This document shows positions 1-33,628 of a stretch of 33,628 bases of DNA, one piece after another. The stretch is from an uncultured Prevotellaceae bacterium (GTDB lineage: Bacteria; Bacteroidota; Bacteroidia; Bacteroidales; Bacteroidaceae): contig OMUV01000090.1 of the NCBI GenBank assembly GCA_900314335.1, forward strand, positions 1 through 33,628. Direction: 5' to 3'. Each line of letters begins with the position of its first letter. Within the stretch, counting starts at the first letter, position 1. Below the pieces are notes generated by a model that made no database searches, was not told the DNA's origin, and saw only the letters and a list, made by a program, of their open reading frames with translations. Both the position numbers and the translations under genes were made by a program.

Positions 1-170
1 ATAAAAGGATGGTTACGCATATCGCCGGGAGCACTCTATGCACACATCAGAAAAACCTTCCGCTTATGCGGATACTCACATAGGACCTGAGTGAAATTAC
101 ATTTGAGGTAGTTGAAAACGTCTCAAATGTAGTTTTGGCCTTTTGCAGACGTTGATTTTCAAATACTTAT
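1..170 (+). repeat. Interspersed hairpin repeat, copy 1
   Basis: First of five related copies in the window. It starts at or before the window edge with ATAAAAGG, as does copy 2 at the same distance from its stem. A small hairpin lies at 59-72 (TCCGC, loop TTAT, GCGGA). The main inverted repeat pairs TACATTTGAG (98-107) with CTCAAATGTA (122-131). The inner part of this stem has diverged from the other copies. The right flank ends in a conserved TTGATTTTCAAATA-like segment. It overlaps no credible gene. Confidence 0.8.
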
Positions 171-498
171 GCCTGACGACTTCCGGGCTTTCCGAGGCGA
201 ATGTGCCGTGCTCTCCGGTGCATATCATTCTCTTTGTATACCAATACAATCTGCCATAGTTCTCAGAAGGCGGCTTCAGCCGCCGGGAACATGCACATTC
301 CAGTCTCCCGAATCCTTGCACACGCATATTAATATATATAGGACTCGCGGCGCATGGGCTCTCTCCGTCTCTGCAATGCGTGCGGTCATCGCCTCCGGCG
401 AGGCGGAATTTTCCATGTTATTGCAGGCAGTTCGGATTAACAAGGCAAACTTATTGACGGCGGAGGGCTCAGAATGCGGTCGAATGAAGGGAAATTTA
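171..498. other. Gene-free stretch upstream of the FAH-family gene
   Basis: No open frame here has a recognisable product. The translations that exist are short and low in information. Two small GC-rich hairpins are visible: GGCGGC-ttca-GCCGCC near 270-285 and GCCTC-cggc-GAGGC near 392-405. The rest shows no gene, RNA family or mobile element that I recognise. Confidence 0.5.
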
Positions 499-506
499 TA
501 AATTTG
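499..506 (+). promoter_or_regulatory. Predicted -7 promoter box of the FAH-family gene
   Basis: TAAATTTG matches the Bacteroidales -7 consensus TAnnTTTG exactly and ends 18 nt before the proposed GTG start at 525. No good TTTG -33 box is present at 19-21 nt upstream, so the promoter is only moderately supported. Confidence 0.45.
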
Positions 507-524
507 CAACAAATCCTTTACGCA

Positions 525-1130
525 GTGAAAATTATCATTGTACACCCTCTTGAGGCCTGCAATAATGGCGGAGCCGATACGTTATGTAGTATAGAAGCAC
601 AAGGCGCACGCGTGGGCGCGCTCCCCGATACGGCGCTGCAGACGCGCGGTAAACCGGTGTTCATCCCCGACTGGGGAGGAGAGTGCGAAGCGCGCTGTGC
701 GCTGGCGGTGCGCATCAGCCGCCTCGGCAAGAGCATTGAGCGGCGCTTCGCCACACGCTACTTCGATGCCGTAGCGCCCGCCGTCAAGCTTGAGATGCAG
801 GACATGCTGGCCGATATGAAGCGCCGCGGAGCCGCCACGACGGCGGCCGAGGGCTTCGACGGGGCAGTGGCAGTGGGCGAGTTCGCACCCCTGGACGAAG
901 GAGGGCTTACGCTTACCTTTACCCTCGGGACAGAGAGGCGGGAAGTGAGCGCAGATGACGCCACGGCCGCCATAGCGGAATCCATAGAGGCCGCCTCGCA
1001 ATTTTTCTCCATACGTCAGGGCGATATCCTGCTTATGCCCTGCAGCGCTGAGGCTGTCAGGGTGGTCCCCGATACTCATGTCGAGGGCTTTGTCAATGGC
1101 AGACAGCTGCTCGGCTATAATATTAAATGA
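525..1130 (+). CDS. Fumarylacetoacetate hydrolase (FAH)-fold protein, probable pseudoenzyme
   Basis: Cytoplasmic protein of about 201 residues resembling the short FAH-family proteins (hydrolases or decarboxylases of the FAHD1 type) found beside porU in Bacteroidales. Family landmarks remain: GKPVFIPD, VRISRLGKSI, RFATRYFDAV, GFDGAVAVG and the C-terminal HVEGFVNG. The catalytic set does not. The metal-binding E-x-E is replaced by R57-C-A59, the metal Asp by K88, the active-site Lys before GFDG by E109, the TGTP loop by MPCS, and the N-terminal His dyad by Cys. The GTG start at 525 gives VKIIIVHP, which aligns with the usual MKII start; the upstream ATG at 474 would add 17 unrelated residues and lie before the -7 box. 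porU follows after 40 bp. The fold is fairly sure; loss of activity is inferred from residues recalled from the family. Confidence 0.75.
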   Translation: MKIIIVHPLEACNNGGADTLCSIEAQGARVGALPDTALQTRGKPVFIPDWGGECEARCALAVRISRLGKSIERRFATRYFDAVAPAVKLEMQDMLADMKRRGAATTAAEGFDGAVAVGEFAPLDEGGLTLTFTLGTERREVSADDATAAIAESIEAASQFFSIRQGDILLMPCSAEAVRVVPDTHVEGFVNGRQLLGYNIK

Positions 1131-1170
1131 ATAGCGCCCGACCCGGGACGCAATATCTTATGAATAGATT

Positions 1171-4100
1171 ATGAAGCGCAACATAATATTTACCGTGTTC
1201 TTCGCCGCAGCGATGCTGCTGGGCTCCGCCGCCGTGTGGGGCGAGAGAGTGGACTCCGTGAGGGTGATAGGCGAGGGGAGCTTTTACAATATTCCCCGGC
1301 TCGCCATAGAGAGCGACGGGGCTCTGCCTCTGTTCTCCACGCGTATCCCCGTGGGGGCGGACTACGCCGGCTACCGGTTTGCCGTGACTATCGAGTATCC
1401 CGTCTACAGCCGCCTCACGGATCAGGAAGTACGCCTGTTGCGCCGTCACGGTACGACCGTGGCTGACACGATAGCCATCGAGAGCGTGCTGACGGTGGAG
1501 CGCAAGGTAGGATCGCTCGATGTGAGTTTCGCGCCCTTCGTCAGAAAGGACGGTGTGCTGATGCGCCTGACGAGCTGCAAACTGGCCGTGACGCGCACAC
1601 CCGTCTCCGGCGCTGTGGCCGCCTCGCGCGCTGCCGTGACGCAGGCCTCCTCGCGCGCCACAAAGGCCTCCTCTACTACGACCTCCTCGCGCTACGCCGC
1701 CCACTCCGTGCTCGCCTCGGGCAAGTGGGTCAAGATACGCGTGGATGCCGACGGCGTCTACCAGCTCACGAAGTCGTTCCTATCCAAGGCCGGTTTCTCT
1801 GATCCCTCGCGCGTGAAGCTGTACGGCTACGGCGGACTGATGCAGGACTCGGTCATCACCTACAGCGGCACAAAACCCGACTACGACGACCTGCAGGAGA
1901 TTCCCCTCGAACGCACGGGCGACAAGCTCCTCTTCTACTCAGAGGGTGTGACACGCTGGCGCTATGTGCGCAGCCGCTGGCGCCATGTCAACAATCCTTA
2001 CTCCTCCTACGCCTATTACTTCCTCACGGAGGGCGACAGTCCGGCCACCATGGAGACGGCGCCTACCGCTACCGCCACCGACGAGCCGCGCACCACCATT
2101 CCCTGGCATGCGCTCTACGAGCGCGATGCCTACAGCTGGTATACCGGCGGTCAGCAGTTTTTCGACTCCTACGACTTTGCCACGGGCAATACGAAGGCTT
2201 ACACGCTCGCAGCGCCCGACATCGTCTCCGGTGAGCAGGCCGCAGTGACCGTCGTGTTCTCCGCGTCCGACGCCTCGTCGGCCACCACGGTCGCCACGGA
2301 GCTCAACGGCTCGGAGCTTGGCACGATGACCATCCCGCTCCTAAACCGTAGCAATCTCGGCGAGCAGGGCTATAAGGCCCGCATGATGGAGCGCACATAC
2401 ACCACCGACAATCTCGGCGCCACCAACAGCGTGCGCTTCACCACGACCTCCGGCCACGCCGCCCGCCTCGACTATATCCGCTTCAACTATACCCGCCTGC
2501 TCAACATGTCCTCGCCGTTTCTCGAGATCACTGACCCCTCGCACAGCGGCGCAGGCACCTACTCCGTCGCCTCGGCTACGGCCGACACCAAGGTGTGGCG
2601 CCTGGGCATCGCAGGGCGTCCGCAGCAGAGCGTGAGCGCTGTTCTCTCTGGCTCCACGCTGACCTTTACGCTGCCCGACGTGACGGACTCTTACGTGGCG
2701 GTCAACACCTCCGCCACCTTCCCCGAACCGCAGCTTGTGGGCACCATCGCCTCGCAGGACCTGCACGGTGACAGCGCCGTCGACATGGTGATCATCGTGC
2801 CCGCAAGCGGAGCGCTCACCGCCGAGGCTCAGCGGCTCGCCGCGGCCCATGTGGCGCACGACTCCCTCAGGGTACGCGTCGTGGAGGCGGACAAGATATA
2901 CAATGAGTTCTCCTCCGGCACTCCCGACGCGATGGCCTACCGGCGCTACCTCAAGATGCTCTACGACCGCGCCGCTACCGAGGCCGACATGCCGCGCTTC
3001 CTGCTGCTCTTCGGCGACGCCGCTTGGGACAACCGCATGATAACTACCGACTGGCAGAACTACTCGCCCGATGACTTCCTCCTCTGCTACGAGTCGTGGA
3101 ACTCGATCAACGAGATCTCCTGCTATGTCACCGACGATTACTTCTGTTACCTCGACGACGGGGAAGGGCGCACCCTTACCTCCGAGAAGCCCGATGTCGC
3201 AGTGGGACGATTCCCCGTCAGGACGGCTGCCGAGGCCCGCGTCATGGTGGATAAGACCATCGGCTATATGTACAACGCTCACGTCGGGGCGTGGAAAAAC
3301 AAGATCATCGTCATGGGCGACGACGATGTCACTACCAATTCGCTCATGTCCGACGCCGAGAACATCGCCTCCGACATTGAGAAAAATCACAGCGGTTATG
3401 ATGTGAGGCGTGTCTATTGGGATTCGTACAATGTGGTGCGGACTTCCACCGGAAACACGTATCCAGACATCACCAAGGAGCTCAAGAGCTACATGACTAA
3501 CGGTGTCCTGCTGTTCAACTACACCGGCCACGGCGCCCCGTCCTCCATTTCCCACGAGAAGGTCCTCCTGCTCAACGATTTCAAGACTCTCAAGTCAGCC
3601 AATCCCTCTGTGTGGGTCACTTCCTCGTGCGAGATAACCCCGTTCGACTCTCAGGAGGAGACTATCGGCGAGGTCAGCGTGCTCAACGAGGGCGGCCCCG
3701 TCGCCTTCATCGGCGCCACGCGCTCGGTCTACTCTACGCGCAATCTCTACCTCAACACCTACCTGATGCGCAACATGCTGAGCGAGCAGAGCGACGGCCG
3801 CCTCATGCCCATGGGCTCTGCGCTGACAGCCGCCAAGTGCTCCCTCGTATCCTCGTCCTCGATGCTCGATTTCTCCATCAACAAGCTCAAGTATGTGCTC
3901 ACGGGTGACCCGGCTCTCAGCCTGGCCGGACCTACGGGACGGGTGGTGATAGACAGCATCAACGGCAAGTCGGCCCTGCTCTCGCGCATCGATCTGGCCG
4001 CAGGCTCTGTGGCCACCGTCGTGGGCCATGTAGCCTCGCCCTCGGGCGTCAGGCAGACGACCTACAACGGCACAGTGACCGCTACCATCTACGACAAACT

Positions 4101-5025
4101 GGAGACAGTGACCTGCAAGGACAATGCTGGCAACGGACAGACGCCCTTCACCTTCAGCACACGTACGCGCCGCCTCTTCGAGGGCTCCGACTCGGTGCGC
4201 GACGGCCGCTTCACCCTCCAGTTCCCCGTCTCGGTCGATGCAAGCTATTCCACAGCTACCTGTCTTATGAGCCTCTACGCCGTGAGCAACGACCGCTCAG
4301 CGGAGAACCACGGCGCCAACTCCAACTTCGCCATCAACACCTCCGCATCGCTCGCGGGAGACACCATCGGCCCGGCCATGTTCGTCTACCTCAACAATCC
4401 TGACTTCCGCGACGGCGACAAGACCAATACGACGCCCTACTTTGTGGCCCTCCTCTCCGACAGCAGCGGCATTAACGCTACCGGCAGCGGCGTGGGCCAC
4501 GACATAGAGCTCACTATCGACGGCGACCCCGCAACGTCCTATGTGCTCAACGATTATTTCACCAACGACTTCGGTACATTCACCAGCGGCAGCGTGAGCT
4601 ATTCGATACCGGAGCTCGCGCCCGGACCCCACCGCCTCTATTTCCGCGCCTGGGATATGCTGGGCAACTCCTCCTCCACGCTGCTCAACTTCACAGCCGT
4701 GCGCGGCCTCGCGCCCAACATCCTCGATGTGAGCTGCAATCCCAATCCCGCCACCACAACGGCCGTCTTCAACATCTCATACGACCGCCCGCTCACCGAC
4801 ATGACCTTCACCGTCAAGGTCTACGATTCCTACGGACAGCTCGTATGGCGCACCACGACCACCGGCAGCAGTGATTACGGCCACTATCCCGTGACGTGGA
4901 ACCTGACAAACGCCTCCGGAGCGCGTGTCGGCGGCGGTGTCTACCTCTATCGCGTCTCCGTGAGCGAGGACGGCGGCGGTGTGACGTCAAAAACCAAGAA
5001 ACTCATCGTGATAAACAATAAATAG
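1171..5025 (+). CDS. porU: Type IX secretion system sortase PorU (C25 peptidase)
   Basis: Cell-surface cysteine peptidase that cleaves the C-terminal signal of T9SS cargo and joins cargo to anionic LPS. It has 1284 residues, somewhat longer than P. gingivalis PorU. A signal peptide is clear (KR, then a hydrophobic stretch, ending near residue 24). The gingipain-type catalytic pair is visible: H787 in NYTGHGAP and C820 in VTSSCE, 33 residues apart as in the gingipains. Metal- and fold-associated acidic motifs (LLLFGDAAWD, VMGDDD) precede them. The C-terminal part is beta-rich and ends with a FlgD-like Ig/T9SS-type tail (NPNPATTTAVFNISY, GVYLYRVSV). It lies 40 bp after the FAH-fold gene and 45 bp before porV, so co-transcription is likely. 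Confidence 0.93.
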   Translation: MKRNIIFTVFFAAAMLLGSAAVWGERVDSVRVIGEGSFYNIPRLAIESDGALPLFSTRIPVGADYAGYRFAVTIEYPVYSRLTDQEVRLLRRHGTTVADTIAIESVLTVERKVGSLDVSFAPFVRKDGVLMRLTSCKLAVTRTPVSGAVAASRAAVTQASSRATKASSTTTSSRYAAHSVLASGKWVKIRVDADGVYQLTKSFLSKAGFSDPSRVKLYGYGGLMQDSVITYSGTKPDYDDLQEIPLERTGDKLLFYSEGVTRWRYVRSRWRHVNNPYSSYAYYFLTEGDSPATMETAPTATATDEPRTTIPWHALYERDAYSWYTGGQQFFDSYDFATGNTKAYTLAAPDIVSGEQAAVTVVFSASDASSATTVATELNGSELGTMTIPLLNRSNLGEQGYKARMMERTYTTDNLGATNSVRFTTTSGHAARLDYIRFNYTRLLNMSSPFLEITDPSHSGAGTYSVASATADTKVWRLGIAGRPQQSVSAVLSGSTLTFTLPDVTDSYVAVNTSATFPEPQLVGTIASQDLHGDSAVDMVIIVPASGALTAEAQRLAAAHVAHDSLRVRVVEADKIYNEFSSGTPDAMAYRRYLKMLYDRAATEADMPRFLLLFGDAAWDNRMITTDWQNYSPDDFLLCYESWNSINEISCYVTDDYFCYLDDGEGRTLTSEKPDVAVGRFPVRTAAEARVMVDKTIGYMYNAHVGAWKNKIIVMGDDDVTTNSLMSDAENIASDIEKNHSGYDVRRVYWDSYNVVRTSTGNTYPDITKELKSYMTNGVLLFNYTGHGAPSSISHEKVLLLNDFKTLKSANPSVWVTSSCEITPFDSQEETIGEVSVLNEGGPVAFIGATRSVYSTRNLYLNTYLMRNMLSEQSDGRLMPMGSALTAAKCSLVSSSSMLDFSINKLKYVLTGDPALSLAGPTGRVVIDSINGKSALLSRIDLAAGSVATVVGHVASPSGVRQTTYNGTVTATIYDKLETVTCKDNAGNGQTPFTFSTRTRRLFEGSDSVRDGRFTLQFPVSVDASYSTATCLMSLYAVSNDRSAENHGANSNFAINTSASLAGDTIGPAMFVYLNNPDFRDGDKTNTTPYFVALLSDSSGINATGSGVGHDIELTIDGDPATSYVLNDYFTNDFGTFTSGSVSYSIPELAPGPHRLYFRAWDMLGNSSSTLLNFTAVRGLAPNILDVSCNPNPATTTAVFNISYDRPLTDMTFTVKVYDSYGQLVWRTTTTGSSDYGHYPVTWNLTNASGARVGGGVYLYRVSVSEDGGGVTSKTKKLIVINNK

Positions 5026-5070
5026 GGCTTTCTGTAGTTTTATAATTGTGTCATTCACAACAACGAATTT

Positions 5071-6228
5071 ATGAGAATCAAGATAACAACTTTGCTGGCC
5101 CTGCTTCTCACCTTCTCCGTAGCAGCATGGGCAGACGGCGATAAAGACCAGTTCAACCCGGTCAGCACGGCAGTCAACTCCCTCAAGATCGGAGCCGACG
5201 CACGTGCCGGAGGTATGGGCGACGTCGGCGTTGCCACCGACCCGGATGTCAACTCGCAGGCCTGGAATGTGGCCAAATATCCATTCTGTATCAGCCGCGC
5301 CGGCCTGGCAGTCAACTATACCCCGTGGCTCCGCAAGATAGTCAACGACATCGACCTCGGCTATATGGCCGGATACATGAGGCTCGGCGACTATACAGCT
5401 CTGTCCTCCTCCCTGCGCTATTTCTCGCTCGGCGAGGTGGACGCAGGCGACAACCTCACCATCAAGCCCTATGAGCTCGCCTTCGACGTCGGCGTGTCGC
5501 GCATGCTGAGCGAAAACCTCTCGGCCGGTATAGCCCTCCGCTACATCTACTCCGACCTCAGCGGCCACTACTCCGATGACGTGAAGCCCGGCAACGCCTT
5601 TGCCGCCGATATCGGCCTCTATTGGAACAAGTATGTCATCATGGGCAGCCGCGAATGTCAGCTGGCTCTCGGTATGAATATCAGCAATGTGGGCAGTAAG
5701 GTGAAATACGGCGACGAAAACTCCTACTTCCTGCCCACGAACCTGCGCATAGGTGCCAGTTACCTCGTCCCCATCAACGAGTACAACAAATTCTCCATCT
5801 CCCTTGACCTCAACAAGCTCCTCGTGCCCACCATGCCGCGGCAGAAGGACGATGAGAGCGACGAGGCTTATCAGGAGCGCCTGCAGAAGGACTACTACGA
5901 CATGTCGCCCATCACCGGTATATTCAAGAGCTTCGGCGACGCCCCCGACGGATTTAGCGAGGAGCTCAAGGAGATACAGTGGAGCATAGGCGCAGAGTAC
6001 ATATATAATGACAAATTTATCCTGCGCGCCGGTTATCACGATGAGAACAAGGACAAGGGCAACCGCAAGTACTTCACCGTCGGTGCCGGATTCAGGATGA
6101 ATGTGTTCTCCCTCGATGCCGGCTATGTACTCAGCACGGCGGCAAGCAACCCTCTCGACCAGACGCTGCGTGTGTCCCTCGCCTTCGATTTCGACGGCAT
6201 ACGCGACCTCTTCAACAGGCGGCGCTGA
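5071..6228 (+). CDS. porV: Type IX secretion system outer membrane protein PorV
   Basis: Outer-membrane beta-barrel of the FadL-like PorV/LptO family. In the T9SS it collects cargo from the SprA translocon and delivers it to the PorU attachment complex. The protein has 385 residues with a signal peptide (MRIKITTLLALLLTFSVAAWA). The mature start carries the family signature ALKIGADARAGGMGDVGVAT-like segment (here SLKIGADARAGGMGDVGVAT), followed by alternating beta strands and a terminal strand ending LAFDFDGIRDLF. It follows porU at 45 bp and is closed by a strong terminator, so the T9SS pair ends here. I see no irregularities. Confidence 0.93.
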   Translation: MRIKITTLLALLLTFSVAAWADGDKDQFNPVSTAVNSLKIGADARAGGMGDVGVATDPDVNSQAWNVAKYPFCISRAGLAVNYTPWLRKIVNDIDLGYMAGYMRLGDYTALSSSLRYFSLGEVDAGDNLTIKPYELAFDVGVSRMLSENLSAGIALRYIYSDLSGHYSDDVKPGNAFAADIGLYWNKYVIMGSRECQLALGMNISNVGSKVKYGDENSYFLPTNLRIGASYLVPINEYNKFSISLDLNKLLVPTMPRQKDDESDEAYQERLQKDYYDMSPITGIFKSFGDAPDGFSEELKEIQWSIGAEYIYNDKFILRAGYHDENKDKGNRKYFTVGAGFRMNVFSLDAGYVLSTAASNPLDQTLRVSLAFDFDGIRDLFNRRR

Positions 6229-6255
6229 TAAGACAACTACGAATATATCACAATC

Positions 6256-6290
6256 AAAGCGGAGCTCCGGAGAACGCCTCCGCTTTTTTA
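6256..6290 (+). terminator. Rho-independent terminator after porV
   Basis: AAAGCGGAG (6256-6264) pairs with CTCCGCTTT (6278-6286) around a 13-nt loop, and the plus strand continues into a T-run (6284-6289). It separates the porU-porV unit from ispF, whose start codon is at 6302. Confidence 0.85.
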
Positions 6291-6301
6291 TTTTCAGAAA
6301 T

Positions 6302-6802
6302 ATGCTATTGATTCCGCGTACAGGTTTGGGATTTGATGTCCACCGCCTCGTCGAGGGCCGCGAGCTCTGGCTGGGCGGAGTGAAGATAGATTACGAACGC
6401 GGCCTGCTGGGCCACAGCGATGCCGACGTGGCTCTCCACGCCCTTATCGATGCGCTGCTCGGCGCGGCAGCCCTCAGGGATATCGGTTACCACTTCCCCG
6501 ACACCGATGACCGCTATCTCGGCGCCGACAGCAAGGCTCTGCTGCGCGCCACGCTCGGGATATTGCGCTCTCACGGCTTCTCCGTAGGGAATGTAGACGT
6601 CACCATCTGCCTCGAGCGGCCCAAACTGCGGGACCACATCCCCGCCATGTGCTCCATCATCGCTTCCTGCCTTGAGATCCCCGTGAGCGACGTCTCGGTC
6701 AAGGCCACCACCACCGAGCGCCTCGGCTACACGGGCCGCGGCGAGGGCATCGCCGCCTACGCTACGGCTCTCATCTTCGAGCACCGCGACGAAGGAGAGT
6801 AG
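6302..6802 (+). CDS. ispF: 2-C-methyl-D-erythritol 2,4-cyclodiphosphate synthase
   Basis: Cytosolic trimeric enzyme of the non-mevalonate isoprenoid pathway. It cyclises 4-diphosphocytidyl-methylerythritol 2-phosphate to MEcPP with release of CMP. The protein has 166 residues, the usual size. The divalent-metal ligands are visible as D12 and H14 (FDVHR) and H46 (in GHSDADVALH). The family signature near the C-terminus is TTTERLGYTGRGEGIAA. The ATG at 6302 is chosen because the protein then starts just before the conserved RTGLGFDVHR; an in-frame upstream start at 6101 would run through porV and the terminator. Placement after porV matches the P. gingivalis order. With the terminator so close upstream, its promoter must lie inside or overlap that region, or read-through must serve it. 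Confidence 0.95.
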   Translation: MLLIPRTGLGFDVHRLVEGRELWLGGVKIDYERGLLGHSDADVALHALIDALLGAAALRDIGYHFPDTDDRYLGADSKALLRATLGILRSHGFSVGNVDVTICLERPKLRDHIPAMCSIIASCLEIPVSDVSVKATTTERLGYTGRGEGIAAYATALIFEHRDEGE

Positions 6803-7040
6803 GGCAGCTATGTCGGTGTCTCGGAATGCGGTGAGCAGGGGCGGCGAATGCGTTTTACAGATTTCGTATCGCCTGCGGCGAATGTTTCCCCGTGCATACG
6901 TCCGCTTTGGTCCTGTCCCGGTTTGAGATTATTACCTTCCGGTAAACATAGTTATGCTTGATTAGTAGGGCGGAGAGGCGTAGCCGATTTTTCGCGCTGT
7001 TTTGATTTGCGCTGTTCCTGTCGCATGCTCTACGGAATGC
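6803..7040. other. Gene-free stretch after ispF
   Basis: No coding frame with recognisable content, no tRNA-like cloverleaf and no clear terminator is visible. Base composition is more AT-rich and less codon-structured than the neighbouring genes. Confidence 0.5.
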
Positions 7041-7212
7041 ATAAAAGGCGGAAGTAATCATATCGAAATGAACATCTCAATCGCACATCTCCAAAATCGT
7101 TCCGCATGCGCGGAACCTCACAAGGCACCTGAGGAAAACTACATTTGAGATGTTTCAAAACGTCTCAAATGTAATTTTGCCCTTCCGCGAGCCTTGATTT
7201 TCAGATATTTAC
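7041..7212 (+). repeat. Interspersed hairpin repeat, copy 2
   Basis: This is the most complete copy. From the left: ATAAAAGG at 7041; a 7-bp hairpin GTTCCGC-atgc-GCGGAAC (7099-7116); CTCACAAGGCACCTGAG (7117-7133), which can form a CTC/GAG plus AGG/CCT stem; then the main stem TACATTTGAGATGTTT (7140-7155) against AAACGTCTCAAATGTA (7158-7173). That stem is 16 pairs with one T-G wobble (7151-7162). The right flank ends with TTGATTTTCAGATATTTAC. It lies in the gap between ispF and the ohrR terminator. Confidence 0.88.
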
Positions 7213-7275
7213 CGAGGCCCGGAAATCGCCTTTTCCGGAGTCCGGAAATGCGAAGAAGTTTACCCTTATCGGAAG

Positions 7276-7307
7276 TTGTCGCGCCTAAGCCTGCTAATGT
7301 ATCTTTG
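7276..7307 (+). promoter_or_regulatory. Predicted promoter between repeat copies 2 and 3
   Basis: TTG at 7276-7278, a 21-nt spacer and TATCTTTG at 7300-7307 match the Bacteroidales TTTG-N19-21-TAnnTTTG promoter. Transcription would start near 7313 and run rightwards into repeat copy 3. No gene on this strand follows for more than 10 kb, so any product would be non-coding. Confidence 0.4.
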
Positions 7308-7340
7308 TCATTCGAAAATCGTGCGCTTTTTCCGCTTGTA

Positions 7341-7484
7341 GCAAAAGGCACTCCCCAATCTCTCCAAAATCGTTCCGCATACGCTAGACCTCACAAGGCA
7401 CCTGAGGAAAACTACATTTGAGATGTTCCAAAACGTCTCAAATGTAATTTTTCCCTTCTGCGGTCTTGATTTTCAGTGATTTAC
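7341..7484 (+). repeat. Interspersed hairpin repeat, copy 3
   Basis: Same element as copy 2, about 270 bp downstream and in the same orientation, shortened by roughly 27 bp in its left part. CTCACAAGGCACCTGAGG is identical to copy 2. The 34-nt main inverted repeat is at 7413-7446 and has a TTT to TTC change near the loop. The first small hairpin has decayed (TTCCGC is no longer matched). The right flank TTGATTTTCAGTGATTTAC is retained. Confidence 0.87.
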
Positions 7485-7743
7485 AAAGCCGATTTGTACG
7501 TGCATTTCAGTGATCAATAACCATCGTCTCAGGTGCCGGATATTCATTCTTTAGGATAGCCCATATAGCCCTGCGGGCCGGTGATCTGTTGCCTGATCTA
7601 CGGAGTCGGGGCCTAGCGGATGAATCTCAAGCTCTGGCGCGGGCAAATCCTCGCCCGTACTGTGTTCACGGCTTCTTTTGCTTCCGGCAGGACTTCAATC
7701 CAACGACTGTCCCGCTTGCTTTTAAGAGCGAAACTTTACCAAT
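7485..7743. other. Gene-free stretch before the ohrR terminator
   Basis: No coding frame with recognisable content is visible. A small hairpin (GCGGGC-aaatcctc-GCCCGT) lies near 7639-7658. Nothing else can be supported. Confidence 0.45.
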
Positions 7744-7784
7744 AAAAAAGCAAGGCTCCTCTTCTGATGAGTGAACCTTGCTTT
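7744..7784 (-). terminator. Rho-independent terminator of the gpx-ohrR operon
   Basis: Read on the minus strand, AAAGCAAGG (7784-7776) pairs with CCTTGCTTT (7755-7747), followed by a run of T (complement of 7744-7749). It lies about 55 bp after the ohrR stop codon. Confidence 0.85.
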
Positions 7785-7838
7785 CTACCCCTTGAGGGCT
7801 GTGTTAATCGGTAGTTTATAGCGGCAGATAACCTCGCC

Positions 7839-8327
7839 TTATCCCTGACTGTCAATGTCTGGCGTTTTGCCCGCTTTGGACATCCCGGCGATGAAATCAT
7901 CGAGGACGGGGACGATGCCGAGGAGCTTGTCTGTGTCTACCCCGTGATCCCTGAATTTTCCTATCATGCAGGAGGGGATCGCGGCCGCCTTGCGCTTCAT
8001 TGCCTTGCCCTTGTCGGTGAGGAATACTATCTGCTGGCGCTTGTCGACGTCGCTGTCATGCCTGCCGACGAGGCCCAGACGCTCCATGCGCCTGATGAGC
8101 GGCGAGATGGTGTTGATGCCCAGGTAGAGGCGCTTGCCGATGTCGTTGACGGGCAGCCTGTCCTCCTCCCACAGCACCAGAAGCACCAGATACTGCGTGT
8201 AGGTGATGCCGAGAGGCCGGAAGTACGGCTCGTAAGCCTGCGTCACCAGTCTGCTGGCCGTGTAGAGCCGGAAGCAGAGCTGATGGTCCAGTCTCAGCTG
8301 CTCGTATGTCTTGCCTCTGCCGGTCAT
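7839..8327 (-). CDS. OhrR-like MarR-family organic peroxide sensor and repressor
   Basis: Dimeric winged-helix DNA-binding repressor of the MarR family, 162 residues. The start LDHQLCFRLYTASR closely resembles the OhrR signature around the peroxidatic cysteine, here C18. The core GITYTQYLVLLVLWEE and the wing region RHDSDVDKRQQIVFLTDKG are typical of the subfamily. A second cysteine, C120 in IPSCMIGKF, sits about where the resolving cysteine lies in two-Cys OhrR proteins such as that of Xanthomonas (spacing 102 residues here). It follows gpx by 6 bp and so is co-transcribed. Palindromes at 8985-8998 and 9030-9043 are candidate operators, which would make the operon autoregulated. No ohr gene is next to it; a glutathione peroxidase takes that place. 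Confidence 0.82.
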   Translation of the reverse strand: MTGRGKTYEQLRLDHQLCFRLYTASRLVTQAYEPYFRPLGITYTQYLVLLVLWEEDRLPVNDIGKRLYLGINTISPLIRRMERLGLVGRHDSDVDKRQQIVFLTDKGKAMKRKAAAIPSCMIGKFRDHGVDTDKLLGIVPVLDDFIAGMSKAGKTPDIDSQG

Positions 8328-8333
8328 GGCGTC

Positions 8334-8954
8334 TTACAGAGCGGCCTCTACCTGCTTCTTCACCTCCTTCATGTCCACGGTCGGCTCGAAGCGTGCTATC
8401 ACCTGACCGTCGCGGCCGATGAGGAACTTGGTGAAGTTCCACTGTATGTCGTCCTTCTTGCGGGGCTCGGGATTGGCCTCGTTGTAGAGCCTCTCCATGA
8501 TGGCGGCGAGCTTCTCCTCATATCCGCCGAGGCAGGGCTTCTGGCTCTTGAGCCATGTGTACAGCGGCAGGGCGTTTGCGCCGTTCACGTCGCTCTTCTT
8601 AAACTGCGGGAAGTCAGCGCCGAACTTGAGCGTGCAGAACTCCTTGATCTCGTCGTCCGTGCCGGGAGCCTGGTGGCCGAACTGATTGCACGGCACATCG
8701 AGGATCTCCAGTCCTTTGTCCTTGAGCTCGTGATACATCGCCTCGAGGTCCTCATACTGCGGGGTGAAGCCGCAGCCCGTGGCCGTGTTGACGATGAGCA
8801 GCACCTTGCCCTTATACTCGTTCAAGCTTACATTGTTGCCTTTCTTGTCCTGAAGGCTGAAATCATACACTGTTTTCATTCTTTTATTTGTTTTTTGTGC
8901 CATGCCGCACGTTGTCGTGACGAGCAGCAAGGCGAGGATTAATAATTTTCTCAT
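8334..8954 (-). CDS. Glutathione peroxidase family thiol peroxidase, probably exported
   Basis: Reduces hydroperoxides. The non-selenium form normally uses thioredoxin rather than glutathione. The family tetrad is visible: peroxidatic C61 in NTATGCGFTPQY, Q95 in FGHQAPG, W172 and N173 in QWNFTKFLIG. C89 (VPCNQF) and C107 (EFCTLKFG) are also present; C107 aligns with the resolving Cys of thioredoxin-dependent plant and insect enzymes. The first 20 residues (MRKLLILALLLVTTTCGMAQ) form a signal peptide, which points to the periplasm; M26 is the start most cytosolic homologues use. The predicted transcript starts only a few bases before the first ATG. It is the first gene of a two-gene operon with the OhrR-like regulator. 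Confidence 0.9.
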   Translation of the reverse strand: MRKLLILALLLVTTTCGMAQKTNKRMKTVYDFSLQDKKGNNVSLNEYKGKVLLIVNTATGCGFTPQYEDLEAMYHELKDKGLEILDVPCNQFGHQAPGTDDEIKEFCTLKFGADFPQFKKSDVNGANALPLYTWLKSQKPCLGGYEEKLAAIMERLYNEANPEPRKKDDIQWNFTKFLIGRDGQVIARFEPTVDMKEVKKQVEAAL

Positions 8955-8962
8955 TACGCAGG

Positions 8963-8992
8963 CAAAGATAAGGGAAATATTTTATATCGCAA
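8963..8992 (-). promoter_or_regulatory. Promoter of gpx-ohrR
   Basis: On the minus strand TTG (8992-8990), a 19-nt spacer and TATCTTTG (8970-8963) fit the Bacteroidales consensus. The TTG is the centre of the palindrome at 8985-8998. The predicted start point is 3-6 nt before the gpx ATG at 8954, giving a nearly leaderless mRNA. Confidence 0.65.
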
Positions 8993-8998
8993 GCGATA
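8985..8998. promoter_or_regulatory. Candidate OhrR operator overlapping the -33 box
   Basis: TATCGC-AA-GCGATA is a perfect 6+6 inverted repeat with a 2-bp centre. It covers the -33 element of the gpx promoter, so binding would block RNA polymerase. MarR proteins usually bind palindromes of about this size. Assignment to the neighbouring regulator is inference. Confidence 0.55.
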
Positions 8999-9029
8999 GT
9001 ACTACTACTTTAATAGCTATTAAGAATTA

Positions 9030-9043
9030 TATCGCTTGAGATA
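9030..9043. promoter_or_regulatory. Second candidate operator upstream of gpx
   Basis: TATCGCTTGAGATA has one base pair broken relative to the perfect palindrome at 8985-8998 (read on the other strand, TATCGCTTGCGATA). Flanking A-T pairs extend the symmetry by two more positions. Its centre is 45 bp from that of the first site, about four helical turns. Confidence 0.45.
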
Positions 9044-9160
9044 TATGTTTATAACTGCTTTTAGTAAAATCTTACGCGCTTTACAGAAAGCAGGAGCAAT
9101 ATTGGCGGGCCTTTTCGGTTCGGCGTCTTTTATAGGAAAAGCCTTTTTCGGCCGCTTCTC

Positions 9161-9655
9161 TCAGAGCAGCCTCAGGGCAATGGCGGCGCAGGCCTCGGCG
9201 TCGGCCAGAGCGTTGTGATGATGAAGGAGGTCGAAGCCGCAGTAGGCCGCCACGGTGTGCAGCTGATAGTTGGGCAGGACGCCTTTCAGCCTGCGGCGCG
9301 CGGCGATGCAGGTGCAGAGAAACCGGTAGCCGGGGTAGATCATGCCGTACTTCTGAAACACTGCCTTGAGGCACCCCTCGTCAAACCGGCTGTTGTGTGC
9401 CACGAGCGTCAGGCCGTCGATCATGCCCGTCACCTGCCGCCATACATCGGGGAAGGGCAGTGCGTCCTCCACGTCCTCCATCCTCAGGCCGTGCACACGC
9501 GTGTTCCAGTAGGAGAAGTAGTCGGGGCGGGGGAATATCAGGCTGTAGAATTTATCGGCGACAATGCCCCCGCGCACGGTCACAATCCCCACGCTGCAGA
9601 CGCTGGAGGGATTCTGATTGGCGGTCTCGAAGTCTATCGCGGCAAAGTTGTCCAT
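9161..9655 (-). CDS. DEDDh-type 3'-5' exonuclease (DNA polymerase III epsilon-like)
   Basis: Single-domain exonuclease of 164 residues from the DnaQ-like RNase H-fold superfamily, acting on 3' ends of DNA or RNA with two metal ions. All five catalytic residues can be seen: D8 and E10 (AIDFET), D92 (HNSRFDEG), H147 and D152 (HHNALADAEA). It lacks the C-terminal polymerase-binding extension of true DnaQ, so a stand-alone repair or processing role is more likely than replicative proofreading. It starts 36 bp downstream of the thioesterase gene on the same strand and is probably co-transcribed with it. The two products have no obvious functional link. Confidence 0.88.
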   Translation of the reverse strand: MDNFAAIDFETANQNPSSVCSVGIVTVRGGIVADKFYSLIFPRPDYFSYWNTRVHGLRMEDVEDALPFPDVWRQVTGMIDGLTLVAHNSRFDEGCLKAVFQKYGMIYPGYRFLCTCIAARRRLKGVLPNYQLHTVAAYCGFDLLHHHNALADAEACAAIALRLL

Positions 9656-9691
9656 GTCCCCGATTATCTGTTAGTGATAGCTTCCGGCCCT

Positions 9692-10165
9692 CTATTCGCC
9701 CTCGGCGCGGCACTCCCGGAAGTGCATATCGCGCATGGACTTCTCTTTGGTGAACGTGAAGTAGTCGCAGGTGGCCTCCGTGCACAGCACGCCCTCGGAG
9801 TTGGTGAGCGTGGCATGGATGGTGACTATGTTGCGCTTCTGGCCTGTGATGCGGGCGCGGAGCGTGAACAGCGGGTCGGTGGTGAGCGCCGGTTTGAGGT
9901 ATTTGGTCTCCATCCTGGTCGTCACGCCGACGGTCTGCATCATGCGGCTCACTGTCCAGCCGCATATTTCGTCGAGCAGAAGAGCCTGCACGCCGCCGTG
10001 CACGGTGTTTATCCATCCCTGATAGTTCTGGGTCGGTTTCCAGTGGCATATGATAGTGTCGCCGTCCTCGTAGAATTGCAGGTGGAAGCCGAACGGGTGA
10101 TGCGGGCTGCAGCCGATGCAGTTGTAATTGGGCACGTCGACCCAAGGATTGAGAAGTTTCTTCAT
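9692..10165 (-). CDS. PaaI-family hotdog thioesterase
   Basis: Probable acyl-CoA thioesterase of the 4HBT/PaaI hotdog-fold family, 157 residues, cytoplasmic. The diagnostic segment is NTVHGGVQALLLDE: H56-G-G, followed by D65 at the position of the usual catalytic acid on the central helix. The N-terminus has a CxxC pair (C16, C19 in YNCIGCSPHHPFGFHL) that recurs in this Bacteroidales subgroup as far as I recall. Substrate cannot be inferred. It precedes the exonuclease gene by 36 bp. A nested inverted repeat at 10181-10219 sits immediately upstream, within its presumed 5' leader. Confidence 0.82.
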   Translation of the reverse strand: MKKLLNPWVDVPNYNCIGCSPHHPFGFHLQFYEDGDTIICHWKPTQNYQGWINTVHGGVQALLLDEICGWTVSRMMQTVGVTTRMETKYLKPALTTDPLFTLRARITGQKRNIVTIHATLTNSEGVLCTEATCDYFTFTKEKSMRDMHFRECRAEGE

Positions 10166-10180
10166 TTTCGGAATGTTATT

Positions 10181-10219
10181 CTCCGCGCTGTGAGGCGGCG
10201 GTGCATGCCGCCGGCGGAG
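10181..10219. repeat. Nested inverted repeat upstream of the thioesterase gene
   Basis: CTCCGC (10181-10186) pairs with GCGGAG (10214-10219), and inside it GGCGGC (10194-10199) pairs with GCCGCC (10207-10212). The result is a two-stage stem with a 7-nt bulge. There is no T-run on either side, so it is not a typical terminator. It could be a 5' leader hairpin of the minus-strand thioesterase mRNA or the transcription end of the PAP2 gene. Confidence 0.5.
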
Positions 10220-10345
10220 TAGTTGGGGTAAATAGTGCTTATATTAATAATTGTGTGCCCGGCCGTAATGCCGGTAATCTGCTCTGATGGCGGAGACTTG
10301 CGGACAGCTTTTCTTTCGCTCATTCCCGGCCTCGGTGCATCCGGC

Positions 10346-11038
10346 TCAGCACGCCGGGTATGCGGTGGCTATGATGCAGACTACTATGGCGGTGAGCAGC
10401 AGTCCGGAGGCGAGAAGGTCGATGTCGGCGGCGAGGTATCCGCTGCGGGTGTACTCCGACGATACGACCCTCGAGGAGTGCGGCATGTGGCGGGAGATAC
10501 GCTTGTAGAGCAGAAAGAGCAGGCTGCCGACTATTGCGCCGACGGCAAAGCCCGTGATCACGTCGCCAAAGTAGTGGACGCCGAGGTAGATGCGCGACCA
10601 GCCGTTGATGATGGACCAGAGGAAGAAGAACACTGCGCTGCGCGCGCGCCGGAACAGCAGCGCGAGAAATACGGCAAGCGCCATCGTGTTGGCCGAATGG
10701 GCCGAGAAGAAGCCCGAGCCCGAGCACGTGTAGCCGTTCGCCGTGGCTATCTCGCCCATCAGGTAGAGGTCGTTGCAGGGACGGGGACGCAGGACGAGCG
10801 CCTTGCATATCTCGGAGAGCGAAGAGGAGATGGCCACACAGAGCACCAGCGCCGCAAAGATGGAGAGCACGTGGGGCAGATCGTTGTTGCGGATGATGAT
10901 GTACAGCAGCAGTATGCCCACCGGCACCCACGTCAGCGTGGATGTGAAGATCAGCATCAGCCTGTCGGCAAACAGGGAGTCGCTGCCGTTGAGGGCGAGC
11001 GTGATGCTGCGGTCCAGTGTCAGAAGGCTTTCGGGCAT
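10346..11038 (-). CDS. PAP2-superfamily membrane phosphatase
   Basis: Integral membrane phosphatase of 230 residues with about five or six hydrophobic segments. The tripartite signature is visible: K79-x6-R86-P87 (KALVLRPRP), then FFSAHS with H114 in place of the common PSGH, then S148-R149-x5-H155 followed by D159 (SRIYLGVHYFGD). Family members dephosphorylate undecaprenyl pyrophosphate, phosphatidylglycerophosphate or lipid A; the substrate here cannot be decided. It starts 28 bp after batE on the same strand with no terminator between, so it may be the last gene of the moxR-bat transcription unit. The C-terminal tail after residue 180 has one more membrane segment. Confidence 0.85.
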   Translation of the reverse strand: MPESLLTLDRSITLALNGSDSLFADRLMLIFTSTLTWVPVGILLLYIIIRNNDLPHVLSIFAALVLCVAISSSLSEICKALVLRPRPCNDLYLMGEIATANGYTCSGSGFFSAHSANTMALAVFLALLFRRARSAVFFFLWSIINGWSRIYLGVHYFGDVITGFAVGAIVGSLLFLLYKRISRHMPHSSRVVSSEYTRSGYLAADIDLLASGLLLTAIVVCIIATAYPAC

Positions 11039-11066
11039 GTCTGCGTCGGTTTATATGGCATTTGTA

Positions 11067-11831
11067 TCATATCAGTCCTATTGTCGAGGCGTCTATCCAG
11101 CCTTTCTGGTCGCCGTCGAGAGATATCTGCCGCCATCCTTTCACGCTGTTGTCGCGGGTGAGTCTTATCTTGGCTCCCGGGAGTATATGCTGCAGCGCCT
11201 TGGCGTGGGGCGAGGGCGACTGGCGTATGTCTCCGGCCCTGAGCACTATGGCGTCGGTCGGCGCATCGCCGTTGACGGTCTGTACGATACTGCATGTGAG
11301 GGTCGTGACAAGCGCGATGAGCGCGATGATGCAGACGGCAAATGCGCCCTTTCTGAGGCTCAGCCTGCCTCCGAAGTAATAGACCAGGAAGCAGGCAAGC
11401 ATGAGGGCGAACGAGATGAGGGCGTAGAGAGTCCAGTCGGCGATGTTGCGGCTGTAGACAAAGTCGCGCGCCCACGAGGATATGAACGACTGCGGCTGCG
11501 CGCCGGAGAACTTGATCTTGGCCACGACTATCTTCAGATTGTAGCGGGCGTCGGAATAAGACGGGTCGAGGCGCAGCGCGCGCTCCCAGGCCAGACGGGC
11601 CTCGGGATATTCGCTCAGGCGGTAGTAACAGTTGCCGAGGTTGTAGTATATCTCGGAACTTTTCTCCGCTGCGGCTGCCTTGGTGTATTCTTCGACAGCG
11701 GCGCGGTATTCTCCCTTGCCGTACAGCATGGCTCCCTTTTCATAGGCCGCCTTTGCATCGGCGGCGAAGGCGCTCACGGAGCTCAGGATGAGTGCGGCGA
11801 ATATCAGTAGTGTTGTGATGACTTTTCTCAT
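11067..11831 (-). CDS. batE: BatE, TPR and SH3 domain membrane protein
   Basis: Last of the Bat (Bacteroides aerotolerance) proteins, 254 residues. A signal peptide (residues 1-23) is followed by TPR repeats (AYEKGAMLYGKGEYRAAVEEYTKA, in two parts from about 27 to 100). Two membrane segments lie around residues 130-195, and a C-terminal bacterial SH3 domain ends in GWIDASTIGLI. The start at 11831 gives an ATGA overlap of 4 bp with the batD stop; an upstream in-frame ATG at 11945 would lie deep inside batD and lacks a signal peptide. Bat proteins are thought to form an envelope complex with the VWA proteins BatA and BatB. The exact function is not established. Confidence 0.88.
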   Translation of the reverse strand: MRKVITTLLIFAALILSSVSAFAADAKAAYEKGAMLYGKGEYRAAVEEYTKAAAAEKSSEIYYNLGNCYYRLSEYPEARLAWERALRLDPSYSDARYNLKIVVAKIKFSGAQPQSFISSWARDFVYSRNIADWTLYALISFALMLACFLVYYFGGRLSLRKGAFAVCIIALIALVTTLTCSIVQTVNGDAPTDAIVLRAGDIRQSPSPHAKALQHILPGAKIRLTRDNSVKGWRQISLDGDQKGWIDASTIGLI

Positions 11832-13639
11832 GATTTTGCTTGGCTTAGTGAGTCCTCTATACGGATGATGGCATCGGAGGAGCGCTTGTAGAGGTTCTCC
11901 ATATTGGTCTTCGGATCGCCCGGAGCGTAGCGGGCAAACTCGCACTGCTTCATGACGTCTACCAGTTCCGCGGCCAGACTTTGCTCCACGCCGTGACGCT
12001 CGAGGGTTGTGGCCAGTTCGTCCGTGCGGAATTCGGACATCGGTATGGAGAGGCGTTGCGAGGCGTAGTTGAGCAGCGCTGAGGCCAGTTCATCATAGAA
12101 TGCCGCCGTGTCGCCGGCCTTGAGAAGGCGCGCGGCCTTGCGCAGGTGTTTCGCGGCAGTCTTGCCGGCCCTGCGGCTGAGCCTGAGAGAGGTGTTGCTG
12201 CGGTATTTCTCGGAGCGGCGCAACAGGGATAAGGCCACTATGAAAGCGATGAGGACGATGCCGTAGAGCATGTAGTAGACGGGCGAGCTCAGGCTGAAGA
12301 GCGTGGAGGGCTTGCTGTAGCTGCCATGCCAGATGTCATTGATGTCCTTGCGCAGCAGATCCTCGTCCTCGTTACTGATGCGCGAGCCCTGCTCCACGCG
12401 GAAACTGATCGGCTCTGTCGAGGTGGTCTTGTAGGTGTTCGTGCCGGTGTCGAAGTAGCAGAGCTTCAGGGAGGGCAGCGTGTAATTGCCCTTCTGGTGG
12501 GGCACCACGACGTAGTCGTAGTACATCGTGCCGCTCATGCCGGAGTCGGTGAGCTTGGTCTTGTCGGTGAGCTTGGCGGGGAACACGTCGAAGTCGTTGC
12601 CCATCTTCAGCTTCGGAGCGGTGATGAGCTTCATGTTGCCCACGCCGGTGATGACCACTCTCACGGACAGGTTTTCGCCAGTACGCGGCTTGGCGGTGAG
12701 GATGGACGACTTGATGTCAAAGTGTCCCACGGCGCCCGAGTATTCCATAGGCTTCGGCTCGGGGAGCTTGCTGACGTTGATGGAGAGAGAGGGGGCGATG
12801 ATCGATTTCTTGACCTCGGAGAAGTTCGGATTGCCGTTGAAGAACGCGTCAAACGGATCGATGTTCGGGTTGGCCACTGCTACCACGCCGTCGAAGCGGA
12901 TGGAGGGAATGGTGAGCTTGCCCGTCTGCTGCGGGTACATCACATACTGGCACCAGGTAGTGGTCTGGTAGGGCACGCCCTTGTACGAGCCCATGCTGAA
13001 CGACTTCTGCCTCGGCAGAGGCACCTCCTGCGTCAGGAATCCCTTGAGGTCCGGCATATTGCCCGCCAGCTGTGTGAGATTGACCCTCGTGTAGACTCGG
13101 TAGGTGAGCACCACCGGTTCCTGCTCGTGGACATTGGTCTTGTTGGCCGTGACGGTGATAAAAAGGTCGTTGGAGGTGATCCTGCCGCCGGTCTTCATGG
13201 GCATGGCATCATCGCTCTGGCTCTGCCGTGAAGATGAGCCCCTCGCGGCGTGGCCCGTGGCGGTGATGGTGATAGCCCCCGTGCGGTACGCCTTGCCTCC
13301 GATGGTGATGGTAGCGGTAGGCACGGTCACTGTGCCGGGCTTGTCGATGGTACAGGTGTAGGTGAATGTCACCGAACTGCTGCCGGAGGTCTTGCCGTTG
13401 ATGACCTGATAGCTGGACATCTCGGAGCGGCTCGGGCCGTAGACTACGTTGATGGCGGCGGGGAACCGCGGGCCGGAGAAGTCGTCGACGTCGCGCGTCG
13501 AGACATAATACTCAATGCGGAAGTTCTCGCCGCAGGTCACCTGACGCGGGGCGTTGGCCTTGATGCGCACGGCCGCCGTGGCGTAGGGCGTGAGCATCGT
13601 GAGGACGAGGGCGAGTATGATGGATAATCTCTTAGGCAT
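11828..13639 (-). CDS. batD: BatD, envelope protein of the aerotolerance cluster
   Basis: Protein of 603 residues with a signal peptide (MPKRLSIILALVLTMLTPYA), then several beta-sandwich modules (YYVSTRDVDDFSGPRFP, NDLFITVTANKTNVHEQEPV, GVGNMKLITAPKL). A membrane anchor near residues 455-475 (YMLYGIVLIAFIVALSLL) is followed by a basic, helical cytosolic tail with AARLLKAGDTAAFYDELASAL. This is the standard BatD layout (oxygen-tolerance protein family). It follows batC by 33 bp and overlaps batE by 4 bp, so it is translated as part of the operon. A role in an envelope complex with BatA, B, C and E is inferred from other Bacteroidetes and from Leptospira. Confidence 0.9.
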   Translation of the reverse strand: MPKRLSIILALVLTMLTPYATAAVRIKANAPRQVTCGENFRIEYYVSTRDVDDFSGPRFPAAINVVYGPSRSEMSSYQVINGKTSGSSSVTFTYTCTIDKPGTVTVPTATITIGGKAYRTGAITITATGHAARGSSSRQSQSDDAMPMKTGGRITSNDLFITVTANKTNVHEQEPVVLTYRVYTRVNLTQLAGNMPDLKGFLTQEVPLPRQKSFSMGSYKGVPYQTTTWCQYVMYPQQTGKLTIPSIRFDGVVAVANPNIDPFDAFFNGNPNFSEVKKSIIAPSLSINVSKLPEPKPMEYSGAVGHFDIKSSILTAKPRTGENLSVRVVITGVGNMKLITAPKLKMGNDFDVFPAKLTDKTKLTDSGMSGTMYYDYVVVPHQKGNYTLPSLKLCYFDTGTNTYKTTSTEPISFRVEQGSRISNEDEDLLRKDINDIWHGSYSKPSTLFSLSSPVYYMLYGIVLIAFIVALSLLRRSEKYRSNTSLRLSRRAGKTAAKHLRKAARLLKAGDTAAFYDELASALLNYASQRLSIPMSEFRTDELATTLERHGVEQSLAAELVDVMKQCEFARYAPGDPKTNMENLYKRSSDAIIRIEDSLSQAKS

Positions 13640-13672
13640 AGTGATGTGTGCAGGACAGAGGGAGAAGAAAAG

Positions 13673-14368
13673 TTACCAGTTTTGCTCGAGACTTCTGGGA
13701 CTGCTGTAGCGCTGTCCGCGGCGCAGCTTGTCCTGTGTGCGCTGCTCTTCCTGCTGTGCGGCATCGAGCAGACGCTGGGCGTTCTCGCGCGACATCTGGT
13801 TGTTGCTTTGCTGCTGCTTCTGTTGTTGCTGCTGGTCTTTCTGCTTGTCCTGTTTATTCTGTTGGTTTTTATTGTTCTTGTTCTGCTGATTTTTGTTGTT
13901 CTTATTCTGCTGCTTGTTCTGCTTCTGATTCTTCTGCATGTGGCGGCAGAGGGCGAGATTGTAGCGGCTCTCGTCGTCTTTGGGATTATTGCGAAGCGCG
14001 TTCTCGTAGCTCTTTATCGCGTCGCCATACTGCTTCTGGCTCTGCAGGATTACACCCATGTTGTGATAAGCCTTGGCCAGATAGCGGGGATTGTGCGTGT
14101 GTTTGATGGCGGCCTCGTACTGTGCGGCGGCGTCTTTGGGATTGCGCTGCCGGAGCAGGGCGTTGCCGAGGTTGAAGTGCGCTATCGGGTCGGCCTCGTT
14201 GCGCTTCACGGCCTTGCGGTAGGCGGTCTCGGCGTCGTTGAACAGGCTGTCGATATAGAGGGAGTTGCCCTTGCGTATCAGGCGCCTGTTGTCCCGCTGC
14301 GCCATCGCGGACGTCTGGGAGAGCAGCAGGATTAGTGTGGTGAGAATATATATGTAGCGTGTCTTCAT
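13673..14368 (-). CDS. batC: BatC, TPR protein with Asn/Gln/Lys-rich tail
   Basis: Secreted or periplasmic TPR protein of 231 residues. A signal peptide (about residues 1-23, ending SAMAQ) is followed by three to four TPR units from about residue 27 to 140 (for example DPIAHFNLGNALLRQ, LAKAYHNMGVILQSQKQYGDAIKSYENAL). A low-complexity tail of about 55 residues rich in N, Q and K contains the 8-residue unit NKNNKNQQ twice in tandem. The end (SRENAQRLLDAAQQEEQ) is helical and conserved in BatC. The ATG overlaps the batB stop by 4 bp. It probably serves as a docking subunit of the Bat complex. Confidence 0.88.
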   Translation of the reverse strand: MKTRYIYILTTLILLLSQTSAMAQRDNRRLIRKGNSLYIDSLFNDAETAYRKAVKRNEADPIAHFNLGNALLRQRNPKDAAAQYEAAIKHTHNPRYLAKAYHNMGVILQSQKQYGDAIKSYENALRNNPKDDESRYNLALCRHMQKNQKQNKQQNKNNKNQQNKNNKNQQNKQDKQKDQQQQQKQQQSNNQMSRENAQRLLDAAQQEEQRTQDKLRRGQRYSSPRSLEQNW

Positions 14369-15396
14369 CTTCGTTTCTTAAAGAGGTTGAGGCGGCGAAG
14401 CACATGGTTCTTGCGCTCCATGATGATGGCATCGGCTATGAGCGCGATGAGAGCCAGCAGAGCTACCCACTGAAACTGCTCGTCGTAGGATGAGTATACG
14501 ACCGAGGACATGTCGCTCTTCTTGATCTTGTCGAGCTGGGCGAACAGCTGCTCGCGCGCCGAAGGGGCGTTGGAGAGGTAGATAAACGCGCCGCTTCCGG
14601 CCTTGGCTATGCTGCGGCACATGTCCTTGTTGAGATGAGAGATGACGGTCTGCCCGCTCCGGTTGGTGATATACTTTCCGCGGTTGGCGGGGTCCGGAAC
14701 GGGAGCACCGCTGCTGCCGCCCACGCCGATGACGAACGTGCGGATGCCTTGCTTTGCAGCGTCGCGGGCAGCCTTCTCTGCGCCGCCCTCGTGGTCCTCG
14801 CCGTCGGTAATCACGATGATGGCGCGGCCTATGCCGTCCTTCTTTGAGAAGCATTTCGTGGACAGATTGATGGCTTCGGCGATGGCAGTGCCCTGCTTGG
14901 TGATCATGGTCGGGTTGATGGCGTCGAGAAACATGGATGCCGAGATGCCGTCGCTCGTCATGGGCATCTGGTTGTACGCCTCGCCTGCGAACACCACGAG
15001 CGCCACCTTGTCATTGTCCATGCGGTCGATGAGCGAGGTGATGAGCTGCTTGGCGCAGTCCAGACGGTTGGGCGCTACGTCCTCGGCCATCATCGAATTG
15101 GAGATGTCGAGCGCGATGACGGCCTCGATACCTTGCTTCTTCTCGTTGTCCACCGTCAGGCCCATCTGAGGCCGCGCGAGGGCCAGGATAAGCATTGTGG
15201 CGGCGAAGAGTCCCAGGCCGAACTTCAGGTGCTGCCGCTTGAGCGAGGCGTCGGGCATGAGAGCCTTGAGCAGGTTCGGGTCGCCGAAGCGCTTCAGGCG
15301 TCTCTTCCTCGCTATGCACGACAAGACGTAGATGGCCGCCCATACTATGATGAGCAGCAGGAGATATAAATATTGCGGGTCTTGAAATCTTAGCAT
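14365..15396 (-). CDS. batB: BatB, VWA-domain membrane protein
   Basis: Inner-membrane protein of 343 residues. Two N-terminal membrane segments (residues 8-27 and 58-75) are followed by a von Willebrand A domain with an intact MIDAS metal site, D97-I-S99-N-S101. The VWA fold continues through IIVITDGEDHEGGAEKAARDA, and a C-terminal membrane helix lies near residue 310-327 (WVALLALIALIADAIIM). It follows batA by 12 bp and overlaps batC by 4 bp. With BatA it presumably forms the VWA pair that a MoxR ATPase acts on. That partnership is known for MoxR-VWA systems in general and inferred here. Confidence 0.92.
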   Translation of the reverse strand: MLRFQDPQYLYLLLLIIVWAAIYVLSCIARKRRLKRFGDPNLLKALMPDASLKRQHLKFGLGLFAATMLILALARPQMGLTVDNEKKQGIEAVIALDISNSMMAEDVAPNRLDCAKQLITSLIDRMDNDKVALVVFAGEAYNQMPMTSDGISASMFLDAINPTMITKQGTAIAEAINLSTKCFSKKDGIGRAIIVITDGEDHEGGAEKAARDAAKQGIRTFVIGVGGSSGAPVPDPANRGKYITNRSGQTVISHLNKDMCRSIAKAGSGAFIYLSNAPSAREQLFAQLDKIKKSDMSSVVYSSYDEQFQWVALLALIALIADAIIMERKNHVLRRLNLFKKRR

Positions 15397-15408
15397 ATGC
15401 TCGATAGT

Positions 15409-16413
15409 TTATGGCAGCCTGCGATATACCGTGGCTCTGAGAAGCAGCTCCAGAAGCATTGTGATGACCGCCAGCATGGCCAGAGGCTGATAGAGGTCGT
15501 AGCGCTTGGAGTATTTGCGCACATTATACTTGGTGCGCTCCAGTTTGTCGATGTCCTGATACACCTTCTTGAGCTGCGAGGTGGATGTGGCCCTGTAAAA
15601 CTCGCCGCCCGTGGCCGTAGCGATGCCGTCGAGCGTCTTGGTGTCGATCTCGCAGGGCATCTGGATATAGTGGACGCCTCCGCCGGGCAGAGGGTAGGGG
15701 AACGGCGCCGTGCCGTTGGTGCCCACGCCGATGGTGTATATACGTATGCCGAAGGTGGCGGCTATGTCGGCTGCGGTAAGGGGTGAAATCTCGCCTCTGT
15801 TGTTGGAACCGTCGGTAAGGAGAATGATGACTTTGCTCTTGGCCTTGCTCTCCCTCAGACGCGAGATGGCATTTGTCAGTCCCATGCCTATTGCCGTGCC
15901 GTCGTCGATAAGCCCGTGCATGGCGTAGTCGCAGCTCACATTGCGCAGCAGACTGAGCAGCGAGGCGTGGTCCGTAGTCATGGGGCACTGCGTGAAGGCC
16001 TCGGCCGCAAAGACCGTGAGCCCGATATTGTCGTTGGGGCGCGAATTGATAAACTCGGTCGCCACATTCTTGGCCGCCTCAATACGGTTGGGCTGTAGGT
16101 CTTCGGCCAGCATACTCGTAGAGGCGTCTATCGCCAGCATGATGTCTATGCCTTCCACCTGCGCGTCCTTCCACGCGTTCTTGCCCTGCGGCCTGGCCAG
16201 TATCAGAATGATGAGCGTCAGCGTGATGAGGCGCAGGAAGAACGGCGTGTGCATCAGCCTCATCTTGAGCGACGGACTGATGCCGCGATATGCGTTGGTG
16301 TCAGAGAAAGTGATGCCGGCCTCGCGGCGGTGATGGCGCATGAAGTGCCACACTGCGTAGGGCAGCAGCAGCAACAGCAGAAAAAGTATCTCCTTGTTTG
16401 CGAATGTGATCAT
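15409..16413 (-). CDS. batA: BatA, VWA-domain membrane protein
   Basis: Paralogue of BatB with 334 residues and the same architecture. N-terminal hydrophobic segments lie near 8-21 and 57-73. A VWA domain follows with MIDAS residues D96-A-S98-T-S100 and TDGSNNRGE later in the fold, and a C-terminal membrane helix is around 308-325. The sequence LARPQ just before the VWA domain is shared with BatB. Spacings are 12 bp on both sides, which suggests translational coupling. Bat mutants of Bacteroides fragilis were reported to be oxygen-sensitive; the biochemical role remains unsettled. Confidence 0.92.
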   Translation of the reverse strand: MITFANKEILFLLLLLLPYAVWHFMRHHRREAGITFSDTNAYRGISPSLKMRLMHTPFFLRLITLTLIILILARPQGKNAWKDAQVEGIDIMLAIDASTSMLAEDLQPNRIEAAKNVATEFINSRPNDNIGLTVFAAEAFTQCPMTTDHASLLSLLRNVSCDYAMHGLIDDGTAIGMGLTNAISRLRESKAKSKVIILLTDGSNNRGEISPLTAADIAATFGIRIYTIGVGTNGTAPFPYPLPGGGVHYIQMPCEIDTKTLDGIATATGGEFYRATSTSQLKKVYQDIDKLERTKYNVRKYSKRYDLYQPLAMLAVITMLLELLLRATVYRRLP

Positions 16414-16425
16414 TTATCAAATGCT

Positions 16426-17562
16426 CTATAGCAACAGTTCGTGTATCTCGTATACCACGACTGCCAGAATTAAGACTGTGACGACGAGCGAGAGGGCGAA
16501 GACTATCTTGCGCCGGCGGCGCACGTCGCTGACCTTCTCCCCGGTGTCCTCGGGGATGTCCTCCTCGGTTATCACAGGCGGTTTGTCGCTCTTGGTGGTC
16601 TCTATATAGTCGGAGAGGCGCCTCAGGTTGCGTTCGTCCTCTCCCTGATCGGTCTGCAGCTTGGCAAACTTGGTGAGGTCGGCCGTGGCGAGTATCTCGC
16701 GCAGCTCCGTATAGTCCGGTTCCACGCGTGCCACAGTAACGCCCTGTTCTCCTTCAGAGGTTGCGGGCTGTTCTTCCTTCTCGCCCAGTTCTATGAGCCG
16801 CGCTACCAGTTCGTAGGAAGTCATCTCATCGGCCTTGAATCCGTAGCGCTTGCTTACATAGCGCCTCAGGATACCGATGAGGCTGGTGTAGTAGTCCTTG
16901 GACGTGAGTTCCTCGCGCCCGTAGTTGTCCTTGAGCTGCTCTATTGCGGCTTCGGCCTCCTTGTGCGGCGGCACTACGGCCTTGACCTCCTTTTTGGTCT
17001 GTTTCTTTCTGCCGGCCATCTGCATCCACAGGTAGGCTGCGGCGCTGCCTGCGCAGCAGACGATGAGCAGCACAGCGAGCAGGAAAAGCCTCATCCAATC
17101 GCGCCAGGTGTAGGCGGGGTCGGTGATTTCCTTCGGACCGTAGTATTTGTCCGTGTGTACGGTGTCCACCTTTATGTCATTGACCTTGAGGGCCAGTTGC
17201 GGAGTGGGGTAAGTCTGCTTGCCGACCTTGACATTGATAGAAGGAATATAGTAGAGCGCCGGCTCGAAGCTCGTGAGCGTATAGACACATTTTGTGGTGG
17301 TCATCCCGTCGGACGGTGTGCCCGGCTCGGAGCTCACCTGTCCCTTGCCGATGACCTCCAGTCCCGCCTTGAGCAGCGGCTGCAGGTCCTGCGGGAAGAC
17401 GGGCGTTGTGGCGGCGGGGTGCACTACGGTGACCCTCAGGGCCGTCTGCTCGCCCAGAAGTATCGCCGTGCTGTCCGTCATGGCCTTGACGGAGACCTGC
17501 GCCCTCACGGCCGTGAGCGGCAGGAGCAGTGCTATTATATATATGAATGCTTTCCTTGTCAT
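16426..17562 (-). CDS. Bat-cluster membrane protein with N-terminal beta domain
   Basis: I recognise this as the gene usually found between the DUF58 gene and batA in Bacteroidetes but know no accepted name. It has 378 residues. A signal peptide (ending about residue 21, VRAQ) is followed by a periplasmic beta-rich region similar in style to BatD modules (SVKAMTDSTAILLGEQTALRVTV). A membrane segment lies around 158-181, and a cytosolic helical part from about 185 to 345 contains ELTSKDYYTSLIGILRRYVSKRYG, a motif typical of the BatD C-terminal tail. A second membrane helix closes the protein (353-377). The gaps are 15 bp to the DUF58 gene and 12 bp to batA. It probably helps anchor the VWA complex. 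Confidence 0.75.
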   Translation of the reverse strand: MTRKAFIYIIALLLPLTAVRAQVSVKAMTDSTAILLGEQTALRVTVVHPAATTPVFPQDLQPLLKAGLEVIGKGQVSSEPGTPSDGMTTTKCVYTLTSFEPALYYIPSINVKVGKQTYPTPQLALKVNDIKVDTVHTDKYYGPKEITDPAYTWRDWMRLFLLAVLLIVCCAGSAAAYLWMQMAGRKKQTKKEVKAVVPPHKEAEAAIEQLKDNYGREELTSKDYYTSLIGILRRYVSKRYGFKADEMTSYELVARLIELGEKEEQPATSEGEQGVTVARVEPDYTELREILATADLTKFAKLQTDQGEDERNLRRLSDYIETTKSDKPPVITEEDIPEDTGEKVSDVRRRRKIVFALSLVVTVLILAVVVYEIHELLL

Positions 17563-17577
17563 CTCTGATAGTATGCT

Positions 17578-18459
17578 TTATCGTCCCGAAGCCTGCCGCT
17601 CGCCGAACAGCTGCATCAGCGAGCGCACATAGTCGCCGTCCGTCGGGATGGCTACATTCCTCACGCCGGCGCGGGTGAACTGCTGGTGAAGGCGCTGCTG
17701 GTGGTCCTGCCATGCCTTGGCGTGGAGATTGCGGATGCGGCGACTCGATGTGTCGACATATTGTATGTGCCCCGTCTCGGCATCCCTTAGTTCGATGATG
17801 CCCACGGACGGAAGCTCCTTCATGCGGATGTCGTAGACTTCGATGGCGCCGAGGTCGTACTTGTGACCGGCTATCCGGAGCTTGTCGCTCAGGTCGTGGC
17901 TGTCCAGAAAGTCGCTGATGATAAATGCAGCGCACTGCCGGCGCTGTATCTTGAGCATAAACTCAAGGGCGGCGGCGATGTCCGTGCCTTTGCCCTCGGG
18001 ACGGAATGAGAGCAGCTCGCGTATGATATACAGGATATGCCTGCTGCCCTTCTGAGGGGGAATATACTTCTCCACGTGGTCCGAGAAGAAGATGACGCCT
18101 ATCTTATCATTGTTCTCAATGGCCGAGAACGAGAGCGTGGCCGCTATCTCGGTGATGAGCTCGCGCTTGGTGCGCATCCGTGAACCGAAATCCACTGACC
18201 CGGACACGTCGATGAGCAGCATCACGGTCAGTTCCCTCTCCTCCTCATAGACCTTGACGTAGGGACGGTTGAAGCGGGCTGTGACATTCCAGTCGATATC
18301 GCGCACATCATCGCCGGGCTGATACTCCCGCACCTCCGAGAAGCTCATACCCTTCCCCTTGAAGGCGGAGTGGTATTCGCCGGCGAAGATGTCATTGCTC
18401 AGCCTGCGCGACTTTATCTCTATGCGCCTCACACGGCGCAACAGTTCTGCGGTATCCAT
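17578..18459 (-). CDS. DUF58 VWA-like protein of the MoxR/Bat cluster
   Basis: Soluble protein of 293 residues belonging to the DUF58 family that accompanies MoxR ATPases. The family core appears as REYQPGDDVRDIDWNVTAR (residues 44-62) followed by a VWA-like metal site D84-V-S86-G-S88. There is no signal peptide or membrane segment, so it is cytoplasmic. The distance to moxR is 21 bp. In related systems the MoxR ATPase and DUF58 protein act as a chaperone pair on the VWA proteins encoded downstream; this is family knowledge rather than something the sequence proves. Confidence 0.9.
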   Translation of the reverse strand: MDTAELLRRVRRIEIKSRRLSNDIFAGEYHSAFKGKGMSFSEVREYQPGDDVRDIDWNVTARFNRPYVKVYEEERELTVMLLIDVSGSVDFGSRMRTKRELITEIAATLSFSAIENNDKIGVIFFSDHVEKYIPPQKGSRHILYIIRELLSFRPEGKGTDIAAALEFMLKIQRRQCAAFIISDFLDSHDLSDKLRIAGHKYDLGAIEVYDIRMKELPSVGIIELRDAETGHIQYVDTSSRRIRNLHAKAWQDHQQRLHQQFTRAGVRNVAIPTDGDYVRSLMQLFGERQASGR

Positions 18460-18480
18460 TATCCTGTCTCTCCTCCCTGC

Positions 18481-19479
18481 TTAGGGCACGGCAATCTTGT
18501 TGATTATCTCGTCGATGATATTGTCGCTGTTCACGCCGGCGGCCTCTGCCTCGTAGCTCAGGCCTATTCTGTGGCGCAGCACATCGTGGGCCACGGCCCT
18601 GATGTCCTCGGGAATGACGTAGCCGCGGCGCTTGATGAACGCGTAAGCTCTGCCGGCGTATGCCAGGCAGATGGAGGCACGGGGCGAACCGCCGAAGGAG
18701 ATGTATTCCTTGATATCTTTCAGTTTGTAGCGCTCGGGATAGCGGGTGGCAAATACTATGTCGGCTATGTATTGGCTTATCTTGTCGTCCAGATAAATAT
18801 CCTTGACCACCTCGCGGGCGTGCATTATCCTGGCAGCATCGGTCACGGGGCTCACCTTGATCTCGCTCTTGTTGTCCAGTTTGGCGCGCACGATGGCCTT
18901 CTCCTCTTCGATCGAGGGATAGTCTACGAGCACCTTGAGCATGAAACGGTCGGTCTGCGCCTCGGGCAGGTGGTAGGTACCCTCCTGTTCTATCGGGTTC
19001 TCTGTGGCGAGCACGAGGAACGGTTTGGGCAGCTCGTATGTCGTGCCGCCTATGGTCACCTGCTTCTCCTGCATGGCCTCGAGCAGAGCGCTCTGCACCT
19101 TGGCCGGGGCCCTGTTGATCTCATCGGCCAGAATGAAATTGGCGAAGATGGGGCCTTTCTTGACCACGAAGCTCTCCGTCTTCTGACTATATATCAGTGT
19201 GCCGATGATGTCGGCCGGCAGAAGGTCCGGGGTAAACTGGACGCGGCTGAACCGGGCGTCGATGAGCGACGAGAGCGTCTTGATGGCGAGCGTCTTGGCC
19301 AGTCCGGGCACACCCTCCAGCAATACATGCCCGTCGGAGAGCAGGCTGACCAGAAGCGCCTCTACCAGATGCTTCTGTCCTACTATTACGCGGCCCATCC
19401 CTTCGGTCAGGTCGGTGAGAAACCCGCTCTCAATCTCGATCTGCTCATTGAGCGCGCGAATGTCAATGTTGCTGTTCAT
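18481..19479 (-). CDS. moxR: MoxR-family AAA+ ATPase
   Basis: First gene of the Bat operon, 332 residues, cytoplasmic hexameric AAA+ chaperone. The Walker A variant of this family is seen as G56-V-P-G-L-A-K62-T63. Walker B is at 119-125 (DEINRAP), followed by the sensor region VLATENPIEQEGTYHLPEAQTDRF, quoted here in its key parts ATENP and DRF, and the C-terminal lid with GGSPRASICL. It has its own canonical promoter 33 nt upstream. It is predicted to use ATP to assemble or activate the VWA proteins BatA and BatB. Confidence 0.95.
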   Translation of the reverse strand: MNSNIDIRALNEQIEIESGFLTDLTEGMGRVIVGQKHLVEALLVSLLSDGHVLLEGVPGLAKTLAIKTLSSLIDARFSRVQFTPDLLPADIIGTLIYSQKTESFVVKKGPIFANFILADEINRAPAKVQSALLEAMQEKQVTIGGTTYELPKPFLVLATENPIEQEGTYHLPEAQTDRFMLKVLVDYPSIEEEKAIVRAKLDNKSEIKVSPVTDAARIMHAREVVKDIYLDDKISQYIADIVFATRYPERYKLKDIKEYISFGGSPRASICLAYAGRAYAFIKRRGYVIPEDIRAVAHDVLRHRIGLSYEAEAAGVNSDNIIDEIINKIAVP

Positions 19480-19511
19480 ATATTTTCTCGTTTAGTTTCT
19501 TATGATGTCTG

Positions 19512-19543
19512 CAAAATTACCACTTATCCCGACAATTCCCAAA
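19512..19543 (-). promoter_or_regulatory. Promoter of the moxR-bat operon
   Basis: On the minus strand TTTG (19543-19540), a 20-nt spacer and TAATTTTG (19519-19512) match both boxes of the Bacteroidales consensus with ideal spacing. Transcription should begin near 19506, giving a leader of about 27 nt before the moxR ATG. Confidence 0.75.
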
Positions 19544-19846
19544 CCGTAGTACTTAAAAAAGAGAAAATAGCTATTCCGCTTCGTTAACAGCCAGCAGTCT
19601 AAGGATAAGCCGAATGCTAATGGCCGCCCCCGATGCAGCAGGCGACCGTATGTGAAAAGCCGCGGAGAGATGCGCGATAAGCTACGGACGATGATAAATG
19701 GGCGCGATGATGACTCTCGGCGGCACTTCAGGCTAAGCCCGCACCCCGTCGTCCGATCCGAAGCAGTATATGCATCATTTATGCATTTCCTGATGGTCTT
19801 GCCATGCCCTGTTGACGATGGCTGAATGCCGATTTTTTGGCCCCGC
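19544..19846. other. Gene-free stretch upstream of moxR
   Basis: No coding frame with recognisable content is visible on either strand, and I find no RNA gene or insertion-sequence remnant. Confidence 0.45.
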
Positions 19847-19977
19847 GTAACTATTTGAAAATCAGTGTCTGCAAAAGGCCAAAACTACATTTGAGACGTT
19901 TTGAAACATCTCAAATGTAATTTCACTCAAGTGCCTTGTGAGTAACAACACATGCGGAAGGGTTTTTATGTGATGTG
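19847..19977 (-). repeat. Interspersed hairpin repeat, copy 4 (inverted orientation)
   Basis: This copy is in the opposite orientation to the other four. The 34-nt main inverted repeat is at 19886-19919 and, read on the minus strand, is identical to that of copy 2. On this strand the single imperfect pair is a T-G wobble; on the plus strand it is a C-A mismatch. The minus-strand left flank reads CACATCACATAAAAACCC before TTCCGC, closest to copy 1. The first small hairpin is not preserved. CTCACAAGGCACTTGAG is kept, as is the distal CTGATTTTCAAATAGTTAC. Confidence 0.87.
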
Positions 19978-20172
19978 GGAAATGTCTTTTTCGACAAGAG
20001 GAAAATGGCAGTTGTTTCGGAGGGCGAATTTATCGCAGCGGGGTAGGAGAGTGAGGACATTTATAAGAGGAATTCATTCTCGGCTGCGGGCGATGATAAC
20101 CGTGAGAGCCCAAGCTCATCTCTGCGTCCTGGTCATCTTAATCCGCGAATTACGCATATATAAAATATGTAT

Positions 20173-20234
20173 GGAATTTCTCCTGCCTTCGGGCGGCGAC
20201 TCTCCGTCGGGCGGAAAGGTGCGATGGAGAATTC
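20173..20234. repeat. Multi-stem inverted repeat structure in a gene-free region
   Basis: GGAATTTCTCC (20173-20183) faces GGAGAATTC (20226-20234), a stem with one extra T. Inside are GCC-ttcg-GGC (20185-20194, approximate) and CGAC-tctcc-GTCG (20197-20209). The whole can fold as a closed multi-branch structure of about 62 nt. Neither strand shows a gene here. It might be a small RNA or a decayed element. Confidence 0.4.
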
Positions 20235-20400
20235 GCTCCTTATTATATGTGTAGCTGTGCAATCACCGGCAGGGCAGGTCAGCAAGCAGTATGGCTCCGT
20301 TTTTATCACCATCGTGTAGCATAGCGCCGGGATGTGGCCCGCGGGGACGCAAATCGCTGACCTATGACATATTATTTTGGAAAAAACTATCAGGCTATGA

Positions 20401-20430
20401 TTGTTATATGAAAATAAAATGCTACTTTTG
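20401..20430 (+). promoter_or_regulatory. Promoter of the rplM-rpsI operon
   Basis: TTG (20401-20403), a 19-nt spacer and TACTTTTG (20423-20430) fit the Bacteroidales consensus. Transcription would start near 20436, leaving a leader of about 207 nt before the rplM start. Other leaders predicted in this window are about 3-30 nt. Confidence 0.65.
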
Positions 20431-20435
20431 CACGC

Positions 20436-20642
20436 CGATTATTATCAGCAGGCGTGTAAAAACCCTGCAGACTCGTGTGTTAATAGCCGTATCGATATTG
20501 AGAATTTGGCCTGATGCGGTGGTTAGTGAATCACGAAAGGCGCTCTTGTGTCAAAGCAGGGGCGCGTGAACTTTGGCCGTGCCGAAAGAAGCTTAGAACC
20601 GGAAGCCGGCCTGATGTTTAACGTATAATTAAAGTCACGAAA
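20436..20642 (+). promoter_or_regulatory. Structured 5' leader of rplM
   Basis: Three stems can be drawn. Stem 1 is GCGCTCTTG (20540-20548) with CAGGGGCGC (20557-20565), 9 pairs including two G-U. Stem 2 is GGCCG (20575-20579) with CGGCC (20607-20611), enclosing CCG (20582-20584) and CGG (20600-20602). Stem 3 is TTTAA with TTAAA (about 20617-20633), which comes within 15 nt of the GTG start. Such a leader fits autogenous control by L13 or S9, as known for ribosomal operons in general. I cannot confirm a match to a described leader family. Confidence 0.5.
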
Positions 20643-21104
20643 GTGGATACATTAAGTTTCAAAACAGTTTCTGTCAACAAGCAGAACGCAAACAAGGAAT
20701 GGGTTGTTATCGACGCCACTGATCAGGTGCTCGGTCGCCTCTGCACGCGTGTGGCAAAGATGCTGCGCGGCAAGTACAAGCCCATCTACACGCCCAACGC
20801 AGATTGCGGCGACAATGTGATAATAATCAACGCATCCAAGGTGCGCCTCACAGGCAAGAAGTGGACGGATCGCGTCTACCTGACCTATTCTCTCTACCCC
20901 GGTGGCCAGAGAAAGCACACTCCCGAGAGCATCTTCAGGAAGCCCAACGGCCCCGAGACTCTCGTCCGCAAGGTGGTAAAGGGCATGCTCCCCAAGAATC
21001 GTCTGGGACGCCAGCTCCTCAAGAATCTCTACGTTTACGCGGGCAGCGAGCACGACAAGGACGCCCAGCAGCCCAAGACAATTGATATTAACCAGTATAA
21101 ATAA
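20643..21104 (+). CDS. rplM: 50S ribosomal protein L13 (uL13)
   Basis: Early-assembling large-subunit protein, 153 residues. Typical segments are KEWVVIDATDQVLGRLCTRVA (key part VIDATDQVLGRL), LRGKYKPIYTPNADCGD and KGMLPKNRLGRQLLKNLYVY. The start is GTG at 20643; it yields MDTLSFKT, which matches the N-terminus usual in Bacteroides. rpsI begins 9 bp after the stop, the near-universal L13-S9 pairing. Confidence 0.97.
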   Translation: MDTLSFKTVSVNKQNANKEWVVIDATDQVLGRLCTRVAKMLRGKYKPIYTPNADCGDNVIIINASKVRLTGKKWTDRVYLTYSLYPGGQRKHTPESIFRKPNGPETLVRKVVKGMLPKNRLGRQLLKNLYVYAGSEHDKDAQQPKTIDINQYK

Positions 21105-21113
21105 AATAGGTAA

Positions 21114-21500
21114 ATGGACGTAATAAATGCATTAGGCCGCCGCAAAAGCAGCGTAGCCCGCGTATACCTCAGCGAAGGCTCCGGTAAGATTACAATCAAT
21201 AAGAAGGATATTACGGAATACTTCCCCTCATCTATTTTACAGTTCGTGGTTAAGCAGCCGCTCGCACTTCTCGACGCTACCGAGAAGTATGACATCAAAG
21301 CCAATCTGGATGGCGGCGGATATACCGGCCAGTCACAGGCTCTGCGCCTGGCCATAGCCCGTGCTCTCGTGAAGATCAATCCCGAGGACAAGGCTGCTCT
21401 TCGTAAGGAAGGTTTCATCACCCGCGACGCCAGAGAGGTGGAGCGCAAGAAGCCGGGACGTCCCAAAGCACGCCGCCGCTTCCAGTTCTCCAAGCGTTAA
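21114..21500 (+). CDS. rpsI: 30S ribosomal protein S9 (uS9)
   Basis: Small-subunit head protein, 128 residues, whose C-terminal tail reaches the P-site tRNA. Seen are GRRKSSVARVYL at the N-terminus, the GGGYTGQSQALRLAIARAL core and the basic tail ending KARRRFQFSKR, with the terminal K-R invariant in the family. It lies 9 bp after rplM. A 175-nt spacer with hairpins separates it from rpsB. Confidence 0.97.
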   Translation: MDVINALGRRKSSVARVYLSEGSGKITINKKDITEYFPSSILQFVVKQPLALLDATEKYDIKANLDGGGYTGQSQALRLAIARALVKINPEDKAALRKEGFITRDAREVERKKPGRPKARRRFQFSKR

Positions 21501-21675
21501 TGCCAGTGCAGTAACAATTCTTGTAGAATTAGCCCGGCATATATATAGTTTAGTATCTAAACCGCAGAGATTCTGTACGCCCCTCTCCGGGCGGAGAAGA
21601 GGAGGGCAGACTACCCTGTGGCTGATGCTGGAAAAGCAATTAAAAGGAAAGTAAACAAAACAAACAAAGCAACAA
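21501..21675 (+). promoter_or_regulatory. Structured spacer upstream of rpsB
   Basis: The spacer holds several hairpins: AATTC-ttgta-GAATT near 21515-21529, GTTTAG-tat-CTAAAC (21548-21553 with 21557-21562), CAGA-gat-TCTG near 21565-21575, and a GC-rich region 21578-21607 where GCCC and CTCTCC can pair with more than one downstream partner (GGGC, GGAG, GAGG). Alternative pairing of this type suggests a regulatory leader for the rpsB-tsf pair. S2 autoregulation is known in proteobacteria. I see no clear promoter. Confidence 0.4.
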
Positions 21676-22587
21676 ATGTCACGTACAGATTTTGAAACAT
21701 TACTCAAGGCCGGATGTCATTTCGGTCATCTGAAACGCAAGTGGAATCCCGCTATGGCTCCCTACATCTTTATGGAGCGTAACGGCATTCATATCATAGA
21801 CCTCAACAAGACTGTCGTAATGCTCGACAAGGCTTGCGACGCCCTCAAGCAGATAGCCAAGAGCGGCAAGAAGATCCTTTTCGTAGCCACCAAGAAGCAG
21901 GCCAAGGACATCGTAGCCGAGAAGGCCAAAGCTCTCGAGATGCCCTATGTGATAGAGCGCTGGCCGGGCGGTATGCTCACCAACTTCCCTACTATCCGCA
22001 AGGCTGTGAAGAAGATGGCCAACATCGATAAGCTCACCGCTGACGGTACATTCGAGAACCTCTCCAAGCGTGAGAAGCTCCAGCTGAGCCGCCAGAGAGC
22101 CAAGCTCGAGAAGAACCTCGGTTCTATCGCCGACCTTACCCGTCTGCCCGCAGCTCTGTTCGTAGTGGATGTGTACAAGGAGAATATCGCCGTTCGTGAG
22201 GCCGTACGTCTCGGTATCCCCGTGTTCGGTATTGTTGATACCAACAGCGATCCTTCCAACATCGACTACGTTATCCCTGCTAACGATGACGCTTCTACAA
22301 GTATCGAGGTGATTGTTGATGCTTGCTGCGCCGCCATAAGCGAGGGTATCGAGGAGCACAAAATCGAGAAGGCTGACGCCGATGCCGCTGCACAGCAGGC
22401 CGAGGCTGAGGCAGACGCCGATGCTCCCCGTATGCGTCACCGCACACGCCGTGCACGCGTAGAGGCTCCCGTGGAGGCTGCTGCACCCGCAGCTGAGGCC
22501 GCAGAGGCTGCTCCCGCCGCTCCCGCTGCTGAGGCCGCTCCTGAAGCACCCGCTGCAGATGCTCCCGCTGCTGAGAAGGCAGAATAA
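21676..22587 (+). CDS. rpsB: 30S ribosomal protein S2 (uS2) with long acidic/alanine-rich tail
   Basis: Small-subunit protein needed late in assembly and for S1 binding. The canonical part covers about residues 1-230 (FETLLKAGCHFGHLKRKWNP at the start, VDTNSDPSNIDYVIPANDDA near the end). It is followed by about 70 extra residues dominated by A, E, P and D, interrupted by one arginine-rich island (RMRHRTRRARVE). S2 is usually around 240-275 residues, so 303 is long; extensions of this sort occur in Bacteroidales but vary. tsf follows after 28 bp, the standard rpsB-tsf order. Confidence 0.97.
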   Translation: MSRTDFETLLKAGCHFGHLKRKWNPAMAPYIFMERNGIHIIDLNKTVVMLDKACDALKQIAKSGKKILFVATKKQAKDIVAEKAKALEMPYVIERWPGGMLTNFPTIRKAVKKMANIDKLTADGTFENLSKREKLQLSRQRAKLEKNLGSIADLTRLPAALFVVDVYKENIAVREAVRLGIPVFGIVDTNSDPSNIDYVIPANDDASTSIEVIVDACCAAISEGIEEHKIEKADADAAAQQAEAEADADAPRMRHRTRRARVEAPVEAAAPAAEAAEAAPAAPAAEAAPEAPAADAPAAEKAE

Positions 22588-22615
22588 TTATTAACCCATT
22601 AATCAGATTATTATC

Positions 22616-23611
22616 ATGGCTGTTACAATAGCAGAAATACAAAAATTGCGTAAGCTTACCGGTGCCGGCATGATGGACTGCAAGAAAGCATTAGAGCAGT
22701 CCGGCGGCGACACTCAGAAAGCTATCGAGATCATTCGCGAGAAGGGCCAGGCTGTAGCCGCAAAGCGCTCCGACCGCGACGCATCGGAGGGATGTGTTCT
22801 TGTGAAATATGCAGACGGCTTCGGCGCTATTATCGCCCTGAAGTGCGAGACCGACTTCGTGGCCAAAGGCGAGAAGTTTGTAAAGCTCACACAGGACATT
22901 ATCGACGCTGCTGTGAAGGCTAAGGCCAAGAGCCTTGACGAGGTGAAAGCCCTCAAGCTCGGCGATCAGACCGTGCAGGACGCTGTCGTAGCCTACGGCG
23001 GTATCAGCGGTGAGAAGACCGAGCTCGACGGATACAGCTATCTCGAGGGCGAGAACATCTCCGTATACGACCATATGGGCCGCCACACTCTGGCTACCAT
23101 GGTACAGCTCAACAAGAGCAACGAGGACGCTGGTCACAAGGTGGCTATGCAGGTGGCCGCTATGAAGCCCGTGGCTCTCGACGAGGCATCCGTACCCGAA
23201 GAGGTAAAGAAGACCGAGTATGAGGTAGCCGTGCAGAAGACCAAGGACGAGCAGGTGATGAAGGCCGTGGAGAACGCTCTCAAGAAGGCCGGCATCAACC
23301 CCAACCTCGTGGACAGCGACGACCATATCGAGTCGAACATGGCCAAGGGCTGGCTCACCAAGGAAGAGGCAGACAAAGCCCGCGAGATCAAGACTACCGT
23401 TGCTGAGCAGAAGAAGGCTTCTCTCTCGCAGCAGATGATCGAGAACATCGCAAAGGGCAGGATGAACAAGTTCTACAAGGAGAACTGCCTCGTAGACCAG
23501 GAATTCCAGTTCGGCGACGACAATCACGAGACAGTTTCCGCATGGCTCAAGAAGCAGGATAAGGAGCTCAAGATTGTAGCTTATAAGCGCTTCACGCTTG
23601 CCGCAGAGTAA
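22616..23611 (+). CDS. tsf: Elongation factor Ts
   Basis: Guanine-nucleotide exchange factor for EF-Tu, 331 residues. The N-terminal UBA-like module is clear (IQKLRKLTGAGMMDCKKAL). The EF-Tu-contacting loop reads CETDFVAKGEKF, where many species have TDFVARN. The two dimerisation/core subdomains and the C-terminal module (KENCLVDQEFQF) follow. It lies 28 bp downstream of rpsB, and a GC-rich terminator follows 30 bp after the stop. No irregularities. Confidence 0.97.
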   Translation: MAVTIAEIQKLRKLTGAGMMDCKKALEQSGGDTQKAIEIIREKGQAVAAKRSDRDASEGCVLVKYADGFGAIIALKCETDFVAKGEKFVKLTQDIIDAAVKAKAKSLDEVKALKLGDQTVQDAVVAYGGISGEKTELDGYSYLEGENISVYDHMGRHTLATMVQLNKSNEDAGHKVAMQVAAMKPVALDEASVPEEVKKTEYEVAVQKTKDEQVMKAVENALKKAGINPNLVDSDDHIESNMAKGWLTKEEADKAREIKTTVAEQKKASLSQQMIENIAKGRMNKFYKENCLVDQEFQFGDDNHETVSAWLKKQDKELKIVAYKRFTLAAE

Positions 23612-23640
23612 AGAGAATACTTGCTTTACAATTGATATTT

Positions 23641-23676
23641 CAAGGCCGTGCCTCACCCGGGACGCGGCCTTGTTGC
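23641..23676 (+). terminator. Terminator after tsf
   Basis: CAAGGCCGTG (23641-23650) pairs with CGCGGCCTTG (23663-23672), ten pairs with one T-G. Only a short TTGTT follows, so it may be a weak intrinsic terminator. It ends the rplM-tsf unit. Confidence 0.65.
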
Positions 23677-23794
23677 ATCACATGCCGGCTGCGCGCCAGG
23701 AGGTTTGCGGGAAGCGTGTCTCTATGCTATAACGGCGCCTCAGATCACAGTTTTGACTGCCCTGCTGTACACTATCGGGCTATAATTAAGGCGG

Positions 23795-23813
23795 AGGATA
23801 AGAATTTTATCCT
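23795..23813. promoter_or_regulatory. Perfect inverted repeat upstream of the DUF177-rpmF promoter
   Basis: AGGATAA (23795-23801) and TTATCCT (23807-23813) flank a 5-nt centre, GAATT. It ends 8 bp before the predicted -33 box. It could be an operator or a second terminator for the upstream operon, as an AT-rich run follows. Confidence 0.45.
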
Positions 23814-23821
23814 CATATATA

Positions 23822-23850
23822 TTGTGTTATGTGGATTTTTCGTAAATTTG
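23822..23850 (+). promoter_or_regulatory. Promoter of the DUF177-rpmF-fabH-era-der unit
   Basis: TTG (23822-23824), an 18-nt spacer and TAAATTTG (23843-23850) resemble the Bacteroidales consensus with a spacer one base short. The start point near 23857 gives a leader of about 25 nt. Confidence 0.6.
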
Positions 23851-23881
23851 CGGTCGATTTCGGTACTGTGCGATAGTAGCA

Positions 23882-24340
23882 ATGAAGCGTTGTGTATTTA
23901 ATGTCAAAGAGTTATCGCGACAGGGAGGCTCCGGCGAATATCAGCTGGACGACGAATTCCTGTCCCTGAGAGATGACGGAGAGATATCCGGCGGCAACAT
24001 TGCTGTTACGGTCACTGTGAAGGAAGCCGCTGCCGACGATTACGATTACGACCTCGACATAGCGCTCCGCGGCACACTGAGAGTACCATGCACGCGCTGT
24101 CTGGACGATATGGACTACGACGTGGATACGGTCGACTCGGTGCACATCCTCTGCGACTCGGCCGCCGGCCCTCAGGACGACGAGGATATGCTCACAGCCG
24201 CTACGGACGGCCGCTTTGACGCCTCCGACCGCATTTACGAGACACTGCTTCTGGACATTCCCTCGGTGCATGTTCATCCCGACGGACAGTGCAATCCCGA
24301 GATGATAGGCCGCATCACTACCGAGCTGGACGAAGAATAG
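23882..24340 (+). CDS. DUF177 (YceD-like) protein, 23S rRNA accumulation factor family
   Basis: Small acidic protein of 152 residues. The family is encoded next to rpmF in most bacteria, and YceD of E. coli has been linked to 23S rRNA accumulation. The diagnostic segment is RVPCTRCLDDMDYDVD with C70-x2-C73. A further acidic stretch (PQDDEDM) and the conserved end DGQCNPEM also fit. rpmF follows after 30 bp, so co-regulation with L32 is likely. The molecular role is not settled. Confidence 0.88.
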   Translation: MKRCVFNVKELSRQGGSGEYQLDDEFLSLRDDGEISGGNIAVTVTVKEAAADDYDYDLDIALRGTLRVPCTRCLDDMDYDVDTVDSVHILCDSAAGPQDDEDMLTAATDGRFDASDRIYETLLLDIPSVHVHPDGQCNPEMIGRITTELDEE

Positions 24341-24370
24341 AGAATAATAACAATAAACATATCAATCACA

Positions 24371-24556
24371 ATGGCACATCCTAAAAGAAGACAATCCAAG
24401 ACTCGCACATTAAAGCGCAGAACCCACGATAAGGCTGTAGCGCCTACACTGGCCGTTTGCCCGAACTGCGGCGCACTGTATGTTTACCATACCGTATGCC
24501 CTGAGTGCGGATACTATCGTGGCAAGGTAGCTATAGAGAAAGCAGCCGAAGCCTAA
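24371..24556 (+). CDS. rpmF: 50S ribosomal protein L32 (bL32), zinc-ribbon form
   Basis: Large-subunit protein of 61 residues. MAHPKRRQSKTRTLKRRTHD is the typical N-terminus. The four zinc cysteines are present as C30-x2-C33 and C43-x2-C46 (VCPNCG, VCPECGYY), so this is the zinc-binding form and not the Cys-less one. It sits between DUF177 and fabH, the common bacterial order. Confidence 0.97.
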   Translation: MAHPKRRQSKTRTLKRRTHDKAVAPTLAVCPNCGALYVYHTVCPECGYYRGKVAIEKAAEA

Positions 24557-24653
24557 GCAGCTCTGGCCTGAGACTAATAGCTGATGACTTGGGGATACGG
24601 CAATAATATGCACGGTCTTCAAGTCGTCTTTGTTTGTATAAATCATTTGTATA

Positions 24654-25664
24654 ATGGCTAATAATATCAATGCTATAATTACGGGCGTGGGCGGCTACGT
24701 CCCTGAATATGTGCTCACCAATGATGAGCTCTCGAGAATGGTAGACACCAACGACGAGTGGATTATGACCCGTATCGGCGTTAAGGAGCGCAGAATACTC
24801 AACGAGGAAGGCCTCGGCACAAGTTACATGGCCCGCAAGGCCGTGAAGCAGCTCCTGGAGCGCACTGGCACGGATCCTCTCGACATCGACTGCCTCATCG
24901 TCGCTACCACTACGCCCGATTATCATTTCCCCTCTACCGCTTCCATCGTGCTGGGCCGTCTGGGCATGAACAATGCCTACGCTTTTGATATGGAGGCAGC
25001 GTGCTGCGGCTTCCTGTTCGGCCTCGAGGTCGGCGCTAATATGATACGCAGCGGCCGTTACAAGAAGGTCATTGTCTGCGGTGCTGACAAGGTATCCTCA
25101 ATGGTCGACTATACAGACCGCTCCACGTGCCCCATCTTTGGCGATGGTGCCGGCGCAGTGCTGCTTGAGCCCACAGAGGAGGATCTTGGACTCATGGATT
25201 CCTATCTCAGGACGGATGGCAAGGGCCTTCCCTTCCTCGTACAGAAGGGCGGCGGCTCCGTATGTCCTCCTACCCATTTCACCATCGATCATCGTCTCCA
25301 TTATCTTCATCAGGAGGGCCGCACAGTGTTCAAATTCGCTGTGACGCATATGGCCGACGCCTGCGCTACAATAGCTGAGCGCAACGGCCTCAACAAGGAC
25401 AACATCACCTGGGTAGTGCCTCATCAGGCCAACATCCGTATCATCGAGGCTGTAGCCAAGCGTCTCGATGTGCCCATGGAGAAGGTGATGCTCAACATCC
25501 AGCGCTACGGCAATACCTCCGGTGCAACGCTTCCGCTTGCCCTCTGGGATTACGAGAGTCAGCTCAAGAAGGGCGACAACCTCATCTTCTGCGCCTTTGG
25601 TGCAGGCTTCGTATGGGGCGCATCCTATCTGAAGTGGGCCTACGACTATAAGCCCGTCAAGTAA
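24654..25664 (+). CDS. fabH: 3-oxoacyl-ACP synthase III (KAS III)
   Basis: Condenses acetyl-CoA or short branched acyl-CoA with malonyl-ACP to start fatty-acid synthesis. It has 336 residues. The catalytic triad is complete: C117 ([11 protein letters not shown]), H257 (VPHQANIRI) and N287 ([11 protein letters not shown]). A second cysteine, C118, directly follows the nucleophile where Ala or Ser is more usual. The N-terminal GVGGYVPE and the [16 protein letters not shown] segment are typical. It is preceded by a 97-nt spacer after rpmF and followed by era after 25 bp. Confidence 0.96.
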
Positions 25665-25689
25665 CACCAGAAAAAGAGAGACTAAGAGC

Positions 25690-26571
25690 ATGCACAAGGC
25701 GGGATTTGTAAGCATTGTCGGCAATCCGAACGTCGGAAAGTCCACTCTGATGAACCTGTTCGTCGGCGAGAGGGTCTCCATAGCCACCTTCAAGGCTCAG
25801 ACCACGCGCCACCGGATCATGGGCATCGTGACGAAGGATGACTACCAGATCGTGTTCTCCGACACGCCCGGCGTGTTGAAGCCCAACTATAAGCTTCAGG
25901 AGGACATGCTTGCATTCTCCGTCTCTTCGCTCGAGGACGCCGATGTGCTGCTCTATGTGACCGATACGGTCGAGAAGCCTTCCAAGAACGAGGACTTCCT
26001 GCAGCGGGTGAGCCGCCTCGAGATCCCCGTGCTCGTGCTCATCAACAAGATCGACCTCAGCAATCAGGACGCGCTGGGCAAGCTCGTGGACTACTGGCAC
26101 GATAAGCTCCCCAAGGCTGAGATTGTGCCGGTATCGGCCAAGGCCCGCTTCAACGTGGACAATGTGCTGCGCCGCATCGTGGAGCTCCTGCCCGAGTCGC
26201 CCGACTACTTTGCCAAGGACCAGCTCACCGACAAGCCTTCGCGCTTCATCGTCTCAGAGATAATCCGCGAGAAGATACTGCTCTATTACGACAAGGAGAT
26301 ACCTTACGCCGTCGAGGTGGTAGTGACCGAGTTCAAGGAGGAGGAGAAGCTCCTGCGCATCTCGGCTACCATCTATGTGGAGCGCGAGAGTCAGAAGGGC
26401 ATCATCATCGGTCACGGCGGTGTGGCTCTCAAGCGCATTGGTGCCGAAGCCAGGAGAGACATACAGCAATTCTTCGACCGCAAGGTGTATCTCAATCTCT
26501 ACGTCAAGGTAGACGCCAACTGGCGCGAGTCGGCCAAGGAACTGGAGAACTTTGGCTACGAGCCGAAATGA
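25690..26571 (+). CDS. era: GTPase Era
   Basis: Ribosome-assembly GTPase that binds 16S rRNA near its 3' end, 293 residues. G1 is GNPNVGKST (11-19), G3 DTPG (58-61) and G4 NKID (119-122). The C-terminal KH domain has the GHGG loop (241-244) within KGIIIGHGGVALKRIG. It lies 25 bp after fabH and 36 bp before der, putting two ribosome-assembly GTPases side by side. Confidence 0.97.
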   Translation: MHKAGFVSIVGNPNVGKSTLMNLFVGERVSIATFKAQTTRHRIMGIVTKDDYQIVFSDTPGVLKPNYKLQEDMLAFSVSSLEDADVLLYVTDTVEKPSKNEDFLQRVSRLEIPVLVLINKIDLSNQDALGKLVDYWHDKLPKAEIVPVSAKARFNVDNVLRRIVELLPESPDYFAKDQLTDKPSRFIVSEIIREKILLYYDKEIPYAVEVVVTEFKEEEKLLRISATIYVERESQKGIIIGHGGVALKRIGAEARRDIQQFFDRKVYLNLYVKVDANWRESAKELENFGYEPK

Positions 26572-26607
26572 CCCGCACTTTTTATAACTAACTGCCACTT
26601 TACAAAA

Positions 26608-27921
26608 ATGGGAAACTTAGTAGCAATCGTAGGACGCCCCAACGTCGGCAAGTCCACCCTTTTCAACCGCCTCACAGAGACACGCCGCGCCATCGTAAGC
26701 GACGAAGCCGGCACCACACGCGACCGCCAGTATGGCAAGGTGCTCTGGAGCGGTCGCACATTCTCCGTAGTGGATACCGGAGGCTGGGTCGTGAACAGCG
26801 ATGACGTCTTTGAGGAACAGATACGCCGCCAGGTGGCCGTGGCTACCGAGGAGGCCGACATCGTGCTCTTTCTCGTGGATGTCAAAAACGGTATTACCGA
26901 TCTCGACGACGAAGTGTCCGACATCCTGCGCCGCTCTGATGTTCCCGTGATACTCGTGGCCAACAAGGCCGACGAGAGCGCCGACGTCTTTCAGGCTTCC
27001 GAATTTTACCGCCTGGGTCTCGGCGATCCCGTGCCCGTGAGTGCGGCCACCGGAAGCGGCACCGGCGATCTGCTGGACCTCATCGTCTCCAAACTGCCTG
27101 AGGACACCGCTCCGCAGGAAGAGGAAAACATTCCCCATTTTGCCGTTGTCGGCCGCCCCAACGTGGGCAAGAGCAGTCTCATCAACGCCTTTATCGGCGA
27201 GGAGCGCAACATCGTGACCGACATCGCCGGCACGACGCGCGACGCAGTCTCCACACGCTATACCAAGTTCGGCTTCGACTTCTACCTCGTGGACACCGCC
27301 GGCATCCGCAAGAAGAAAAAGGTGAACGAGGACCTCGAATATTACAGTGTGCTGCGCTCCATCCGCGCCATCGAGAGCGCCGACGTGGCCATCCTCATGA
27401 TCGACGCTACGCGCGGCATCGGCACACAGGACATGAACATTTTCCAGATCATCCAGCGCAACGCCGTGGGCCTCGTCGTGGTGGTCAACAAGTGGGACAT
27501 CGCCGCCGACAAATCGAAGGAGGCGCAGGACTATTTCGTCGACACCATCCGCTCGCGCATGGCGCCGTTCACCGATTTCCCCATCATCTTCGCCTCGGCG
27601 CTCACCAAGCAGAGGATCTTCAAGGTGCTCGAGACGGCCAAGGACGTCTATCTGCATCGCGTGACCAAGGTGCCCACGCCCAAGCTCAACGATTACCTGC
27701 TGCCCATCATCGAGGAGACGCCGCCGCCCGCTACCAAGGGCAAGTATATCAAGATCAAATACTGCACGCAGCTCCCCAATACGCGCGTCCCGTCGTTTGC
27801 GTTCTTTGCCAACCTGCCGCAGTATGTCAAGGAGCCTTACCGCCGCTTTCTCGAGAACAAGATACGCGAGAAATGGAACTTTTCCGGTACGCCTATCAAC
27901 GTCTTTATCCGTCATAAATGA
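26608..27921 (+). CDS. der: GTPase Der (EngA), double G-domain ribosome assembly factor
   Basis: Large-subunit assembly GTPase with two tandem G domains, 437 residues. Domain 1 has GRPNVGKST (9-17), DTGG (56-59) and NKAD (119-122). Domain 2 has GRPNVGKSS (182-190), DTAG (229-232) and NKWD (294-297). A C-terminal KH-like domain ends [13 protein letters not shown], the family's usual end. Its stop codon overlaps the next start by 4 bp. Confidence 0.97.
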
Positions 27922-28367
27922 TGCATCTGCGCGCCATCCTGCCGGCTCTTGCAGCCCTTGTGCTTCTCCTCTCATGCGGAGGAAAGGATGAGAAAAAGGC
28001 CAAGAGCTACGACTCTCCTTCCGATGTGGCCGTGGCTGCTTATGAGCATCTTATGCGTGGCGAATATGAGCAGTATCTCGACTGTGTCGCCGCTTACGAC
28101 AGCATTCCCGCGGGCTATCGCGCCCAGCTGGTCAATATGCTCAAGCAGGCTAATGCCAAGGCGCAGAAAGAGCGCAAGGGCGTTGTCGCCGTCGGTTATG
28201 ATGGTGAAGTTAAGGAAGGTGAGAAGCAGAATGATAAGGAGAATGAAATGCCCGGTGCTTCCAAAGCCTTCAAGGTGGTGCACATAGACATCACTTTCGG
28301 CGATTCGACGCGTGAGGAGATAGCCGTGCCGGTGATAAGGCAGAATGGGAAATGGCGCCTGCAATAG
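27918..28367 (+). CDS. Lipoprotein of the DUF4878 type
   Basis: Predicted lipoprotein of 149 residues. The signal has a lipobox LLLSC with the lipidated cysteine at residue 20, followed by GGKDEKKAK. The mature part resembles DUF4878 in [22 protein letters not shown], quoted here in its key parts [13 protein letters not shown] and GEYEQYL, and ends with a beta-rich KWRLQ-like strand ([11 protein letters not shown]). The start overlaps the der stop by 4 bp (ATGA), so it is translated with der, although the two have no known link. Function is unknown; the family assignment is moderate. Confidence 0.75.
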
Positions 28368-28399
28368 GGCAGGGCGGAAGTCCACAATAAGAAATATAT

Positions 28400-28435
28400 A
28401 AATAAGCCGGCCGTGGTAACACGACCGGCTTATTT
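28400..28435. terminator. Bidirectional terminator between the lipoprotein gene and guaD
   Basis: AAATAAGCCGGCCGTG (28400-28415) and CACGACCGGCTTATTT (28420-28435) form a 16-position stem with a 4-nt loop. The single imperfect pair is C-A on the plus strand but a G-U wobble on the minus strand. It lies 33 bp after the plus-strand gene and 4 bp after the minus-strand one. Confidence 0.85.
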
Positions 28436-28438
28436 ATG

Positions 28439-28912
28439 TCAATAGCGTGTGACGCTGTTCGAATTCTTCCACTCCTGAAACACATAATCGCCCTCGCCGG
28501 GCAGGATGCGCTCCGTGGGGACGTGGCGCCCGCTGATGGGTAGCGCCATCTCGTCGTAGATATACGCGTCGTCGAATCCGATCTCTGCGGCCGCGGTGTG
28601 CGTGTTGCAGTAATAGATGCGCGAGATGTGAGCCCAGTAGATGGCGCCGAGGCACATGGGGCAAGGCTCACACGAGGCGTAGATGATGCAACCGCTCAGG
28701 TCGAATGTGCCCAGCTTCTTTGCGGCCTTGCGGATGGCGTTCACCTCCGCGTGTGCCGTGGGGTCGTTGTCCTTGGTCACACTGTTGCCTGACTCGGCGA
28801 TAATCTTTCCGTTCTTTACTATGACGGCGCCGAACGGGCCGCCGCCGCTGTGCATGCTCTCTTCCGAGATGGCTATCGCGCGGCGCATGAATTTCTCATT
28901 GCTGTCTTCCAT
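28439..28912 (-). CDS. guaD: Guanine deaminase of the cytidine-deaminase fold
   Basis: Zinc enzyme converting guanine to xanthine in purine salvage, 157 residues. Zinc ligands and catalytic Glu are visible: H54-A-E56 (TAHAEVNAIR) and C84-x2-C87 (CEPCPMCLGAIYWA). The protein resembles Bacillus subtilis GuaD throughout (GGGPFGAVIVKNGKIIAE, GFDDAYIYDE) and keeps a C-terminal tyrosine (Y157), which in the Bacillus enzyme completes the neighbouring active site in the domain-swapped dimer. tRNA adenosine deaminase TadA is the alternative, but the GFDDAYIY part and the terminal Tyr favour GuaD. It stands alone on the minus strand. Confidence 0.88.
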   Translation of the reverse strand: MEDSNEKFMRRAIAISEESMHSGGGPFGAVIVKNGKIIAESGNSVTKDNDPTAHAEVNAIRKAAKKLGTFDLSGCIIYASCEPCPMCLGAIYWAHISRIYYCNTHTAAAEIGFDDAYIYDEMALPISGRHVPTERILPGEGDYVFQEWKNSNSVTRY

Positions 28913-28936
28913 TGTCGTGTCTGCTTAGTAGTCTCA

Positions 28937-28972
28937 GGCGGAACATTCCGCCGAAACCTACTGGCAAATATA
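28937..28972 (-). promoter_or_regulatory. guaD promoter region with perfect palindrome
   Basis: A -7 box TATATTTG lies at 28972-28965 (minus strand). Between it and the ATG, GGCGGAA (28937-28943) and TTCCGCC (28946-28952) form a perfect inverted repeat with a 2-bp centre, inside the predicted 5' leader. No -33 TTTG is evident at the right distance. Confidence 0.4.
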
Positions 28973-28980
28973 TTACTTTT

Positions 28981-29162
28981 CTCCCTTCCGCCGGCTTCCC
29001 GCGCCCCTCTTTTATGCTTCGGAAGAAAACTTCCGGGCCATCTTCAGACCAAGGAAGCTTGAAATGCCCGCCATGTCCTATAATATATTGTATCTCACAA
29101 ATTGCTCTTGGAGAAATCTCCGGCAGGCCGGATCATGCACGATGATCTGTGATTCACAAACG
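28981..29162. other. Gene-free stretch upstream of guaD
   Basis: Only a small hairpin CGGAAG-aaaa-CTTCCG (about 29018-29033) is seen. No frame with recognisable content is present. Confidence 0.45.
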
Positions 29163-29335
29163 CATAAGGGATGAATATTTCGCTTCGCCGGAACACCATT
29201 TGCACGCTCCGCAAAAAAACGTTCCGCATACAGGAATACTCACAAGGCACCTGAGAGAAATTACATTTGAGATGTTTTAAAACGTCTCAAATGTAATTTT
29301 TGCCCTCTTATGGGTACTGATTTCCAAGATATTGC
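29163..29335 (+). repeat. Interspersed hairpin repeat, copy 5
   Basis: This copy begins with ATAAGGG, equivalent in position to ATAAAAGG of copies 1 and 2. GTTCCGCATACAGGAA (29221-29236) is a partly decayed first hairpin. CTCACAAGGCACCTGAG is intact. The 34-nt main inverted repeat is at 29262-29295 and has TTTTAAAA at its centre, which gives the best loop pairing of all copies. The distal flank ACTGATTTCCAAGATATT has drifted slightly. Confidence 0.87.
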
Positions 29336-29622
29336 AAAGGATATTTTAGGCCTGTCAGAGGTGACTGCCATTCCTTTCGAATAGCATATTCCCGACGTTC
29401 ACCATCAAAGTGGCAGGTATTTTATCCCCGTTATCGCTAAAAATGTTCCTGTTATCCTGCTCTGACATCGGATTGAGCTACGGCGTGCTTCGCTCCTTTA
29501 GTTCATCGCCGCGAAATATCAGGATGGAACGTGCGAATGACTTATGAAAAGAAAAATGATTGTTTTGCCGGCATTTTGTAAATAGCTTCGGGCTTTCGAC
29601 GCGCGATGTGGGCAATTATTAT
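29336..29622. other. Gene-free stretch upstream of dapA
   Basis: No recognisable coding frame or RNA is visible. The in-frame ATG at 29560 would add 31 residues of no DapA similarity and precede the -7 box, so it is not taken as coding. Confidence 0.5.
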
Positions 29623-29630
29623 TACTTTTG
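29623..29630 (+). promoter_or_regulatory. Predicted -7 promoter box of dapA
   Basis: TACTTTTG matches TAnnTTTG and ends 22 nt before the dapA ATG at 29653. A -33 box at 19-21 nt upstream is not apparent. Confidence 0.5.
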
Positions 29631-29652
29631 CCTGCAAATAAGCAATCATAAT

Positions 29653-30543
29653 ATGAAGAAGAATCCTTTTACCGGTCTGGGTATCGCGATGGTCACACCT
29701 TTCAACGAGGACGGAAGCATTGATTTTCCCTCGCTCGAGAGGCTGACGGAGTCATTGGTAAGCAACGGCGCCGATTTTATCTGCGTTTTGGGCAGCACGA
29801 GTGAAGTGCCCTGCATCTCGCCCTCTGAGGCGGAGGACATCAAGCGCACCGTGGTGCGTGTCAACAAGGGCAGACTGCCCCTGCTGCTGGGCATGAGCGA
29901 CAACTGTACCGCACGTCTGGTCAACGCTATCAGGACTACCGATCTCACTGGCTTCGACGGCATTCTGTCGGCCGCGCCGAGCTACAACAAGCCCCGTCAG
30001 GAGGGCATATACCGCCATTTCGCTGCCGTGGCCTCCGCGACCAAGTTGCCCGTCGTGCTCTACAACATCCCCGGTCGTACGGGAGTGAATATCACTGCGG
30101 CGACGACGCTGCGGCTGGCGCGCGACTTCGACAACATCGTGGCCATCAAGGAGGCCTCCGGCAATATCACGCAGATAGAGGACATCATGCAGGCCAAGCC
30201 GCAGAACTTTGATGTGATCAGCGGCGATGATGCCATCACCTACGAGCTTATCGGTCTGGGCGCCGCCGGCGTGATCTCCGTCATCGGCAATTCGCTCACC
30301 GCGCTCTTCTCCCGTATGATCCACGACCAGCTCGAAGGCCGCGGCGAAGAGGCCCGCGAGATACACCGCCAGCTCAACGATATCTATAAACTGATGTCCG
30401 TGGACGGTAATCCTGCCGGCATCAAGGCTCTCCTCTCCCTACAGGGCCGCATCAAGGACGTGCTGCGACTGCCGCTGATTCCCGCCACGGAGCAGACTCA
30501 CGATGAGCTACGCAAGGCTCTCGCCCACCTGCCGACGGTGTAA
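29653..30543 (+). CDS. dapA: 4-hydroxy-tetrahydrodipicolinate synthase
   Basis: Class I aldolase condensing pyruvate with aspartate semialdehyde in the lysine and diaminopimelate pathway, 296 residues, cytoplasmic tetramer. Active-site residues are visible: Schiff-base K166 (AIKEASG), Y137 and R142 (LYNIPGRTG), Y111 (APSYNKP), T49 (LGSTSEVP, with S48 in place of the first Thr of the usual GTT). The start at 29653 gives MKKNPFTGLGIAMVTPF, the family's normal N-terminus, downstream of a -7 box. It stands alone, without other lysine genes nearby. Confidence 0.94.
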   Translation: MKKNPFTGLGIAMVTPFNEDGSIDFPSLERLTESLVSNGADFICVLGSTSEVPCISPSEAEDIKRTVVRVNKGRLPLLLGMSDNCTARLVNAIRTTDLTGFDGILSAAPSYNKPRQEGIYRHFAAVASATKLPVVLYNIPGRTGVNITAATTLRLARDFDNIVAIKEASGNITQIEDIMQAKPQNFDVISGDDAITYELIGLGAAGVISVIGNSLTALFSRMIHDQLEGRGEEAREIHRQLNDIYKLMSVDGNPAGIKALLSLQGRIKDVLRLPLIPATEQTHDELRKALAHLPTV

Positions 30544-30578
30544 CCAAGCTGTCTTCGTACGCACCGGAAAGCAATGAT

Positions 30579-30613
30579 TATTTGCGGCTTTGTCTCTGAT
30601 AGGGCCGCAAATA
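30579..30613 (+). terminator. Hairpin after dapA, possible terminator
   Basis: TATTTGCGGC (30579-30588) pairs with GCCGCAAATA (30604-30613), ten perfect pairs with a 15-nt loop. No T-run follows, so termination strength is uncertain. Confidence 0.55.
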
Positions 30614-30687
30614 GTCAATTATGGAGGAGAGATAGTTAATTTTCTCGTTTTTGAGGCCGAAGGCATATTAGCGTTTGAGAAAAATAT

Positions 30688-30695
30688 TAATTTTG
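30688..30695 (+). promoter_or_regulatory. Predicted -7 promoter box of the LRR gene
   Basis: TAATTTTG matches TAnnTTTG. The leader to the ATG at 30804 would be about 100 nt and AT-rich. No correctly spaced -33 box is visible. Confidence 0.4.
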
Positions 30696-30803
30696 CTTCC
30701 GTAGGAATATTTTTAGACTTTAAAAACAGAGTGCAAGTGATGAGAGCGCCTACTGTGCTGCTCTTCTGAAATTGCGTATCAGAAATAAATAGATAACCGA
30801 AAT

Positions 30804-32372
30804 ATGAACAAGAATTTACTTCACACATTCAGCTTAAGATCTCTGCCGCTCATTATGGCAGCGATAGCTATGATTGTCACCACTACGGTGTCCGCCCAAA
30901 CCAAGGTGAAGATAGATGATTTCTATTACATCCTTGACGATGCCAGTCTCACGGCCGAACTTGCGGCTTCGGAGGACACCGGCACCTACGCTACGGGCCG
31001 TGTCACCGTCCCCTCATCTGTTACCAGCGATGATAAGACTTATGAGGTGACCAAAATAGGCGATTTCGCCTTCTCCTTCAATACTGGCATAACTTCCGTG
31101 GTCATCCCGCTCTCGCTGCAGGAGATAGGCGACGGCGCCTTTCAGGGCTGCACGAAGCTGAGCTCTGTGACTTTCCGCATGACCAAGCTTCTCTCGATAG
31201 GCGATGCCGCATTTGAGGGCTGCTCCTCGCTGGGAAGCATCACAATCCCCGCCACTACCAAAAAGATTGGTGCCTGGGCATTTGCTGAGACAGCGTTGCG
31301 GAGCGTGGTGATTCCTGACTCGGTCACCTCATTGGGCGGCAATGCGTTTCAGGGCTGCACCAGTCTGACGGGCGTTACGTTCAAGTGCAGGCTCAAGGCC
31401 ATTCCCAATAGTCTGTTCAGCCGTTGCACATCTCTCTCCAATGTATTGATGACCACAGACAGGCGCAATAATATCGACGAGATAGGCAATGCAGCCTTCT
31501 TCAGCTGCTCCAAGATGACCACTTACAATTTCGGCGACTCCGTGAGCAGTATTGGCGCATGCAGTTTCATGTCCTGCACATCGCTGGGCAAGGCAGACAT
31601 CCCTTCTTCCGTGACATATATCGGCCACGACGCCTTTGCAGCCTGCACGGCAATGTCTGCCGTGACGCTTCCTGATAACATCGACTCCGTGAGCGACCGC
31701 ATATTCAAGGACGCTCATGCCCTCAAGACCATCACGATGAGCGACTCGGTGAAATATCTCGGCGAGCAGGCCTTTGCCTACTGCACATCGCTTAAGTCGG
31801 CCCACCTCTCATCCCAGATTACCGAGATTCCCTTCAAGGCCTTCGCTTACTGCGCAAAGCTTTCCGACATTAACCTCCCCGCTTCTGTCACAGTGATCGG
31901 CGACTCGGCCTTCAGCAACACGCAGGCCTTCGACTCGCTCACCATCGGTCGCAATGTCACGAGCATCGGCGACTATGCCTTTGCCAATATCCCCACGCTT
32001 AAGTATGTCTACATGCCCTCGACGCTCCCGTCTAAGACTGCTGACGGTCTGGGCGACTACATATTCAGCGGCGACAGCATAGAGGCCCTTTATGCCGAGT
32101 GGGAGAAAGGACCTACAGTTTCTTCCGGTTTCTTCACCTACTGCGATACGCTTTATGTGCCTCAGGGCGACCTGCTCTATTATTACCGCAGGACAGGCTG
32201 GAAGGATGCCAAGGTCAAGAGGATGTATGATGCTGTAGCAGTCGGCATAGACGATGCTGTGGTGGACAAGAAGGACAATGACGCCTACTACAATCTCGAA
32301 GGTATCCGCGTGCTCAATCCCCGGAAGGGCGAGATATACATCCATCGCGGCAGGAAAGTGCTATATCGTTAA
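30804..32372 (+). CDS. Secreted BspA-like leucine-rich-repeat protein
   Basis: Exported protein of 522 residues with a signal peptide (hydrophobic stretch from about residue 14, ending VSAQ near 31). From about residue 85 to 430 it consists of roughly a dozen repeats of about 23 residues of the LRR_5/BspA kind, with the pattern IGDGAFQGCTKLSSVTF and IPDSVTSLGGNAFQGCTSL. Many repeats carry a conserved Cys. The C-terminal segment (YYNLEGIRVLNPRKGEIYIHRGRKVLYR, key part GIRVLNPRKGEIYIHRG) is the short tail common on secreted Bacteroidales proteins. BspA proteins bind host or bacterial surfaces; the ligand here is unknown. GH43 genes follow 55 bp downstream. Confidence 0.9.
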   Translation: MNKNLLHTFSLRSLPLIMAAIAMIVTTTVSAQTKVKIDDFYYILDDASLTAELAASEDTGTYATGRVTVPSSVTSDDKTYEVTKIGDFAFSFNTGITSVVIPLSLQEIGDGAFQGCTKLSSVTFRMTKLLSIGDAAFEGCSSLGSITIPATTKKIGAWAFAETALRSVVIPDSVTSLGGNAFQGCTSLTGVTFKCRLKAIPNSLFSRCTSLSNVLMTTDRRNNIDEIGNAAFFSCSKMTTYNFGDSVSSIGACSFMSCTSLGKADIPSSVTYIGHDAFAACTAMSAVTLPDNIDSVSDRIFKDAHALKTITMSDSVKYLGEQAFAYCTSLKSAHLSSQITEIPFKAFAYCAKLSDINLPASVTVIGDSAFSNTQAFDSLTIGRNVTSIGDYAFANIPTLKYVYMPSTLPSKTADGLGDYIFSGDSIEALYAEWEKGPTVSSGFFTYCDTLYVPQGDLLYYYRRTGWKDAKVKRMYDAVAVGIDDAVVDKKDNDAYYNLEGIRVLNPRKGEIYIHRGRKVLYR

Positions 32373-32373
32373 G

Positions 32374-32381
32374 TAAGTTTG
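32374..32381 (+). promoter_or_regulatory. Possible -7 promoter box of the GH43 gene
   Basis: TAAGTTTG matches TAnnTTTG directly after the LRR stop codon, about 46 nt before the GH43 ATG. No -33 TTTG lies at the expected distance, so read-through from the LRR gene is an alternative. Confidence 0.3.
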
Positions 32382-32427
32382 GAATATCCGGAATAACAAA
32401 ACTCATACGGAAAGGATATTACGCGAT

Positions 32428-33468
32428 ATGTACAGGAAGATTTATATATTATTCATTTCGCTCTTTGTCTTTGCTGCCGCTCAGGCCGACAACTCAATCA
32501 AGCGACTCGTCTTCTCCAACCCGATAATCCCTACGTCGGTGCCCGATCCCTGCATCATCAAGGCCGGCGACGGATATTTCTACCTCTACGGCACAGAGGA
32601 TCATCACAATGTGCCTATCTACCGCTCCCGTAACCTTGTCGACTGGCTCTTCATCGGCACGGCGTTCACCAACGCTACCCGCCCGCGCACAGTGAGCCCC
32701 TATGTCAAGTACACCTACAGCGACGGCTCTACCAAGAGCCCTATGATCTGGGCGCCGGACATTGCGCACATCGGCGACAAGTATGTGCTCTATTACGCCA
32801 TCGGCGTGTGGGGCGACCTTCAGAAGAGCGGCATCGGTGTGGCCTGGGCCGACAGTCCCGAGGGGCCGTTCATAGACGGCGGAGCCCTTTTCCTGAGCGA
32901 AGATATCGGTGTCTCCAACTCTATCGACGCCCAGTATGTCTCGGACGGCGGGAAGAACTATCTCGTGTGGGGCTCCTTCAAGGGCATCTATATTATCCAG
33001 CTCACCGACGATGGTCTGCATCTCATGCCCGGCGCTGCGAAGCAGCAGATAGCCGGTACGCTGACCGAGGGCTCGTATATTTATAAGCGTGGCGGCTACT
33101 ATTATCTCTTCGGCTCGGCAGGCTCCTGCTGCTCGGGCGCAAACAGTACGTACCATGTGGTAGTGGGGCGCGCCACAAGTCTTCTCGGTCCTTACCTCGA
33201 TAAGAGCGGCAACAAAATGCTCAATAATAAGGCCGAACTGGTGGTGAGCGGCGATGATTTTGTGGCCGGTCCGGGCCACAACGCCGAGATCGTGGAGGAC
33301 GACAAGGGACAGACATGGATGCCCATGCACGGCTATCCCAAGGCCGATGCCGGCAAGGGACGCTGTGTCTATCTCGTACAGATAAAATGGAAGGACAACT
33401 GGCCCTATGTAGAGGGCGGTGTTCTGCCTCAGACAGCTGAGGCTCCTTATTTCAAAAATTCAAAATAA
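32428..33468 (+). CDS. Glycoside hydrolase family 43, arabinanase-like, secreted
   Basis: Five-bladed beta-propeller glycosidase of 346 residues, with a signal peptide (about residues 1-20, ending AAAQA). The three acidic active-site residues of the family are visible: base D40 (SVPDPCII), pKa-modulating D167 (NSIDAQY) and acid E214 (LTEGSYIY). The motif GSAGSCCSGANSTY is also typical of the arabinan-acting subgroup. Activity on alpha-1,5-arabinan or related side chains is likely but the substrate is not proven. A second GH43 gene starts 5 bp after its stop codon. Confidence 0.9.
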   Translation: MYRKIYILFISLFVFAAAQADNSIKRLVFSNPIIPTSVPDPCIIKAGDGYFYLYGTEDHHNVPIYRSRNLVDWLFIGTAFTNATRPRTVSPYVKYTYSDGSTKSPMIWAPDIAHIGDKYVLYYAIGVWGDLQKSGIGVAWADSPEGPFIDGGALFLSEDIGVSNSIDAQYVSDGGKNYLVWGSFKGIYIIQLTDDGLHLMPGAAKQQIAGTLTEGSYIYKRGGYYYLFGSAGSCCSGANSTYHVVVGRATSLLGPYLDKSGNKMLNNKAELVVSGDDFVAGPGHNAEIVEDDKGQTWMPMHGYPKADAGKGRCVYLVQIKWKDNWPYVEGGVLPQTAEAPYFKNSK

Positions 33469-33473
33469 AGGCA

Positions 33474-33628
33474 ATGCTTATGAACAAGAAGATATTGCTT
33501 ACTCTCTGCCTCTCTCTGGCAGTGATGTCCTCATGGGGCGACTCGGCTATCAAGCGCCTGGTCTTTACAAACCCCATCATCGCTTCGTCGGTGCCTGACC
33601 CGTGTATCATCAAGGCCGACGACGGCTA
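33474..33628 (+). CDS. Second GH43 glycosidase, truncated by window end
   Basis: Only the first 51 residues are inside the window. After a signal peptide (MNKKILLTLCLSLAVMSSWG) comes AIKRLVFTNPIIASSVPDP, which matches 23 of 28 positions of the preceding gene over the segment ending at GY, including the catalytic Asp of VPDP. It is therefore a close paralogue by tandem duplication. Two in-frame ATGs are possible, 33474 and 33480; AAAGG at 33467-33471 lies too near the first and at a normal distance from the second, so 33480 may be the true start. Confidence 0.85.
   Translation, partial: MLMNKKILLTLCLSLAVMSSWGDSAIKRLVFTNPIIASSVPDPCIIKADDG

Follow-up and report, generated by a model that had tools for sequence, protein, structure and literature searches.

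The locus described here raises the question of why a bacterium should keep an open gene for an enzyme fold whose functional residues have disappeared. The gene encodes a protein of the FAH family and lies directly before porU in the window, that is, the whole stretch of 33,628 nucleotides that was analysed. FAHD proteins have been called universal metabolite-repair enzymes (PMC10825186). The preliminary description of this DNA proposed that the gene encodes a retained pseudoenzyme and is not in decay, perhaps with a role related to surface export. We examined the gene, its orthologues and their surroundings.

Fold and former active site of the encoded protein

The features of the locus are listed in Table 1. 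The FAH reading frame is uninterrupted from 525 to 1127, with the stop codon at 1128-1130, and porU follows after a gap of 40 bp, so that the open frame and the place before porU are as had been described. The identity of porU was obtained from a profile search of the window (NF033707, E 3e-297).

Table 1. Positions of the FAH gene, its altered sites and retained segments, and the genes downstream
Feature	Position	Strand	Remarks
FAH-fold pseudoenzyme gene, 201 aa, GTG start	525..1130	+	sole FAH-family gene found in genome
Cys12, at or at most 1 residue from lid His (YcgM H29)	558..560	+	alignment, locally uncertain
Segment A, residues 34-50 (PDTALQTRGKPVFIPDW)	624..674	+	entropy 1.09 degenerate vs 0.96 canonical
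R57-C58-A59, in place of metal E-x-E (YcgM E70-x-E72)	693..701	+	alignments
Segment B, residues 63-84 (RISRLGKSIERRFATRYFDAVA)	711..776	+	entropy 1.12 degenerate vs 0.80 canonical
K88, in place of metal Asp (YcgM D101)	786..788	+	alignments
E109, in place of catalytic Lys (YcgM K122)	849..851	+	alignments
M171-P-C-S174, in place of TGTP loop (YcgM T190-G-T-P193)	1035..1046	+	alignments
C-terminal strand, residues 195-201 (LLGYNIK; family FN[IV]K)	1107..1127	+	entropy 1.40 degenerate vs 1.31 canonical
porU (T9SS sortase), next gene after FAH	1171..5025	+	profile search
porV (T9SS outer-membrane protein)	5071..6228	+	profile search
ispF; directly after FAH in T9SS-less relatives	6305..6802	+	

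The FAH fold was found to be kept, as had been claimed. The protein scored 35.6 bits against PF01557, of which the cut-off is 23.9, and its AlphaFold model was confident (pLDDT 93.2, pTM 0.90). In the fold comparison, the closest structure to the model was FAHD1 (6sbj_C; Z 23.1, rmsd 2.1 over 187 residues).

Residues were matched to those of E. coli YcgM and human FAHD1 by alignment with HMMER and MAFFT, and the YcgM numbering is used here; the catalytic Lys of FAHD1 is K123 (PMC12176266). The exchanges reported earlier for the metal E-x-E, the metal Asp, the catalytic Lys and the TGTP loop were all seen in these alignments. The change of the N-terminal His to Cys is approximate: C12 lies within one residue of the position of H29, and the lid aligns loosely, so that the exact match is unsure. 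The lid columns of the window protein hold a gap beside C12, and G15, in the family-wide alignments, and a smaller alignment shifts the columns. The lid Glu is also lost, and the NYxxHxxE motif is plainly missing from the sequence. The general FAH residues D93, D112, S158 and G166-D167 are kept. An alignment artefact as the cause of the residue loss was rejected, because HMMER, MAFFT and the fold comparison concur.

The window protein is like the oxaloacetate tautomerases YcgM, FAHD1 and OAT1 (PMC10825186) in fold, length, residue spacing and the positions of the former site, and its canonical Bacteroidales neighbours have all ten residues of these enzymes. It differs from them in having no metal ligands, catalytic Lys, TGTP loop or lid His-Glu, and its score against the YcgM equivalog, 40.4 bits, is far below the cut-off of 201. 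Judged by the alignments and the predicted structure, the window protein is a FAH protein that has lost its catalytic residues within a folded domain.

Recurrence of the loss among orthologues

Of 151 same-family genomes, 147 have a FAH homologue. We counted the core residues (E, E, D, K) in 139 orthologues from this family: 30 keep 0-2 of them, and the others keep all four. The distribution was bimodal in the first 99 genes (70 with four, 29 with 0-2, none between), and the next 40 added one further degenerate case, L152. In the wider set, 44 of 233 distinct genes are degenerate, that is, they keep two core residues or fewer. Among 40 loci from other families of the order, L348, L358, L364, L380 and L383 are strongly degenerate (0-2 of four) and L351 is partially so; L131, also outside the family, is another degenerate copy with two of the four. 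The degenerate copies from other families keep a recognisable R[LT]GKxI/V...[FY]A...Y segment. Degenerate and canonical copies occur even within one genus, as in G321 and G231 of the wider order.

The pattern at the catalytic positions is far beyond chance: every FAH gene of the set has either kept all or nearly all of the ten positions, or degenerated in the same way throughout. Catalytic loss at this locus is a recurrent state in the order and not a one-off. In gut and mouth bacteria, all active-site residues of this small housekeeping enzyme have apparently been lost many separate times. The label "FAH family hydrolase" would mislead for about one fifth of the copies in the family of the window genome.

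A second PF01557 gene was found in none of the degenerate genomes, and the model in which the degenerate protein partners an active paralogue was rejected for this reason.

A scan of named genomes linked one degenerate genus to Alloprevotella (for example L268, from Alloprevotella sp. OH1205_COT-284). In Alloprevotella-type copies, the His or Cys at former metal ligands might be a changed metal site. The L152 copy (genome G135) is only partly degenerate, with K-A-D-K and a GGV loop, in the otherwise canonical genus g6; the PorU beside it gave a profile match in two pieces in one frame. As a recent case, L152 is useful for studying the transition from the canonical to the degenerate state.

Number and origin of the losses

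A tree of RpoB from 53 genomes requires a minimum of six changes to account for the degenerate state. The losses fall in a clade of the window genome, g16 and g13, in a pair inside the otherwise canonical g25, and in g8, g12, g4 and g19. A single clade of all degenerate genomes was rejected on this tree (AU p 1.6e-57). We infer that the direction of change is loss, because the outgroups and YcgM are canonical.

The FAH gene tree gave a different picture. With the catalytic columns removed, the degenerate copies were grouped, two changes were enough, and a single clade was not rejected (AU p 0.8), so this tree by itself does not prove independent losses. The grouping is what would be expected if one degenerate gene had arisen once and been transferred to other lineages in place of the active copy, or if an old pair of paralogues had been sorted differently, whatever the function. 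However, long-branch attraction is also expected in this tree. Its branch lengths were about 0.4-1.7 changes per column for degenerate copies versus about 0.1-0.5 for canonical ones. Moreover, for 19 non-canonical copies a canonical protein is nearer than every other degenerate one. For example, L088 is nearest to its sister genus (L062, L044), and L309, L249 and L252 are nearest to Prevotella-type copies. A rare Trp at position 80 is common to the degenerate pair of g25 and the canonical g25 copies. Because of these 19 copies, L088 and the Trp80 of g25, we take the grouping mostly as long-branch attraction. The conserved genome position, and the absence of any genome with two copies, also speak against a single origin. 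We therefore regard a single origin as unlikely, and think that some part of the degenerate state may have spread by transfer.

Segments retained in the degenerate proteins

We compared the entropy of each part of the protein between the canonical and the degenerate sets. The catalytic segments gained about 1.6-1.9 bits in the degenerate set, that is, from 0.84 to 2.42 bits in residues 54-62, from 0.29 to 2.14 in 85-93, and from 0.89 to 2.76 in 171-184, and they drift freely. The entropies of segment A, segment B and the C-terminal strand are given in Table 1. G68, R78 and Y79 are invariant across the degenerate set, and R63, R66, L67, G68, R74, F75, R78, D81 and D49 persist in 85-100% of its members.

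Most of the kept residues of segment B differ in YcgM and FAHD1, although A76 and Y79 are present in FAHD1. Since R63, R66, R74, F75, R78, D81 and D49 are other residues in those enzymes, they are not demanded by the FAH fold. The Bacteroidota-type patterns of the kept segments, KPFFIPDF and RxxRLGKxIxxRFAxRYYDA, are absent from YcgM and FAHD1, and canonical copies from other orders of the class already have them in part (GKxIxxKFAxxYY, PF[FY]xP[DE]F). On the simplest reading of these sequences, the Bacteroidota protein has an older second function, which outlives the loss of the enzyme. The kept segments may also partly reflect folding or dimer stability.

The main functional rival of this reading is a remodelled metal site, in which other ligands have been built into the pocket and serve a different reaction. 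The degenerate proteins remain folded, and His or Cys often stands in place of the lost E72 and D101 in the Alloprevotella-type branch, as in a softer metal site. The combinations found were E-H-H (L017, L058), H-H-H (L241), S/T-H-H (L244, L242) and Q-C-H (L065, L073). In the window protein, nearby acids (E53, E55, E90, D93, E109) might in principle provide a new metal site. Against such a rebuilding, no replacement is common to the degenerate lineages and the catalytic columns are free. In addition, few parts of the degenerate proteins vary as much as the TGTP and lid segments, and in the window protein the three ligand positions are occupied by R, A and K and not by a His/Cys triad. We consider a remodelled enzyme to be quite unlikely.

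Selection on degenerate copies

In close degenerate pairs, dN/dS was 0.08-0.30 by NG86 and 0.12-0.17 by YN00, near the canonical median of 0.145. In residues 34-84 of five close degenerate pairs, dN was 0.00-0.07 and dS was 0.10-1.24, giving dN/dS of about 0.05-0.08. Because dS is not lowered in this region, the selection acts at the protein level, and a nucleotide-level constraint such as a hidden RNA or promoter was rejected. Purifying selection was measured in these degenerate relatives; for the window gene itself, of which we found no relative above about 42% identity in the collections searched, the evidence is the open frame and the conserved segments.

These data bear on the possibility that the enzyme has become dispensable and its gene is slowly eroding, being preserved for some time by operon translation or by fold stability alone. 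The long branches of the degenerate copies and the drift of their catalytic segments would fit such a decay. However, all degenerate ORFs found, from several genera, are intact, and in a simple simulation such an ORF, evolving neutrally, remained open in about 12% of cases at 0.15 substitutions per site and about 3% at 0.3. Moreover, dN/dS is near the value of the active copies. The homologue search favours intact copies, but with matches in 147 of 151 genomes and an internal stop in none of the same-family matches listed, there is scant room for unseen pseudogenes. Slow decay is, in our judgement, rather improbable.

The earlier claim of a retained pseudoenzyme that is not decaying is thus well supported by the intact ORFs and low dN/dS of the relatives, and further by the conservation on non-catalytic segments and by the lack of a second FAH gene.

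Genomic context and the proposed link to export

The genes are commonly arranged as rex - FAH - porU - porV - ispF, in which rex was named from its sequence and from PF06971 matches beside FAH. In genomes lacking the T9SS, ispF comes immediately after FAH. A same-strand porU is directly downstream in 38 of 44 degenerate loci, and this arrangement, together with the short gap in the window, might suggest that the pseudoenzyme serves the T9SS or surface export. Canonical copies, however, hold the same place (134 of 189 loci), and many T9SS-less genomes also have canonical copies; that is, the degenerate or canonical state of FAH is independent of the presence of the T9SS. No PorU was found in G003 (99% complete) or G016 (77% complete), which both keep a degenerate FAH followed by ispF. 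Nor was porU found in the stretch read at most degenerate copies outside the family, as at L383, where rex lies upstream of the degenerate FAH.

We therefore rejected FAH as a T9SS component, as its degenerate copies in G003 and G016 do not co-occur with PorU. The role in surface export suggested earlier was not supported by these genomes, nor by the position of the gene beside rex and ispF, and we regard it as very improbable. The secretion link of FAH looks incidental.

Two other candidate links were also rejected. Rex (PF06971) was not found in the window genome, g16, g13, g25 and many canonical genomes, some of these genomes being incomplete. A loss or function tied to Rex was excluded, because Rex is absent and present in genomes of both kinds. 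A loss tied to that of SDH/fumarate reductase was excluded because the degenerate genomes tested do have the flavoprotein gene.

A candidate second function

We lean, with somewhat better than even confidence, towards a retained pseudoenzyme that serves for docking or as a scaffold, the Bacteroidales protein having two jobs of which the enzyme job was dropped in many lineages. The protein would have originated from a FAHD/YcgM-type enol-keto (oxaloacetate) tautomerase, and its descendant is presumably a cytosolic FAH-fold protein. Most likely, the Bacteroidales protein combines the enzyme reaction with a docking or scaffold role independent of catalysis. The parts responsible for this role would be residues 34-50, 63-84 and the C-terminal strand, with their many conserved basic and aromatic residues; the kept segments would form one binding face, and the partner may be a conserved protein or RNA. 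In many lineages, including that of the window genome, the enzyme job would have been dropped, leaving selection on the docking role alone. The window protein would then no longer bind metal or run tautomerase chemistry. The stronger proposal, that residues 34-50, 63-84 and the C-terminus serve an undescribed non-catalytic function that is needed more strictly than the reaction and became the sole function at least six times, is a tentative one, to which we give a little less than an even chance.

YisK of Bacillus subtilis, an active enzyme of the FAH family, is cited in PMC10825186 for a role in envelope remodelling, and the title of a work cited there refers to its Mbl-dependent localisation. 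The YisK structure (8suu) has the FAH fold in common with our model (Z 20.4). By analogy, its role in cell shape besides metabolism may be taken as a precedent for a second job of a FAH protein.

No FAH pseudoenzyme was found among the papers searched. As in pseudoenzymes generally, catalytic residues have been lost while the fold and the gene are under selection. What sets the FAH case apart is that the loss has occurred repeatedly within a single order, at a conserved locus, and that the non-catalytic segments retained are the same each time. That is, a major bacterial order keeps a FAHD protein and repeatedly discards its reaction, which amounts to a natural experiment. It also offers a handle on the second function, because the surviving segments are mapped and active and dead orthologues exist in related species.

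Other features of the window

Phage relatives were looked for, and none was found. A match to TAnnTTTG, the Bacteroidota -7 promoter word, lies at 499-506, upstream of the FAH gene. The window has 25 such matches versus 8 expected, and many are part of a dispersed intergenic repeat of about 100 nt. The repeat occurs at 46-147, 7088-7189, 7361-7462, 19848-19932 and 29210-29311, one copy lying about 380 bp upstream of the FAH gene. It has an inverted-repeat core, ACATTTGAG...CTCAAATGT, and carries TAnnTTTG words. At least 40 copies or fragments were found genome-wide, most with 83-100% identity, and the repeat looks like a REP/MITE-type element.

A Bat-type cluster at 11828-17559 (- strand) consists of two BatD-like proteins and one BatA/VWA protein. 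At 30804-32369 and 32428-33465, a BspA-type leucine-rich repeat protein (PF13306, E 5e-137) adjoins a GH43 glycosidase, and the gene of the former contains internal 34-nt repeats.
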